Shown piece by piece: positions 1 to 64,000 of a stretch of DNA of 64,000 nucleotides. Position 1 is the stretch's first letter. Each line of letters starts with the position of its first letter. The stretch spans positions 1 through 64,000 of the forward strand of contig NZ_JAENIO010000019.1 in the NCBI RefSeq assembly GCF_016595415.1. The letters are read 5' to 3'. The notes beneath the pieces were generated by a model. That model was given only the letters and a program-made list of their open reading frames with translations. It did no database searches and was not told where the DNA came from. The translations under genes and the position numbers were made by a program. Origin of the DNA: Roseibacillus ishigakijimensis. GTDB taxonomy: Bacteria; Verrucomicrobiota; Verrucomicrobiia; Verrucomicrobiales; Akkermansiaceae.

Positions 1-71
1 TTAACAATCCCCACCTCAAGGCCAAGGACCGCAACGAGTTTCTCGCTTGGCTCAAATCGCCTTTTCACCCC

Positions 72-1445
72 TCAATTTTTGTCGTGTAGTGTGACTATCC
101 AGTTGGCTGCAGCAGATGGAAAATCTTCAGAAAATATTTCAATTGCCACGTCAATAGCATCTTCGGTACCCGAAAAATTCGGATCGTCAATTACCTTCTT
201 CAGATAGGAATCGTAACTTGCCAAAGCCCACTGGGTATTAACAACGCCGAGATAGTCCTGTCGCACACTGTCCTCCAAATTTCCCGCGTTAGAAACCCAT
301 TCTATTACCGACTCGGGGGATACGTTTGTCGCCTCCGACAAAGAAGAAATCATCACATCACTTGCTACACCTCCTTTTCGATAGCGGGCAAAAACATCAT
401 CCAAAGCCTTTTCCGGATCAGCAAAGACCGTTCTCCTAAAATACTCAACTACAGCCTTATCCCGACCCACACCGTTGGGGATTTGCTCAATCCAGTCATC
501 TGCCATAGACGGATCCTTATCGTACAAAATACTTACTAAAGTTCCATAGACTTCATCATAAGATGAACCAGGAGGAAGGTTCGCCACAATGCTTTTAACT
601 TCATCAATATTCTCTGAGTTCGCCCTTGAAACCAGGGTTAACAGCGCCCGCTTCTCGGATTCAGCGGAGAGCCCAGGGCCCCCAGTAATCCAATCTGCTG
701 CTGCTTTTAAATCACCAGCGGGCCAATTCCTAATCAAATCTTGGGATACTAAATTAACGAGCCCAGGCTCTAAAAGGTTCACGTGGAAGACTGCGTTTAT
801 TGGATCTTCAACAATCAAACTACGAACATAACAAATTTTGACCACCTTCTTATCTTCCAAACTGAAGTGGTCAGAATCTAGCATGAGAAGAATCTCAGAA
901 GATCCAAACTGCATTGATTTATTTATTATTTCTGAAATCACATCTTCTCTCTTCACATTACTTGGCAGATATTTTAGCCCAGAAATCACTCTTTCAAGAT
1001 CTTGTGCGTCGCTAGGGATAAACATATTTTTAAGCATCATTGAATGTCTATCCATTGACCCCAGAGACTCATATATATTTATAGCTTCTTTCATATTTTC
1101 TTTAGCAAGAGCCACCAAGGCATACGTGAGACCCATCATCCGTTTCTCTCCATAGGGGAGACTCAAGTAATAATCTATTGACGAATGTGGTCCTTTTTTC
1201 TGAATTTCATTGATTACGGTTTGTGAAATTATGGCTCCCTCTTCTCCAGAAACACCGAAATATTCTTTGCTCCCAACAAAAGCTTTCTGTTCTCTTCCCT
1301 TCGGCGACCGCGACTCGGTTGAATTTATTCTATTCTTGGACTCTAACTCAAGAGCAGGCCCATCTTTCTCCTTCATCTCTTTTAAAAAGAGAGCCCCGAA
1401 AAGTATCGAAAAAAACCAACCAGAAGCATACATTACATTTTTCAT
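72..1445 (-). CDS. Alpha-helical repeat protein downstream of RHS locus, function unknown
   Basis: A 457-residue protein I do not recognise. The N-terminus (residues 1-20, MKNVMYASGWFFSILFGALF) looks like an uncleaved signal anchor, so the rest probably lies outside the cytoplasm. From about residue 90 onward the sequence is helical and repetitive, with recurring blocks of the type A-x-x-W-I/V followed by acidic and Ser-rich turns (for example ADDWIEQIP and AANWIVTL), as in the helical-solenoid proteins common in Verrucomicrobia. It lies 40 nt downstream of the RHS-core gene on the same strand and is probably co-transcribed. Base composition is visibly AT-richer than most of the window, a trait shared with the RHS-core gene, which suggests the two arrived together. 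Its position is where an immunity or accessory gene for an RHS tip would be expected, but it is far longer than most immunity proteins, so that role is only a guess. Confidence 0.7.
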   Translation of the reverse strand: MKNVMYASGWFFSILFGALFLKEMKEKDGPALELESKNRINSTESRSPKGREQKAFVGSKEYFGVSGEEGAIISQTVINEIQKKGPHSSIDYYLSLPYGEKRMMGLTYALVALAKENMKEAINIYESLGSMDRHSMMLKNMFIPSDAQDLERVISGLKYLPSNVKREDVISEIINKSMQFGSSEILLMLDSDHFSLEDKKVVKICYVRSLIVEDPINAVFHVNLLEPGLVNLVSQDLIRNWPAGDLKAAADWITGGPGLSAESEKRALLTLVSRANSENIDEVKSIVANLPPGSSYDEVYGTLVSILYDKDPSMADDWIEQIPNGVGRDKAVVEYFRRTVFADPEKALDDVFARYRKGGVASDVMISSLSEATNVSPESVIEWVSNAGNLEDSVRQDYLGVVNTQWALASYDSYLKKVIDDPNFSGTEDAIDVAIEIFSEDFPSAAANWIVTLHDKN

Positions 1446-1485
1446 ATTTACAGTCTTTCCAGAGCTCTCTTAACAACCAAGGACA

Positions 1486-2763
1486 TTACTTTTCTACAGC
1501 CTGACCAATAATGTTATCAGAATAACCAATTGCACCTCGACTTCCAGAATATAAGGTCCAAACATTATTATTTGGACTTGCCGGACCCTGGTAATTGTGA
1601 TATGTATACTCGTAGGCTTTCTCCTTATACGTCCAACATTGCGATATATGATCAAATGCTTCAGGGGTGCCTTTCTTGTAAGCATCAACCGTAGTACTCA
1701 ACGTATACCCAGAAGAAACACTTGCTGAAACTGAAACGTTAACCGCACTATATATCGAAACTCCACCTGTCCCTCCTACTTGTGCTCCTGTGCTATAGGA
1801 CACTTGCACTGTCGAATTTTGCGGTATATTTGTCACTTTCCTAGAAGGATTAAATCTCTTATATTCGTATTCATCCCTTACGTTCACTCGAACATTTCCA
1901 GACATAAAACTCGGCCGATTGAATGGGCCTAGGTCCGGACTCTCAGTGTAGAAACTATTGTAGCGGCTCCACCCACTAGGAACAGGAGGAGCAGGAGAAG
2001 CGCTGATTTGACTAAGACCACTAGGGTCAACGTTCCCGACCGGATCTCCCGAAACATATGCGTAATTATTCTCTCCATCGGGATAGCCAGATGGATCAAG
2101 AATTGACCACCGCATCGAGTCAGTCGAATAGTTTCGGAATTTAAATACAAATACCTCTAACTCTTTAATATATGGTTTTCCGGTAAACAAAACCTCTTCA
2201 AGACCTTCGCCAAAAGCACTTGATTCGTATGATTCTCTACCAACTGCCAGAGTGCTTCCAAGTATATCTGACACCGATATATCATCTCCGATTAGTATCG
2301 CACTCTCGCCAATCCCTCCCTGCTCGTTTGAAAAGGCCTGTGCCCCTCGTGAAACCATCGCCAAACCATCCCACGTAAAGGCTTCGAGACTTCCAGCAGA
2401 ATTAATCCCTACAAGTTGCCCTTCCGCGTTGTAGAAGAGTTCGGTAGTCTTGTCTTCATTTTGCACTTTGGTAACTTTGTCTGCAAATCGATAATTTAAT
2501 TTGCGAACAACGTTACCCCCTTCAACTTCACCGACGAGACGTCCAGCCTCATCATACAGGTATTGCTTCTGAGTAGAATCGCGCAAACTTCCTTTCAGGA
2601 GGTTGCCAGCGTAATCGAAATAAGTGACCTGCTCTCCAATTTGCTTCTCAACGATATTCCCGGAAGCATCGTAGACATATTTCTCTGACGGGATAGCTGC
2701 GGACAGACTTGCTGAGGCAGCGACGCTTGCTCCAAGAGCAAGGGCTATTTGTTTTCTTTTCAT
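1486..2763 (-). CDS. Secreted RHS repeat-associated core protein with unique C-terminal tip
   Basis: 425 residues. A Sec signal peptide (about 1-23, MKRKQIALALGASVAASASL then SAA) is followed by several YD repeats (YVYDASGN, YLYDEAGRLVGE). A recognisable RHS core ends at DPSGL, about residues 246-250; the core pattern is LDPSGYPDGENNYAYVSGDP. In RHS proteins this core marks the boundary after which a variable tip begins. Here the tip is residues 251-425, rich in Ser/Thr/Val and Tyr and predicted beta-rich; I cannot match it to a known toxin. The protein is short for the family because the long YD shell is encoded by the separate gene upstream (42 nt gap), which has its own signal peptide. Low GC relative to the window fits the usual pattern of exchangeable RHS tips. 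It is identified as an RHS-core protein with confidence; toxin activity is unproven. Confidence 0.85.
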   Translation of the reverse strand: MKRKQIALALGASVAASASLSAAIPSEKYVYDASGNIVEKQIGEQVTYFDYAGNLLKGSLRDSTQKQYLYDEAGRLVGEVEGGNVVRKLNYRFADKVTKVQNEDKTTELFYNAEGQLVGINSAGSLEAFTWDGLAMVSRGAQAFSNEQGGIGESAILIGDDISVSDILGSTLAVGRESYESSAFGEGLEEVLFTGKPYIKELEVFVFKFRNYSTDSMRWSILDPSGYPDGENNYAYVSGDPVGNVDPSGLSQISASPAPPVPSGWSRYNSFYTESPDLGPFNRPSFMSGNVRVNVRDEYEYKRFNPSRKVTNIPQNSTVQVSYSTGAQVGGTGGVSIYSAVNVSVSASVSSGYTLSTTVDAYKKGTPEAFDHISQCWTYKEKAYEYTYHNYQGPASPNNNVWTLYSGSRGAIGYSDNIIGQAVEK

Positions 2764-2805
2764 TTTCTAGTATTTCTTCGTTTTGTTTTTCCAGTTGAGG
2801 AAGTT

Positions 2806-5352
2806 TCAGTTCAAGGGGGCTTTGTGGCCCTCCGCTTTTGCTTTCTGCGCGATTTTCCGCTTTTCAACAGCGGTGAGACGGCCCAATTGATCGTATTGAT
2901 ATTCGTGGAGGACTCCATCAAGGACGCGACTGGCGAGCTTGCCATCGTCTCCCCACTCATAAGTGACATCTTTGATGACCTGGCCTTTGTCGTCTTTGGC
3001 AAGGATGGACGCGGGGCGCCCGTCGGAATGATGGCCATAGTCGATGGTCCAGCCATTGGCGAAGCGTTTGCGGGCGAGTTGGCGGCTCTTAGGCTCGTAG
3101 TCATACCAGATCTTTTGTTCTCCATTAACGAAAATTCCGGCGTAGCGACCGAGGAGATCGTATTGGTAGCGGGTTTCCTGCAAACGGTGTTCGAGGTCGT
3201 CCCCATTTTGGTAGACGGCGACCATGGCCTTGCGACTGCCCGGGGTGTATTCCCACTTCACCAGAGTCCAGACCCCGCCGGGGATGTCGTTGCGTTCGCT
3301 GATTTTACGATCAAGAGCGTCCCAAGTGTAGGTGGTCTTGACTCCTTGTGAGGTCGTCGCCACCAAGATGCGACCGTATTTGTCGTATTGGTAGTCGATA
3401 GTTTCGCCCTTGCCGTAATCGATCTGGCTCAATTGCCCTTCTCGATTATAGCGATACTGAATATCCTGCTCGCCGGTCTTGCGTCGGGTGAGACGTCCGG
3501 TTTGATCGTAGGCCATCGATAAAGGCTTCACCCCCTCGGTCTCCACTTCAGAAACGCGCCCAAAGGCATCGCGCTCGAACTCAGCGACCACCCCACGGCC
3601 ATCTTTCCAGCCAGCGAGTTGACCGAGCTCGTCATGTTGATACTCGGTGGTGTTTCCCAAGGGATCGATCTCCTTCTTCACATTCCCGTGAGCATCCAAC
3701 TGATAGCTGCTCGTCTTGCCATCGGCGCGAATCCTCTTCACCACTTCGCCGTCCATCCCGGCGAGCTTTTCCCGCTCAATCTTTTGCCACATTTCTCCAT
3801 CCCGATTGAGCTGTGCCAGCATCCCGGACTCATCGTATTGGTAGTCCCACTTCTTCCCGCCCTGCTGGGTCGAGGCCAGGCGATTCTCTCCCGTGTAGTC
3901 ATAGATGGTCTCACTGCCATCGAGATGAATCCTCTTCACCACGCGATTGAACTCATCGCGCTCAATACTGCGCTGATAGCCCATGGGCCATTTCTCGACC
4001 ACGAGTTGACCGAGGTCATCATACTCATACTCATAGACCGCACCATCCAGAGTCTGGTAGCGCGTGACCTGCCCCGCCTCATTGTAGTGAATCCGAATGG
4101 AATCCCCGAGCGCGTTGGTGATCACACTGGGTTTTTGAGAGTCGCCTTCATACTCAAACTTTTGATTCAGCTCCTCCAGGCGATAGACCTTATCCAAACG
4201 CCCTTGATCATCGTATTCGTAGCGTAGGGGAGCCGCCCCAGGCACTTTGCGGGTCTTAACCCGCCCTTCCTCATCATAACTCAAGCTCACCGCCTCCCGC
4301 CCCCGAGGATCACGCACACTCTCTAGACGGCCATACTCTTCCCCTCTCACTCCGTAAAAGCGGGTCACTTCTCCGCCATCGCGGTTCTTGATGACCATCT
4401 TCTGAGTTCTGGGATTATAAACAAAGCCATCCGTGAAGTCCGCCGGGTCGGTGCGAGACAAATTGATGCCCTCTTTGGAAATTCCGTAGCGATAACGGTA
4501 GTGATCGTCCTGGGCCAAGAACCAGCCCGCGCCCTCCTGAGGAAGCTTCCAATTGACTCCAGACTGCCAAGCCCCGTCACGCCCACCCCAAGTATAGGTC
4601 AGCTTATCACCACCCGGAAAATCGATGGAGGAAACGAGAAAGTCCTCATTGTAGGAAAAATTTACCGCCTGATACCCCGTCGTGCTCGCTTGCCACTGCG
4701 CGAGCAAATCCTGCTCCCCCTCATACTGAAAGCGATGGGTGACCGGTCCAATGACCACCTCTTCCGGCTGCCCCAAGTCGTTTTCCTTCGCGGTTAGCAA
4801 GGTGACCTCTCTCGCATCGGTCTGCTGATAAATTCTCGAAATCAGAATGCCTGAAGTCTCGAAGAACAACTGCCGTCCCGACGGCGAACGCAGCGAATGC
4901 AACGCTCCTTGCTCATAGCGGTAACGCCAGCCATCCGACGACAGAAAATCATAGCTCAGAGGAGCCCGCTCCACCGCCACCCAGTCTTCCTCGACCTCTT
5001 CCGGTTCCGTTTTGAGAATCTCGCTGCGCTTAAAAACGGTCCGCATTCCCCCCGGCTGCACCCACAACACTTCCTCCCGGCCTTCAGGAACAACATAGCT
5101 TTCCAGCTGATTGATTTTATACTCACTCACTGGGTCAGCCACCCGCAGCGAATGCTCCAAATAAATCGGAAAAGCGAACTCCGGAGACCCCGAGAGAGTT
5201 CCGAGATAGAAAGTTTGATCCAGCCCGCCATCAATCCCCAAAGCCCCCAGAGACATCCTGGGCTTCTCCCAGGAAGGAGCAGCGAAGAGATTCCCTGCAA
5301 GAAGCAAAAGCAGAGGAGAGCAGCAGGAAACTAGGTAAAACTTCTTATTCAT
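2806..5352 (-). CDS. Secreted RHS/YD-repeat shell protein
   Basis: 848 residues with a Sec signal peptide (1-25, Cys-containing hydrophobic core ending NLFAAP). The first ~330 residues resemble the N-terminal region of large RHS proteins. From there to the end run more than fifteen YD repeats (YEYDDQGRL, YQYDESGML, YRYNREGQLSQIDYG). These repeats build the hollow beta-barrel cocoon of RHS proteins. The protein stops after the repeat YEYQYDQLGRL and a Lys-rich tail and lacks the conserved core and any tip; those are on the next gene. Because the downstream gene has its own signal peptide and start, this is a two-gene arrangement rather than a simple frameshift. The ATG is the first in frame and directly precedes the signal peptide; no strong ribosome binding site is visible. 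Confidence 0.85.
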   Translation of the reverse strand: MNKKFYLVSCCSPLLLLLAGNLFAAPSWEKPRMSLGALGIDGGLDQTFYLGTLSGSPEFAFPIYLEHSLRVADPVSEYKINQLESYVVPEGREEVLWVQPGGMRTVFKRSEILKTEPEEVEEDWVAVERAPLSYDFLSSDGWRYRYEQGALHSLRSPSGRQLFFETSGILISRIYQQTDAREVTLLTAKENDLGQPEEVVIGPVTHRFQYEGEQDLLAQWQASTTGYQAVNFSYNEDFLVSSIDFPGGDKLTYTWGGRDGAWQSGVNWKLPQEGAGWFLAQDDHYRYRYGISKEGINLSRTDPADFTDGFVYNPRTQKMVIKNRDGGEVTRFYGVRGEEYGRLESVRDPRGREAVSLSYDEEGRVKTRKVPGAAPLRYEYDDQGRLDKVYRLEELNQKFEYEGDSQKPSVITNALGDSIRIHYNEAGQVTRYQTLDGAVYEYEYDDLGQLVVEKWPMGYQRSIERDEFNRVVKRIHLDGSETIYDYTGENRLASTQQGGKKWDYQYDESGMLAQLNRDGEMWQKIEREKLAGMDGEVVKRIRADGKTSSYQLDAHGNVKKEIDPLGNTTEYQHDELGQLAGWKDGRGVVAEFERDAFGRVSEVETEGVKPLSMAYDQTGRLTRRKTGEQDIQYRYNREGQLSQIDYGKGETIDYQYDKYGRILVATTSQGVKTTYTWDALDRKISERNDIPGGVWTLVKWEYTPGSRKAMVAVYQNGDDLEHRLQETRYQYDLLGRYAGIFVNGEQKIWYDYEPKSRQLARKRFANGWTIDYGHHSDGRPASILAKDDKGQVIKDVTYEWGDDGKLASRVLDGVLHEYQYDQLGRLTAVEKRKIAQKAKAEGHKAPLN

Positions 5353-5792
5353 TTAAAAAAATCGAAAACGGACGCTCTTAATTTTCCCTCCAAAGTAACA
5401 ACAAATATTTTCTTGCGAGGGCGCATCAATCTTCACAAGAAAAATCGACGCTCACTTGTTCCTCGCCCTGAGAGACTTTGAAGCAAAAAGGAGAGATTTT
5501 TCCTTTATCCATCACGGATTCCTGCCGCCTTCGCTCTTGAGGATCGTTAGAAAAATGATTTATTTTTTCCTTAGAAGGAGATTGAAGGGTCCCACTCCCG
5601 ATCTGTGACCAGAACCGTTCTGGCAGAAGGGACCTGAACTAGCGGAGCCCCGTTGATGACAACGGGAGGGGCGAAATCATTGCGCGCCCGCTTTGTGACC
5701 AGAGCGGGTCCGACGCTTTCGGCGGAATTTGGCTGGCTCCTTCCGCTTTCTTCAAGATTCCGGATGGGCAGAAGGTCAATTCATTCCTGCGC
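5353..5792. other. 440-bp intergenic region with hairpins, no gene recognised
   Basis: Lies upstream of the RHS shell gene and downstream of the beta-helix gene, both on the minus strand. The half nearest the RHS gene (5353-5590) is AT-rich and presumably carries its promoter, though no clear -35/-10 pair stands out. The other half contains a perfect 7-bp stem with a 4-nt loop (5649-5666), a CCAGAA/TTCTGG inverted repeat near 5610-5624, and two copies of TGTGACCAGA about 91 nt apart (near 5604 and 5695). A short open frame on the minus strand (5639-5887) overlaps the end of the neighbouring gene and has no family features, so it was not called. Confidence 0.5.
5649..5666. repeat. Perfect inverted repeat / hairpin
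   Basis: CCCGTTG at 5649-5655 and CAACGGG at 5660-5666 flank a 4-nt loop. There is no T-run on either side, so it is not a classical intrinsic terminator. It lies about 130 nt past the stop codon of the 1564-aa gene and may still mark the end of that transcript. Confidence 0.4.
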
Positions 5793-8700
5793 TCAACGGA
5801 CAGCATGAGTATCGAGAGTGACCTGGAGGCGGAAAAAGCCTTTCCCGGATCGCCCGGCCTCGACGGTAACGAGCTCGAAGTCGTCATCGAGGGGCTCGGC
5901 TCCGATTTCGATCAAGCCATCCGCAGTCCAGGACTGCTGTTCGGCCGGATTCTCGGTGCCCACCACTAGATAGCTCAACCCGCGCGCTTCGGCATCGCGG
6001 CGGCGCCGGTAGGTGAAGTGGAAACAATCCTCATCGCGGAGGAAGCGGAAGTGCGGAGCCAGATCCAGGGAGTTCACCAGAGGGTCACTGCCGAGAGCAT
6101 ACTCCAGCAGGTTGTCGAAGGCATCGCCATCCGGATCAGCGGTCCAAGCCGAATCGGCTCCGGCCAGGGAGACACTCTGCACCCAGCTCTGATAGCAGTG
6201 GGCGGAATGGTCGTAGAGCGCCGCCACCTGCGCCAGGGTCAGAGCGGAATCGTAGAGGACGACATTGTCGAGCAGACCATCGTAGGAAAGTCCGCTGATC
6301 GCGCTGCCCAGCGTAGCCACGGTGGTGCCGGCGAGGGAGCGGGTCTTGCCCGTGCCACTGTGCCAGAGAGTGCCATTGAGAAAGATCTGCATCGTGCCCG
6401 CCACCGCATCCTTGGTGAAGACCCAGTGATTCCAGGTCCCCGCAATCTCGCTGCCCGAGGCGGTTTTGTTGATCCGATCATAGCCATTGTTATGCCCGGC
6501 GTCCCAGTAAACCTGGCCATTGGACCACGGAAGGTGAATATTCAGAATGCGATTCCCCGCGCTATCCTCGGCATTGAAGACGACATTGTTCACCGGCTGG
6601 GTCACCCCGCCGTAGGCCCAGAAGGCCACCGTGACCTCGTTACCCAGAGAGCCAAAGGCGCTGGCGGGCAGAGTCACCGTCGAGTCCGTGCCATTGAAGG
6701 AAAGGGCTGAACCGCCGTCCACTCCCGTGCTCCAACTCGCGTTGCTCTGGGAGGCGTGGTGACCATTGCCACTGACATCCCCCACCGTGCTGCCCGCGCC
6801 CTCATCAAGGGTCCAGCAAGCAATGGGATCCGGTAAGGTGGTGCTTTCCAAAAGCTGATCACTCTCCAGAAAAATCTCGGTGACATTGTTCCAGTCATCC
6901 TGCGAGTTGCCCAGTCCGGTCACCCGCACGAAGCGCCCCACCGCAGGCTCGAAGGCGTATTCCTCCAAGGCAGTGCTGCTGCCACTGCTGGCCCCGGAGT
7001 AGACAGTGGTCCAGGGGCCCATGGGATGATCGGAAACCCCGATCTCGAAGGAATAGCTGCGGGAGTCCCCGGCATGCCAGGCCAGGGAGACCGATTCCAG
7101 CAGACGGCTCTCGAGGAAATCATACTGAATCCACTGCCCCACCCCCTCGGCCGCCCAGCGGGTCGAGTAGTCGCCATCGAGGGTGTTCTGGGCGATGAAA
7201 CCCGCTCCGGCCTCGGACTTCGCCTTCACCATCGCAAAGCGATCCTTCAAATCGATATCGAGGTCCACGATCTCGATGGCATTGTCGGACGTGTTTCCCT
7301 GCCCAACCACCCGGACAAAGCGGGCATTGCGGGTGGGAAAGACGTATTCCTCCCCGACCACCGTGCCCCGGCTGTTCCCCGCGAAGACCACCTCCCAGGG
7401 ACCGCTCGCGCTGGCCGCTGTTTGCAACTCGAAGTGATAGTTGCGCGTGGTGCCATTCCCCCACTGGATGGCCACTTTGGAGAGATTCCGCGTGGTGCCG
7501 AGGTCGTATTGAATCCATTCTCCGATCCCCGTCGCACTCCAGGAGGTGGCAGCATCCCCGTCGAGAGTGTTGCCGACCGAGCCCGAATTGGACGAAGCCG
7601 TAATTGTGGCCGCACTGAGACTACTCACCGTATTGCCACTGCCGTTGTTGCTCACCGCACCATAGCTGCTCACGGTGCACCCGCTGGCGGCAGCATCCAG
7701 CACCACCGGCATATCGGTCCAGTTGGTCAATTGGCTGTTGCTCAGGCTGAACTGCGGCGGAGAAGCCGGATCGTAGCGCATGCCGATCTTGGGCCCGCCC
7801 AAGTGGATGGCCTGCAGGGCGGAACGGGGCTGGAGACTGGAGTTCCAGAGAGTGACGTCATGACCACTCCCCATGATGAAGGAGAGATAGTCATTTCCAT
7901 AGACTTCAGTTTCGTCCAAGACCGTCACAGAATAAACCTGATCCCGGTCATGCTGATAAGGATTGTTCACAATGGGTGCAAAGGGAGAATCGGCCTGGCA
8001 GTGCAGCACGCTATCCCCATTACCCGGCCAATAAGGCCCCTCGACCCCGATGGTGGTGCAGCCGAAGACCTCGTTCTCGCCATCGGAAAACCCAATTGTC
8101 ACCCCGCTGCGCATGTATTCCACCGTGCAGTTGCGCACCGTGGTATTGGCGGTATTCAAGCCGTTCGCGCCATTGTTGTAACAACGGATGCCGTCCTCCT
8201 GGAGAGAAAAGCCGTAACCCGGCGGCACCCGCCAACCCCACACCGTCATGAAGTCCACCTGGTCGGCCTGCGACCCCGTTCCCTCCTCCGCCAGCACGAC
8301 ATCGGTGTTGCTGGTTTCGCCCCGCACGAAGCAGCCCTCCACCAGGGTGCCGATGGCTCCCTGCATGAAGATGCCGTGCCCATAAGTCGCCATCTCGATG
8401 AAGCAGTTCAACAAATGATTGTCAGCCCCATTGACCAGCAAAGCGGCATGTTTGTTGTGCCCGATCACCGCTCCAGAGCCTTTGCCAAACAAATCACCAT
8501 AGCCGTAGGGTGTGGAACTGCGGGTGTAGATGCTGATTTCTTCCACCTTGTTGCCATCTCCCACCACCGCCAGGTTGAGCACTCCGGTAGAGTTGATGGG
8601 CTCGTCGCCGATATCTTTCTGAGTGAGCCCGAAGAGATGATTGTTGTGGCCATTGATTTCGATCACCCGCACTTCACTGCTCCCCCACTCGTTGTAAAGG

Positions 8701-10487
8701 TTGGTGTGCACATTGAAAGTCACTCCCGTAAAATCAAAAGTGGAGTTCGAGCCGTAGAAGTCGAAGAGCACCGGCACCGGCAGCAGCCCGGAGTCCTTGT
8801 CCAGCTCATCCAGATCGTAGCTCCCCGGCGTCATCTTGACCGTGACATTGTCCTTGCCCAGCTGCGCGATGAGATCGAGCACGGTGCTCACCTCGATCAG
8901 TCCCCCTTCATCCGTCAGCTCGATTTGGTCCAGCACCGCAGCCTCTTGACTGTTGTTAAAGGCAACATCGGCTGCATCGAGGGTGAGCTTCACCTCACCA
9001 TTGGCCGCCACCGCCAAGCCGGGCAGGGTCACCGCGGCAAAGGTCGACCATCCCCCGGTGGGCGGAAAAAAGACCTTCCCCACCTCCACCGAGTCCACCC
9101 ACAAGCTGGCGCGCGTCGTCGCCGCCCCTCCATTGGCATAGGTCACCGTCAAGGTATTCCCCTCCGGTAGGCTTTGAAAGGTCACGTAATCGCCCCCGGT
9201 CTCAAAGCCATTGAGCGCGGAATCTCCGAAAGCCGCACTCTCGGAGACCAGGCTGAGCCCGGAGTAGCTCGCCGCCTCGGCCTGCCAGGCGCTGGCCGCG
9301 GGCTCGCCGGGAATGACCTGAAAACCATTGAGCTTGTCGCTGCACTCGATGGACAAGCGCCCCGCGATATCAGCGGTGACGTCGAAGACCTCGTAGTTCA
9401 CTCCTTGGCTCAAAAAATCCGGGTCCCCGGAGTTGCTCACCGATTTGCTCACTCCATTGACAGTGATGGCGGACCCCTGCCCCGACTTGTCCCCCGCCGC
9501 GTAGACGTAGACGGTGTAATTGCGGTTCGGCTCCAGCGCACTCACCGCCGCCGTGATATTGCCATAAAAATAGTCGCTCAGCAGATGGTTGGTCTTACCC
9601 ACATCCTCAAAGCCCCCACCCCCGGAGAGAGTCACCTTCACCGGCGTCACCGTAGTGCCATCGGAGGCCAAGAGATTACGCTCCGTGCGCTTTCCCGTCG
9701 TGAAGTCATTGTTCCAAAAGTCATTTCCCGGCTCGGAGTAGGCCCCCTGCCCGCTGTAGGGCGTGCCCGTGCTGTTGCTGCCATCTCCCGCCGTGCCCAC
9801 GGTATTGCCGCCCAGATCGACGTTGATCACCGATCCGGCCACCGGCTCCACCCGCGCCAGCTCCACGATCTGCAAGCCATTGCAAGCGGCATAGCGACTG
9901 CCTTGGCGAGCGACCAGTCCCGTCACCTCGCCATTGCCATCCGCCGTCACCGGGAGGACCACGTAGTTCCCATTCTCCGCGATCGTGCCATCGAGAAGCC
10001 CACTGGTGTCCACCGTGCGCCCGTCCAGGGTCACCGTCGCTTTCTGGCCCAGCTGATCACCCTGGCAGTAAAAGTAGACCAAGTAATCGCCCCCCGGAGT
10101 GAGACCCGCCAAATCAACGGTCGTATCGGCATCGCGACTATAAGCATAGTCACCCATCAACTCGCTATGGGATTGCCCGGCGGGGACATTGCCGCCGAGG
10201 GCATTGTGACGACTGCCCGTGGACAGGGTCACTTCGACCCCAGTCACCGTCACCCCATCGGAGGCCACCAGATTGGTCATCCCGGCAGCCGAGCTATTCC
10301 AATAATCATGACCCGGATCCTGATAAGCCCCTTGCCCCGAAAACGTGCTTCCCGTAGCGGGCTCGATATCGAGATTAACCACCAGCCCTTGCACCGAGGT
10401 CGCCAGGGCGAGAAGCCCAACAGAAGTGGTCAGCGGAAAGCGCGCCCCTTTCCGGCGACGCAGGTAATGACTTGGTAAATGACTCAT
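5793..10487 (-). CDS. Giant secreted beta-helix / discoidin / LamG protein
   Basis: 1564 residues. Signal peptide within 1-35, with an Arg-rich n-region (YLRRRKGARF). Two homologous ~180-residue units (about 34-212 and 217-395) share SGQGAY, HDYWN/NDFWN and LLASDG-type motifs. A CBM6/35-like domain follows (399-525, starting WQAEAASYSG). A right-handed beta-helix region spans about 527-950 (short N/G-rich turns, HNNHLFGL, DNHLLNCFIE). Two F5/8 type C (discoidin) domains lie at about 956-1083 and 1086-1212, each with TLDGD and EWIQYDL or QWIQYDF. A LamG/concanavalin-like domain is at 1219-1400 (CWTLDEGAGS). The C-terminal region has the DPDGDAFDNLLEYALGSDP element and ends FFRLQV. This is an extracellular carbohydrate-binding, possibly polysaccharide-active protein; no catalytic residues can be assigned with confidence. 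It is divergently oriented to the pectin-degrading trio 1.6 kb away, so a role in the same process is plausible. Confidence 0.85.
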   Translation of the reverse strand: MSHLPSHYLRRRKGARFPLTTSVGLLALATSVQGLVVNLDIEPATGSTFSGQGAYQDPGHDYWNSSAAGMTNLVASDGVTVTGVEVTLSTGSRHNALGGNVPAGQSHSELMGDYAYSRDADTTVDLAGLTPGGDYLVYFYCQGDQLGQKATVTLDGRTVDTSGLLDGTIAENGNYVVLPVTADGNGEVTGLVARQGSRYAACNGLQIVELARVEPVAGSVINVDLGGNTVGTAGDGSNSTGTPYSGQGAYSEPGNDFWNNDFTTGKRTERNLLASDGTTVTPVKVTLSGGGGFEDVGKTNHLLSDYFYGNITAAVSALEPNRNYTVYVYAAGDKSGQGSAITVNGVSKSVSNSGDPDFLSQGVNYEVFDVTADIAGRLSIECSDKLNGFQVIPGEPAASAWQAEAASYSGLSLVSESAAFGDSALNGFETGGDYVTFQSLPEGNTLTVTYANGGAATTRASLWVDSVEVGKVFFPPTGGWSTFAAVTLPGLAVAANGEVKLTLDAADVAFNNSQEAAVLDQIELTDEGGLIEVSTVLDLIAQLGKDNVTVKMTPGSYDLDELDKDSGLLPVPVLFDFYGSNSTFDFTGVTFNVHTNLYNEWGSSEVRVIEINGHNNHLFGLTQKDIGDEPINSTGVLNLAVVGDGNKVEEISIYTRSSTPYGYGDLFGKGSGAVIGHNKHAALLVNGADNHLLNCFIEMATYGHGIFMQGAIGTLVEGCFVRGETSNTDVVLAEEGTGSQADQVDFMTVWGWRVPPGYGFSLQEDGIRCYNNGANGLNTANTTVRNCTVEYMRSGVTIGFSDGENEVFGCTTIGVEGPYWPGNGDSVLHCQADSPFAPIVNNPYQHDRDQVYSVTVLDETEVYGNDYLSFIMGSGHDVTLWNSSLQPRSALQAIHLGGPKIGMRYDPASPPQFSLSNSQLTNWTDMPVVLDAAASGCTVSSYGAVSNNGSGNTVSSLSAATITASSNSGSVGNTLDGDAATSWSATGIGEWIQYDLGTTRNLSKVAIQWGNGTTRNYHFELQTAASASGPWEVVFAGNSRGTVVGEEYVFPTRNARFVRVVGQGNTSDNAIEIVDLDIDLKDRFAMVKAKSEAGAGFIAQNTLDGDYSTRWAAEGVGQWIQYDFLESRLLESVSLAWHAGDSRSYSFEIGVSDHPMGPWTTVYSGASSGSSTALEEYAFEPAVGRFVRVTGLGNSQDDWNNVTEIFLESDQLLESTTLPDPIACWTLDEGAGSTVGDVSGNGHHASQSNASWSTGVDGGSALSFNGTDSTVTLPASAFGSLGNEVTVAFWAYGGVTQPVNNVVFNAEDSAGNRILNIHLPWSNGQVYWDAGHNNGYDRINKTASGSEIAGTWNHWVFTKDAVAGTMQIFLNGTLWHSGTGKTRSLAGTTVATLGSAISGLSYDGLLDNVVLYDSALTLAQVAALYDHSAHCYQSWVQSVSLAGADSAWTADPDGDAFDNLLEYALGSDPLVNSLDLAPHFRFLRDEDCFHFTYRRRRDAEARGLSYLVVGTENPAEQQSWTADGLIEIGAEPLDDDFELVTVEAGRSGKGFFRLQVTLDTHAVR

Positions 10488-10526
10488 AGATACTCTTAGG
10501 GATTTCTCCGTGTTTACCTGAGAATC

Positions 10527-10536
10527 CCTCGCGAGG
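10527..10536. promoter_or_regulatory. 10-bp palindrome upstream of the giant secreted protein
   Basis: CCTCGCGAGG is a perfect palindrome 40 nt upstream of the start codon of the minus-strand beta-helix gene. A TTGACT hexamer on the minus strand lies just beyond it (10540-10545), but no good -10 element follows. It could be an operator; one 10-bp palindrome in GC-rich DNA is weak evidence. Confidence 0.2.
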
Positions 10537-10775
10537 TTGAGTCAAAAGGAGCAGGCATTTGCACACCCTGTTGCGCATTTCCTAGTCCCCTTGCCCTAGC
10601 GTATTACTGTCGGCAGGGCCTTCGTCCACTCGGAAAGATCGCCAATCATTCCCTGGAGCTAATCGGCGGAGCGGGCCGCCCAGCCCTACCCACTGCTTTC
10701 CTGCCCTTCCTCCTCATAGGTCATGCAAGGATCTGGACTTGGGGGAAAAACGGCGTCATTCTTGCTCTCGTCACA

Positions 10776-12029
10776 ATGCCTAAACAGGATAAGAACATTC
10801 GTCGGGCCGCCGTTTCCATTCTCCGCGCTTGGTCCAAGGGTCACGATTACGCGGACAGTCTCATCGACAAACACGCCCGCAAAAATCACCTCTCGCCCTC
10901 CGACCGAGGTCTGCTTAATGCCATCATTCTCGCGGTCTTGCGCAACCGGCGTTTGCTGGACTTCTACATCGCCCGCCTCCGCCACGGCAAGCTGGACCAC
11001 GAAACCCGCGACATCCTGCGGGTGGGCCTGGCTCAGCTTCTCCTGCTCGGCATCCCGGCCCATGCGGCGGTCAATGAAACCGTGAACTGCGGGCGCGCTC
11101 CCGTGCGCGGTCTCATCAATGCCGTGCTGCGCAAGTCCATTGACAAAAAGAAGAGCTTGCTCACCCACGCCGCCGAGTTGCCGCCCGCCGAGCTCTATTC
11201 CCATCCCGATTGGCTGGCCAAGCGCTGGCGCGGTCAGTTCGGCAAGGAAGAGTCCACCCTCCTGATGCAGTGGAACAACGAGCCCGCCGAAACCACTCTG
11301 CGCCTCAACTCCCTGCGTCCGGAGTCGGCCGATCTGGTCGGCGATGCCCGTCTCACCCCCCTCGCGGAGGTTCCGGGATTTTATCTCCTCGACGGCCCCG
11401 TGCCCCGGGAATGGACGGAAGCGGGGCTGGTCTATATGCAAGACCCCGCTACGAGACATTCCGTCGAACTGCTCAATCCGCAGCCAGGCGAATGCGTGCT
11501 CGATGCCTGTGCCGCCCCAGGCGGAAAGGCCGCCCTGATAGCTGCGGCCATGAAGAATGAAGGCGAACTGCTCTGCACCGACTCCAATGAACTGCGCCTG
11601 CCCCGGCTGGAAGAAAATCTCAGCAATCTCGGAGTGACGATTGCCAAGACGCAGGTCTTTGACTGGACCCAGGAACCTCCAGCTGAGTGGCAGCAAAAGT
11701 TCGACGCCATTTTGCTCGATGTCCCGTGCTCGAATACCGGTGTCTTGCGACGCCGCGTCGACGCCCGCTGGCGTCTGACCCCGGAACAGATCGAGGCCCT
11801 CACCCAGGTGCAAGAAGCGATTCTGGTCAACGCCTTGCAGTGCCTCAAGCCGACGGGCCGCATTGTCTATTCCACTTGTTCGGTGGAAAGTGATGAAAAC
11901 GAAAATCTCGTCGAGCCTTGGGCCAAAGGGCGCAACCTCACAGTGGTGGAAACCCGCCAGTCCTTGCCCCAGCGGGACGAGCAGGACGGAGCCTTTGCCG
12001 CCCTCCTCCGCTATCGGGAAGGACTGTGA
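10776..12029 (+). CDS. rsmB: 16S rRNA (cytosine-C5)-methyltransferase RsmB
   Basis: 417 residues, close to the usual RsmB length. It methylates a cytosine of 16S rRNA (C967 in E. coli) using S-adenosylmethionine. Residues 1-130 form the NusB-like RNA-binding domain (AVNETVNCGRAPVRGLINAVLR). The methyltransferase domain carries the SAM motif VLDACAAPGGK, motif IV with Cys318 (DVPCSNTG) and motif VI with the nucleophile Cys368 (IVYSTCSVE), so both family cysteines are present. The first ATG is used. It is the first gene of a plus-strand run; the next gene, a GH43 enzyme, begins 51 nt later but is functionally unrelated. Confidence 0.93.
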   Translation: MPKQDKNIRRAAVSILRAWSKGHDYADSLIDKHARKNHLSPSDRGLLNAIILAVLRNRRLLDFYIARLRHGKLDHETRDILRVGLAQLLLLGIPAHAAVNETVNCGRAPVRGLINAVLRKSIDKKKSLLTHAAELPPAELYSHPDWLAKRWRGQFGKEESTLLMQWNNEPAETTLRLNSLRPESADLVGDARLTPLAEVPGFYLLDGPVPREWTEAGLVYMQDPATRHSVELLNPQPGECVLDACAAPGGKAALIAAAMKNEGELLCTDSNELRLPRLEENLSNLGVTIAKTQVFDWTQEPPAEWQQKFDAILLDVPCSNTGVLRRRVDARWRLTPEQIEALTQVQEAILVNALQCLKPTGRIVYSTCSVESDENENLVEPWAKGRNLTVVETRQSLPQRDEQDGAFAALLRYREGL

Positions 12030-12049
12030 CTCCCCCATTTGGGTTGTAG

Positions 12050-12063
12050 CTTTTCTAGAAAAG
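12050..12063. promoter_or_regulatory. 14-bp perfect palindrome in front of the GH43 gene
   Basis: CTTTTCTAGAAAAG is a perfect palindrome between the rsmB stop and the GH43 start, ending 17 nt before the ATG. Its size and symmetry suit a dimeric repressor site, or a small AT-rich hairpin near the ribosome binding region. No regulator gene is linked to it in the window, so the operator reading is inference. Confidence 0.35.
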
Positions 12064-12080
12064 AAGCCGTATTTCCCTTC

Positions 12081-13055
12081 ATGCGAGGTCTTATTCTCTT
12101 CCTACTTTTCACCCCTTGGCTGGGAGGGCAAGAAGCAGACCCCTCGCAACGCTTTCGCCACCAACGGCATCTTCACGTTCACGATCCGTCTACCATTCTG
12201 GTCCAAAATGGCGTGGCCCGTTTTGTCAGCACGGGACACGGCGTTTCCGTGATGCGCGAACAAGAGGATGGTGCTTGGGAACGGGAAGGCCGGATCTTTG
12301 CGGAAGAGAATTTACCCGCCTGGCACAAGGAGCTCGTGCCCGCCAACCGGGGTCACCTCTGGGCTCCCGACTGGATTCAACTCAGCGACCGCTACCTGCT
12401 CTACTACTCGGTCTCGAGCTTCGGCAAGCAAACCTCGGCCATCGGGCTTGCCATCGGAAAAACCCTGGATCCGCAATCGCCCGATTGGCACTGGGAGGAT
12501 GCGGGAGTGGTGATCAGCTCCAACGAGGACTCGCCCTACAATGCCATTGATCCCGCGATTTTTCGAGATGACGACGGCTCGCTCTGGATGTCCTTCGGCT
12601 CCTTCTGGAACGGTCTGTATCTCATCGCTCTCGATGCGAAGACCGGTCACCGACTCGCGCCCGAGGTCCCGGCCGAACGTCTGGCCACCGCACGAGAAAT
12701 CGAAGCGCCCTTTCTCCACAAACGCGGAGAGTTCTACTATCTTTTCCTGAACTGGGGTTTGTGCTGTCGCGGTCTGGAAAGCACCTACACCATCCGGGTC
12801 GGTCGCGCCCGTTCCGTAAAAGGGCCGTTCGTGGATCGAGAAGGAATCGACCTCCGCGAAGGAGGAGGCACGCTGGTTTTGGGCAACGCCGCCCATCGCA
12901 TCGGACCGGGCCATGCGTCGGTGGTCGAGCGCGAAGGACAGGAATTTCTCCTGCATCACTTCTACGACGCAAGAGCACGGGGCCAATCGCGCGCCCATCT
13001 CGCTCCCCTTATCTGGGAAGACGACTGGCCCCTCATCAAAGAGAGCCCAGAGTAG
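12081..13055 (+). CDS. GH43-family glycosidase, arabinan endo-1,5-alpha-L-arabinanase-like
   Basis: 324 residues from the chosen ATG, which opens a clean signal peptide (MRGLILFLLFTPWLGGQ); an in-frame ATG 42 nt upstream would add a 14-residue hydrophilic extension and is less likely. The five-bladed propeller fold of GH43 is supported by HDPSTI with catalytic-base Asp35, HLWAPDW, NAIDPAIF with Asp157, EIEAPFL with catalytic-acid Glu208, and GPGHASV near the end. These match secreted arabinanases that cut the alpha-1,5-arabinan side chains of pectin. It precedes a pectate lyase (77 nt) and, after that, a rhamnogalacturonan acetylesterase, so all three pectin-attacking activities are grouped. 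Exact substrate (arabinan versus another arabinose-containing glycan) is inferred. Confidence 0.88.
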   Translation: MRGLILFLLFTPWLGGQEADPSQRFRHQRHLHVHDPSTILVQNGVARFVSTGHGVSVMREQEDGAWEREGRIFAEENLPAWHKELVPANRGHLWAPDWIQLSDRYLLYYSVSSFGKQTSAIGLAIGKTLDPQSPDWHWEDAGVVISSNEDSPYNAIDPAIFRDDDGSLWMSFGSFWNGLYLIALDAKTGHRLAPEVPAERLATAREIEAPFLHKRGEFYYLFLNWGLCCRGLESTYTIRVGRARSVKGPFVDREGIDLREGGGTLVLGNAAHRIGPGHASVVEREGQEFLLHHFYDARARGQSRAHLAPLIWEDDWPLIKESPE

Positions 13056-13132
13056 TTTTTCCCGGGAGGCCAATTCTACCCGAAAGGGTTACCAAGCGGA
13101 CGGGTCCTTCTCCGTTACAATAGGTAGTGCCC

Positions 13133-16100
13133 ATGATCCGTCCCTCTTCGTTTCTTGCCCTTCCTTTTCTCGTCCTTCCCCTCTCCGCGCAAATCCCCGC
13201 CTTTCCTGGCGCAGAAGGCTTTGGAGCCCATGCCAATGGTGGCCGCGGCGGGGATGTCTACCATGTCACCAATCTCAACAACTCGGGACCGGGCTCGTTA
13301 AAGGAAGGGGTCGACACCGCCCCTTCTGCCGGCCGCACCATCGTTTTCGACGTCAGCGGCTACATCAACATTCGCAACGGGCGGCTCCGCATTGTGCAGG
13401 ACAACATCACCATCGCGGGACAGACCGCCCCGGGTGATGGCATCGGTCTCTACGACGGCACCCTCCGGGTAACCGGAAATAATGTCATCATTCGCAATCT
13501 CCGCCTGCGTCACGGCAAAGGAGGCGCCGGTGGCGATTGCCTCAATCTCGACGCCTCGGCGGAAAATTCCATCATCGATCACGTCTCCATGCAGTTCAGC
13601 ACGGATGAAAACATTTCCTTCTTCAACAGCGCTTTGGACAAGTTCACGATGCAGAACTCGCTCAGCGCCTGGGGCCTGGAAAGCCACAATGCGGGCGGCC
13701 TCTGGGACCTCGACCGCGGCTCCTGCCTCACCTCGCTCTGGGCCCACCACCACACCCGCAATCCCAAGGCTCGTCCCTACGGACTGATGGAATGGGTCAA
13801 CAACGTCACCTTCGACTGGGGAATCGGCATGATCATGGGGGACTCGCAAACCCCCGCCCCTTGGAAAGCCAACGTCATCGGCTCCTATTTCCTCTCCCCT
13901 CCCGGCTACACCGATAGCATCGCCTTGGAGAAGGCGACTGTGGATCGCCATGGCAATCCCAACTTCTCTCTCTACCTCGCCGATTGTCTTCATGATTCCG
14001 ATGGCGATGGGCAACTGAACGGCACCGACAAGGGCTATGCCATTGTGCGGGGAAGCGAGTATCAAAGCGGTGACCCGGCGGGAGCGAACCGCTATGTCAA
14101 ATCTGCCACGCCATTCCCGGGCGCAAGTGGCAATATTGCCATCACCGTCGACGACCCTCTCACCGCTTACAAAAAAGTTCTTTCCCAAGCTGGTGCCGTC
14201 CGCATGGATGCCAACTACGCGGGCCCCTTGCGGGATGAAGTCGACACCCTTCTCTTTGAAAATCTGACCAACCAGGTTCACAGTCGCATCTCACGGGAGT
14301 CCGACCTCCCGGTGAGCAACAACGGCATGGGCACGCTCAGTTCCAGCCCGCCTCCCCTCAATACCGATCGTGATGGCATGCCCAACTTTTGGGAACAAGC
14401 CCTCGGCTACGATGCCGCCCTTGCCGATCACAACACACCAATTACCGATCCGGCCAATAGCTTTTTCCCGGCCGGAACCCCTGCTGGCTACACCCGTCTG
14501 GAGGAGTATCTTCATTTCCTCTCGCTGCCTCATGCGGTCATCGCAAAGAACACCGCCGAGCAAGCCAGCACCCTGCAGGTCGACCTGCGGCGTTACACCA
14601 GCGGTTTTTCGGAAAGCCCCGAATTCACCATCGCCGGAGTCAACGGCGGCACGATCAGCCAGCGAGCGGCCGATGGCACCACACCCGCCCCATCCGGCCC
14701 GATTGTCGCCTTCACTCCCGAGGTGGACTTTACCGGTCGCGCGGGCTTTGAGTTCACTGTGACCGATGCCGATGGCAGCACTTGGACGCAGAGCTTTGCC
14801 CTCCTCGTCACTTCCACCTCCCTCCCCCGTCAATTGCGCTGGGAAGGCGGGCAGTCCAGCACTTGGAACGAAAGTGACTTGAACTGGCGGAAGACCGACG
14901 AAGAAATCACCTCTTTCGAAAATGGCGACAACACCCTTTTCGACGACCGTTCCCAGCAAACAGACCTCACCCTGGCCGACAACCTCCTGCCCAGTTCAGT
15001 GACCCTGACCGGGAGCAAGGACTTCCGTTTTAGCGGACCTGGTCAATTGGCAGTAGCCGAAACGTTCACCAAAGCTTCCGAATCGACCCTCACCCTCGAT
15101 ACCCTGCTCACGACCGGGCTAGGCACCATCCTCAACGGTGGCGAAGTGATTCTCAACGACGGAGGCAACATCCAGGGCGGTTCCCTTTTTTTCAACGGCG
15201 ACAGCACTCTCACCGACAATAGCTCCAGCTACTTCACCCTCAGTCCCAATCTGGTAGTGGAGGAAGGGGCGATTGGTCGCATCAACTTCTCGGATCGTTG
15301 CGATTTCGAGGGTTCTCTCTCCGGGGGAGGAACTTTTGAAATCTTCTCGCCCTCAGCCTCGGGAACGGAGGGCCGGGTCTACTTCGAAGGCTCCGCCTCG
15401 GGGGCGACGGGCCAAGTCCTCCTCTCCGGAGGAGGATACGGGCGAATCGCCCTCGTCACCAATGGAGGCTCCTTCACGGGCTTTCCCAATGCCGCCGTCC
15501 ACCTCGATGGCATCTCCCTATTCACCCGCAATAATTCGAGTGGCAACAGCTACGGCCTGGGTTCCCTCAGCGGCACCGCCGATTCCCGACTCGTGGGCTC
15601 CTACTACGCGGGTCCCGCCACCTGGAATGTGGGCAGCCTCGGTCTCGACAGCGAGTTCGCAGGGGTCATCAGCAATGGCACCGGTGGGCAGGCCAACGGG
15701 CTCAACAAGTATGGTTCCGGAGTCCTCACTCTTTCGGGAGAAAACACCTACACCGGCACAACCGCCGTGCATGAGGGAGAGCTCCGGGTCACCGGCTCCT
15801 TGGGAGAAAGTGACCATTACGTCGGCAGCGGAGCCCGTTTGAGCGGCTCGGGCCCCGTCGCCCGCCTCCTCACCGCCCAAGATGGCTCCATCCTCGCCCC
15901 CGGCGATCAGGCCCGGGAAGCCGGCACTCTGATTGCGAGCAATGGCTTCGAACTGAAAGCCGCCACCTTGGAATTCGATCTTTCCGCTGATCCGGCCACG
16001 GGCAACGACCAAATCATCAATGAGAGCGGCACGTTGACAATTCGCAGCCCGGGAGGAAATGTGGGCGCTCATTTCGACTTTCATCTCCTTGACGGACAAC

Positions 16101-17836
16101 TCTCCGCCGGAACCTATACTCTGGTCAGCGGCGGAACGGGCACCTCCGCCCCAGGCAGCCCGGCTCTGACCCACAATCTTCCCGAGGGCGCTCGTCAAAG
16201 CTTTGCCCTCAGCCGCTCCGGTGGAGGCTCCAGCGATGCCTTCATCCGCCTGACGGTAACGGGAGAATCGCAAGACCTCCTCTGGACGGGAAGCAGTGCA
16301 ACCTGGGATCTGGCCGGGGAGAGCAACTGGAGTGGCAGTAGCGACGGCGATCAACGTTTCTTCAATCTCGATCGCGTTCTCTTCGATGACACCGCCGCCA
16401 CCGGGAGTGTGCAATTGGCCGGAAGCCTCGCGCCCCAGCTGGTCCAGCTCACTAACAACAGTCTGGACTACACCTTCGCCGGCAGCGGTTCCGTCACCGG
16501 CATCACTCGTTTGGAAAAATCCGGCACGGCCTCACTGACCCTGGCCCATAGCGCAGGCAACGACTTCACCGGCGGAGTTTTTCTCGCCGGAGGAACCCTC
16601 GAGCTCGCCCATCCCGCGGTTGGCTTGGGGTCCAGCGAAGTCACCCTCGCAGGGGGAACCCTGGCCCTGCCAGGAAGCGCCACGTTTCTGCCAAATGACC
16701 TCATGATCACAGGGGATGCCGCGATTTCTTCCCTCTACGGAGGAAATTCCACCATCGTGGATTCCTTCAGCCACGAGCTGCGCAGCACGGGGTTTCCGAC
16801 TCTCGATCTCTCGGGCGTGGCCGGCATCATCAGCCTCCGGGGAGCGATGGATGAGTTCGGCGGCACCATCGACTTTGGAAGCGGCTCCGGCATGTTGCGG
16901 CTCAATTCCGGCACCAACGGCAGCGAAGACGTCAATTTCGGGAGTGCCCAGGCCCACTTTGCCCTCGGCTCGGGAGGAGCCCGCTTGACCAATCGCAATG
17001 GGAACAAAATCATCGACTTGGGGGCTCTCTCCGGAGGACCCGAGACCCATCTCAGCGGTCGTCAGTCCGGCTCCGGCACGACTGCCACCACTTACCGCAT
17101 CGGCGCCCTCAATCTCGACACCTGCTTTGATGGCACCATCAGCAATGGCGGCGATCAGGGCGGCCTCAATCTCGTCAAAGTCGGCTCGGGCTCTCTCTGC
17201 CTCGGTGGCATCTCCGACTTGGTCGGGTCCTTGCAATTGAGTGAAGGCCATCTTTCTCTCCCTGGTTCGCTCGTCCTCTCCGGTCCCACCGAGATGGAAG
17301 CCAGCACCCTGCTCTCTCTGGAGAATGGCAGTCTCACCACCGAATCCCTCACCATTCCTGCCGGGGCTACCCTTGCTGGTCCCGGACAGTTTTCCGGCGA
17401 TCTGGTCAATAACGGGCTCCTCACCAGCGCGGAAGGGACTCTGCAAATCGAAGGTGACATCGTGAACAACGGCGTGGCCCGCCTCACCTCGCAATCTCTC
17501 CTCGAGGTCTCGGGCGAATTCGTCAATCACGGCATCCTCGATCTCCTCACCGCAGGCGGTGGCGCCCCCACCAATCTGGTCAATCACGGCGTGGTCATCG
17601 ATTCCAGCTCCCTCCAGCCACTTTCTTTCTCTTGGGAGGATGGCTCTCTCTCCCTCACCCTCGCCAGTTACGAAGGCTACCTCTATCAACTACAAAGCTC
17701 TCCTTCCCTGGAGGCGAATAGCTGGATGCCCCTGGGGACCCCTGCAAGGGGCATCAATGGCGAACTGACTCTCACCGACACCCCTTCAGCCACCGCGCTT
17801 TTTTACCGGGTCATGGTCAGCCCTGAGAACGAGTAA
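13133..17836 (+). CDS. Pectate lyase (PL1) with autotransporter-associated beta-strand repeats
   Basis: 1567 residues from ATG 13133, which opens the signal peptide MIRPSSFLALPFLVLPLSAQ; a GTG two codons upstream is also in frame. Residues 22-460 are a PL1 pectate lyase: FPGAEGFGAHANGGRGGDVY, the Ca-site region IIDHVSMQFSTDEN (from 147) and the catalytic-Arg segment TRNPKARPYG (about 208-217). This enzyme cleaves polygalacturonate by beta-elimination. The long remainder is a beta-helical passenger-like region with autotransporter-associated repeats (for example GSGVLTLSGENTYTGTT near 857 and LEKSGTASLTL near 1127), yet no outer-membrane barrel follows. The C-terminus has LYQLQSSPSLEANSWMPLG and ends with FYRVMV, resembling other large secreted proteins here. 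It is flanked by GH43 and CE12 genes on the same strand. Confidence 0.9.
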   Translation: MIRPSSFLALPFLVLPLSAQIPAFPGAEGFGAHANGGRGGDVYHVTNLNNSGPGSLKEGVDTAPSAGRTIVFDVSGYINIRNGRLRIVQDNITIAGQTAPGDGIGLYDGTLRVTGNNVIIRNLRLRHGKGGAGGDCLNLDASAENSIIDHVSMQFSTDENISFFNSALDKFTMQNSLSAWGLESHNAGGLWDLDRGSCLTSLWAHHHTRNPKARPYGLMEWVNNVTFDWGIGMIMGDSQTPAPWKANVIGSYFLSPPGYTDSIALEKATVDRHGNPNFSLYLADCLHDSDGDGQLNGTDKGYAIVRGSEYQSGDPAGANRYVKSATPFPGASGNIAITVDDPLTAYKKVLSQAGAVRMDANYAGPLRDEVDTLLFENLTNQVHSRISRESDLPVSNNGMGTLSSSPPPLNTDRDGMPNFWEQALGYDAALADHNTPITDPANSFFPAGTPAGYTRLEEYLHFLSLPHAVIAKNTAEQASTLQVDLRRYTSGFSESPEFTIAGVNGGTISQRAADGTTPAPSGPIVAFTPEVDFTGRAGFEFTVTDADGSTWTQSFALLVTSTSLPRQLRWEGGQSSTWNESDLNWRKTDEEITSFENGDNTLFDDRSQQTDLTLADNLLPSSVTLTGSKDFRFSGPGQLAVAETFTKASESTLTLDTLLTTGLGTILNGGEVILNDGGNIQGGSLFFNGDSTLTDNSSSYFTLSPNLVVEEGAIGRINFSDRCDFEGSLSGGGTFEIFSPSASGTEGRVYFEGSASGATGQVLLSGGGYGRIALVTNGGSFTGFPNAAVHLDGISLFTRNNSSGNSYGLGSLSGTADSRLVGSYYAGPATWNVGSLGLDSEFAGVISNGTGGQANGLNKYGSGVLTLSGENTYTGTTAVHEGELRVTGSLGESDHYVGSGARLSGSGPVARLLTAQDGSILAPGDQAREAGTLIASNGFELKAATLEFDLSADPATGNDQIINESGTLTIRSPGGNVGAHFDFHLLDGQLSAGTYTLVSGGTGTSAPGSPALTHNLPEGARQSFALSRSGGGSSDAFIRLTVTGESQDLLWTGSSATWDLAGESNWSGSSDGDQRFFNLDRVLFDDTAATGSVQLAGSLAPQLVQLTNNSLDYTFAGSGSVTGITRLEKSGTASLTLAHSAGNDFTGGVFLAGGTLELAHPAVGLGSSEVTLAGGTLALPGSATFLPNDLMITGDAAISSLYGGNSTIVDSFSHELRSTGFPTLDLSGVAGIISLRGAMDEFGGTIDFGSGSGMLRLNSGTNGSEDVNFGSAQAHFALGSGGARLTNRNGNKIIDLGALSGGPETHLSGRQSGSGTTATTYRIGALNLDTCFDGTISNGGDQGGLNLVKVGSGSLCLGGISDLVGSLQLSEGHLSLPGSLVLSGPTEMEASTLLSLENGSLTTESLTIPAGATLAGPGQFSGDLVNNGLLTSAEGTLQIEGDIVNNGVARLTSQSLLEVSGEFVNHGILDLLTAGGGAPTNLVNHGVVIDSSSLQPLSFSWEDGSLSLTLASYEGYLYQLQSSPSLEANSWMPLGTPARGINGELTLTDTPSATALFYRVMVSPENE

Positions 17837-17914
17837 TTTTTCGCTCCCACTTACCCCAATCGGGGAGGGAACTTTCCCTATTCCCCTCCCCCCTTGTGCC
17901 TCTAGACTCGGCCC

Positions 17915-18667
17915 ATGCGAAGCCTTCTCATTCTTTTCCTCTCCATCACCGGACTCCTGGCCAAGCCCACTCTCTGGATCATCGGAGACTCCACCGTGCG
18001 CAACAACACCCGCGGCCAACAGGGCTGGGGCGACCCTCTGGCACAGGAGTTCGAGGAAGAAAAGATCACCGTCATCAACCGGGCCATCGGCGGCCGCAGC
18101 AGCCGGTCCTTTCTCACCGAAGGACGTTGGGAAGAGGTTCGCCGCGAGCTGAAAAAGGGAGACTTCGTCCTCATTCAGTTCGGCCACAACGATGGCGGCC
18201 AGATGTTCCGGGGGGACCGCCCCCGAGCCAGCATCAAGGGCACGGGTGAGGAGTCGGAAACCGGAGTGGTGGAGGCCACCGGGAAAGAAGAAACCGTGCA
18301 CAGCTACGGCTGGTATCTGCGCAAATACTGCCAGGACGCTCTCGCCCAAGGAGCCACCCCAGTGGTGATCTCGCTCATTCCCCGCAACATTCGCGACCAG
18401 GAGGGCCTCATTCAACCCGACACCCGCAGCTACGCCAAGTGGGCGGAAGAAAGCGCCACCGCTACCGGAGCGCTTTTCATTCCCTTCAACCGTCTCTTGG
18501 CGGAAAAATACAATGAACTGGGGAAAGAGGAAACCGATGCCATTTTTTGTGGCACCGACCACACCCACACCAGCCCCCGGGGCGCGGCCTTCAATGCCAG
18601 CGTGCTCGCCAAAGCCCTCCGCGAACTCCCCGAGAGTCCGTTTGCCAAATTTCTTAAGGAGGAGTGA
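17915..18667 (+). CDS. Rhamnogalacturonan acetylesterase (SGNH hydrolase, CE12)
   Basis: 250 residues with a signal peptide (1-16, MRSLLILFLSITGLLA), so secreted. All SGNH blocks are visible: GDST with nucleophile Ser26, the oxyanion Gly in GGRSSRSF, GHND with Asn92, and DHTH with Asp215 and His218. GGRSSRSF and FCGTDHTHTSPRGA match the CE12 rhamnogalacturonan acetylesterase branch. The enzyme removes acetyl groups from the rhamnogalacturonan I backbone so that lyases can act. It follows the pectate lyase by 78 nt and is the last gene of the pectin trio. The next gene, 18689-20344, is convergent. Confidence 0.9.
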   Translation: MRSLLILFLSITGLLAKPTLWIIGDSTVRNNTRGQQGWGDPLAQEFEEEKITVINRAIGGRSSRSFLTEGRWEEVRRELKKGDFVLIQFGHNDGGQMFRGDRPRASIKGTGEESETGVVEATGKEETVHSYGWYLRKYCQDALAQGATPVVISLIPRNIRDQEGLIQPDTRSYAKWAEESATATGALFIPFNRLLAEKYNELGKEETDAIFCGTDHTHTSPRGAAFNASVLAKALRELPESPFAKFLKEE

Positions 18668-18688
18668 GAGAATGTGGATCCAAGATCG

Positions 18689-20344
18689 CTATTTCAAGTT
18701 TTGGATCGAATCGGCCAACGCCCTTCGGACCGAGGAGTCCTCCTCGCCCTCCAGTAGTTTCTGCAACCAATCAAGGTCACTCTCGGAACACACTCGATCA
18801 ACCTTTAGAGCTGCCGAAAACCGGACTCCCTTATCTGGATCGACCAGAGCTTCTTGAATCACCAGAAGAGCCTCTTCCTTAGGGAGCAAAGACACGACAT
18901 AGACGGCGGCTTTGCGAATCGTTTGAGTTTTGTGAACCACTCCCCTGCGCACAAATTCCGCAGCACGAGTTTTCAGCTCAGGATCATCCCACGACTCGTT
19001 GGACATGTTCACGAACACATTGTGAATCTCGAACTCAAATTTCCCATCCTCATTTTCTTCCGAAAGGAAATACTCCATACGCTTGAAGACAAAAGGAACC
19101 CTTTTTTCAGACTCCAGTATCTCCAGTAGAGAAAAGGTGCGAGGGTGGGCAAGCTCCATTTGCTCACTCCTTCGCTCCACTACTGGCAAAATCCGAGGAT
19201 CTCGAACGCCTTCTTCCAGCAGGTCTTCTAGCACATGGCTCCAAGAGTCCCAATTCACCAAATCTCTGGCAGTCGCCGCCGAGAGAAAGCTCTCCAGAAT
19301 GATCTCTTTCTGCTCTTCGCTAACCGGGACCTTTTCATCGCCAAACGGATCTCCCCCCTCATCAAAAATGTCCTCACACCAGGCAAGAGTGCCTTCCGGA
19401 GCCTGAAGCTTTTTCCACTGATACCACTCATCCGACCATTGAACCAATCGGCCCTCGCGAAAAGGGAGAGTGATGGTCTGCTGAGTGCCCCGTTGATCCT
19501 CTGATCGCTCAACCCATTGATATTTTAGAGAATGAGCATCTTCTTCAGTTGGCTCGCGACCTATGAGCTCGGCAACCTGAGCTTGGGACATCCCCTTCCG
19601 GAGCCAGCCCAAAGCCCCTTTCCATCCCCGCCTTTCTTTTACCATCCGTTGCCAATGAGCTTTCCCATACTCGGGCGCCACCTTGGTAAACCGAAGGGAG
19701 CAGCCAATCCGGGCATAAGCCTCCTGCCGGATAGCCGAATGAGTCCATTCGAAAAGGATGGCCCGATGCGTTCCGTTGATAACTTGCACTTTTTTAAGAT
19801 TCCCTCCCGGCAACTGACTCAGCTCCAATAGACCGCCGTCAGTATTGACAAAGGTTCGCAATGCAATCGGGCCGCAGAGACAAATTCCCTCGTCGAACCA
19901 CTCGGCCTCGGTCACCAGGAGGAGCCCATAGGGAGCCTTCTCCTCTCCCACCGTCATCCGGTAGACTCTTTGGAAGGAGTGATCCGTAGTGCCTACCGCG
20001 CTACCTGAGATTCGCAACTCGGGCTTTTCGTCGGGACTAAACATTTCCACGTGGAAGTCCTTGTGAGCAGGAACATCGAAAGAAACCAAATCATCCGTAA
20101 ATCTCCGCCACTCTCCTTCGGCAGTATACTGAAAAACCTCATTTTCAGCGAATTCATAAGGACCATAGTGATCCTTCTCCTCGGGAAGTAAACCTGTCGC
20201 CTCAAAAACCCGTTGCCAAGGAGTAGTGTGCTCTCGCCTGACATCATTTCGGAGAGAATCATCCCCCCAGCCCACGGAACTTGCAACGAGGACTAAAAAA
20301 CTGGTACCGACCAATCGCCCAAAATCCATCACTTCTCTTATCAT
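18689..20344 (-). CDS. Exported HEAT-repeat-like protein, function unknown
   Basis: 551 residues that I do not recognise. The N-terminus (MIREVMDFGRLVGTSFLVLV, with cleavage likely near VGWGD) is a signal peptide, so the protein is probably periplasmic or surface-associated. Residues 40-330 are mixed alpha/beta with many aromatics and no family motif I can name; within this stretch LGWLRKGMSQAQVAELIGR (about 240-260) resembles the short helical motif of SmpA/OmlA-type lipoproteins. The last ~150 residues look like HEAT repeats (TIRKAAVYVVSLLPKEEALL, KGVRFSAALKVDRV, SSVRRALADSIQNL). It ends 21 nt from the convergent CE12 gene and shares no operon with it. A scaffold or binding role would be a guess. 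Confidence 0.65.
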   Translation of the reverse strand: MIREVMDFGRLVGTSFLVLVASSVGWGDDSLRNDVRREHTTPWQRVFEATGLLPEEKDHYGPYEFAENEVFQYTAEGEWRRFTDDLVSFDVPAHKDFHVEMFSPDEKPELRISGSAVGTTDHSFQRVYRMTVGEEKAPYGLLLVTEAEWFDEGICLCGPIALRTFVNTDGGLLELSQLPGGNLKKVQVINGTHRAILFEWTHSAIRQEAYARIGCSLRFTKVAPEYGKAHWQRMVKERRGWKGALGWLRKGMSQAQVAELIGREPTEEDAHSLKYQWVERSEDQRGTQQTITLPFREGRLVQWSDEWYQWKKLQAPEGTLAWCEDIFDEGGDPFGDEKVPVSEEQKEIILESFLSAATARDLVNWDSWSHVLEDLLEEGVRDPRILPVVERRSEQMELAHPRTFSLLEILESEKRVPFVFKRMEYFLSEENEDGKFEFEIHNVFVNMSNESWDDPELKTRAAEFVRRGVVHKTQTIRKAAVYVVSLLPKEEALLVIQEALVDPDKGVRFSAALKVDRVCSESDLDWLQKLLEGEEDSSVRRALADSIQNLK

Positions 20345-20451
20345 GGGCTCAATCCAAACACGAGCCGGAAGCGGAGGGCGGAGAATAATTTTTCTCTCCG
20401 ACGAGGTTCGGCGTTGAAAGGAGGACGGGGAGAAGGCAGGGTCGCTTCCGC

Positions 20452-21387
20452 ATGATTGCCGTCGAGAATCTCACCAAGAGCTATGGCCGCCACACGGCGG
20501 TGGATGCCATTTCCTTTGAAGTGAACGAGGGCGACGTGGTGGGCTTTCTGGGGCCGAATGGAGCCGGCAAGACCTCGACCATCCGGGTGCTGACCGGCTA
20601 CCACCCCCCCACCTCGGGCGCGGCCAGCGTGGCAGGATACGATATTTTCCGCCAATCCATCGAGGCCCGTCGTCAGATTGGCTACATGCCGGAAAACGTG
20701 CCACTCTACCGCGAGATGCGGGTGCGCGAGTTCCTCAAACACCGGGGCACCCTGAAAGGCTTACGAGGCAAAGAGCTGCAGAAGCGGCTCGATATCGTGA
20801 TCGAGGAGTGCGGCCTGGGGGATGTCCGCCGCAAGATGATCAAGACCCTCTCCAAGGGCTACCGCCAGCGTGTCGGCCTCGCCGATGCCCTCGTGCATGA
20901 CCCACCGCTTCTCATCCTCGACGAGCCCACCAACGGCCTCGACCCCAACCAGATTCGCTCCATCCGCAATCTCATCAAAAATCTGGCCGCCGACCGCACC
21001 ATTTTCCTCTCCTCCCACATTCTCTCCGAAGTGGAGATGATTTGCAAAAAAGTGATCATCCTCGAAGGCGGCCACATCAAGGCCAATGACACTCCAGCCA
21101 ACCTGGTGAAGAACATGCGCGCAGCTGGGCATATTTCTCTCGAGATTCAGGCTCCCCGGGAAGCTCTCCTTGCGGCCATCGGCGAGCTCCCCCACATCAA
21201 GAAGACCTCCGTGCTGGAGTCCAGCGACGATGGCTGGCACAAGTTGTCCATCTTGGTCGACTCTAATACCGAGACCCGACCCCGGCTTTCGAAAATGGCG
21301 GAGGACCAGAAGTGGCCCCTTCGCACTCTCTATCGCCATGAAGGCACCCTTGAGGATGTCTTTGTGGAGCTCACCCGCAAGGATTGA
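20452..21387 (+). CDS. ABC transporter ATP-binding protein, GldA type
   Basis: 311 residues, complete ATPase: Walker A GPNGAGKTS at 34-42, the A-loop Tyr in KSYGRHTAV, signature LSKGYRQRVGL, Walker B LLILDEPTNGLDP and the H-switch FLSSHIL. The C-terminal ~90 residues form the extension typical of GldA/ABC-2 exporter ATPases. Such proteins power an ABC-2 permease, and the permease is normally encoded next door. Here the flanking genes are an exported HEAT-like protein and hpt, both on the other strand, so this ATPase is an orphan. A matching ABC-2-like permease (57477-58970) with no ATPase lies 36 kb away and could be its partner. The GGAGG 28 nt before the ATG is too distant to be an efficient ribosome binding site. 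Confidence 0.9.
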   Translation: MIAVENLTKSYGRHTAVDAISFEVNEGDVVGFLGPNGAGKTSTIRVLTGYHPPTSGAASVAGYDIFRQSIEARRQIGYMPENVPLYREMRVREFLKHRGTLKGLRGKELQKRLDIVIEECGLGDVRRKMIKTLSKGYRQRVGLADALVHDPPLLILDEPTNGLDPNQIRSIRNLIKNLAADRTIFLSSHILSEVEMICKKVIILEGGHIKANDTPANLVKNMRAAGHISLEIQAPREALLAAIGELPHIKKTSVLESSDDGWHKLSILVDSNTETRPRLSKMAEDQKWPLRTLYRHEGTLEDVFVELTRKD

Positions 21388-21405
21388 ACGCCTTTTTCCC
21401 TTCCC

Positions 21406-21945
21406 TCAGCGGCGGTAGACCTCTTCCTTGAGCACTCCCACGAAGGGAAGATTTCGGTAGCGGCCCTGGTAATCGAGGCCGTAACCGACGACGAATTCAT
21501 CCCCGATCTCGAAAGCCATGTAGTCGGCCTCCACTTCCTCGGCCCGTTCTTTCTCCTTGCTCAGAAGCACGGCCGTGCGGACGGAGGACGCGCCTAGGGC
21601 GAGGAGCTTGTCCTTCACCGCCTTGAGGGTGCGGCCGGTATCGAGGATGTCGTCGATGAGGAGGATGCGGCGGCCTTTCACCTCGGGCAACTTGGCATCA
21701 AGAAATTCGACCACGCCACTGCTCTCGGTGCCGCCATGGTAACTGGCCACGCTCAGAGTCTCGATCTGCAGGGGCACGGGCAGGCGGCGGCAGAGGTCGG
21801 CCATAAAGACGAGAGCCCCGGTGAGAATGCCCACCACGAGAATCTCCTGGTCTTCAAAATCGGCCAACACCTTGTCCGCAACGGTGTCGAGGCGGCGTAG
21901 AATCACCTCTTCATCAATGAGCACCTTGGCAATATCCTCGTTCAC
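21406..21945 (-). CDS. hpt: Hypoxanthine phosphoribosyltransferase
   Basis: 179 residues from the GTG chosen here, matching normal Hpt length. It makes IMP or GMP from hypoxanthine or guanine plus PRPP in purine salvage. The PRPP-binding motif LLIDDILDTGRTL, the GILTGALVFMADL loop and the C-terminal VVGYGLDYQGRYRNLPFVG are diagnostic. The frame is open further upstream, but that extension runs into the folD coding region, is low-complexity, and would add 58 residues absent from the family. The alternative GTG 21 nt downstream (21924) has a better spaced GAGG and is also possible. It follows folD on the same strand after a 74-nt gap. Confidence 0.92.
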   Translation of the reverse strand: MNEDIAKVLIDEEVILRRLDTVADKVLADFEDQEILVVGILTGALVFMADLCRRLPVPLQIETLSVASYHGGTESSGVVEFLDAKLPEVKGRRILLIDDILDTGRTLKAVKDKLLALGASSVRTAVLLSKEKERAEEVEADYMAFEIGDEFVVGYGLDYQGRYRNLPFVGVLKEEVYRR

Positions 21946-22019
21946 CTCCCCAAGCAAGCAGAGGCCGGGCCGGGGGGGAACCGCAAAATGTCCGCGAGGG
22001 AAATTCCTCCCCCCCGCGA

Positions 22020-22904
22020 TCAGGCTCCCTGCTGGCGGGCCGCCTGCAAGGTATTCTTCATGAGCATGGCAATGGTCATGGGGCCAACGCCACCCGGCAC
22101 GGGAGTGATGGCCGCGCACTTCTCAGCCACCTCCTCAAAGGCGACATCCCCGGTCAACCGGTAGCCCCGCTTCTTGCTGGCATCGTCCACGCGGTTGACA
22201 CCCACATCGATAACGACCGCACCGTCTTTGACAAAGTCGCCCTTGATCATTTCCGGGCGGCCCACGGCAGCGATCAGGATATCGGCCCGGCGGCAGACCG
22301 CAGCCAAATCCTGGGTGCGGGAGTGGGCGATGGTGACGGTGGCATCCGCCCCCCGGGCAACGAGAAGCAGAGCCATGGGCTTGCCCACGATCATGCTGCG
22401 GCCCACGACCACCACCTCTTTGCCTACGGTCTCAATGCCGTATTCCGCCAAGAGACGCATGCATCCGGCCGGGGTGCAGGCCACGAAGCCAGTGGGGTCC
22501 TCCAGAGTCAGCTTGGCGACATTGGCCGGGTGAAAGCCATCGACATCCTTGGCTGGTTCAATGGCCCGCACGATGGCCGCTTCATCGATTGGAGCCGGCA
22601 AAGGCGACTGCACGAGGATTCCATGAATAGCGGCATCTTCGTTGAGCTCTTGCACCACTTTCAGGAGGTCTTCTTGACTGGTCCCCGCGGGCAGTTCGAT
22701 CTTGCGGGAGTAAACTCCGATGTCGCCACAGGTCCGCACCTTGGAGCCGACATACACCTGCGAGGCCGGGTCTTCTCCCACCAGGACCACCGCCAGCCCG
22801 GGGGTGATGCCCTCGGCGAGAAGGGCCTGCACGTCCTCCCGGCACTCTTCCAACACTTTCGCGGAAACCGCTTTGCCATCAATTGTCGTCATCTCTGCCC
22901 GCAT
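22020..22904 (-). CDS. folD: Bifunctional methylenetetrahydrofolate dehydrogenase / methenyl-THF cyclohydrolase
   Basis: 294 residues. FolD interconverts 5,10-methylene- and 10-formyl-tetrahydrofolate with NADP, supplying one-carbon units for purine and formyl-Met-tRNA synthesis. The catalytic motif YVGSK with its Lys, [18 protein letters not shown], the nucleotide-binding GRSMIVGKP and the terminal [12 protein letters not shown] are all intact. The start overlaps the end of the upstream DUF374 gene by 26 nt, or 14 nt if the internal ATG ([11 protein letters not shown]) is used, so translation is probably coupled. With hpt just downstream, a nucleotide/one-carbon grouping is evident. Confidence 0.95.
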
Positions 22905-23547
22905 TCAAACTCTCTCGCATCACTTCCTCCACCTTTTTCCGGTAAAATTCCAAGTCATCCTCCGAAAGTGAAGGCGGAACGACGATCTCCTCGCCGAAGA
23001 CAACTTCGGCCCTGCTGTAAGGATGGGGAATCTGAAAACGGTCCCAGGAGCCCAGCTCCCAGTAGCGTTCGTAATTGACGAGAAACGGAATGATGGGTGC
23101 GCCAGTGAGGGAGGAAAGTTTGACCAATCCCGGCTGAATCTCGTAGAGCGGACCGCGCGGGCCATCCGGAGTGATACAAACATGATTCCCCGCAGAGATG
23201 GCCTTTCGCAGAGCCACTAGGGCGGCCGCCCCCCGTCGCGAGGAGGAGCCCCGCACAGCTCCGAGGCCAAAGCACTCCATGGCGGCCGCCAGGGAGGCCC
23301 CATCCTTGCTGGCACTGGTCAAGACCACGCCAGGCCGATGCTCCCGCCAATGACCAGCCGCCGCCGCAGCTCCGATCATGCGATTGTGATACAGCGCAAA
23401 GATACGGGGAGTAGGAGTGAGCGGTCCCTGGCAACGGTAACGCACCGTGAGGGCAAGTGTGCGGGCCAGCGCCACGGCCAGCGCTCCGGCCGCTTTCCCC
23501 AAGGCGAGCGCCTGCCACGAGCTGCGGATGTCGTGCTTTTTTGCCAT
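22879..23547 (-). CDS. DUF374 lysophospholipid acyltransferase-like protein
   Basis: 222 residues from the ATG giving [14 protein letters not shown]; the open frame extends upstream but that part overlaps the divergent gene's leader and lacks family similarity. DUF374 motifs are clear: ALYHNRMIG in place of the usual HX4D site, [12 protein letters not shown], and [17 protein letters not shown]. The family is related to LpxL/PlsC acyltransferases and is thought to act on lipid A or membrane lipids at the inner membrane; the exact substrate is unknown. It overlaps folD and is the first gene of the DUF374-folD-hpt run. The stretch [18 protein letters not shown] may be a membrane-associating helix. 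Confidence 0.85.
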
Positions 23548-23677
23548 GACCAAACTTACCCCGCGAGGGAACCGCGTTCTCCCCGCCCTGACAACGCTTA
23601 AGGACGTTCTATCGCGACAATCCCGAGGCAAACTTTCCCTTGAAATGCGCGCCAGCTGGGAAAGACTACTGGCCATA

Positions 23678-24484
23678 ATGACTGGAAAATTGACTGCCAC
23701 TCTTTCCGTTGCCGCCACCCTCCCGCTCGCCGCCGCCGACGGGGGGGCCTCCGCCCGCATCATCGCCCATGAAGCCGGAGCCTCCGAGTCCGAGCACTGG
23801 TTTGCCGTCGAAGTGACCCCCGATCCCGGCTACCACGTTTACTACAAAAATCCGGGCGAAATGGGCCTCCCGGTCAAGCTGAAGCTGGAGAATCTGCCGG
23901 AAGGCGTCACCGTGGGTGATCTGCACTACCCGGCACCGCACCGCATGCTCACCGGCGAGCTGGCCACCTTTGGCTACGAGGAGCCCACCCGCTTCCTTTT
24001 TCCGGTCACCTTCGCCGACAAGGACCAGCTCCCCGACGAGCCTGTGGAAGCCGTGGTCACTTGGCTTTCCTGCAACGACGGCCAATGCCTCCCGGGCAAG
24101 GTCTCCCTCAGTCTAAACTTCAGCGAACCCGAAAGGGTGGACCTCTCCCCCGAAATCGCGGCCTTGCCCCAGGATGGCAGCGAGAGCTGGCAACCCGAAC
24201 TCAGCGCCATCGAGGGGGATTGGCAACTCAAGCTGCAGATCCCCGCCGAGAGCAAGATTCCGGCAGAAGCACATTGGGACCTCTTCTCCGAAACCGCCGA
24301 CTTCATCGACCCGGCCACCGAGCCTACCTTCACCCGCGAGGAAGACCAGCTGGTCGTGACTGTGCCACAGGCGGAATACGTCGACACTCTCGACTCCGAA
24401 GTGCCGGTGGTGCTGCACCTCACCGGGCCCCAACCCGCAGTCAAATTGACCCTCTCGCAAAAAAATGACGAAAGTGGGGAATAA
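23678..24484 (+). CDS. Stand-alone DsbD N-terminal domain protein
   Basis: 268 residues from the ATG opening the signal peptide MTGKLTATLSVAATLPLAAA; an in-frame ATG 33 nt upstream is also possible. The mature part matches only the periplasmic N-terminal (DsbC-like) domain of DsbD: PDPGYHVYYKNPGEMGLPV and the redox pair Cys132/Cys137 in WLSCNDGQCLPG. In full DsbD this domain passes electrons to periplasmic partners. No transmembrane or thioredoxin domains follow, so it must take electrons from another protein; a complete DsbD is encoded at 50527. The downstream gene is a secreted redoxin, a likely redox partner. Confidence 0.83.
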   Translation: MTGKLTATLSVAATLPLAAADGGASARIIAHEAGASESEHWFAVEVTPDPGYHVYYKNPGEMGLPVKLKLENLPEGVTVGDLHYPAPHRMLTGELATFGYEEPTRFLFPVTFADKDQLPDEPVEAVVTWLSCNDGQCLPGKVSLSLNFSEPERVDLSPEIAALPQDGSESWQPELSAIEGDWQLKLQIPAESKIPAEAHWDLFSETADFIDPATEPTFTREEDQLVVTVPQAEYVDTLDSEVPVVLHLTGPQPAVKLTLSQKNDESGE

Positions 24485-24517
24485 AAGCGAAGAAACACTC
24501 TCCTAGTGCCGTTCCTA

Positions 24518-24566
24518 TGTCTGGTGGGAATGGTTCGGCCCGGTTCGCCGGGTGCAAATCCAGACA
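24518..24566 (+). promoter_or_regulatory. Structured RNA leader candidate upstream of the redoxin gene
   Basis: Between the DsbD-N-like gene and the redoxin start lies a two-stem element. The outer stem is a perfect 7-bp pairing of TGTCTGG (24518-24524) with CCAGACA (24560-24566). The inner stem is CCCGG (24539-24543) with CCGGG (24548-24552), closed by a TTCG tetraloop. The asymmetric internal loop carries TGGGAA on the 5' side and TGCAAAT on the 3' side, which is reminiscent of the conserved core of cobalamin riboswitches, but the B12 box and other helices of that class are not seen. The element ends 32 nt before the ATG. It could be a leader, a processing site or a new cis-regulatory RNA; function is unknown. 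Confidence 0.4.
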
Positions 24567-24598
24567 CACAACCAAAGAGAACATCCTCCCAAAATACG

Positions 24599-25243
24599 AT
24601 GAAAATGAAAGTAGCCTCCTCCCTTCTGATCGCCTTTGCCGCCCTGGCCCTGCCCGCATCCGCCCACTGTGGCAAATGCGCCAAGGACAAGGACAAATCT
24701 GCGGAAGCAGCCCATAGCGAAGGTGCCGAGCCCGGCGAGCACGCTCCCGGCTTCACCCTCACCGACCTCGCAGGCAACGAGCACAAGCTCGCCGACTACG
24801 CTGGCAAGGTTGTCGTTCTCGAGTGGGTCAACTACGGCTGCCCCTTCGTGAAGAAGCACTACGGCTCTGGCAACATGCCCAAGCTGCAGGAGACCTACAC
24901 CGGCAAGGACGTGGTGTGGTTCGCCGTGGCCTCTGGCAACACCGCCAAGGGCTTCACTACCGCCGATGCTGAGAAAAATGGCTCCAAAGCCTCGGCCATC
25001 CTCCTCGACCCCACCGGCGAAACTGGCAAGGCTTATGACGCCAAGACCACTCCCCACATGATCGTCATCGATAAGGACGGCCACGTGGCTTACAATGGCG
25101 CCATCGACTCCAACAGCTCTTCCGATCCCGCCGACATTGCTTCTTCCGAGAACTATGTCGCCTCGGCTCTCGACGCGGTTCTGGCCGGCAAAAAAGTCGA
25201 GACCGCCAAAACCAAGCCTTACGGCTGCTCGGTCAAATACTAA
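24599..25243 (+). CDS. Secreted peroxiredoxin-like redoxin (AhpC/TSA superfamily)
   Basis: 214 residues. The ATG is chosen because it opens the signal peptide MKMKVASSLLIAFAALALPA; the open frame upstream would place a charged stretch before it and read through the RNA element. After a Cys- and Lys-rich linker (SAHCGKCAKDKDK) comes a thioredoxin fold: APGFTLTDLAGNEHKLADY, NYGCPFVKKHY with the single active-site Cys81, and TTPHMIVIDKDG with the cis-Pro. The GCPFV site without a second Cys matches the PRX-like1 redoxins. It probably reduces peroxides or thiols in the envelope, with electrons possibly from the adjacent DsbD-N-like protein. A strong intrinsic terminator follows. Confidence 0.88.
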   Translation: MKMKVASSLLIAFAALALPASAHCGKCAKDKDKSAEAAHSEGAEPGEHAPGFTLTDLAGNEHKLADYAGKVVVLEWVNYGCPFVKKHYGSGNMPKLQETYTGKDVVWFAVASGNTAKGFTTADAEKNGSKASAILLDPTGETGKAYDAKTTPHMIVIDKDGHVAYNGAIDSNSSSDPADIASSENYVASALDAVLAGKKVETAKTKPYGCSVKY

Positions 25244-25274
25244 GTCCTGAGACAAACAACGCTTTTTCCCGGCA

Positions 25275-25307
25275 AACGGCCCTCCCCGGTGGAGAGCCGT
25301 TTTTTTT
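25275..25307 (+). terminator. Intrinsic terminator after the redoxin gene
   Basis: AACGG and CCGTT arms extend into a nearly continuous GC-rich stem (one mismatch) around a short CCGGT-type loop and are followed directly by eight T residues. It sits 32 nt after the redoxin stop and before nspC. Confidence 0.8.
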
Positions 25308-25365
25308 GTCCCCCGGCATTGACTCCAGGGCAAAAACGCGAGGAGATCCCTCTCGTCCACCCGTC

Positions 25366-26556
25366 ATGGCCCAATACCTCATCTCCTTGCCCGCGCTGGT
25401 TGCCAATGCCCGCATTCTCCGCGAAGTCGCCGACCAATCCGGTGCCCGCATTGTCCTAGCCCTGAAAGCCTTTTCCCTCTGGCCCAGCTTTGCCGCCGTG
25501 CGCCCCTACCTCGATGGCTGCTGTGCTTCCGGCCTTTGGGAAGCCCGCCTGGCCCACGATCATTTTGGCAAAGACATCCTGACCTACTCGCCCGCCTACA
25601 GCGCGGACCATGTGCGGGAACTGCTGGCCTTCACCACCCATCTCGACTTCAATTCCCTCTCCCAATGGCAGCGCTTTCGCGAAGAGTGCCTGGCTCACCC
25701 CCGGGCGCAGGCCGGAGAGGTTCACTTCGGTCTCCGCATCAACCCTCTCCACTCCACGGGCCAGACTCCACTCTACGATCCTTGCTCGCCAGGATGCCGC
25801 CTCGGAGTGACCCGCGACCAATTGACGGGAGCGGATTTATCCGGTCTCTCCACCCTCCACTTCCACACCCTGTGCGAGCAACCAGCACAGGATCTGGTGA
25901 GCACGATGGCCGCAGTCGAGCGGGATTTCGGAGAGCTCTTGGCCAGCCCCCAGATCACCGACCTCAATATGGGGGGCGGCCACTGGATCAGCAAACCGGA
26001 CTATGACCGAACCGCGCTGGTCAACCTCATTCGACGCATTCAGCAAGAATACGGAGTGCAGGTCTGGCTCGAGCCCGGAGAAGCCCTCGCCATTCACACC
26101 GGGGTCTTGCGCGCCACCGTGCTGGATGTCTTCGCCAGCCAAGGCCTCCGCCATGCCGTGCTCGACATCTCCGCCACCTGCCACATGCCCGATGTGCTGG
26201 AAATGCCCTACCGGCCCGACGTCTATCTCGTGGGCGGAGAGGAGGCAGCCACCGCCCCAGCGGTCACTTTACCCGGCGAAAGCTATGAATTGGCGGGGGA
26301 AAATGGCCCCTGCCCGCACCGCCTGGGAGGGCCCAGCTGCCTGGCTGGAGACAACATAGGCGACTTTTCCTTCTCCCGCCCCCTCGAAGTGGGCGACGTG
26401 CTCGTTTTCGACGACATGGCCCACTACACCTTCGTCAAATCCACCCTATTCAATGGCGTGCCCCATCCCGAACTCGCCCTTTTGCACGAAGAGGGCACCA
26501 TCGAAACCGTGCGGGCATTCGGTTACGAGGATTTCGCGGGGCGCTTGGGAAAATGA
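25366..26556 (+). CDS. nspC: Carboxynorspermidine decarboxylase
   Basis: 396 residues from the ATG at [11 protein letters not shown], the family's normal N-terminus; the upstream extension of the frame crosses the terminator region. This PLP-dependent alanine-racemase-fold enzyme decarboxylates carboxynorspermidine or carboxyspermidine in the alternative bacterial polyamine pathway. Lys34 in LALKAF is the PLP lysine. Also visible are [34 protein letters not shown] and the substrate-binding GPSCLAGD element. The partner carboxyspermidine dehydrogenase is not in this window. ruvB follows 55 nt downstream on the same strand. Confidence 0.92.
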
Positions 26557-26611
26557 GACAGAAAAGCGGCGTGCTCTCCCCCTCTCCCCTGCCCCATTAT
26601 CCCGCCAGCCC

Positions 26612-27634
26612 ATGACCGATCCCTTCGACCCCAAATTGGACTCCGGAGAAGACTCCCCCTTCGATGTCTCCCTGCGACCGCCCGATTTTGCCGACTTTCA
26701 TGGACAGGAAAAGGTCAAGGACCGCCTCATCCTGATGGTCGAAGCAGCCCGCCAGCGGGGGGACGTCCTGGAGCATGTTCTCCTCTCCGGCCCGCCCGGC
26801 TTGGGCAAAACCACCCTCGCCAACATCATCGCCAGCGCCACCGGGACCAATCTGCACACCACCTCGGGGCCCCAGATCGAGAAGGCCGGCGACCTCGCGG
26901 GCATCCTGACCAATCTGCAAAAAGGCGACCTACTCTTCATCGACGAAATCCACCGCCTGCACCCCGCCATCGAGGAATACCTCTACCCCGCGATGGAGGA
27001 TTACCGCCTCGACATCATCATCGATTCCGGTCCTTCGGCCCGCTCCATTCAGCTTAATCTACCCAAGTTCACCCTCGTGGCCGCCACCACCCGGGCCGGC
27101 AAGCTGACCGCCCCCCTGCGCTCCCGTTTCGGGCTCATCAATCGCCTCGACTACTACACCGCCCCAGAGCTGGCCCACATTCTCACCCGCACCGCCAGCA
27201 TCCTCGCCGTGCCCATCGACCCCGAGGGCGCGCTTGAAATCGCCCGCCGCTCGCGGGGCACTCCGCGCATTGCCAACAATCTTCTCCGCTGGGTGCGCGA
27301 TTACGCCCAGGTGCGCGCCGAGGGGGCCATCACCGGTCCCGTGGCCATCGCGGCGCTCGGCATGATCGACATCGATTCCGATGGCCTTGATGAGATGGAC
27401 AAGCGCCTGCTGGAAGCTCTCATCTACAAGTTCCAAGGCGGCCCCTGCGGCTTGAAGACCCTGGCCACCGCCCTGGGCGAGGACGAGTCCACCCTCGAAG
27501 AAGTGCACGAGCCCTTTCTCATCATGCAGGGATTTCTCAAGCGCACCCCCCGCGGCCGGGTGGCTCTTCCCCCCGCCTACCACAAGATCGGGGCCCAACC
27601 TCCCCAAGACGGGGGACAGGGCGAGCTGCTCTAA
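26612..27634 (+). CDS. ruvB: Holliday junction DNA helicase subunit RuvB
   Basis: 340 residues from ATG 26612, which gives the standard RuvB N-terminus; the frame is open upstream but overlaps nspC. RuvB is the hexameric AAA+ motor that drives branch migration of Holliday junctions with RuvA. Walker A is GPPGLGKTT (about 59-67), Walker [11 protein letters not shown], sensor 1 VAATTRAG, the Arg-finger region LRSRFG, and sensor 2 [18 protein letters not shown]. The C-terminal winged-helix DNA-binding domain ([20 protein letters not shown]) is complete. ruvA and ruvC are not adjacent. Confidence 0.96.
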
Positions 27635-27714
27635 CCCCCCTCATTTGGCAAAAAATACGAATCAGAACCGAAAGAAACATTTTCGATTGGCACGTAACGA
27701 GTATCATCCTTTCC

Positions 27715-29049
27715 ATGATGAAAAAATTGATCGCCCTGCTCGCGCTGGTCTCGTCCTGCCTCTGGGCCGACGAGAAACCCAATATTCTGGTTCTTTACTC
27801 CGACGATGCCGGTTACGCCGATTTTGGGTTCCAGCCCAATTGCGTGCCGGAGATAAAGGAGCTCACCCCTCACATCGACTCCATTGCCCGCGAGGGCGTT
27901 CGCTTCAGCAATGCCTACATGTCGGGGGCGGTGTGCTCGCCCTCCCGCGCCGGACTCATGACCGGTCGCTACCAACAACGCTTCGGCTTCGATAACAATC
28001 TCCCTCCCGGCACCAAAAGTGGCGCCTCCCTGGAAGAAACCTTCGCCGCCAAATATCTGCAAGACCAGGGCTACCGCACCGGATTGGTCGGCAAATGGCA
28101 CCTCGGCTACCCCCCGGAATATCATCCCAACGAGCGCGGCTTCGACTGGTTTTATGGCCTGTTGCAAGGGTCCCGCACCTTCTTTCCCTATGAGAAGCCA
28201 AGCCCCCACCGGGTGATTTTGGAGAACAAGAAGGCCACCCCCGAGGGAGGATACATCACCGACCGCTTTGGCGACGCCGCCTGCCAATTCATCCGCCGGG
28301 AGAAGGAAAACCCCTTCTTCCTCTTCGTGTCGTTCACCGCTCCCCACAGCCCCAACCAACCCAAGCCGGAGGATGCCGATCGCACGGCGCACATCGCTAA
28401 AGCCAGTCGTCGCAACCATTGCGGGCTCACGGTGGCTCTGGACGACAATATCGGCAAAATTCTCGCCTGCCTTGAGGAACAGGGCCTGAGCGAAAAGACC
28501 CTCGTCATTTTCACCAATGACAACGGAGGGCAGACCTTGACCGGAGCCGACAACACCCCCCTGCTGGGCCACAAGGGACAATTCACCGAGGGCGGTCTCC
28601 GCGTGCCCATGGCCATGCGCTGGCCCGGGAAGATCGAAGCCGGCAGCGTCATCGACGATCCGGTCATTTCCCTCGATTTCGTCCCCACCTTCTTGCAAAT
28701 GGCCGGGGGGGCCACCGAGCTCAAGAAACCCCTCGATGGCATCGACTTGCTTCCTCGCCTCACCGGAGAAAAGAGCGATCTGCCCGAGCGCACGCTCTTC
28801 TGGCGCAGCGGAGGAAAAGGAGGCCGTTATGCCGTCCGCCAAGGCGACTGGAAACTCCTGCGCAATGGTCCCGATGAGGTTCAGCTCTTTAATCTCGCGG
28901 CGGACATCTCCGAGTCGAACAACCTCGCCGCCGAAGAACCCGCATTGGTCGCCAAACTACAAGCAGAACTCGCGAGCTGGGAAGCCGAGCTGGTCGAACC
29001 CTGGTGGGGACCGGGCTCGCCGCGGCGCGAAAAAAGGGAAACGCCCTGA
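27715..29049 (+). CDS. Secreted sulfatase (arylsulfatase family S1)
   Basis: 444 residues with a signal peptide (1-19, MMKKLIALLALVSSCLWAD); ATG 27715 and the adjacent ATG 27718 are equivalent starts. The formylglycine-forming motif is C74-S-P-S-R, followed by AGLMTGRY. Metal-binding residues include the paired Asp in YSDDAGYADFG and the DNGG segment in FTNDNGGQ; GKWHLG supplies the catalytic Lys/His. The enzyme removes sulfate esters, probably from sulfated polysaccharides, outside the cytoplasm, and needs a maturase not seen here. It is the first of a sulfatase, PSD1 cytochrome and DUF1501 set on one strand. Confidence 0.92.
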   Translation: MMKKLIALLALVSSCLWADEKPNILVLYSDDAGYADFGFQPNCVPEIKELTPHIDSIAREGVRFSNAYMSGAVCSPSRAGLMTGRYQQRFGFDNNLPPGTKSGASLEETFAAKYLQDQGYRTGLVGKWHLGYPPEYHPNERGFDWFYGLLQGSRTFFPYEKPSPHRVILENKKATPEGGYITDRFGDAACQFIRREKENPFFLFVSFTAPHSPNQPKPEDADRTAHIAKASRRNHCGLTVALDDNIGKILACLEEQGLSEKTLVIFTNDNGGQTLTGADNTPLLGHKGQFTEGGLRVPMAMRWPGKIEAGSVIDDPVISLDFVPTFLQMAGGATELKKPLDGIDLLPRLTGEKSDLPERTLFWRSGGKGGRYAVRQGDWKLLRNGPDEVQLFNLAADISESNNLAAEEPALVAKLQAELASWEAELVEPWWGPGSPRREKRETP

Positions 29050-29215
29050 CCTCCTGAAGGAGAGGATGCTTCCTTTCCTGAGGGCTGAACCGGGCCCAAA
29101 AAGAGAGGGAATTTTGTCAGAATTCGAAGGCGAGCGACAGTATACCCTCCAGAGAGCGGAGTCTCCACCCACCCCGGCGGGTGGCGCCTCCCTCCTCTCT
29201 TCTGTTTCACCCGCC

Positions 29216-32233
<3,018 letters not shown>

Positions 32234-32250
32234 ATCCTCACCGCCCCATA

Positions 32251-33687
32251 ATGATGACTCTCGATCCCCAACACGCCCTTTCCATCAACCGCCGCAGCTT
32301 TTTGGAAAAGTCCTTTGCCGGCCTTGGCGGGCTGGCCTTCGCCTCCCTCGCCGCCCGCAGTGAGGGTGCGGTCGAAAAGGCCTGGCCAGGCACCTACGAC
32401 AACCTTCTCCATCATGCTCCCAAGGCCAAGCGCATCATCCATCTCTGCATGGCCGGCGGGCCCTCCCATCTGGAGAGCTTCGACTACAAGCCGGAACTCA
32501 ATCGCATCGACGGACAAGACTTCCCGGAATCCTTCACCGCCGGACAGCAATTGGCCCAATTGCAGGGCAAAAAGCTGACCGCGCGCGGCTCCTTTGCCAA
32601 ATTCCACCAACACGGGCAATCGGGCCTCTGGATTTCAGAGCTCTTTCCCCACATGGCGGCCCTGGCCGACGATCTCTGCGTGATCAACTCGATGCAAACC
32701 GAGCAGATCAACCACGACCCCGCCCACGCCTTTTTCAATACCGGCTCCATCGTGAAGGGGCGTCCCTCCATGGGCTCCTGGTTCCTCTATGGCCTCGGAG
32801 CGGAAACCGATGAGCTCCCGGGCTACATCGTGCTGACCTCTGTGCCCAAGGGCGCACGCAGCCCCCAGCCCATCTCCTCGCGCCAGTGGTCCTCGGGCTT
32901 CATTCCCTCGAAATACCAGGGCATTCAATTCCAGTCCAAAGGAGATGCCGTCCACTACATCGGCAACCCCGAGGGCGTCTGCCAATCCACCCAGCGCCAG
33001 CTCATTGACGAAATCCAAGAACTCAACCGTCACCTCCGCAGTAGTCGCGTTGACCCCGAGATTGATACCCGCATTGCCCAATACGAGATGGCCTTCCGCA
33101 TGCAGAGCTCCGTCCCCGAGCTCACCGATATGAGCGGAGAAAACCCCCGCACGCTGGCAATGTATGGGGTGGAGCAACCTGGCGACGGCAGCTTCGCCTC
33201 CAACTGTCTCCTCGCCCGCCGCCTGCTGGAGCGGGGCGTGCGCTTCGTGCAACTCTATCACCGCGGTTGGGATCACCACGGCGGTATCGAGCAAAACATG
33301 AAAGTCTCCGCCGAATCGGCCGACCAAGCCACCGCCGCGCTCATCCGCGACCTCAAGCAACGCGGCATGCTGGACGACACCCTCATCATCTGGGGAGGCG
33401 AATTCGGCCGCACGCCCATGGGTCAAGGCAGCGGACGTGACCACCACATCAACGCCTTCTCTCTCGTTCTCGCCGGAGGCGGAATCAAGGGCGGCATGAG
33501 CTACGGAAAATCGGACGAATTGGGCTACGGCGTAGTCGAGAACCCCGTCTCGGTGCACGACCTCCACGCCACCATGCTGCACCTCTGTGGCATCGAGGAC
33601 TCGCGCTTCACCTATCAATTCCAGGGCTTGGACTTCAAGCTCTCGGGGGTCGAACCCGCCAAGGTGGTGCAGGATATTCTGGCTTGA
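32251..33687 (+). CDS. DUF1501 protein with Tat signal
   Basis: 478 residues from ATG 32251 (or 32254). INRRSFLEKSFAGLGGLAFA is a twin-arginine signal, so the protein is exported folded. DUF1501 motifs include HLCMAGGPSHLESFDYKP, HGQSGLWISELFPHMA, and a C-terminal alkaline-phosphatase-like metal region (GGEFGRTPMGQG, GRDHHINAF, YGVVENPVSVHDLHAT). It starts 17 nt after the PSD1/DUF1553 gene and is surely co-transcribed. The pair is a standard PVC combination, thought to form an envelope complex; the reaction is unknown. Confidence 0.92.
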   Translation: MMTLDPQHALSINRRSFLEKSFAGLGGLAFASLAARSEGAVEKAWPGTYDNLLHHAPKAKRIIHLCMAGGPSHLESFDYKPELNRIDGQDFPESFTAGQQLAQLQGKKLTARGSFAKFHQHGQSGLWISELFPHMAALADDLCVINSMQTEQINHDPAHAFFNTGSIVKGRPSMGSWFLYGLGAETDELPGYIVLTSVPKGARSPQPISSRQWSSGFIPSKYQGIQFQSKGDAVHYIGNPEGVCQSTQRQLIDEIQELNRHLRSSRVDPEIDTRIAQYEMAFRMQSSVPELTDMSGENPRTLAMYGVEQPGDGSFASNCLLARRLLERGVRFVQLYHRGWDHHGGIEQNMKVSAESADQATAALIRDLKQRGMLDDTLIIWGGEFGRTPMGQGSGRDHHINAFSLVLAGGGIKGGMSYGKSDELGYGVVENPVSVHDLHATMLHLCGIEDSRFTYQFQGLDFKLSGVEPAKVVQDILA

Positions 33688-33787
33688 GGAGGAACGCGCG
33701 CTAAAAGGTTCGACATTTGCGCCTGCTTCGCTAAAGGCTACCGGTCCTTTCCGCCCCGGCGGCCCGTTCTCCAACCTTTTTTCTGCT

Positions 33788-35158
33788 GTGCTCACCGTTG
33801 CCATTGTCGGCCGACCCAATGTCGGCAAATCCGCTCTCTTCAACCGCCTCGCCGGACGCCGCATTGCCATCGTCCACGATCAGCCGGGAGTGACGCGCGA
33901 TCGCATCGCCGCCCCCGCCAGCCTCCCCCAGACCCCCTGCGAGCTCGTCGATACCGGCGGCATCGGGGAGGGTGTGGACGAATCGTTCTCCGACGCTGTC
34001 ACCACCGAGGCCGAGCTGGCCATGGCTTCCGCCGATCTCATTCTCTTCGTGGTGGACGCCCGCGCCGGCCTGACCCCCATCGACGAGGCCATCGCCCGCA
34101 CCCTGCGCAAGGCCGAACGCCCCATCGAACTGGTCATCAACAAGGCCGACCACAGCGAACAGGAAGAGGCCGCCAGCGAATTCGCCCGCCTCGGCTTCGG
34201 CAATGGCCTGCCCACTTCCGCCGAACACGGTCGCAACATCGAAGCGCTTGCCGAACTGGTGGACCATCATCTCGCTCCTTTGCAGGAAAAAATCACCGAA
34301 GCGGTGGAAACCGTTGAACGGGAAGGACTCAAAATCGCGGTGGTGGGGCGCCCCAACGCGGGCAAATCCTCCCTCATCAATGCCATTCTCAAAGACGAGC
34401 GCACCATTGTCTCCGACATCGCCGGCACCACCCGCGATGCGGTGGATATCCCCTATTCCCGGGACGGCGAACGCCACACTCTCATCGATACCGCCGGGCT
34501 GCGCCAGCGCTCCAAGATGGACACCTCGGTGGAAGTCTTCTCCGCCATGCGCAGCGAGCGCTCCATCCGCCGGGCCGACCTCTGTCTCCTCGTCGTCGAC
34601 CTCGCCGCCGGGGTGACGGCCATGGATCGCAAGATCGCCAGTCTCATTCAGAAAGAGAACAAGCCCTGTCTGATCGTCGCCAACAAGTGGGACCTCTTTC
34701 ACCCCAACATGCCCAAGCACGAACGCTTGGAGTTGGCTGACAAACACTTGCGCACCGAGCTCTTCTTCCTTCACTACGCTCCCTTCACCTGTGTCTCGGC
34801 CAAGAAAAACCAATCTCTGGGACTGGTTTTCAAGATGATCAACGAGATTCGCAAAAGCGCCCAGACCCCTCTCACCACCGGGCAGCTCAACCGCCTCCTC
34901 GGCGATGCCATGCTCAAAAACGCCCCGCCTCAGAACAAGGCCCTCAAGAAGCGCCTCAAGATTCTTTACGGGACTCCGGCCGTCAACGATCGCTACCGCG
35001 CCATCCCCGTTCCCGAAATCATCCTCTTCGTCAACGACAAGCGCCTGCTTTCGGACAACTACGCGCAGTATCTCGAGAACCAAATCCGCGAGCGCTATCC
35101 CCACCCCGGGGTGCCCCTCAACCTCACCGCCCGCTCCCGCCGCCGCTCGGATCGGTAG
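33788..35158 (+). CDS. der: GTPase Der (EngA), 50S ribosome assembly
   Basis: 456 residues from GTG 33788, which gives the canonical start MLTVAIVGRPNVGKS; the frame is open 200 nt upstream but that part overlaps the DUF1501 gene. Der is a double-GTPase that acts in 50S subunit maturation. Domain 1 has GRPNVGKS, DTGG and NKAD; domain 2 has GRPNAGKSS, DTAGL and NKWD. The C-terminal KH-like domain (KRLKILYGTPAVNDRYRAIP) is complete, with a basic tail. The next gene on the other strand converges on it, 12 nt away. Confidence 0.95.
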   Translation: MLTVAIVGRPNVGKSALFNRLAGRRIAIVHDQPGVTRDRIAAPASLPQTPCELVDTGGIGEGVDESFSDAVTTEAELAMASADLILFVVDARAGLTPIDEAIARTLRKAERPIELVINKADHSEQEEAASEFARLGFGNGLPTSAEHGRNIEALAELVDHHLAPLQEKITEAVETVEREGLKIAVVGRPNAGKSSLINAILKDERTIVSDIAGTTRDAVDIPYSRDGERHTLIDTAGLRQRSKMDTSVEVFSAMRSERSIRRADLCLLVVDLAAGVTAMDRKIASLIQKENKPCLIVANKWDLFHPNMPKHERLELADKHLRTELFFLHYAPFTCVSAKKNQSLGLVFKMINEIRKSAQTPLTTGQLNRLLGDAMLKNAPPQNKALKKRLKILYGTPAVNDRYRAIPVPEIILFVNDKRLLSDNYAQYLENQIRERYPHPGVPLNLTARSRRRSDR

Positions 35159-35170
35159 GGGCTTTCTCCC

Positions 35171-36229
35171 TCACTCCTCCACGGGCTGCCGAGCCCGAAA
35201 GACCGTGAATCGGGTGCCCAGATGTCCGGGATGGGTGAGAGTTTGAAACTGCCGGATGAACTCCGCATCCACCCGGCCTTCGCGACTCTTGAGCAGGGAG
35301 GTCGCCGTCCGGGTGAGAAAGTTCCCTTGCGTGCTGAGAGGAAGCACGGCGAGCCCTGCGGCCTCCGCCTCCTCACCCAGAGCGGTGAAGTCCACATGGG
35401 CCGTAATATCCCGCTCACCAGGACTTTCCAACGGGTCCTCTCCCGCCCGGTGGCGCCCATAGGTGCGCAGCGTGCCCGTGGTGCGCGAGGGGTGGTAGTA
35501 ATCAGCTCGCTCATAGCCGTAATCGAACAAGAGAATCTCCCCTCCCCGGAGAATCCCGCTCATTTCCCGCAAAAGAGGCTCCAGCGAAGGACGCAGCTCG
35601 GTCTCGTATCCCTCCGGCAAGCCCTCGGGCAACAAGGCCAGCCTCTCCGCCAATTCGCCTCCGGGCTCGCAGAGAGTGAAGGCCAGCTGGCCCTCCTCGA
35701 CGGTGACTCTTTTTTCCCACCAGCGGGACTGCTCCCGGCGCAACAGCCAGAAAGACAAGGCGTCGATCAACTCGTTGGCGATGACCATCCCGGGCTGGGG
35801 CGAGAGTTCTCCCGCCTCCGCCACGATCTCGCCTTGCGGAAACCGCTGCGCCAACAAGGCTCTTTTTTGCGACAAGGGCTCGACCACTGCCAGGCGGAGA
35901 GCTCTCGCGAAAGCCCCTCCAATCTCCTCGGCCCCCATCTGAATATCAGCCAGCAGATCTCCCTGCTCGCTCCCCCACTCCACCAAGCGGAAAGTCTCCG
36001 GCTCCCGCAACTCCCGCCAGACCTGGGAGACCTGCTCGGCAAGAATCCGTCCAAAGAGCGGACCTACCGAGACCGCGGTAAAGAAATCCCCGGCCCGGCC
36101 CGTGCGCACCCGCTCGGGGCGGGCGTAGTAACCGTCTTCGCCATCGTAAAGGACCTGATCAACATAGTTTCGAAACGAAAGAGGGCCGTTGGCTTCGATT
36201 TGAGCCATGACTTTCTCAGTCAAACGCAC
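35171..36229 (-). CDS. MidA/NDUFAF7-family SAM-dependent methyltransferase (DUF185), paralogue 1
   Basis: 352 residues from the GTG chosen because it yields LTEKVMAQIEANGPLSF, the family N-terminus; ATG 36208 is an alternative, and the longer open frame would overlap the divergent PBP start. DUF185 motifs: FRNYVDQVLYDGEDGYYA, TGRAGDFFTAVSVGPLFG, the SAM-site VEWGSEQGDLLADI, IANELIDALSF and LLFDYGYERADYYHPSR. The mitochondrial relative NDUFAF7 methylates an Arg of a complex I subunit; the bacterial substrate is not known. The SAM motif has E-W-G-S where G-P-G-T is more usual, unlike paralogue 2 at 47543. Gene pair with the convergent der is positional only. Confidence 0.85.
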   Translation of the reverse strand: MRLTEKVMAQIEANGPLSFRNYVDQVLYDGEDGYYARPERVRTGRAGDFFTAVSVGPLFGRILAEQVSQVWRELREPETFRLVEWGSEQGDLLADIQMGAEEIGGAFARALRLAVVEPLSQKRALLAQRFPQGEIVAEAGELSPQPGMVIANELIDALSFWLLRREQSRWWEKRVTVEEGQLAFTLCEPGGELAERLALLPEGLPEGYETELRPSLEPLLREMSGILRGGEILLFDYGYERADYYHPSRTTGTLRTYGRHRAGEDPLESPGERDITAHVDFTALGEEAEAAGLAVLPLSTQGNFLTRTATSLLKSREGRVDAEFIRQFQTLTHPGHLGTRFTVFRARQPVEE

Positions 36230-36302
36230 GGTTGCCCCCGTGCCTTCTCGCGGATATGATTCTGCGCCAGAGCGCTCGCTTGCGGGCTGCATTTTTCTCC
36301 TC

Positions 36303-38873
36303 ATGAACAAGAAGCGAAACCAACGCAAGGCCAAGCGCCCTTTTTACAAAAAGCCCGGCCTTTACCTTTTCCTCCTCTTCTGCGTGGTGGCCGGAGTGGT
36401 GGCCCTCGTTCTCTTTTACAATATTTACCTGAAGGACTTTCGTGAGCGGGCGCTGACCCAATACGATTACAGCAAGGTCGATGACGTGCAAATCCCCAGC
36501 CAAATCTTCGACCGCAACGGCCAGCTCATCGGCCGCTCCTACGAGGAAGAAAACCGCTCGCTGGTCACCATTGAAGAAATTCCCTCCGCTTTGGTGAACG
36601 CCCTCCTCGCCCAGGAAGACCAACGCTTCTGGGTTCACAAAGGCGTGGACTGGAAGGGCGTGTTGCGCGCGGTGTATCTCAATGCCAAGGCCGGAGAAAC
36701 CACCCAGGGAGCCAGCACCATCACCATGCAGCTGGCGCGCAACGCCTTCGACCTCCAGGAGGAAGCCAAGGAACGGGGCGAATCCGGCATCGAGCGAAAA
36801 ATCGTGGAAGCCTTTGTCGCCCTGGAGATTGAGCGACGCTACGTCGGCGAGGTGGAGGGGGACGAACGCCTCACCAATAAGCGAAAGTTGCTGGAAATGT
36901 ATCTCAACCGGGTGCCCTTTGGCAAAGGCTACTACGGGGTGCGGGCTGCGGCGCTGGGCTATTTTGGCAAGGAACCGGAAGATCTCACCCTCTCGGAATG
37001 CGCCTCCCTAGTTGCCTGCATCAAAAACCCCAGCCTGATCAATCCCATCAGCAACCCCGAGATCAACAAGGTGGCACGCAATCACGTCTTCACCCGCATG
37101 TTCGCGGAAGGCACCATCCCGACCAAAGAGGAATACGACCGCCTGGTAGAATCCCCGGTGGTGACCAATCCCCGCCCTTTGCGCCGGGGCACCTCCCATC
37201 TTTACAACAAAGTGGTCGAACTGACCCGCAGCATCGTCGGGGACGACGCCATGTCGCGGGGCGGATTCTCCATCTATACCACCATTGACAAGGCCACCCA
37301 GGACGCGGCCCATCGCGGCTTGCGCGAGCAGTTGCTGGAGATTGAAAATCGCGAAGGCTACCGCCACCCCCTCTTGGCTGGGTTTGACAAAGACAAGGAC
37401 CCCCAGCCCGAGTATCTGCGCGGGGCTGTGCTAATGATCGATAGCAGCACCGGAGCTGTGATCGCACACGTGGGAGGGCGGCAATTTGCCCACTCGCAGT
37501 ATGACTTTATCGAATCCGGCCGCCGGCCAACCGGAACGGCCTTCCTCCCCGTGGTCTACGCCGCAGCCTTCGAAAACCGCTTTTCCCCGGCCACCCTGCT
37601 CTCGGACCTACCCATGGATGCTCGCGAGGTCGCCCTGGGGGGGACGGAAGGTATCTTGGGCGAATGGGGCCCGGAGATGATGGACCCGGTCTATGAGGGT
37701 GACATCACCACCCGCAAGGCCCTGCGGGATTCGAAAATCGCAGCCACCGTGCGCCTGGGCGTGGAGGTCGGCATCGATACCGTAGCCCGGCAAGCCCGCA
37801 CCTTCGGCCTCACCCTCGAATCAGGCGAGATGCTGCCGCGCCTCCTTCTCGGCTGGGAGCAAAACTCGCTCTGGCGGCTCACCCGAGCCTACGCCTCCTT
37901 CGGGCGCAACGGACAGGCCCCCGAAGAACCCTACTACATCGAGAGCATTCGCGATATCGAAGGCAACGAAGTCTACCGCGCCCCCCGCACCAAGACTAAA
38001 ACGGTGACCTTCTCCTCCCCCGAGACCGCCTATCAGATTCATTCCATTCTCTCGGACAGCATCCAGCACGGCAATTTGCGGGAAAATGCCGCTCAACTCA
38101 CAGAACCCGAGTTCGTCACCGTGAAGACGGGCACCAATCACAACTTCTCCGACGCTTGGACCTTTGGTTACAATGGCAAGGTCACCTGCGGAGTGTGGGT
38201 CGGCTTCCTCTCCGGTCGCGAGCCCATTTACGACTACGCCTTTGCCAAAGACACCGCCTTCCCCATCTGGGCCCAGACGATGAATGCCGCAGCGGGCAAT
38301 TTTCCGGGTCAGAAACTGGCCCCCCCTGCTGGCTTGGCCGCCGTCTCTCTCTGCGAGCGCTCGGGCCGTCGCCTCACCCGCTACTGCTACGACAGCGTGT
38401 TCGACCCCGAGCACGGTCTCAGCCTGGCCTCGACCTCCTATCAAGAATATCTCCGCCCCGAACAAGCAGAAGTCGGGGTCTGCGTGGTGCACGGCAAAGG
38501 GGGAGTCACTCCCTCCGAAGAGTTCGCCCCCGACACCGAGGACCTCCGCCAGCGACAACTCAATGTCCCCCCCCTGACCGTGCGCAGCAAGGCCCTCACG
38601 GGGCAAGATCCCTACGGAGCCCTCATCCCGGAAGTGAGTGAGGAACCCGTGCCCGAGCCGAAACCGGAACCCGACCTGGCCGAGAACGAAACCCCCACTG
38701 AAGGAACTGAGAACGAATCCGTCAAGGAACCCGTAGCGCCGCTTCCGGAAGATCCCGCAGCGAGGGTTCGACACCAGCAGGAATTCACCGTAAAAGAATC
38801 CCGCCAGGGCGAGCGGGAGGCCACCATCCGGCTCCGTCCTCCCCAACGCATCGAGATTTCCGACGACCTATGA
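36303..38873 (+). CDS. Class A penicillin-binding protein with apparently inactive transpeptidase domain
   Basis: 856 residues: a basic cytoplasmic tail, one membrane anchor (about 20-42), then a complete GT51 glycosyltransferase with Glu105 in AQEDQRFWVHKG, QGASTITMQLARN, RKIVEAFVALEIER and LEMYLNRVPFGKGYYG. This domain should polymerise lipid II. The transpeptidase domain is present (about 330-680) but its SxxK site reads T412-A-F-L415 in RPTGTAFLPVVYA, so both the Ser nucleophile and the Lys are gone. The SxN site reads S477-K-I. Only KTGT (608-611) is kept. The DNA at these sites is clear and the frame is intact. A long Pro/Glu-rich C-terminal tail follows. The protein probably works as a monofunctional glycosyltransferase with a structural pseudo-transpeptidase. 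The next gene overlaps its stop by 4 nt. Confidence 0.9.
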   Translation: MNKKRNQRKAKRPFYKKPGLYLFLLFCVVAGVVALVLFYNIYLKDFRERALTQYDYSKVDDVQIPSQIFDRNGQLIGRSYEEENRSLVTIEEIPSALVNALLAQEDQRFWVHKGVDWKGVLRAVYLNAKAGETTQGASTITMQLARNAFDLQEEAKERGESGIERKIVEAFVALEIERRYVGEVEGDERLTNKRKLLEMYLNRVPFGKGYYGVRAAALGYFGKEPEDLTLSECASLVACIKNPSLINPISNPEINKVARNHVFTRMFAEGTIPTKEEYDRLVESPVVTNPRPLRRGTSHLYNKVVELTRSIVGDDAMSRGGFSIYTTIDKATQDAAHRGLREQLLEIENREGYRHPLLAGFDKDKDPQPEYLRGAVLMIDSSTGAVIAHVGGRQFAHSQYDFIESGRRPTGTAFLPVVYAAAFENRFSPATLLSDLPMDAREVALGGTEGILGEWGPEMMDPVYEGDITTRKALRDSKIAATVRLGVEVGIDTVARQARTFGLTLESGEMLPRLLLGWEQNSLWRLTRAYASFGRNGQAPEEPYYIESIRDIEGNEVYRAPRTKTKTVTFSSPETAYQIHSILSDSIQHGNLRENAAQLTEPEFVTVKTGTNHNFSDAWTFGYNGKVTCGVWVGFLSGREPIYDYAFAKDTAFPIWAQTMNAAAGNFPGQKLAPPAGLAAVSLCERSGRRLTRYCYDSVFDPEHGLSLASTSYQEYLRPEQAEVGVCVVHGKGGVTPSEEFAPDTEDLRQRQLNVPPLTVRSKALTGQDPYGALIPEVSEEPVPEPKPEPDLAENETPTEGTENESVKEPVAPLPEDPAARVRHQQEFTVKESRQGEREATIRLRPPQRIEISDDL

Positions 38874-39943
38874 GCGATTCGCAGCGAACTCCTCTCTCCG
38901 CCCGGGGAGCCTGGGCTCCCTTTCTCTGCCCTTTGTGCCGGGGGCTTTTCCGGGCCCGCACCGAACAATGCGGACCCATGACCTGTCCGCATTGCCAGGA
39001 AAGGGTCGAGGTCCCTTTCACCCCCGAGGCCCCGGCCGAAGAAATCCAACCGCTGCAAAGAGAACCGCTCCCGACCCCACCCCCAGCCGAGGAGACCTGG
39101 GCCACGCCATCCCCAGCGGCCGAAAAAGCCAGCAGCCGTGGCCTCATTCTGGCCGGGCTCTTCGTCTTTTCCCTCCTCGTCGTGGTCGGCTTTGTCCTCC
39201 TCTCACAACGGGAACCCCGGGCCGCCGAGACGGGCGAAAAAAAGTTTCGCGCCGACCGCTTCGAGACCCTGGCTGCAGATGATTCCCCCATCCCCGGAGA
39301 TGCCCTCCTGCAACTGACCAGCAAGGATATCGAAGAAGCAAAGGAAGCCGCTCTCGCCTTCCTGAAAGTGGAGGAAATTGCCCACCTGCGCCCTCTCATC
39401 CGCGATCCGGAACGAGTGATGCCACTCATCGAAAGCTATTATCAGGACCAAGCCTACCAGGCTTACCCCACCGCAAAAATCGAAGACACCGGCCAAGCGC
39501 AAGCAGCCAAACACTTCGCCAGCTTCTCCATCATCCTTCCAGATTACCACACCCGCCCCATCGCGGTAGAAGCCACGGAAAACGGCTACCTGGTCGATTG
39601 GGAGAGCTGGGTCGGACATGGCGAACGCCCTTGGAAGGAATTCATGGCCGAGAAAGTCACCGCCCCCACCCGGATGCGCGTGACCATCCAACGCTCCACC
39701 TACTACAACTACGACTTCCAAGATGAGCGCCGTTGGCGGTGCTACGAACTGATGCGCACCGTGGACGAACCGGTCCTTTTCGCCTACCTGCCCGCTGAAT
39801 CCGAGCTGCGCCGGGAGCTGCCTGGCGCGGAAGATCCGGCCCAAACCTACGTGGTCACCATTCGCTATCCCGACACCCCCTCCTCCGACAATCAAGTCCT
39901 CCTGAGCGACGTCATCCAACAAGGCTGGGTTCTCGGCCTCTAA
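38870..39943 (+). CDS. Zinc-ribbon single-pass membrane protein coupled to the PBP
   Basis: 357 residues. An N-terminal double-Cys zinc ribbon (LCPLCRGLF ... MTCPHCQERV, about 19-47) is cytoplasmic. A Pro/Glu-rich linker precedes one membrane helix (GLILAGLFVFSLLVVVGFVL, about 88-108). An extracytoplasmic domain of about 240 residues follows, with repeated acidic segments and the pattern VDWESWVGHGERPWKEFM; I do not recognise it. The ATG overlaps the PBP stop (ATGA), so the two are translationally coupled and likely work together at the cell wall. Possible roles such as PBP activator or sensor are inference from context. Confidence 0.8.
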   Translation: MSDSQRTPLSARGAWAPFLCPLCRGLFRARTEQCGPMTCPHCQERVEVPFTPEAPAEEIQPLQREPLPTPPPAEETWATPSPAAEKASSRGLILAGLFVFSLLVVVGFVLLSQREPRAAETGEKKFRADRFETLAADDSPIPGDALLQLTSKDIEEAKEAALAFLKVEEIAHLRPLIRDPERVMPLIESYYQDQAYQAYPTAKIEDTGQAQAAKHFASFSIILPDYHTRPIAVEATENGYLVDWESWVGHGERPWKEFMAEKVTAPTRMRVTIQRSTYYNYDFQDERRWRCYELMRTVDEPVLFAYLPAESELRRELPGAEDPAQTYVVTIRYPDTPSSDNQVLLSDVIQQGWVLGL

Positions 39944-39965
39944 ACTGCTCACCCCTCCACCCCAC

Positions 39966-41309
39966 ATGACCTCTCTCGAAAAAGCCCTCCAAATCAATCT
40001 CGATCCCTCCATCTACGGCGTCTTTGCAGAAATCGGGGCCGGCCAGGAGGTCGCCAACTGGTTTTTCCGCGCTTCGGCCTCGGCCGGCACCGTGGCCAAG
40101 TCCATCTCGGCCTACGACATGACCATGAGCGATGCCATCTACGGCAAAGGCAAGCGCTACGTCTCGCGCGAACGGGTGCGGGCCATGTTGGATCACGAAT
40201 TCGCCATCCTCAGCGAGCGGCTCTCCGGCGCGCGCGGCGAAGATTCCACCTTTTTCTCCTACTGCAACACGGTGCGGGCCCGGGGCTATCGCGACACGGC
40301 GGAATGCCACGGCTGGATGGGTCTCCGCATGCAGGTGCGTCCCAATGGCCCGGCCGGCGACATCCTGCTCCACGTGCGCTTGCTCGATGAGGAAAATGTC
40401 GACCAAATGGAAGCCCTCGGCGTGGTGGGGCTCAACCTCATCCACAGCGCCTTCCACTACCGCGACCACTTGGAGTCCTTCGTCGCCCACCTCGTCGACA
40501 ACATCGCCCCCGGTCGCGTCGAAATCGACATGCTGAAATTCACTGGCGAACCCTTTGACTACATCGACAACCGCATCTGCGCGCTCCAACTGGTCAACGG
40601 CGGCCTCACCCCCACCGCCATGTTCCGCCCCGACGGCGAGGTCGTGCAACCCGCCGAGCTTCTCTACAAACGCCCTGTCCTCCTCTTGCGCGGCTCCTTC
40701 AACCCCGTCACCAAGCTCCATCTGGACATGCTGTCCCAAGCCCGCGCTCTGACCGGAGCCGACGAAACCATGGTGGAAATCTGCGAAATGTCGATGAACA
40801 ATCTCCTCCGGGGTGAAGAGCTCGACTATCTGGACTTCCTCGATCGGGCCGATGCCTTGCAGGCCTTGGGGAAAACGGTGGTCATCTCCCGCTGCGCGGA
40901 ATTTTACCGCATCGTGGCGGTGCTGCGGCGCTACACCAGCGAGGCCGTCGGGGTCGCGCTCTCCATCGGACTGCTCAACGAGCTATTCAAAGACAAGTGG
41001 TCGCAACACCTTGATGGCGGCATCCTGGAATCCTTCGGGCGCCTCCTCAAGCACCGCGTGCAACTCCTCGTCTACCCCTGGCGCAACCGACGCACGGGCG
41101 ATCTGGTCACTGCCGAGAACTTCCGCACCAGCGAGAAGTTCCAAATGTTCTACGACTTCCTGCACCAGAACGATTACATCAAGTCCCTGCCCTGCGGTGA
41201 TGAGGCCCTGCTGGAACGCACCCCCCGGGACCTCCAGCGCATGAAGGAGGAGGGCGACCTCACTTGGAAAAACCATGTGCCCCAGGAAGCACTGGAAACC
41301 CCGGCCTGA
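39966..41309 (+). CDS. Conserved cytosolic protein of unknown function
   Basis: 447 residues, no signal peptide or membrane segment. It matches a widespread bacterial family, conserved from Bacteroidetes to Verrucomicrobia, that begins with NLDPSIYGVFAEIGAGQEVA and includes SAYDMTMSDAIYG, GWMGLRMQV and FLDRADALQALG. As I recall, databases sometimes label it TonB-dependent receptor or adenylyltransferase; the sequence has no receptor features. A short segment GSFNPVTKLHLDML (from about residue 243) looks like the start of a nucleotidyltransferase HxGH site but has Thr-Lys-Leu-His instead. The gene follows the PBP pair by 22 nt, so it may share their transcript. No function should be assigned. 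Confidence 0.8.
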   Translation: MTSLEKALQINLDPSIYGVFAEIGAGQEVANWFFRASASAGTVAKSISAYDMTMSDAIYGKGKRYVSRERVRAMLDHEFAILSERLSGARGEDSTFFSYCNTVRARGYRDTAECHGWMGLRMQVRPNGPAGDILLHVRLLDEENVDQMEALGVVGLNLIHSAFHYRDHLESFVAHLVDNIAPGRVEIDMLKFTGEPFDYIDNRICALQLVNGGLTPTAMFRPDGEVVQPAELLYKRPVLLLRGSFNPVTKLHLDMLSQARALTGADETMVEICEMSMNNLLRGEELDYLDFLDRADALQALGKTVVISRCAEFYRIVAVLRRYTSEAVGVALSIGLLNELFKDKWSQHLDGGILESFGRLLKHRVQLLVYPWRNRRTGDLVTAENFRTSEKFQMFYDFLHQNDYIKSLPCGDEALLERTPRDLQRMKEEGDLTWKNHVPQEALETPA

Positions 41310-41385
41310 CTCCCTTTCCCCGGAACACCCCGGCAGACGCTTTTGAGGCTTGGGGAAAGTCGCTCTCCCGCTAGTGTGAAGGGAG

Positions 41386-42693
41386 ATGAACTTCCTCGAC
41401 GCTTCCGCGATCCTGCTCTCCCTGGCGGCCCTCTTCGCCTATGCCAACCATCGTTTTCTCAAACTGCCGACCACCATCGGCATCATGCTGATCGGCCTCT
41501 TTTTCAGCCTTGGCTTCATCCTCCTCGGTGATGTCATCCCCGTCATCTCCCAAGCCGCCGACCACTTTGTCGAAAGCATCGACTTCGACACCACTCTCAT
41601 GCAGGGGATGCTCAGCTACCTCCTCTTCGCCGGGGCCCTGCACGTCAACTTGAACGACCTCAAGAACCAGAAACGCCTGGTCGCCACTCTGGCCAGTCTG
41701 GGAGTGGCCCTTTCCACCTTTCTCGTCGGTAGCCTCTTCTACTTTCTCTTTCCCCTCTTCGGCCACCAGGTCCCCTATCTCTGGTGCCTGGTCTTCGGAT
41801 CAATAGTCGCCCCCACCGATCCAGTGGCCGTGCTGGGAATCTTGAAAAAAGCGAAGGTGCCCAAATCGCTGGAAACCAAAATCACGGGAGAAAGCCTCTT
41901 CAACGACGGGGTGGGAGTGGTGCTCTACCTCGCCCTCCTCGGCCTCGCAGTCTCCTCCGGAGGCGAGACCCCGCACGCCGCCGATCACGCTAGCCACGGG
42001 GGGACGGGCGCACTCGACATTGCCAAACTCTTCGCCATCGAAGCGGGAGGAGGACTCCTCTGGGGCGGCCTGCTCGGGCTCGCGGGCTACTTTCTCCTCC
42101 GCTCCATCGACAACTACCAAGTGGAAGTGCTCATCACCCTCGCCCTCGTCACCGGTGGTTACCGGGCAGCCTCGGCGATGCACCTCTCCGGCCCCCTCGC
42201 CATGGTGGTGGCCGGCCTCCTCATCGGCAATCACGGCCGCCTCCTGGCCATGAGCGACACCACCCGTCTGCACCTCGACAAATTCTGGGAACTGCTCGAC
42301 GAAATCCTCAATGCCGTTCTCTTCCTCCTCATCGGCCTCGAACTCTTCGTCCTCAAGCTCACCGCCCCCGCCGTGAGCGCCGGCCTGCTCGCCATCGCCA
42401 TCGGCTTGGGAGCCCGCTTTCTCGCGGTCTGGCTGCCAGTCACCATTCTCCGCCGCAAACGCGAGTTTTCCCCAGGCGTAATCCGGGTTTTGACCTGGGG
42501 CGGCATTCGCGGAGGCATCTCGGTCGCCCTCGCACTGGGACTCCCCAAGGACGCCGCCCACCGCGAACTCTTCCTAGTTATGACCTATCTCGTCGTCATC
42601 TTCTCCATTGCCGTGCAGGGACTTACCCTCGGAAAAGTAGTGAAAAAACTCGTCCCCGGAGTGGGTTCCCCAGAGCCGCCCAAGGAGGCCTGA
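41386..42693 (+). CDS. Na+/H+ antiporter, CPA1/NhaP type
   Basis: 435 residues with about twelve transmembrane segments. Typical CPA1 features are LSLAALFAYANHRFLKLPTT near the N-terminus, the ion-site region GSIVAPTDPVAVLGILKKA, ITGESLFNDGVGVVLYLALL with the conserved ND pair, and LTWGGIRGGISVALALGLP. A His-rich loop (HAADHASHGGTG) joins two helices and might serve in pH sensing. It exports Na+ in exchange for H+ at the inner membrane. A tRNA-Leu gene and a second, unrelated antiporter follow on the same strand, which suits life in saline water. Confidence 0.92.
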   Translation: MNFLDASAILLSLAALFAYANHRFLKLPTTIGIMLIGLFFSLGFILLGDVIPVISQAADHFVESIDFDTTLMQGMLSYLLFAGALHVNLNDLKNQKRLVATLASLGVALSTFLVGSLFYFLFPLFGHQVPYLWCLVFGSIVAPTDPVAVLGILKKAKVPKSLETKITGESLFNDGVGVVLYLALLGLAVSSGGETPHAADHASHGGTGALDIAKLFAIEAGGGLLWGGLLGLAGYFLLRSIDNYQVEVLITLALVTGGYRAASAMHLSGPLAMVVAGLLIGNHGRLLAMSDTTRLHLDKFWELLDEILNAVLFLLIGLELFVLKLTAPAVSAGLLAIAIGLGARFLAVWLPVTILRRKREFSPGVIRVLTWGGIRGGISVALALGLPKDAAHRELFLVMTYLVVIFSIAVQGLTLGKVVKKLVPGVGSPEPPKEA

Positions 42694-42723
42694 GAAAAAA
42701 TTCCACTTTTATTAAAGATTCTC

Positions 42724-42752
42724 TTGCCAAAGGGGCGGGCTTCCTCTTAGAG
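42724..42752 (+). promoter_or_regulatory. Candidate sigma-70 promoter of tRNA-Leu
   Basis: TTGCCA (42724-42729) and TTAGAG (42747-42752) are separated by 17 nt and end 14 nt before the first base of the tRNA, the expected layout for a tRNA promoter. A GC-rich stretch that could be a discriminator lies between the -10 element and the gene. Assigned by eye. Confidence 0.45.
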
Positions 42753-42766
42753 TCGCCGCCCGCGCT

Positions 42767-42854
42767 GCTCGGGTGGCGGAATTGGTAGACGCGCCAGACT
42801 AAGGATCTGGTGGGAGTTAATCCTGTGGGGGTTCGAGTCCCCCCCCGAGCACCA
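42767..42854 (+). tRNA. tRNA-Leu, anticodon AAG
   Basis: Full class II cloverleaf with encoded CCA. The acceptor arms GCTCGGG and CCCGAGC pair perfectly. The D-arm has GCG/CGC, the anticodon stem is CCAGA/TCTGG, the 7-nt loop is CTAAGGA, and the long variable arm (about 16 nt) marks Leu. The T-arm is GGGGG-TTCGAGT-CCCCC. Position 34-36 reads A-A-G. Most bacteria use GAG here; an A34 would need deamination to inosine by TadA to read CTC and CTT efficiently, and CTC is the dominant Leu codon in the genes of this window. The gene lies between two antiporter genes and is followed by an intrinsic terminator. Confidence 0.95.
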
Positions 42855-42881
42855 CTTCTCTCCGACAAGGAAGAAGCGGAT

Positions 42882-42910
42882 AAAAAGGCACCTCTTTAGG
42901 TGCCTTTTTT
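42882..42910 (+). terminator. Intrinsic terminator after tRNA-Leu
   Basis: AGGCACCT and AGGTGCCT form a perfect 8-bp stem with a CTTT loop, preceded by an A-run and followed by a T-run. The flanking A and T tracts make it potentially bidirectional. Confidence 0.9.
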
Positions 42911-43042
42911 CGTTTTTACCCCACCTCTCTCTCACCAAAAAAGCCCCTTCCAAAACGGTAGGCGGAAAATCGGTCAATCCGCGTCCGGTTTCGCTTGCCA
43001 TCGCCGCCCCTTCTCGCAAATTCTCCCCCGCCCCAAAACGTC

Positions 43043-44728
43043 ATGTCAGGTTCTCTTCGTATCCTCTTTTGTCTTCTCGTCCTACTCGTCCCTAGCTCAT
43101 TGAGTGCTGCCGGAGGCGGCAGCGAGACCAAACCTCATTATCCGGCCAATGAGGAACTCCACCGCTCGGCTCAATATTCCCAGTTTCCCATCCCTACCTA
43201 CGAGCTACCCACCGAATACAATGAGGATGACTCCATGAAGCTGGGGGCCACTCTGGTCGCCCGGGTGAAGGCAGACCCCTTCAACCTGGTCGCCACCCTC
43301 ATTTTCATCTGCGCCATCGCCCATACCTTCATGGCGGGCTGGTTCAATAAAATGGCCCATCACGAGGAGGAAAAACACCGCGAGCGCATCAACAAGCTGG
43401 GCCTCACGGCCGCCGCCAAGCCGCAACCCGATGCCCAGGACGACGTTTCTTTCAAGGCCACCATCCTGCACTTTTTCGGCGAAGTGGAAGCCATCTTCGG
43501 CATCTGGATCATCGCCTTGGCCGCCGCCGCCATCGGCTTCTATGACTGGGAGGCCTTCAAGCTCTACGTCACCTACGACCGCGTTTTCACCGAACCCATG
43601 TTCGTGGTGATCATCATGGCCATTGCAGCCTCCCGCCCCGTGCTCCGCTTCGCCGAAGGGGTCATGGCAAAAGCCGCCGACCTCGGTCACGGCTCCCCCG
43701 CCGCCTGGTGGTTGTCGGTGATGACCATCGCCCCCATTCTCGGTTCCTTCATTACCGAGCCCGCCGCCATGACCATCGGAGCGCTCCTGCTCGCGAAGAA
43801 AATCTACAAGCACAAGCCCAACCCCATCTTCGCCTATGCCACGCTCGGCCTTCTCTTCGTCAATGTTTCCGTGGGAGGCACCCTCACCCACTTCGCCGCT
43901 CCTCCCGTCCTGATGGTCGCCAGCACTTGGGACTGGGGCATGAGCTTCATGTTCACCAACTTTGGTTACAAGGCCGTCATCGCCATCATCCTGGCTAACG
44001 CTCTCTTCTACTTCAAATTCAAGGAAGAACTCGCCCGCCTGGCCGACCGTGCCGATGGCGTGGAGGACGGTGTGCAGCACCCCATCGCCTGGCACGAGCG
44101 CGAGGACCCCATCCCTTTCTGGGTCATCGCCCACCACCTCTTTTTCCTCGCTTGGACCGTTTTCACCGCCCACTACCCCGCTCTTTTCATCGGCGGTTTC
44201 CTCTTCTTCCTCGCCTTTGTAGCCGCCACCCAGCACCACCAGAACGCCATTTCCATGAAAGGGCCCCTTCTCGTCGGCTTCTTCCTTGGAGCCCTCATCA
44301 TTCACGGAGGCTGTCAGGCCTGGTGGATCGAGCCCATCATCGTTTCCCTCAACGATTCGCCCGGCTTCCTCATGTTTGGCGCCACCATCCTGACCGCCTT
44401 CAACGACAACGCGGCCATTACCTATCTGGCCTCCCAAGTGTCGGACATCAGTGAGGCCGCCAAGCACGCCGTCGTCGCGGGTGCGGTCGTCGGCGGCGGG
44501 CTCACCGTGATTGCCAATGCCCCCAACCCTGCCGGACAATCCATTTTGTCCAAGCACTTCGAAGGCGGCATTTCTCCCCTCAAACTGGCTTTGGGAGCCC
44601 TCGTTCCCACCTTCATTTGCTATCTCTGCATGACCTTTCTGCCCAATCTGGGTGAAAACAAGCACGAGGATGTCGACTTGAAAGCTCCCAACGACCACCC
44701 GGCCCAGCAAGTGGACGACACCCACTAG
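43043..44728 (+). CDS. Putative Na+/H+ antiporter (Na_H_antiport_3 family)
   Basis: 561 residues from the ATG that opens the signal peptide MSGSLRILFCLLVLLVPSSL; the frame continues 48 nt further upstream without family support. After a ~70-residue periplasmic segment come about eleven membrane helices. Recognisable are SVMTIAPILGSFITEPAAMT, VSVGGTLTHFAAPPVLMVA and a C-terminal DNAAITYLASQV with charged residues inside the membrane, typical of ArsB/NhaD-like ion transporters. A cytoplasmic His/Glu-rich loop (MAHHEEEKHRERINK) follows the first helix. Role: sodium extrusion or pH homeostasis. Riboflavin synthase follows after 9 nt. Confidence 0.85.
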   Translation: MSGSLRILFCLLVLLVPSSLSAAGGGSETKPHYPANEELHRSAQYSQFPIPTYELPTEYNEDDSMKLGATLVARVKADPFNLVATLIFICAIAHTFMAGWFNKMAHHEEEKHRERINKLGLTAAAKPQPDAQDDVSFKATILHFFGEVEAIFGIWIIALAAAAIGFYDWEAFKLYVTYDRVFTEPMFVVIIMAIAASRPVLRFAEGVMAKAADLGHGSPAAWWLSVMTIAPILGSFITEPAAMTIGALLLAKKIYKHKPNPIFAYATLGLLFVNVSVGGTLTHFAAPPVLMVASTWDWGMSFMFTNFGYKAVIAIILANALFYFKFKEELARLADRADGVEDGVQHPIAWHEREDPIPFWVIAHHLFFLAWTVFTAHYPALFIGGFLFFLAFVAATQHHQNAISMKGPLLVGFFLGALIIHGGCQAWWIEPIIVSLNDSPGFLMFGATILTAFNDNAAITYLASQVSDISEAAKHAVVAGAVVGGGLTVIANAPNPAGQSILSKHFEGGISPLKLALGALVPTFICYLCMTFLPNLGENKHEDVDLKAPNDHPAQQVDDTH

Positions 44729-44737
44729 GACAGACTC

Positions 44738-45346
44738 ATGTTTACCGGACTCGTCGAAGCCGTCGGCACGGTCACCCATTGGGAAGACAAAGGTGAGCAA
44801 GCCCGCCTCACTCTCTCCTTGCCCTTCGCCAGCGAGCTGGCTCTGGGAGATTCCGTAGCCGTCAATGGCTGCTGCCTGACGGTGACCCAAATCTCCATCG
44901 CGGAAGCCTCCTTCGATATTCTGCGGCAAACTCTGCAAGTCACCGCCCTGGGTGGCCTCGAGCCCGGCCAAGCCGTCAATCTGGAGCGGGCCTTGCGCAT
45001 TGGTGACCATCTGGGAGGGCACTTTGTGCAGGGCCATGTCGACGCCATGGGCGAAATTCTCGATTGGTCGCCCCATGGGCAGGATCACCGCCTGGAAGTG
45101 AGCCTCCCGGAGGACATCCGCAACCTGTGCCTGCCCAAGGGCTCCCTGGCCATCGATGGCATTTCCCTCACCTTGGCCGAGCTGACCGCCGACAGCGCGG
45201 TCTGCTGGATCACCCCCCACACCACTGCGGCCACCCATCTGGAGCAAGCCCGCATTGGACAAAAGGTGAATCTGGAAGGCGATTTGCTCGCCAAATACGT
45301 CCGCCAGCAGCTCGCCCATTCGCCATCGACTGAAGTGAAGAAGTAG
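44738..45346 (+). CDS. ribE: Riboflavin synthase, alpha chain
   Basis: 202 residues, typical length. It converts two 6,7-dimethyl-8-ribityllumazine molecules to riboflavin in the cytosol. The two homologous lumazine-binding barrels are visible: MFTGLVEAVGTV, LGDSVAVNGCCLTVT and GGHFVQGHVDAMGEI in the first half and LAIDGISLTLAEL in the second. The second copy has lost some symmetry, as is normal. It starts 9 nt after the antiporter stop and is probably transcribed with it; no other riboflavin genes are in the window. Confidence 0.95.
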   Translation: MFTGLVEAVGTVTHWEDKGEQARLTLSLPFASELALGDSVAVNGCCLTVTQISIAEASFDILRQTLQVTALGGLEPGQAVNLERALRIGDHLGGHFVQGHVDAMGEILDWSPHGQDHRLEVSLPEDIRNLCLPKGSLAIDGISLTLAELTADSAVCWITPHTTAATHLEQARIGQKVNLEGDLLAKYVRQQLAHSPSTEVKK

Positions 45347-45398
45347 TCAAAAAATTCGATTCGCCCTTTGGGGGAAGCCTGCTTTCATTGTGTCTCAC

Positions 45399-47546
45399 AT
45401 GAGCACGCCACACGTCGAAATTCTTGGAGCCGACCGGCTACCCGCCTCCGGCACAATTCTCATCCCGGGCAGCCTGGATCTCCCGCAATTGCGAGCACTG
45501 GAGAACAAACTGGCCGGTCGCGAGCTCAGCTTTCTCATTGAAGAAGGGCTGACTCTGGAGCCCGGTTTGCAAAAATACCTGGAACGCCCCGGAGTGCAGG
45601 GAGCAGCCTTTTCCCGGGATGACAATCCCATCACAGTCGCCAGCGCCCTCGCCACCACCCTCGCAAAGAATGGGGTCGTCCTTTTTCTGCCCGGCATGGC
45701 GGAAGCCCGCCCCGGCACCCCCAGCCTCGTGCCCAGCGAGGTGCTCAAGTTCCTCTGCCGCCTGGGCCACGGCGTCACCGCGCTCGCCGTTCACGAGCCC
45801 GGCCGCACCAAGCTCCGCACCGAGCCCGCCCACGGTCTGCCCGACGCGGTCCTTTCCTTTGGCCAACCCCTGGCAGCTGGAGAAGCAAGCCTGCCGGCCT
45901 ACCAAGAGTCCCTCTACGAAGCCGCCGAAGCGGCCTTCGCGGCCCGCAGCTTCCTCAATGACTCTCTCGCCGTCCACCTCTTGCGGGGCTTGAAGATGCA
46001 CGGCTCGACCTGCTCCTTGCACGATGGCACGGACGATGCCGAGCTCCCCTACTTCAAGATCCTCGGGGTCGCCATTGCCCTTTCCAAGGAAATCACAAAA
46101 GCGACCAAGAAGAAGCGCGTGGGCATTCTGCTGCCGCCCGGCAAAGGAGGTCTCATCGCCAACTTGGCAGTAATCTTTGCCAACAAGGTGCCCGTCAACC
46201 TCAACTTCACCGCCTCCCAAGAAGCGGTTCGTTCCGCAATCAAGCAGGCCGACCTCGACAAATTCATCACCGCCGATCCCTTCGTGCGCAAGGTCTCCTC
46301 CTTTCCCTGGCCCCCCAATCGCGACCTGATTTTTATCGAAAGGGTCATTCCTCAAATCAAGAAAAGCATCACCAAATGGGTCATCCTCTCCAAAGTCCTG
46401 CCCGCCGGCCTCCTCGCCAAGCTCCTCGGCATCGGTCGCAGCCGTGGCAATGAGGAAGCCATTCTTCTCTTCACCTCCGGTTCCTCGGGCGATCCCAAAG
46501 GCGTGCCGCTGACCCACCGCAACCTACTGGCCAACGTTTGCCAGTTCTCCAGCCGCATCCAATTGCCGGTCGATACCAAGATTCTGGGCAGCCTGCCACT
46601 CTTCCACTCCTTCGGCTGCACCGTCACCCTCTGGTTTCCCATCATCGAGGGCCTCAATCTGGTCACCTATTCTTCCCCCTTGGAAAGCAAGCGACTCGCC
46701 GAACTCATCTCCGAGCACCAGATCCCCCTCTTCATCGCCACTCCCACCTTCCTGCGCGGCTACTTGAAACGAATCGAACCCGAGAAACTCAGTTCGCTCA
46801 AAATCGTCATCACGGGCGCGGAAAAACTCCCCACCTCCCTCGCCGACTCTTTTGAAGAGAAATTCGGCATCCGCCCCATGGAGGGCTATGGCCTGACCGA
46901 GACCTCGCCAGTCAGCAACGTCAACCTGCCCGACTTGGAGGCCCCGAGCGGCCACCCTCTCTTGCCGAGCCGACGGGAAGGAACGGTCGGACCTCTCCTC
47001 CCCGGCATGGCCGCCCGCATCACCGATCCCAGCGAAGGGGGCCGCCTGCCGCTCGACCGCTCGGGCATCCTCTGGCTGCGCGGGCCCAATGTTTTTCCCG
47101 GCTATCTGGGCCGCGACGACCTCAGTGAAGCGGTCTTCGAAGATGGCTGGTTCAAAACCAACGACATGGCCCGTTTTGATGAAGACGGCTTCCTCTCCAT
47201 CGAAGGACGCATGTCGCGTTTCTCCAAAATTGCCGGCGAAATGGTTCCGCACGAAGTAGTGGAGGCCGAGGTCGAAAAAGTGCTCGGCTTTGACAAAGAG
47301 GACGAACGGAAAATCGCCATCGTGGGACTCCCGGATCCCCAGAAAGGAGAGGCCATCGGGCTTCTCTCCACCGTCTCCAGCGACATGCTGGAACAGGAGG
47401 TCATCGATCTGCGCTACAAGCTCCTCGATGCTGGCCTTCCCTCGCTCTGGTGCCCGAAAGTCATCATTCCCGTGGAAGAAATCCCCACGCTGGCCTCCGG
47501 CAAGCTCGACCTGAAAGCCTGCCAAGCCCTCGCCCGCGGCGAATGA
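45399..47546 (+). CDS. AMP-dependent acyl-activating enzyme, Aas-like
   Basis: 715 residues from ATG 45399 (a GTG three codons upstream is also in frame). The N-terminal ~195 residues look like a degenerate PlsC-type acyltransferase domain without the HX4D catalytic motif. The remainder is a full acyl-CoA/ACP synthetase: LLFTSGSSGDPKGVPLTHRN (about 357-376), PLFHSFGCTVTLWFPI, EGYGLTETSPVSNVN, GWFKTNDMARFDEDGFL and a C-terminal ASGKLDLKA. It most resembles Aas, which reacylates lysophospholipids with fatty acids activated on ACP. With the acyltransferase part apparently inactive, it may only activate fatty acids. The stop overlaps the next gene by 4 nt. Confidence 0.85.
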   Translation: MSTPHVEILGADRLPASGTILIPGSLDLPQLRALENKLAGRELSFLIEEGLTLEPGLQKYLERPGVQGAAFSRDDNPITVASALATTLAKNGVVLFLPGMAEARPGTPSLVPSEVLKFLCRLGHGVTALAVHEPGRTKLRTEPAHGLPDAVLSFGQPLAAGEASLPAYQESLYEAAEAAFAARSFLNDSLAVHLLRGLKMHGSTCSLHDGTDDAELPYFKILGVAIALSKEITKATKKKRVGILLPPGKGGLIANLAVIFANKVPVNLNFTASQEAVRSAIKQADLDKFITADPFVRKVSSFPWPPNRDLIFIERVIPQIKKSITKWVILSKVLPAGLLAKLLGIGRSRGNEEAILLFTSGSSGDPKGVPLTHRNLLANVCQFSSRIQLPVDTKILGSLPLFHSFGCTVTLWFPIIEGLNLVTYSSPLESKRLAELISEHQIPLFIATPTFLRGYLKRIEPEKLSSLKIVITGAEKLPTSLADSFEEKFGIRPMEGYGLTETSPVSNVNLPDLEAPSGHPLLPSRREGTVGPLLPGMAARITDPSEGGRLPLDRSGILWLRGPNVFPGYLGRDDLSEAVFEDGWFKTNDMARFDEDGFLSIEGRMSRFSKIAGEMVPHEVVEAEVEKVLGFDKEDERKIAIVGLPDPQKGEAIGLLSTVSSDMLEQEVIDLRYKLLDAGLPSLWCPKVIIPVEEIPTLASGKLDLKACQALARGE

Positions 47547-48472
47547 TTCGCTTCGATCACTTCATGACCGCCGCGCTCTACCACCCGGAGCGCGGATACT
47601 ATGCCCGCCGTATCAAGACGGTGGGAAGAGACGGGGACTTTACGACCACCCCCCAGCTCTCGGATTCCCTCGCCCGCGCCATTGCCGGGGCTTTTTCCCG
47701 TTCGGGCTGCCGTGCCCTCATCGAAGTGGGCCCCGGCACCGGACAACTGGCGCGCGCGGTCCACCAGTCCCTCCCTCTCTGGCGCCGCCTCCGCACCCCC
47801 TTCCATTTGGTCGAGGTTTCTGCCCCGCTGCGGGAGCACCAACAAGAGACCTTCCCCCGGGCCCGGGGCCACTCCTCGCTGGTGCAAGCCCTCGCCCACT
47901 GCGAGGGCCCGGCCTTCATCTATTCCAACGAGCTGGTCGATGCCTTCCCGGTGCGCATTTTTCGCAAGGAAGTCTCCGGCTGGAGCGAACTCCACCTCGC
48001 GGGCCAGCCTCCCACCCTCCGCGAACACTTCCTCCCTCAGAACGATTTGCCCCCGTCCACCCAGTTGAGCGATTCCATCCCGACCGGCTATCGGGTCGAA
48101 GTGCACGACAGCTACCAGCGCTGGCTCGCGGAAGCTCTTCCCCACTGGCAGGGAGGCCAATGGCTGACCATCGACTATGCCCTGCCGGAACCCCGCCCAC
48201 CCCAGGGAACTTTGCGTGGCTATTTTTTACACAACCGGCTGCAGGGCGGTGATCTCTACCAAAATGCCGGTCACCTCGACCTCACCGCCGATGTTTCCTT
48301 CCCCGATTTGGAAAAATGGGGCTCTCGACTCGGACTGCGAACCCTTACCCGCCAGAGCCAGCGCGATTTCCTGGCCCCGTTTCTCCAAGCAACCGCTGCT
48401 GATCGCTACCTCAGCGACCCCGCGGGGGCGGGCAGCGCTTTCCAAGTCCTCTTGCAGGAAAAGTCCAGCTAA
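47543..48472 (+). CDS. MidA/NDUFAF7-family SAM-dependent methyltransferase (DUF185), paralogue 2
   Basis: 309 residues from an ATG that overlaps the upstream stop (ATGA); the longer frame lies inside the Aas-like gene. Motifs: FDHFMTAALYHPERGYYARR, GRDGDFTTTPQLSDSLA, the SAM motif IEVGPGTGQLARAV, IYSNELVDAFPVRIF and WLTIDYALPE. Compared with paralogue 1 (35171-36229) it has the canonical GPGTG site. Coupling to an acyl-activating gene is unusual for this family and may be accidental. Its stop overlaps that of the convergent mtfA. Confidence 0.87.
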   Translation: MIRFDHFMTAALYHPERGYYARRIKTVGRDGDFTTTPQLSDSLARAIAGAFSRSGCRALIEVGPGTGQLARAVHQSLPLWRRLRTPFHLVEVSAPLREHQQETFPRARGHSSLVQALAHCEGPAFIYSNELVDAFPVRIFRKEVSGWSELHLAGQPPTLREHFLPQNDLPPSTQLSDSIPTGYRVEVHDSYQRWLAEALPHWQGGQWLTIDYALPEPRPPQGTLRGYFLHNRLQGGDLYQNAGHLDLTADVSFPDLEKWGSRLGLRTLTRQSQRDFLAPFLQATAADRYLSDPAGAGSAFQVLLQEKSS

Positions 48473-49272
48473 GGCCACCTCACCGGATCGGTGGCAAAGA
48501 AATCCCGCAAAAGCCCGTAGAGCGCGGGGTGCTCTTCCGCCATCTGGGAAGGCTTCTCAAAAAAAGTCTCGGTGGCCACCGCAAAGAACTCGGCCTCATT
48601 GGTGGTGCCATAAGAATCCATCACCGTGCGTTTTCCCCGCTCCACATCGGCGCAAAGCTGCTCGAACTCCCGGCTGAAAACCTCGGGCCAGCTGGAGAAA
48701 TCCGCGTTATCCGGAAGCTCAGGAAAGCCGTCGGCAGCCCCATTGACGGTATCGAGCTGATGGGCGAATTCGTGCAGGACAAGGTTGTGCCCATCCTCGT
48801 CATTGCAGCCTCCCCCACGGACACTTTTCCACGCCAGCACCACCGTCCCCCGGCTCCAGCTCTCGCCCAAGCGAACACTTTCCATCCCATACTCATCTTT
48901 CACCCGATAGGCGTCGGGATACATCAGGATGGCTCGCAAGGCAGGATAGGGAGCGCCCCGCTGATTCGCCCACAACAAGCACGCCTGGGCCGCGACCACC
49001 GTGCGCATTTCCTCCGTCACTGTGGGGAGCCCCCCGCAGGCTTCGAACACTTTTTCGTCGAGAAAGACCTTGGCCAATCCTTCCACCTCAGTCCGCAAAC
49101 CCTCCGGCAGATGGTCCCAGAGCTCCCAATTGGACCGCACCCAGTGCTGCTCCTGCTCAGAAAATCCCGTGGTGGCCAGCACCCGGCGCCGCTCCCGGCG
49201 AACCCGCCACCGCCAATACCCAAAGGCAACGGCGGCGACCGTGATCAGCAGAATCAGGGTAATCCCATCCAC
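48469..49272 (-). CDS. mtfA: MtfA-family zinc-dependent peptidase
   Basis: 267 residues. A single N-terminal membrane helix (3-20) suggests an inner-membrane anchored form; E. coli MtfA is cytosolic. The zinc motif HEFAHQLD is at about 165-172, and FSREFEQLC and FFAVATETFFEKP contain the third ligand region. MtfA binds the Mlc repressor in E. coli and has aminopeptidase activity; its target here is unknown. It lies 15 nt downstream of khpB, on the same strand, and its stop overlaps the convergent MidA-type gene. Confidence 0.9.
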   Translation of the reverse strand: MDGITLILLITVAAVAFGYWRWRVRRERRRVLATTGFSEQEQHWVRSNWELWDHLPEGLRTEVEGLAKVFLDEKVFEACGGLPTVTEEMRTVVAAQACLLWANQRGAPYPALRAILMYPDAYRVKDEYGMESVRLGESWSRGTVVLAWKSVRGGGCNDEDGHNLVLHEFAHQLDTVNGAADGFPELPDNADFSSWPEVFSREFEQLCADVERGKRTVMDSYGTTNEAEFFAVATETFFEKPSQMAEEHPALYGLLRDFFATDPVRWP

Positions 49273-49287
49273 AGCGCGTAGAAAAAT

Positions 49288-49743
49288 TTAAGAACCCGCC
49301 AGGCGCAGAGTGATGCGCTTCATGCGGTCATTCCCACCGGGCGAGGTGGTTTCGATCTCAGGATCATCGACCACCGCATTATGCGCGATGCGCCGATAGT
49401 AGGCATTGAGCGGCTTCAGTCGCACCGGCTTGCCCGTCGCTTTCACCTTCTCCGCCGCTTCGAGCACGGTTTCACAAAGCTTCTGCTCCTGCTCCACGCG
49501 ATAATCTTCGCAGTCCACCCGCACCCGCTCGGCATCGGGATTCTTCTTTTGCAAGATCCGGTTCACAAGATACTGAATGTCATCGAGGCGATCCCCGCTG
49601 CGTCCGATCAGGTATTTCCCTTGCTCGGTGCGAATCTGGAGCACCGCTCCCTCTTCGCTGTCTTCATGCTCGATCTGGTAGGAAAATCCGAGTTTTCCCA
49701 AAATCGAATCCAGTATCTCTTCTGCTTGCTTGGCGTCATTCAT
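49288..49743 (-). CDS. khpB: KhpB/Jag-type RNA-binding protein (KH-like and R3H domains)
   Basis: 151 residues from ATG 49743 (MNDAKQAEEILDSIL); ATG 49764 would add seven residues. The KH-like part carries GKYLIGRSGDRLDDIQYLV, and the R3H part has NAYYRRIAHNAVVDDPEIETTS. Such proteins bind RNA, usually with KhpA, and influence cell division and envelope synthesis. The Jag N-terminal domain of Firmicutes is missing, as is common in other phyla. In many bacteria it follows rpmH-rnpA-yidC, but none of these are beside it here; instead mtfA follows directly. Confidence 0.88.
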   Translation of the reverse strand: MNDAKQAEEILDSILGKLGFSYQIEHEDSEEGAVLQIRTEQGKYLIGRSGDRLDDIQYLVNRILQKKNPDAERVRVDCEDYRVEQEQKLCETVLEAAEKVKATGKPVRLKPLNAYYRRIAHNAVVDDPEIETTSPGGNDRMKRITLRLAGS

Positions 49744-50095
49744 AATCTGAAGGAAAGGGTCCATCCTCTCCGCCCTTATGGAATCCGGCAACCACCAGGG
49801 CGACCACCGGAAGGGTAAAGAGGGCCCGCCTGTTCGCGACAGGCGGCGCTGACCCATTATTAAGGCGCTTTTGTTCTTTTTGACAACTGTTTCTGACAAA
49901 TCCGCCCTTCCCGCGGGAGAAATTTTCCCCCGCCCACCCGCCGCCCACTCGCTTGCGGGGGCCGCCCGGAATAAAATTCGCCCCCTCTTCGAATAAGCCG
50001 CCCGGCAAGCCCGTTCAAGAAAGCGAACCGGGAAGCCAGAATCAATTTGACGTCCCTGCCCCCCTCTTTAAGCTATCTAAAGCATTCTGAATCTT
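49744..50095. other. 352-bp intergenic region, no gene recognised
   Basis: Divergent region between khpB (minus) and the glycine-zipper gene (plus), so it should hold both promoters. Short minus-strand frames (up to about 90 codons) are present but have skewed composition, no family motif and no plausible start. A G/C-skewed stretch around 49925-49985 reads as runs of G on the minus strand. I see no tRNA, terminator or clear repeat. Confidence 0.5.
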
Positions 50096-50404
50096 ATGAA
50101 AAAGACCATGACCACGGCTGCGGCCGCTCTTTCTGCCCTTGCTCTCAGCAATTGCGCTCCCCAGAACAATATGCAACGCGATGCGGCCGTTGGTGCGGCT
50201 GGCGGAGCAATCCTCGGAGGAATCATTGGCAACAACGTCGGTGATGGCAACGCTGCCCGGGGCGCCGTCATCGGTGGTCTGCTCGGGGGAGCTGGCGGAG
50301 CAGCGGTGGGCAACAACAAGGATTTGCAACAAGGACGGGGATACACGCTTCAGCAGCAAAATCCCTACTACGGCCAGCAGCAGGTCTATCCCCAGCAATA
50401 CTAG
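50096..50404 (+). CDS. Small glycine-zipper envelope protein, possible lipoprotein
   Basis: 102 residues. The N-terminal MKKTMTTAAAALSALALSNC ends in a Cys preceded by L-S-N, an imperfect lipobox, so lipid attachment is possible but not certain. Residues 27-75 form a glycine zipper (AAVGAAGGAILGGIIGNNVG and a second similar helix GAVIGGLLGGAGGAAVG), as in YMGG/OsmB-like outer-membrane proteins. The tail is Gln/Tyr-rich (QQQNPYYGQQQ). Probably a stress-related outer-membrane or periplasmic protein. A perfect terminator follows 31 nt after the stop. Confidence 0.85.
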   Translation: MKKTMTTAAAALSALALSNCAPQNNMQRDAAVGAAGGAILGGIIGNNVGDGNAARGAVIGGLLGGAGGAAVGNNKDLQQGRGYTLQQQNPYYGQQQVYPQQY

Positions 50405-50434
50405 GGCGACCCTTTCCCCTTCTCCCTCTGACCC

Positions 50435-50462
50435 AAGCTCCGTTTCGACGGAGCTTTTTTGT
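50435..50462 (+). terminator. Intrinsic terminator after the glycine-zipper gene
   Basis: AAGCTCCGT and ACGGAGCTT pair perfectly around a TTCG tetraloop and are followed by a run of T residues. It isolates the small envelope gene from dsbD downstream. Confidence 0.92.
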
Positions 50463-50526
50463 TTTCTGAGAATTTCGGGAATGAATTTCCTTTCGAATCA
50501 TCGTAGGGGTAAGTCCATTCCATCTC

Positions 50527-52713
50527 ATGAAGCCACTGGCCCTCTTTCTCATTCTCGTTCTCAGCAGTTTTTTTCCGGCTCTCGCGCAGGATTTCGACCC
50601 CTTCGAAAGCTTTGGCGTTCCCACCGAAGCGAAAAAAGAGGAAACTCAAGCCAGCCTCCTGGCCGAAGTCAACTCCATCGCACCCGGAGAACCCTTCACG
50701 GTCGCCCTCAAGCTGGAGCACCCGGCGGGATGGCACAGCTATTACGTCAATACCGGACTCATCGGCGAGGTTTTGCAGAGCGAGTGGACACTGCCCGAGG
50801 GCTTCCAGGCCGACTATCTGGGCTGGCCCACTCCCCACCTCAGCAAGTCCTTTGGCTACCAGTCCATTGGCTATGAAGGCACGGTTTATCATCTTTACCG
50901 CATCACTCCGCCGAAATCCCTCTCCCCGGGTGATTCCGTCGACCTGACTCTCGCCGCCAATTGGCAAATCTGTGACGATAGCGGTTGTGTTCCTGAAAAT
51001 ACCACCCAGACCCTGACCTTGACAAGCGGGGCCGAAGCCACCCCTAACCAAGCGGTGGCCGCCGAGTTTGCCACGGCGCGCGCCCACTACCCCAATGAAG
51101 AGCATTCCTTGGAAATCACCGCCTCCGAAGCAAATGACGTCATCACTCTGACCATTCCCTCGGCGGGAGAGTTGCAAGCGGAGAACCTCCACTTCTTCGA
51201 CGAAGACGGGCAAGTCAGCGTGCAAGAGCCCCACACCGCGAAGCGCGAGGGCGAAACCATCACCCTCACCCTGCCCCGCAATCTGGGCAATGACTTCGCA
51301 GAGGCCGGCCCGGTGGAGGATCGCCTCGCTGGTATCCTCACCGATGGCACCACCAGCTACCTCGTGGATGTGCCCTTCAGCGAGCCTGAAGTCGCGGCCA
51401 CTCCCGTCAGCCTCTCCAGCCTCCTTCCCATCCTCGGTGGCATGTTCCTCGGTGGCCTCATTCTCAATCTCATGCCCTGCGTCTTCCCCGTCATCGGGAT
51501 CAAGATCATGGGCTTCGTCAATCAAGCCGGCCATGACCGGAAAAAGATCATGCTCCACGGTCTCGCCTTCGCCGGGGGAGTTTTTGCCAGCTTCTGGCTC
51601 CTCGCCTTGATCATGACCTTGGGCGGCATCAAGAACTGGGGCGGTCAATTGGAGAACCCCTATGTCATGTTCACTCTCATCGTGGTCATGCTCCTCCTGG
51701 CCATGAACATGTATGGCGTCTTTGAAATCGGGGTCGGTGCCACCGGGGTGGGCTCCAACCTGACCCGCAAGGAAGGTCTCGGCGGTTCCTTCTTCTCCGG
51801 CATTCTCGCCACCGTGGTCGCCACTCCCTGCTCCGCCCCCTTCCTCGGGGCCGCTCTGGGGGCCGCCGTGGCCCTACCCACCTTCTGGTTTTTCTTCGCC
51901 TTCACCGTGATGGCGGCGGGACTCTCCCTCCCCTACCTGATGCTGTCAGCCTTCCCCGATTTGGTCAAAAAGCTGCCCAAGCCGGGAGCTTGGATGGAGT
52001 CCTTCAAGCAAGGCATGTCCTTCCTCCTCTTTGCCACCGTAGGCTATTTGCTGTGGGTCTATTCCGCCCAGGTCTTTGAGCAAGATTACGGTCAGAAGGG
52101 CCTCTTCGTCATGATCGGGCTGGCTCTCATCGCGGCAGCCGGCTGGGTCTGGGGCCGTTGGACCACCCCGGTGCGCAAGCCCAGGGTCCAGTGGACCGCA
52201 CGCACCATCACCCTCCTCCTCTTTGCCACCGGCATCATCATTGCCAAACCCAGCAAGGAAGCCTCCACAACGAACGAAGTCGCCATCGATTGGCAACCTT
52301 GGAGCAAGGAAAAAGAGCAGGAACTCCTAGCCGCCGGCACTCCCGTCTACATCGATTTCACCGCCAAGTGGTGTCTCACTTGTCAGGTCAACAAGAAGAA
52401 TGCCTACACCCAGGAAGTGGTGGACCTAATGAAGGAACGCGACATCGTCTTCCTCAAAGCGGACAAGACAACCACCAATCCCGAGATCGATACCGAACTG
52501 AAGCGACTGGGACGCTCGGCCATTCCCGTCAACGTCCTCTACGTGCCCGGCAAGAGAGAACCCCACATCACACCGGAAGTTCTCAACCCCGGCATCATGA
52601 AAAACCTCATCGAGGAACAACTCGGGGAGGCGCCGCCAGCCAACGCCAATACGGCCGCAGCGGCCTCCTCTTCCCCCTCCTGTCTGATTTCCCTGGCCTC
52701 CGTCCCGCAATAA
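50527..52713 (+). CDS. dsbD: Thiol:disulfide interchange protein DsbD
   Basis: 728 residues, full three-domain DsbD. After a signal peptide (1-20) the N-terminal domain carries Cys149 and Cys154 in WQICDDSGCVPE. The membrane part (about 285-565) holds the cysteine pair Cys318 (LMPCVFPVIG) and Cys435 (TPCSAPFLGAALG). The C-terminal thioredoxin domain has C616-L-T-C619. It moves electrons from cytosolic thioredoxin across the membrane to periplasmic partners such as cytochrome maturation factors and, here, perhaps the DsbD-N-like protein (23678) and redoxin (24599). The tail is Ala/Ser-rich. The gene stands alone between a terminator and a convergent ATPase gene. Confidence 0.95.
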   Translation: MKPLALFLILVLSSFFPALAQDFDPFESFGVPTEAKKEETQASLLAEVNSIAPGEPFTVALKLEHPAGWHSYYVNTGLIGEVLQSEWTLPEGFQADYLGWPTPHLSKSFGYQSIGYEGTVYHLYRITPPKSLSPGDSVDLTLAANWQICDDSGCVPENTTQTLTLTSGAEATPNQAVAAEFATARAHYPNEEHSLEITASEANDVITLTIPSAGELQAENLHFFDEDGQVSVQEPHTAKREGETITLTLPRNLGNDFAEAGPVEDRLAGILTDGTTSYLVDVPFSEPEVAATPVSLSSLLPILGGMFLGGLILNLMPCVFPVIGIKIMGFVNQAGHDRKKIMLHGLAFAGGVFASFWLLALIMTLGGIKNWGGQLENPYVMFTLIVVMLLLAMNMYGVFEIGVGATGVGSNLTRKEGLGGSFFSGILATVVATPCSAPFLGAALGAAVALPTFWFFFAFTVMAAGLSLPYLMLSAFPDLVKKLPKPGAWMESFKQGMSFLLFATVGYLLWVYSAQVFEQDYGQKGLFVMIGLALIAAAGWVWGRWTTPVRKPRVQWTARTITLLLFATGIIIAKPSKEASTTNEVAIDWQPWSKEKEQELLAAGTPVYIDFTAKWCLTCQVNKKNAYTQEVVDLMKERDIVFLKADKTTTNPEIDTELKRLGRSAIPVNVLYVPGKREPHITPEVLNPGIMKNLIEEQLGEAPPANANTAAAASSSPSCLISLASVPQ

Positions 52714-52779
52714 CCTCCTGCCAGCCCCGCGCCCAGTGCCCGGGAGAAGGCCGGGAACCCCTCCGAGGAACCTCCCCCC

Positions 52780-55206
52780 TTACCAGACCGGCTCCCCACG
52801 CTCGTCGAAAGGGAGCCAAAGGAGGGCCACGGCGGTAACGGCGATGTCTTTCTTGTAAGGGCTGATGGAAAGCCTCTCAAAAGCCAGATTCTCGGGCGCG
52901 AAGTCCCGGTCGAGTTCCGCGATTTCTTCCGCCAGCTCCCGCTGCAAATAAGCCACGTCTTCCTCCAGCCGCTCCACCTTGCGCTCGGCCACCTTGACAT
53001 CGGCCCGCTGCTGGTAAGCCCGGGTGGCACTGGTAACCGTGCTGCCCCGGCTCTTGCGACCGCCGAGCAAAGCCCCGAGGAGGCCTCCCACGATGCGGGC
53101 CCCGGTCTGCATTGTGGCACTATGGGCCTGCGCTTTTTCCTTCTCGAGAGCCAATTCCGCCCGCTCCAATTGGTCCTCTTTGCTGCGGAGCTTCTTCTCG
53201 TATTTTTCGCGGAGTTCCTCTACCGCCTCATCGCGCGCTTCGTGGGCCTGGTGACGGAGCCGGGCCCGAAAGTCCCCCTCGCCTTCCCCAAACTGCGAGT
53301 AAGCGTCGAGTTCCTGGCAATAAAACAACTCCATGCGTTCCTCGCGGTAAATCAACTCCTCGAACTCGTCCTCCACCGGCTTGTAATTGTCCGCGTTCAT
53401 GGCATAGCCCGGCAGGGGACCGAAGCCCGCTCCCCGTCGGGGGTCACTTTGCAGCGTCGCCAGCGGAATGCCGCACTCGTAAGCAACCTCCCAGTGGATC
53501 CCGCCTTCCCCGATGGGATTGACAAAACGCACCCGCCGCGAGCCTTCCCGATTGGCCTTGCGGGAGAGGAAATGCACCTCGGCCTCCCGCAGGAGCGCGG
53601 GGAGATACTCGATGCCATCCGCTTCGCCCGCAAAGGGGGCGAAAAGCTCCCTGACCCCCTGCCCCACCGGAGGGCGTTCACCCTTGGGCCCGGCGGATGG
53701 CACTGCGGCCCGCATCATGGGATTGGCCGCCGCCCGGGAGGGCTTGCCCTCCTCAAAGAGCGCCCGCTTGGGGTCCATCAGGGTCTTGATTTGCCGCCGG
53801 GTGAGCGGGCCGCGCAAATAGCTCATCACCCAGCGAACGTGGAAAACGGTGGGAGCATTCTCATGGACATTGTTCATGAGAAAAACGCGACTTCCCAAAC
53901 CCGAAAGAAGCTGATCCACCCGCGAGCGATCAAAATTCGCGCCCCCCTCACTCATCGCTCCCTCCAGTCCATCGAGAACGCGCAACTTGTCGCGCTCGGT
54001 CTGCAAGCGCCCCAGCCACCAGGTGCCGATATTGGAGAGCGCCTTGTAGTCGAGATCGACCGGGTTCTGCGTGGCCACCAGCACGCCAAGCCCGAAGGCC
54101 CGGGCCTGCTTGAGCATGGTCATGAGCGGCTTTTTGCTCGGCGGATTGGAGACCGGCGGCAGGTAGCCGAAAATCTCATCGATGTAGAGCAGCGCCCGCA
54201 AGCTCGTAGTCCCGCTCTGCGCCCGCATCCAGCCCAACATCTGATTGAGCAGGAGGGAGACGAAGAACATGCGCTCGCTGTCGCTGAGGTGGGCAATGGA
54301 AAAAATGGAAATGCGCGCCTTGCCCTCGGGGGTGTAGAGCATCTGCTGAATGTCGAGGGCCGGGCCTTCCAGCCAAGTGGAGAATCCCGGGCTGGCGAGA
54401 AGGTTGTTGAACTTGAGAGCAAGCTTCTGGCGGTCTTTTTCGGGATAAAAACTCTCCACATCGATGACCCCGACTTTGCCAAACTGAGGCCGCTGGATAT
54501 TGCGGATGAGCGACTCGAGAGAAAGGCTTTCCCCCGCCTGCCAACAAAAATTGAAAATGGAGGCCAGCAGAACCGCCTCCCGGCTCTGGATGGGATCCGC
54601 ATCCACCCCCACAAGGGAAAGAAGGGAAGACACCGTGCTCTCAATGCGCTCGCCGAGCAATTCCCCATCATCCCTCACCTCAAAGGGTGGCACATCCAGC
54701 GAACTGAGAATGGAAACCGGAATGCCGGCCTTGCTGCCGGGGGTAAAGACGTTGATGTCCACTTTTTCGCGGAACTGGGCCACCCGCTCCCCACTCTGCC
54801 CCCAGTCCGCGATGCCCTCTTTCCACATCGTGGCCACCCCCTGCGCAAACTCCGACACGCTCTGGCCTTTTTTACGGGCATCGTCGGCATTGACCCAGGG
54901 CTCAAAATCCGCTCCCCGGAACTCGGGAAAGGCCAGCATCAGATTCGGAATATCGCCCTTGGGATCGATCACGATTGCCGGGATATTGTCCATCGCGGCC
55001 TCCTCGAGCAGCCCGAGACAGAGCCCCGTCTTGCCCGACCCCGTCATTCCCAGCACCGCGCCGTGAGTGACCAGGTCCTTGGAGTCATAGAGGGTCAGCG
55101 ACTCCTCCAACTCACCCCGGGTGACATCATACCCCCGCCCGAGGTAGAATTTGCCCAATTTTTCGTAATCCGAAACCGCAATGTCCATACCTTCAAAATG
55201 CGCCAA
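52780..55206 (-). CDS. HerA/FtsK-superfamily ATPase with coiled coil (DUF87-like)
   Basis: 808 residues. The N-terminus has the short beta module FYLGRGYD typical of HerA-like ATPases, then Walker A GMTGSGKTG (about 52-60), IVIDPKGD, and Walker B LLYIDEIFGYLPP (near 340). VATQNPVDLDYKALSN is the sensor motif. Residues 660-790 are charged and helical and should form a coiled coil. It belongs to a stand-alone bacterial family found in many phyla, with unknown function; DNA or protein translocation is the likely activity. No nuclease, SIR2 or other defence partner is adjacent: the neighbours are convergent dsbD and a divergent DUF4190 gene. Confidence 0.88.
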   Translation of the reverse strand: MAHFEGMDIAVSDYEKLGKFYLGRGYDVTRGELEESLTLYDSKDLVTHGAVLGMTGSGKTGLCLGLLEEAAMDNIPAIVIDPKGDIPNLMLAFPEFRGADFEPWVNADDARKKGQSVSEFAQGVATMWKEGIADWGQSGERVAQFREKVDINVFTPGSKAGIPVSILSSLDVPPFEVRDDGELLGERIESTVSSLLSLVGVDADPIQSREAVLLASIFNFCWQAGESLSLESLIRNIQRPQFGKVGVIDVESFYPEKDRQKLALKFNNLLASPGFSTWLEGPALDIQQMLYTPEGKARISIFSIAHLSDSERMFFVSLLLNQMLGWMRAQSGTTSLRALLYIDEIFGYLPPVSNPPSKKPLMTMLKQARAFGLGVLVATQNPVDLDYKALSNIGTWWLGRLQTERDKLRVLDGLEGAMSEGGANFDRSRVDQLLSGLGSRVFLMNNVHENAPTVFHVRWVMSYLRGPLTRRQIKTLMDPKRALFEEGKPSRAAANPMMRAAVPSAGPKGERPPVGQGVRELFAPFAGEADGIEYLPALLREAEVHFLSRKANREGSRRVRFVNPIGEGGIHWEVAYECGIPLATLQSDPRRGAGFGPLPGYAMNADNYKPVEDEFEELIYREERMELFYCQELDAYSQFGEGEGDFRARLRHQAHEARDEAVEELREKYEKKLRSKEDQLERAELALEKEKAQAHSATMQTGARIVGGLLGALLGGRKSRGSTVTSATRAYQQRADVKVAERKVERLEEDVAYLQRELAEEIAELDRDFAPENLAFERLSISPYKKDIAVTAVALLWLPFDERGEPVW

Positions 55207-55322
55207 GAACTCAACCTTAAAAAAGGGAAAAAGAAGCCGGTCACGACATACTCGATTGAGTAGCGGCCCTGCAACATTGTCCTTTCCCTCGCAGCCCTTA
55301 CCTCCCTAAAATTTCCGGACTT

Positions 55323-55904
55323 ATGCAAAACGACTCCACGCCCCCTCCCACCCCCTCGGCCGCCCCACCAACCAACGGACTGGCCATCGCCGCTGCCTGC
55401 ACGGGTATTTTCGGAATTCCCGCTATCGTCATGGGCCACATCGCCCTCAGCCAGATTAAGAAAACGGGTGAAAAGGGAAAAGGCCTGGCCATCGGCGGAC
55501 TGGTGGCCGGCTATTTCTTCACCCTCCTTCTGCCCCTTCTCATCATTGCCGGCCTGGCGGTGCCGACCGCGATGAAAGCCATGGAAAAGGCTCGTCAAGT
55601 CACCGTCATCCAGCAGGTGAAGAGCTTGCAAGGCCAGCTCTACCTCCATCAGGTCGAACACAAGAGCTATCCCGCCTCCCTCGCGGAGCTCGTGACCAAC
55701 GGCATCCTGAGCCAAACCGAACTGGATGAGCTGGTGACTGCGGAATGGGGCGAGAGCACCGTGACCGTGCGCTATAGCCCGCCCCCGGCTGGCTGGCAGG
55801 AGGAGGGCGATTCTCCGCTCATTCTCTGGACCGAGCCTCCGGTGAAAGGGAAAATCATCCAAGCCACCCTCGACGGCACCACCCGGGTGGAAGCAGTGGA
55901 GTAA
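55323..55904 (+). CDS. DUF4190 membrane protein with pilin-like C-terminal part
   Basis: 193 residues. A Pro-rich N-terminal tail precedes two membrane helices with the DUF4190 signature (GLAIAAACTGIFGIPAIVMG, HIALSQIKKTGEKGKGLAIG). From about 85, MEKARQVTVIQQVKSLQGQL and SYPASLAELVTNGIL resemble the helix and first strand region of GspG-like pseudopilins. The architecture is common in Verrucomicrobia and Planctomycetes; function is unknown. It is divergent from the HerA-like gene and 102 nt ahead of hom. Confidence 0.8.
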   Translation: MQNDSTPPPTPSAAPPTNGLAIAAACTGIFGIPAIVMGHIALSQIKKTGEKGKGLAIGGLVAGYFFTLLLPLLIIAGLAVPTAMKAMEKARQVTVIQQVKSLQGQLYLHQVEHKSYPASLAELVTNGILSQTELDELVTAEWGESTVTVRYSPPPAGWQEEGDSPLILWTEPPVKGKIIQATLDGTTRVEAVE

Positions 55905-56006
55905 GGATATCCGCGCAGGCTCCTCGCCGGGACCCCTCCCCGGCGGGAGAGAAATTTTTCCACCGCAACACTTGGCGATTGCCCCGCGAGCCGTTACACG
56001 GATTCC

Positions 56007-57320
56007 GTGAGTTGCAAAACCCTTGGCGTTGGCTTGGCTGGATTCGGGACCGTCGGTTCCGGTGTGTGGAATATTCTCGCTCGCAACGGGCAGTTGATCA
56101 AAGAGCGCACCCACGGAGCCGCCGACCTGGAGATTCGCAAAGTCATCGTCCGCGACCTCTCCAAACCCCGTGAGGCAGAGGCTCCCGAAGAAATTTTCGG
56201 CACTGATCTCAAGGAACTGATCGAGGACCCGGCCATCGACATCGTGGTCGAGCTCATCGGCGGCACCGGCGCGGCCTTCGACCTCGTCGCCGCCGCCCTC
56301 AAGGCCGGCAAACCGGTCGTCACTGGCAACAAGGCTCTCCTCGCCGAACGCGGGCAAGAGCTCTTTGCCCTCTCCGCCGAGCACCAGACTCCCATCCACT
56401 TCGAGGCCGCCGTCGCCGGGGCCATCCCGGTCATCAAGGCCGTGCAGGAATCCTTCGTCGGCAACCGCATCGAGTCCCTCACCGGTATCATCAATGGCAC
56501 TTCGAACTACATTCTCCAGCGCATGACCGAGGCCGGTCTCGGCTACCCCGAGGCCCTGAAGGAGGCTAAAGACCTGGGCTATGCGGAGGCTGACGAGAGC
56601 CTCGACGTCAATGGCTGGGACGCCGCTCACAAGGCCATTCTGCTGGCTTCCCTCTCCTACGGCACCCTTATCGACTACCGCGAAGTCTACGTGCGCGGCA
56701 TCGAGAAAGTGACCCCTCTCGATATCAAGTTCGCCAAGGAGCTCGGCTACGTGGTCAAGCTCCTCTCTCTCGTCAGTCAGCACGAGGACGGTAGCATCGA
56801 GATCCGCACCCAGCCTTCCTTCATTTCCGCCAAACACATCCTCGCCTCGGTCAATGGCGTCTTCAATGCCATCGCGGTGAAGGGGGATGCCGCCGGAGAA
56901 TCCCTCTTCTACGGACGCGGAGCCGGGCAAGAGCCCACCGGCAGCTCGGTGGTCGCCGACCTCGTGGAGGCGGCCCGCCTGATGGCCAATGGCGGCATTC
57001 ACCGCGGCTTTTTGCCCGCCGAAAACGGTCCGCGCCCCCTGCCCATTGAGGAAACCGCCACTCCCTGTTACGTGCGCTTCAAGGTCACCGACCGGCCCGG
57101 CGTGATTGCGGAAATCGCCAGCATCCTCGCCCAAGACGGCGTCGGCATCTCCGGCACCCACTCCCCCTCCGACCCGGAAAACCCCGATGCGGAATTCGTC
57201 GATATGGTTTTCCTCCTTCACAAAACTCCCTTCGGCCTACTGCGCGACACCCTGGCCAAAGTCGAAGCCCTCGACTCCGTCACCGAACGCCCGGTGGTCT
57301 TCCGCATCGAAAAACTCTGA
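56007..57320 (+). CDS. hom: Homoserine dehydrogenase
   Basis: 437 residues from GTG 56007; the first residues are followed at once by the nucleotide-binding LAGFGTVGSGV. It reduces aspartate semialdehyde to homoserine on the route to threonine and methionine. NAD(P) site GFGTVG, the VVTGNKALLAE segment, the catalytic region GIINGTSNYIL with AKDLGYAEADES, and the C-terminal ACT domain (YVRFKVTDRPGVIAEIASIL) are intact. The ACT domain implies feedback control by threonine. No other threonine-pathway genes are in this window. Confidence 0.95.
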   Translation: MSCKTLGVGLAGFGTVGSGVWNILARNGQLIKERTHGAADLEIRKVIVRDLSKPREAEAPEEIFGTDLKELIEDPAIDIVVELIGGTGAAFDLVAAALKAGKPVVTGNKALLAERGQELFALSAEHQTPIHFEAAVAGAIPVIKAVQESFVGNRIESLTGIINGTSNYILQRMTEAGLGYPEALKEAKDLGYAEADESLDVNGWDAAHKAILLASLSYGTLIDYREVYVRGIEKVTPLDIKFAKELGYVVKLLSLVSQHEDGSIEIRTQPSFISAKHILASVNGVFNAIAVKGDAAGESLFYGRGAGQEPTGSSVVADLVEAARLMANGGIHRGFLPAENGPRPLPIEETATPCYVRFKVTDRPGVIAEIASILAQDGVGISGTHSPSDPENPDAEFVDMVFLLHKTPFGLLRDTLAKVEALDSVTERPVVFRIEKL

Positions 57321-57476
57321 AACCACCCAGAGAGAAACCGCCCTCCCCAAAAAAAACACCCCGCCAAAGGAGGCCCAAAACTCCGGTCGGAACAGACACC
57401 CGAAAAATGAGTATTCCGGCCGGGCTCCTTTATTCTCGCTTTTCATCTCGTCGCCTACCAGCCAGAGTGCCACGCG

Positions 57477-58970
57477 ATGCCCGAGGAATCCGCCCAATCC
57501 GCCCCGCCGCCACTCCCGCCCTCGCCCTGGCACAAGACCGGCGACTTCTCTGATCGACTCAGCCCCATGCTGGTCAAGGAGCTACGGCAAGGACTGCGCA
57601 CCCACTCCTTCGTGGTCCTTTTCCTCGTCATGCAGGGCTTGCTCGCCTTCATCCTTCTCACCACAGCGGCTGCCGACACCAATGCGGGAGAGTTCATTTC
57701 GGCCCTCATCTTCTTTTTCTTCTCTCTTGCCGCCCTCGTGGTGCAGCCCTTGCGTGGTATTTCCGCCATATCCAGTGAGGTCAAGGCCGACACCATCGAC
57801 CTGATGGCGCTCACCAAGCTCTCGGCCTGGCGAATCGTGATTGGCAAATGGAACGCCATCGTCAGCCAGACCGCCCTGCTGCTCTTTGCCATCGTGCCCT
57901 ACTTGATCTTGCGCTATTTCTTCGGCGGGATGCAGCTCTTTGCGGAACTCCTCCTCCTCGGTAGCCTCTTCTTTCTCTCCACCGTCTTCACGGCTATCAC
58001 GGTTGGCCTTTCAGCCTCCACCCTCGCCCTCGTACGGGCCCTGCCCTTACTGGGAGGGCTCTTCCTCGTTTTCCCCATCGGCGGCATCGCTTTTTCCGGA
58101 CTCGACGAAGTGCTCGAAATGCTCACTCCCAGCGAAAAACACGAGTGGTTCGCTCTCGGGGCCTTCTACGCCATCGCCGCCTACGTCGGCTATTTTTTCC
58201 TCGAGCTGGCCACCACCGCCATCGCTCCCTCCGCCGAAAATCGCGCCACTCGCAAGCGCCTCGTCGCCCTCGTGATCCTCCCCACCGTTTTCATTTCCTG
58301 CCTTCAAGTGGACTGGAGCCTGGCCTGGGTCCTGAGCCTACTTCTCCTTCTCATGCTCACCCTCGACCTCTTCACCGAGCGGGCCGACTATCCCTCCATC
58401 GTGTTGCGACCCTTTCTCCACTTCGGCTACCCGGGCTCCTTGCTCGCCCGCTTCTTCGCTCCCGGCTGGGCCACCGGACAACTCTTCTTCGCGCTCCTCG
58501 TCGGCCTCTTGGTCGCCCTAGACTTCTTCCTGGCCAAACGTCCCCCCGAGCCCGACTTCTGGCCTGTGATAGGGGCTCTTCTCGGGATCGTTCTGCTTCC
58601 CCTTGCCCTCCTCAATATCTTCCACGCACGCTTGCCCAACCGGATGGCAATTTACCTCCTCCTCAGTATCACTCTCTGCGGCCTCTTCCCCCTCTTCGAA
58701 GTCTTGGACAATCTGAACGACTCGGGAACTCTCCTCAAAGTCTTCGCCTTCTTTCCGCACGTGCAATTGCTTCTCGTCGACGACTTCCGCGTCTTCAACC
58801 CTCTCACCGAAGGACAAAAACTGACCCTCACCTGGGCCTCCACCACCTGCTATTTTCTCCTCGCCCTCTTCTTTTCCCGGCACGCGCTCGCCAATCTATC
58901 CCGCTTGGAAAGAGAAGAACGCGAAGGCCGGAACCACTCGGCTGGAGAAGTGCACCCCCCCACGGACTGA
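57477..58970 (+). CDS. ABC-2-like multi-pass membrane permease
   Basis: 497 residues, about twelve membrane helices. The N-terminal segment LSPMLVKELRQGLRTHSFVV and the following VVQPLRGISAISSEVKADTI match the start of ABC-2 permeases found beside GldA-type ATPases and DUF58 genes in Verrucomicrobia. No ATPase is adjacent; an orphan GldA-type ATPase lies at 20452-21387. The stop codon overlaps the DUF58 start by one base (TGATG), so translation is coupled. Substrate is unknown; a Gram-negative envelope role is inferred. Confidence 0.82.
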   Translation: MPEESAQSAPPPLPPSPWHKTGDFSDRLSPMLVKELRQGLRTHSFVVLFLVMQGLLAFILLTTAAADTNAGEFISALIFFFFSLAALVVQPLRGISAISSEVKADTIDLMALTKLSAWRIVIGKWNAIVSQTALLLFAIVPYLILRYFFGGMQLFAELLLLGSLFFLSTVFTAITVGLSASTLALVRALPLLGGLFLVFPIGGIAFSGLDEVLEMLTPSEKHEWFALGAFYAIAAYVGYFFLELATTAIAPSAENRATRKRLVALVILPTVFISCLQVDWSLAWVLSLLLLLMLTLDLFTERADYPSIVLRPFLHFGYPGSLLARFFAPGWATGQLFFALLVGLLVALDFFLAKRPPEPDFWPVIGALLGIVLLPLALLNIFHARLPNRMAIYLLLSITLCGLFPLFEVLDNLNDSGTLLKVFAFFPHVQLLLVDDFRVFNPLTEGQKLTLTWASTTCYFLLALFFSRHALANLSRLEREEREGRNHSAGEVHPPTD

Positions 58971-59854
58971 TGACTGCCGACGAACTCCGCCAAGCCCACG
59001 CCCGCGCCGCCGGCTGCGCCAACCGGCTGCGCCTGCCCCTGCGCCGCAAAGTCTGGCGCGGCGGCACGGGGGAATTCGCCGGCTCCGGCACCGGCTCCTC
59101 CCTGGACTTCCAGGACCACCGCCACTACGCCCCCGGCGACGACCCCCGCCACATCAACTGGCAAGCCTACGCGCGCACCGGCCAATACACCATGAAGCTC
59201 TACCGCGAGGAAGTGCGCCCCCTCGTGGACCTGCTCGTCGACGTCTCCCCTTCCATGTTCCTGGACGGCCCCAAGTCCGCCCGCACCGCCGAGCTGGTGG
59301 CCTTCTTCACCGAATCCTGCCAACGCGCAGGCGCGGAGCTAACCATCCATTTCCTCTCCGGCGCCGCCCACCGCCTCGTGCCCGGCGAGGCCGTCAGCCA
59401 ACAAAAATGGTTCCCCCTCGCCCAGGAATTACAAGAAAAGGACCCCGCCGGGTCACTCAATCTCCACGCCGTGCCCCTCCGGCAAACCTCCTTCCGCGTC
59501 CTTATCTCCGACCTCCTCTTCCCCGGCGAACCGCAGCGCCTGCTCCATCCCCTCGCCGCCCGACAAGGCTCCCCCCTTCTCTTTGTCCCTTTTCTCCAAA
59601 GCGAGGCCCAACCCGACTGGGAAGGCAACTACGAGTTCATCGATGCCGAGCGAACCACTCGCCATCCCCACCGCATCGAGCCCCGGGTGCTGCAGAAATA
59701 CCTCTCCGCCTATCAGCGTCACTTCACTCTCTGGAAAGAAGCAAGCCAACGCCAACAAGCCCTCCTCGCGCGCGTCCCCGCCGATCTCGACTTGGAAAAA
59801 GCTCTGTTCCACGAAGCGGTGCCCCTGCAAGCCCTCGAGCTCCTCAACGGCTAA
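58970..59854 (+). CDS. DUF58 protein with VWA-like fold
   Basis: 294 residues from ATG 58970; the open frame runs far upstream but that part is a shadow of the permease. The DUF58 signature is clear: GTGEFAGSGTGSSLDFQDHR, YAPGDDPRHINWQAYARTG and LVDLLVDVSPSMFLDGPKSA, the last being a MIDAS-like D-x-S-x-S metal site. DUF58 proteins are often encoded with MoxR ATPases and VWA proteins and may serve as chaperone-like adaptors. Here it is coupled only to an ABC-2-like permease. No MoxR gene is in the window. Confidence 0.9.
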   Translation: MTADELRQAHARAAGCANRLRLPLRRKVWRGGTGEFAGSGTGSSLDFQDHRHYAPGDDPRHINWQAYARTGQYTMKLYREEVRPLVDLLVDVSPSMFLDGPKSARTAELVAFFTESCQRAGAELTIHFLSGAAHRLVPGEAVSQQKWFPLAQELQEKDPAGSLNLHAVPLRQTSFRVLISDLLFPGEPQRLLHPLAARQGSPLLFVPFLQSEAQPDWEGNYEFIDAERTTRHPHRIEPRVLQKYLSAYQRHFTLWKEASQRQQALLARVPADLDLEKALFHEAVPLQALELLNG

Positions 59855-59911
59855 CCCGCAGCCATCGCTCCCAAGCGCCGTTCCTCCCCTCACGCTCTTT
59901 CTCCAAAAAAG

Positions 59912-59943
59912 AAGAGCCGCCCCCGACCAAAGGAGCGACTCTT
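59912..59943. terminator. Possible bidirectional terminator between convergent genes
   Basis: AAGAG/CTCTT and CGC/GCG pair with one internal mismatch around a 13-nt loop, preceded by an A-run on the plus strand (T-run when read from the minus gene). It lies between the DUF58 gene and the convergent giant secreted protein. The stem is imperfect. Confidence 0.35.
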
Positions 59944-59985
59944 GTGGATTACCTGCGGAAACAGATAAGAATTTATTCGGTCCGC

Positions 59986-62900
59986 TTACTCAGCTGACAC
60001 CTGGAAGAAGTAGCGGGGAGTGTCCGCGCCGCCGGGAATATCCACGGTAACGGTCACTTCCGAACCTGTGCCCGCGATTCCAGTCTCAATCTCAGTCGGG
60101 AATCCGTTGAGATCCAGCGAACCGGTCACCTTGTAAGTCGCGTCTGCGGACGTGGTGAAGGTGATGTCAAAGGTTCCTGCCACCTCGCCCATGCCACAAG
60201 ACACAATCTCGATGCCAGCCGCCTCATCACCCTTCACCACGACGGTGGCTTCGGGGGTGCTCAGCTCTTCAAAGCTGGGATTGAAGTAACCGTGATTGGA
60301 CATGTAGGTCCAGGTGTGGGCCCAGTTAGAGGTCCCAAAGGCCCCCCGGTAATCGACCTCAGTGGGAGCGCCATCCAGGAGGGTGGTTCCCCAAGCCGGT
60401 CCAGCCAAGGCGGGACGCGGGTCAATAGCGGAAACTTCCCCATCGGTGCGGACCAGCAGGCTCAGCTGGGGATCCGTGCCCACGGCACTGTTTCCGGCTT
60501 GCGCCAGCAGAGTCGCGGCGTCGGCCGCGTTGTCCCCGGTCGTGGCACCTCCCACGAAGGCTCCGAAGACATTGTGCTGGAAGCAAAGATTCACCCCAAC
60601 CTGATTGGCAGTCGTCTGATCATCCATGCGCACAGCGGCGCCACCGAAATCAGTGAAGATGGAGTTATGGAACTGACCAGCGAAGTTGTCCTTGAGGCGG
60701 AAACCATTGTTTCCGCTCGGGCCCTCTTCACCGCCCCCCACGTAGGTGACGTTATAGAACTGGGCACTGGTGAGGGGAGTGAGGGTTTTATCATCGCCAT
60801 CACCTCCATCAGCCTCGGTCCCATTGTCGCTCAGCGTGCTTTGCACCGCAAAGAGGAACTGATGACGACCCTGATGACCTTGGTCGAGATCAAATGACTC
60901 ATCTTGGTTGAAGAAGCTCACCAAGTGGGAAGTGTCGACCGTGCCGCCGAAGTATTCAAAGCCATCATCGGTATTGCCCACAACTTCCACAAAGCGAACC
61001 GTGGTTCCCGAACCAACTCCACCCATGGTCAGGCCATTGATCTCCTCGTTGACATCGAACTCAAAGCCCCCAAACTCGATGCGGACATATTCCAGAATTC
61101 CGGAATCGTCAGTCGGGGACGACCCCCCGTAAACGATGTCAGCGGAAGAGCCGGCCGGGAAGCCTTCAATCGAAGTCTCGCCCACATTGGCAGAACCGCT
61201 GGTGAAGTTGATGGGAGCGCTACCAAGCAGGATAACTCCACCCCATTCACCACCATCCACCGCCGGGTCGCCCGCAGTATCGACGACGAAATCATCGCCA
61301 TCCACATCCACTCCATAACGGTATTCCGCCTCTGAAGCACTGGTGAAGATAATCGGATTATTCGCCGTTCCCTGAGCTTGGATACGACCAGCCCGGGTCA
61401 CCACGACCGCGCCGACCTGTGCTCCGCTAGACCCAGCATCAGAGCCTGTTCCTGCAATGACAGTGCCGGGTTTGATGGTGAGAGTCACTTTGTTGCCACC
61501 CTCGCTCCAGCTACCACCATCGCCGTAAGAAGCATCCTTGACCGCTACCGCGCTATCGAGGAAGTAAATCTTGTCGACAAGGCCGTCGCCATTGGTATCG
61601 GAATCCCAAGTGGTGTCGGCAGTAATGTCACCGGCGACATGCTCGACCGTCACTTGACGATTGAATTGGTTGGGAATGAATGATTCGGCAAGATAGCCGT
61701 TCTCAGACATATAGGTCCACGTGCGAGCCCAGTTCTCATCGCCAAAGGCACCCCGATAGTTGGCGGCCCAGAGACCTCCTTGAGTGAGCGCGGAGCCGTA
61801 AGCCGGGCTAGTCAATGCCGGACGCGGGTCAACGGAAACAACATCACCTTCGCTGCCACGAACAAGCCCCAGAAGCTCGGGGTCTGTGTTGATAGCGGTG
61901 TTTCCAGATTGGGCAAGCAAGGCGTCACCCCCGGAGGCATTGTCCCCGGTCGCAGTCGCACCAAAGGAACCAAAGAGGTTGTTAGTGAAGTTAAGATTCA
62001 CTCCCACCTGGTCCTCGGTCAGTTGGTCATCCATACGAATCACCGCCCCTTTGTAATCGGTGAAAATGGAATTATGGAACTGACCGGCAAAATTTTCCTT
62101 TAAGCGGAAAGCATTTCCAGCCGAACTCTCTTCGCCTCCACCGATGTAAGTGACGTTGTAAAACTTGGCCAAAGTAAAGGGCTCGAGACCCTTTTCATCG
62201 CCATCACCCCCATCCGCTTCTGTTCCATTGTCGCTCAGAGTGCTCTGCACTGCGAAAAGAAACTGATGAGTGCCCTGATGACCTTGGTCCAAGTCAAAGG
62301 ACTCATCCTGGTTGAAGAAGCTCACCAAGTGAGAAGTATTCACGGTGCCGCCAAAGTATTCGAAGCCGTCATCCGTGTTACCAACCACCTCAATGTAACG
62401 AAGAGTGGTGCCAGAACCGACACCTCCCATGGTCAACCCGTTGATCTCTTCGTTGGAGTCGAACTCGAAGCCACCAAACTCGATCCGCACATACTCCATG
62501 ATACCCGAGCTATCATCGGCAATCTCACCGCCAAAGACGATGTCCGCAGAGGAACCAGCGGGGAAACCTTCAATCGAAGTCTCACCAACATTGGTCGAAC
62601 CACTGGTGAAGTTAATGGGAGCATTGCCGAGCAGAATGACGCCACCCCACTCACCTCCATCGAAGACAGGGTCATTAGGCACATCGACCACAAAATCGTC
62701 ACCATCGACATCAACGCCATAGCGGTATTCCGCCTCAGAAGCACTGGTGAAGATGATGGGGCAGTTCTCCTCACCCCGGGCATCAATCATGCCGGAACGA
62801 GTCACCAACAAAGAGCCCACTTGGGCCCCGCTGGAACCTGCATCGGAGCCTGTCCCCGCAATCACGGTCCCTGGCTCGATGGTCAAAGTCACCTTCTCGC

Positions 62901-64000
62901 CCCCTGCAGTCCAGCCATCACCATAATCGGCAGTTTTTACGGCTACTGCGGAATCAAAGAAATAGATCTTGTCAACCACACCATCGTCATTGGTATCCGA
63001 GTCCCAAGTCGTATCCTCCGTGATGTCACCGGAGACTTTTTCCACAGTCACCGCCAGTGCAGCAAAAGTGTTGGAGAAGTAGCCGGCCTCATCCAGGAAG
63101 GTCCAGCCCGCCGCCCAGTTCTTAGCGCCGAAGGCACCTTTGAACTTGGCAGGCGCGGGCGCTCCGGGAGTGATGTCCCCCGCCCAAGCAGGACCGCTGA
63201 GAATGGGCCGAGGGTCAATCGAGCTCACCTCTCCGCCTTCACGCACCAAATCCGCGAATTGGGGAGAAGTGCCCAAGGGAGTATTCCCGGCCTGAGCCAA
63301 CAAATCATCGCCCGCCGCGCTATTGTCTCCGGTGGAAGCACTGCCGATCTCACCAAAAATGTTATTCGTAAAGTTCATGTTCACCCCGACCTGGTTGGCC
63401 GTGGGCTGGTCGTCCACGCGAAAAGCCGCTCCCTTATATCCGGTGAAAATCGAGTTATGAAACTGACCACCGAAATTATCTTTGAGCCGGAAGATATGCC
63501 CGGAAGGCGTGGCGTCCGCACCACCTCCGACGAAAGTGGCATTGTAGACCTTGGTCAATGTCAAGGGCTCGGCCGTCTTGGTGTCACCATCACCACCATC
63601 AGCCTCCACTGCATTGTCACTAATGGTGCTTTGCACTGCAAAAAGAAACTGGTGGGTTCCCTGGTGACCTTGATCAAAGTCAAAAGACTCATCTTGGTTG
63701 AAAGCACTCACCAAGTGGCTGGTGCTCACCGTTCCTCCAAAGAACTCAAAACCATCGTCAGTATTGCCCAGCACTTCAACATAGCGCACGGTCGTACCGG
63801 AACCGACCCCTCCGAGAGTCAGACCATTAATCTCCTCATTCTCATCGAACTCGAAGCCACCGAACTCGATCCGAACGTATTCCAGAACACCTGAATTATC
63901 ATCGGCAATATCACCACCGAAAACAATATCTGCCGAAGAACCAGCCGGAAAGCCTTCAATAGAAGTCTCACCCACATTACTGGAACCACTGGTAAAGTTA
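59986..64000 (-). CDS. Giant modular secreted protein, 5' end outside the window
   Basis: At least 1337 residues in one open frame to the window edge, so the true start and any signal peptide lie beyond 64000. The visible part consists of about three tandem modules of roughly 462-468 residues, marked by GETSIEGFPAGSSADIV and GGEWGGVILLG at nucleotide spacings of 1404 and 1386. Each module contains EYVRIEFGGFEFD, NTDDGFEFFGGTV or a variant, QDESFDLDQGHQG and NSIFTD, the strands of a right-handed beta-helix, plus an Asp-rich linker (TTWDSDTNGDG) that may bind calcium. The C-terminus (ATYKVTGSLDLNGFP ending YFFQVSAE) resembles the ends of the other big secreted proteins in this window. Similar modules occur in large surface proteins of Bacteroidetes. 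Adhesion or surface coating is the likely role. Confidence 0.85.
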   Translation of the reverse strand, partial: NFTSGSSNVGETSIEGFPAGSSADIVFGGDIADDNSGVLEYVRIEFGGFEFDENEEINGLTLGGVGSGTTVRYVEVLGNTDDGFEFFGGTVSTSHLVSAFNQDESFDFDQGHQGTHQFLFAVQSTISDNAVEADGGDGDTKTAEPLTLTKVYNATFVGGGADATPSGHIFRLKDNFGGQFHNSIFTGYKGAAFRVDDQPTANQVGVNMNFTNNIFGEIGSASTGDNSAAGDDLLAQAGNTPLGTSPQFADLVREGGEVSSIDPRPILSGPAWAGDITPGAPAPAKFKGAFGAKNWAAGWTFLDEAGYFSNTFAALAVTVEKVSGDITEDTTWDSDTNDDGVVDKIYFFDSAVAVKTADYGDGWTAGGEKVTLTIEPGTVIAGTGSDAGSSGAQVGSLLVTRSGMIDARGEENCPIIFTSASEAEYRYGVDVDGDDFVVDVPNDPVFDGGEWGGVILLGNAPINFTSGSTNVGETSIEGFPAGSSADIVFGGEIADDSSGIMEYVRIEFGGFEFDSNEEINGLTMGGVGSGTTLRYIEVVGNTDDGFEYFGGTVNTSHLVSFFNQDESFDLDQGHQGTHQFLFAVQSTLSDNGTEADGGDGDEKGLEPFTLAKFYNVTYIGGGEESSAGNAFRLKENFAGQFHNSIFTDYKGAVIRMDDQLTEDQVGVNLNFTNNLFGSFGATATGDNASGGDALLAQSGNTAINTDPELLGLVRGSEGDVVSVDPRPALTSPAYGSALTQGGLWAANYRGAFGDENWARTWTYMSENGYLAESFIPNQFNRQVTVEHVAGDITADTTWDSDTNGDGLVDKIYFLDSAVAVKDASYGDGGSWSEGGNKVTLTIKPGTVIAGTGSDAGSSGAQVGAVVVTRAGRIQAQGTANNPIIFTSASEAEYRYGVDVDGDDFVVDTAGDPAVDGGEWGGVILLGSAPINFTSGSANVGETSIEGFPAGSSADIVYGGSSPTDDSGILEYVRIEFGGFEFDVNEEINGLTMGGVGSGTTVRFVEVVGNTDDGFEYFGGTVDTSHLVSFFNQDESFDLDQGHQGRHQFLFAVQSTLSDNGTEADGGDGDDKTLTPLTSAQFYNVTYVGGGEEGPSGNNGFRLKDNFAGQFHNSIFTDFGGAAVRMDDQTTANQVGVNLCFQHNVFGAFVGGATTGDNAADAATLLAQAGNSAVGTDPQLSLLVRTDGEVSAIDPRPALAGPAWGTTLLDGAPTEVDYRGAFGTSNWAHTWTYMSNHGYFNPSFEELSTPEATVVVKGDEAAGIEIVSCGMGEVAGTFDITFTTSADATYKVTGSLDLNGFPTEIETGIAGTGSEVTVTVDIPGGADTPRYFFQVSAE

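Follow-up and report, generated by a model that had tools for sequence, protein, structure and literature searches.

A verrucomicrobial class A penicillin-binding protein that retains a transpeptidase domain without its catalytic residues

Introduction

Class A penicillin-binding proteins (PBPs) are usually regarded as bifunctional synthases and as targets of beta-lactams, and two glutamates of their GT51 glycosyltransferase domain are catalytic. In the PBP1A family (TIGR02074; PDB 4oon, which we take to be PBP1A of P. aeruginosa, and PDB 3udf), a hydrophobic helix at the N-terminus is followed by the GT51 domain and the transpeptidase domain. Monofunctional GT51 proteins (TIGR02070; PDB 3vmq) have the glycosyltransferase without a transpeptidase domain.

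With regard to Verrucomicrobiota, a 2021 survey classed Akkermansia among the bacteria that retain a class A PBP, and the sections of the survey at hand hold no discussion of the catalytic residues of that protein (PMC8406291). Verrucomicrobium spinosum has canonical peptidoglycan with dimeric muropeptides, the PBPs named for it in the available part of the report belong to COG0768 only, and targeted mutagenesis has been established for this species (PMC12283558). A description of a pseudo-transpeptidase lineage was not found in the open-access literature. Here we describe a class A PBP whose glycosyltransferase half keeps its catalytic residues and whose transpeptidase half has lost them, and we follow this loss among its relatives.

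Results

The first-pass annotation of the window (the whole stretch of DNA analysed, 64,000 nucleotides) had pointed to a class A PBP gene with an undamaged frame of 856 codons, intact GT51 motifs and a destroyed transpeptidase site. The frame indeed translates without a stop, and the broken frame expected of a pseudogene was not found. The features of the gene are as follows.

36303..38873, + strand: class A PBP of 856 aa with a transpeptidase domain without catalytic residues (open frame; Pfam GT51 and transpeptidase domains; alignment with 146 other distinct orthologues)
36519..37100, + strand: GT51 glycosyltransferase domain, residues 73-266 (PF00912, 186-190.3 bits)
36615-36617 and 36807-36809, + strand: GT51 glutamates E105 and E169 (Glu at both positions in 147/147 orthologues)
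37422..38207, + strand: transpeptidase domain with its fold kept (pseudo-transpeptidase), residues 374-635 (PF00905; predicted model; structural matches)
37536..37547, + strand: T412-A-F-L415 at the SxxK position (codons read; orthologue alignment)
37617..37676, + strand: loop D439 ... G450-x2-G453-E-W-G-P-E458 (comparison of orthologues with controls)
37731..37739, + strand: S477-K-I at the SxN position (codons read; orthologue alignment)
38124..38135, + strand: retained KTGT with K608 (codons read; orthologue alignment)

The window protein resembles the PBP1A family in its domain order, N-terminal hydrophobic helix, GT51 motifs and transpeptidase fold. Both GT51 glutamates are present, in line with the motifs that had been noted. 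The score of the transpeptidase domain against PF00905 (37.5-40.5 bits) is weak but above the Pfam cut-off of 22.1. The predicted structure, built with 19 sequences (mean pLDDT 75), has the class A PBP fold, and ten-residue means of pLDDT in the transpeptidase domain are mostly 73-96, falling to 65 at residues 391-400 and below 50 at residues 441-460. PDB 4oon superposes on the model over 384 residues (2.5 A, Z 45.3), and PBP1b and PBP1a entries were ranked at the top when the model was used for Foldseek. On the other hand, the protein differs from the PBP1A family in the destroyed SxxK and SxN motifs and in a GEWG loop that replaces WxPxN, and its TIGR02074 score (402.9 bits) is below the cut-off of 508.75. 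It would be like the monofunctional GT51 proteins if, as its sequence suggests, it polymerises glycan without transpeptidation, but it keeps a full-length transpeptidase domain and its TIGR02070 score (102.4) does not reach the cut-off of 182.65. Thus, the GT51 glutamate pair, the transpeptidase fold and the KTG motif are those of a class A PBP, SxxK and SxN are missing, and the presence of the transpeptidase domain sets the protein apart from the monofunctional class.

The GSSFKP stretch of PDB 4oon pairs with GTAFLP of the window protein without a gap, so that the register of the motif is safe, and the acylated Ser falls on T412. Both the codons and this alignment agree with the earlier reading that Ser and Lys of SxxK are lost. 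The codons of S-K-I and of the retained KTGT likewise lie within 37500-38140, as first noted. A shifted SxxK was considered and rejected, since the motif is missing from the entire 856-residue sequence. In the transpeptidase half of the window protein, nucleophile, general-base Lys and SxN Asn are all missing; the catalytic residues of the GT51 half are in place.

An orthologue-scale match (E 1.0e-129 or better) was found in 93 of the 98 relatives' genomes searched with the window protein. The other five (G017, G030, G065, G078 and G084) gave weaker, paralogue-scale matches only, and a probable orthologue was found in G065 with a different query. Motifs were read in all 93 orthologues and in further members of the class and family, which gave 147 distinct orthologues after identical cores were merged. 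This count leaves out 28 locus ids (intact paralogues, other class A PBPs, a third lineage and refetched duplicates) that were set apart by trees or score, and it includes L048, L120 and the rows thinned from the trees, which were assigned to the clade by score. L048 and L120, the shortest orthologues at 591 aa each, are cut off by the ends of their contigs, and L120 ends before KTG.

The position of the catalytic Ser (412) is Thr in 143/147 orthologues and Ser in only 4/147. Lys415 is kept in 22/147 and lost in 125/147, where it is replaced by Leu (46), Phe (37), Thr (32), Ile (3), Val (3), His (2), Met (1) or Gln (1). Both residues are missing in all 78 members of the window's family group. 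Whether the T-A-F-L change is conserved had been raised as a check, and the loss proved to be shared across the lineage and not strain-specific; the first-pass annotation had not foreseen that it is graded. The orthologues form a series of SxxK (4, in one genus), TxxK (18, in several genera) and loss of Lys (125). The four SxxK members belong to genus g28 (L106 and L187-L189) and keep all three motifs, so that the clade is not uniformly dead. SxN and KTG accompany TxxK in 16 of the 18 cases. Position 412 is Thr in 125/125 of the Lys-less orthologues, where free drift would vary it, and of the 123 Lys415-less orthologues with sequence at position 608, 120 keep the Lys of KTG. Position 477 is Gly instead of Ser in 26/125 of the Lys-less proteins, and KTG is eroded in some orthologues (KGGT, KGGS, KPGT, KTST, QTST, YNGT). 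Among the control rows, which do not include L001 of the third lineage, SxxK is present in 24/27 and the other three form a separate degenerate GT51 lineage; full-length class A PBPs drawn from other phyla have SxxK in 9/9 cases.

Between SxxK and SxN, the clade has its own loop, the common form of which is IGGxxGILGEWGxE. GEW is present in 137/147 orthologues, with variants such as AEYG, GEFG and GAWG in the remainder, and neither LGEW nor GEWG occurs in any of 37 control proteins. At the same place, WxPx[ND] is found in 13/19 intact paralogues versus 1/147 orthologues. Apart from Thr412, the transpeptidase columns that are invariant specifically in the clade are residues of this loop, for example E454 and E458.

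Selection on the two halves was estimated from 118 of 147 clade pairs (those with dS <2; 80-98.5% identical, together with pairs of the window protein; some genomes were fetched twice). Median dN/dS was 0.044 for the GT domain and 0.055 for the transpeptidase domain, with no pair of intact paralogues in range as a control. The value for the window protein itself is rough because dS is at least 1.1 in its pairs and saturated in one of them. At GT identity of 0.5-0.6, transpeptidase identity averages 0.41 in the clade versus 0.47 in the intact paralogues, and the mean over 93 clade representatives is 0.425. The transpeptidase domain thus evolves somewhat faster relative to the GT domain than in intact paralogues, which suggests some mild relaxation. 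These values indicate that the transpeptidase domain of the close relatives is under purifying selection, mildly relaxed and far from neutrality. The low dN/dS in the clade and the conserved loop support the original suggestion of a selected pseudoenzyme rather than a decaying gene.

Three quick trees were built without the motif columns. In all of them, the orthologues form one clade apart from the intact verrucomicrobial paralogues (SH-aLRT 99, 99 and 97). Tree 1 left out L009 (a duplicate of the window), the third GT51 lineage (L001 and the second frames of L144, L145 and L148) and the short orthologues L048 and L120, and was thinned at 85% identity from 154 to 118 rows (93 clade, 19 intact, 6 outgroup); the identity comparison above was made on these rows. 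Tree 2 was additionally without L182-L185, L112 and L114 and was thinned at 82% from 184 to 130 rows, of which 63 were picked by hand for tree 3. On these trees, the presence or absence of Lys requires a minimum of 8-9 changes and Ser/Thr a minimum of two, counts that cannot separate gain from loss. By the AU test, a single clade of all Thr rows was not rejected (p 0.28); hence Ser may have changed to Thr only once, with g28 as the first branch, and g28 may keep the ancestral Ser. We propose that the GEWG loop would have been new first, followed by the change of Ser to Thr and then by loss of Lys in several lineages, together with loss of SxN. The loop is placed first because its relaxed pattern fits 4/4 SxxK, 18/18 TxxK and 102/125 Lys-less members.

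The genes on both sides were compared among the loci.

35171..36334, - strand: divergent upstream gene for a SAM-dependent methyltransferase (PF02636), used as a synteny anchor
38870..39943, + strand: downstream gene of 357 aa, whose ATG overlaps the PBP stop (38871-38873) as ATGA (frames read)

The PF02636 gene lies divergently upstream of the PBP gene at 87/134 loci, including that of the SxxK member L106. Nine of the 47 loci without it have less than 700 bases upstream, and many others belong to genus g3 or to other orders. This genus is probably Akkermansia, and the pseudo-transpeptidase lineage would then include Akkermansia: the GH20 enzyme of a g3 genome (G038) aligns over 468 residues and with few differences with PDB 6je8, presumably a protein of A. 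muciniphila.

The overlapping gene claimed beside the PBP gene is real. Its product has a CxxC...CxxC N-terminus, and a predicted helix (93-112) that looks membrane-spanning; in its C-terminal domain, DWESWV is invariant among nine aligned sequences. The protein had no match in Pfam or NCBIfam at E 0.001, nor did its predicted model in the PDB at E 0.001 (best 0.096). Relatives of this gene are directly 3' of the PBP gene on the same strand at 48/65 family loci (L010-L049 and L069-L093; some genomes counted twice), and three of the 17 misses are at contig ends. Further genomes of g3 have such a relative in 5/12 cases, one of them weak. The gene family is multi-copy, as most of the 58 genomes searched have two or more matches, and a dedicated partner of the PBP is therefore not established. 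The downstream gene is a frequent neighbour and not a proven partner.

The genome of the window is a draft of 4.1 Mb (95% complete); among named relatives, Roseibacillus persicicus is the closest, with 72% identity in the best segment. GT51 is matched three times in the window's genome. C112, found when a second class A PBP with intact SxxK was looked for, is a frame of 798 aa; like the window protein it has GT51 and transpeptidase domains (37% identical), but its SLFK, SRN and KTGT are intact and it falls in a separate clade. C115, a frame of 579 aa, likewise combines GT51 with a non-catalytic transpeptidase remnant (GPAFQP). In contrast to the window protein, to which its similarity is weaker, its transpeptidase part is much reduced and below the Pfam cut-off, and SxN and KTG are not recognised. 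SxxK is also preserved in three class B PBPs (as STFK, STFK and STTK), and 11 YkuD-domain matches are candidates for L,D-transpeptidases. With C112, the class B PBPs and the YkuD proteins, cross-linking capacity is present elsewhere in the cell.

In two reduced genomes of genus g5 (G007 and G019; drafts of 1.5-1.6 Mb, 90% complete), the sole GT51 protein detected is the one with the dead transpeptidase (GTAFIP, KTST), and each has three class B PBPs with SxxK and KTG. Genus g5 is the strongest genomic argument for the reading as a glycan polymerase, with the proviso that a second GT51 protein could be missed in draft assemblies. One GT51 protein was also detected in G006, an assembly that is 69% complete. 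The single GT51 protein detected in G017 (96% complete) has SxxK and KTG, which shows that the dead-transpeptidase protein can be absent.

Discussion

From the sequence comparisons, the window protein is probably a glycan polymerase whose transpeptidase domain persists as a module without catalysis. In the periplasm, the GT51 half would build glycan strands from lipid II, and cross-linking would fall to C112, the three class B PBPs and the 11 candidate L,D-transpeptidases. The pseudo-transpeptidase would have a structural role, offer a docking surface or hold the stem peptide at a site without catalysis. Since relatives across the whole lineage share the loss, it seems that the dead half is maintained for something other than its original reaction. 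We consider it likely, to the same degree, that the protein belongs to a class A PBP lineage that is old in Verrucomicrobiae and whose transpeptidase half was retired as an enzyme and kept as a module.

What the module does can be suggested only tentatively. As a special case of the polymerase reading, the domain may be a ligand-binding or regulatory module, in which Thr412, Ser477 and the KTG Lys would bind the stem peptide or the pentapeptide of lipid II unreacted and the loop would couple to the GT domain or to a partner. It is consistent with Lys608 in 120/123 and Thr412 in 125/125 of the Lys415-less sequences, with the strongly conserved loop between the active-site motifs and with the gene of a predicted membrane protein that adjoins the PBP gene in much of the family. 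On the other hand, several lineages have degraded KTG and SxN motifs, Ser477 has become Gly in 26/125 Lys-less rows, and the putative partner gene was not seen downstream in 17/65 family loci (three of them at contig ends) and has other copies. We keep ligand binding in consideration because the conservation of Thr412 and Lys608 exceeds the obvious needs of folding alone. A more specific form, about equally speculative, is that the dead transpeptidase was repurposed to control glycan polymerisation, through stem-peptide binding by Thr412, Ser477 and the KTG Lys or through partner docking by the GEWG loop. The clade would then hold the living steps toward a regulator (SxxK, TxxK and TxxL/F), with Thr possibly still a nucleophile in TxxK.

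Two observations could also reflect slow decay of a dispensable domain that is kept only for co-folding with GT51 and would in time be cut short as in C115: transpeptidase identity is below that of intact paralogues when GT identity is matched, and C115, a third GT51 protein, has lost much of its transpeptidase domain. This is rather unlikely in view of the transpeptidase dN/dS of 0.055, the mean identity of 0.425 among 93 representatives and the conserved specific loop, and the shortest orthologues (L048 and L120) simply end at contig edges. It is much less probable still that Thr412 is an unconventional nucleophile and that the domain is still active in cross-linking or cleaving peptides by means of another base. 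The 16 TxxK orthologues with SxN and KTG in several genera would fit such chemistry, but all 78 family members are without Lys415 and the window protein is also without the Asn of SxN, which leaves no recognisable base. Nothing beyond the rarity of the motif speaks for a one-strain mutation, an assembly error or a pseudogene. Chance and sequencing error are excluded because the orthologues share the loss (77 other sequences in the family; 143/147 orthologues without Ser), and with the open frames and dN/dS far below 1 we regard this explanation as ruled out, with a negligible chance left to it.

Finally, the glycan polymerase reading predicts that the window protein would not be acylated by beta-lactams and would be inhibited by moenomycin. 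If it is true that a glycosyltransferase is combined with a pseudo-transpeptidase here, the lineage would be a natural test of the roles of transpeptidase domains besides catalysis, and its graded set of orthologues would be available for studies of how an enzyme is retired. In these bacteria, a cross-linking site without its chemistry appears to be evolutionarily guarded across a whole lineage.

With the class A PBP of the window as query, no match was found in 67 of the 113 class-level genomes, where a miss with this query is not proof of absence, and this result agrees with the absence of class A PBPs from parts of the PVC group described in an excerpt of PMC8406291. The same excerpt classes Chlamydia-type members of the group as lacking these enzymes, while the PDB matches include 7u4h, whose entry title is Pbp1a from Chlamydia trachomatis. 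This discrepancy is possibly a matter of labelling.

The genome of the window (G000) also encodes a second degenerate GT51 protein:

L001, contig C115, 535-2271, (-) strand: second degenerate GT51 protein

Its GT51 domain scores 200 bits, the transpeptidase (TP) remnant reaches 20.9 bits, under the cut-off of 22.1, and the SxxK position reads GPAFQP. Similar proteins (GAAFE, GSVMT and GSIFT) were found at loci L145, L144 and L148, each of which also carries an intact class A PBP.

The product of the gene overlapping the PBP stop codon (38870-39943, (+) strand) and its relatives constitute a protein family of Verrucomicrobia. Its members, putative membrane proteins, carry an N-terminal CxxC-CxxC, a single hydrophobic helix and a DWESWV motif, and the family reaches 27 matches in one genome (G074), the highest count. 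For the member encoded in the window, Pfam gave no match and a PDB fold search no significant one.

Finally, 18 class A PBPs with Thr for the catalytic Ser and the Lys kept (TxxK; loci L103, L108, L129, L164, L168, L190, L195, L197-L200, L203-L206, L208, L212 and L214) are spread over several genera, and 16 of them have both SxN and KTG. They are candidates for Thr-nucleophile or arrested transpeptidases.
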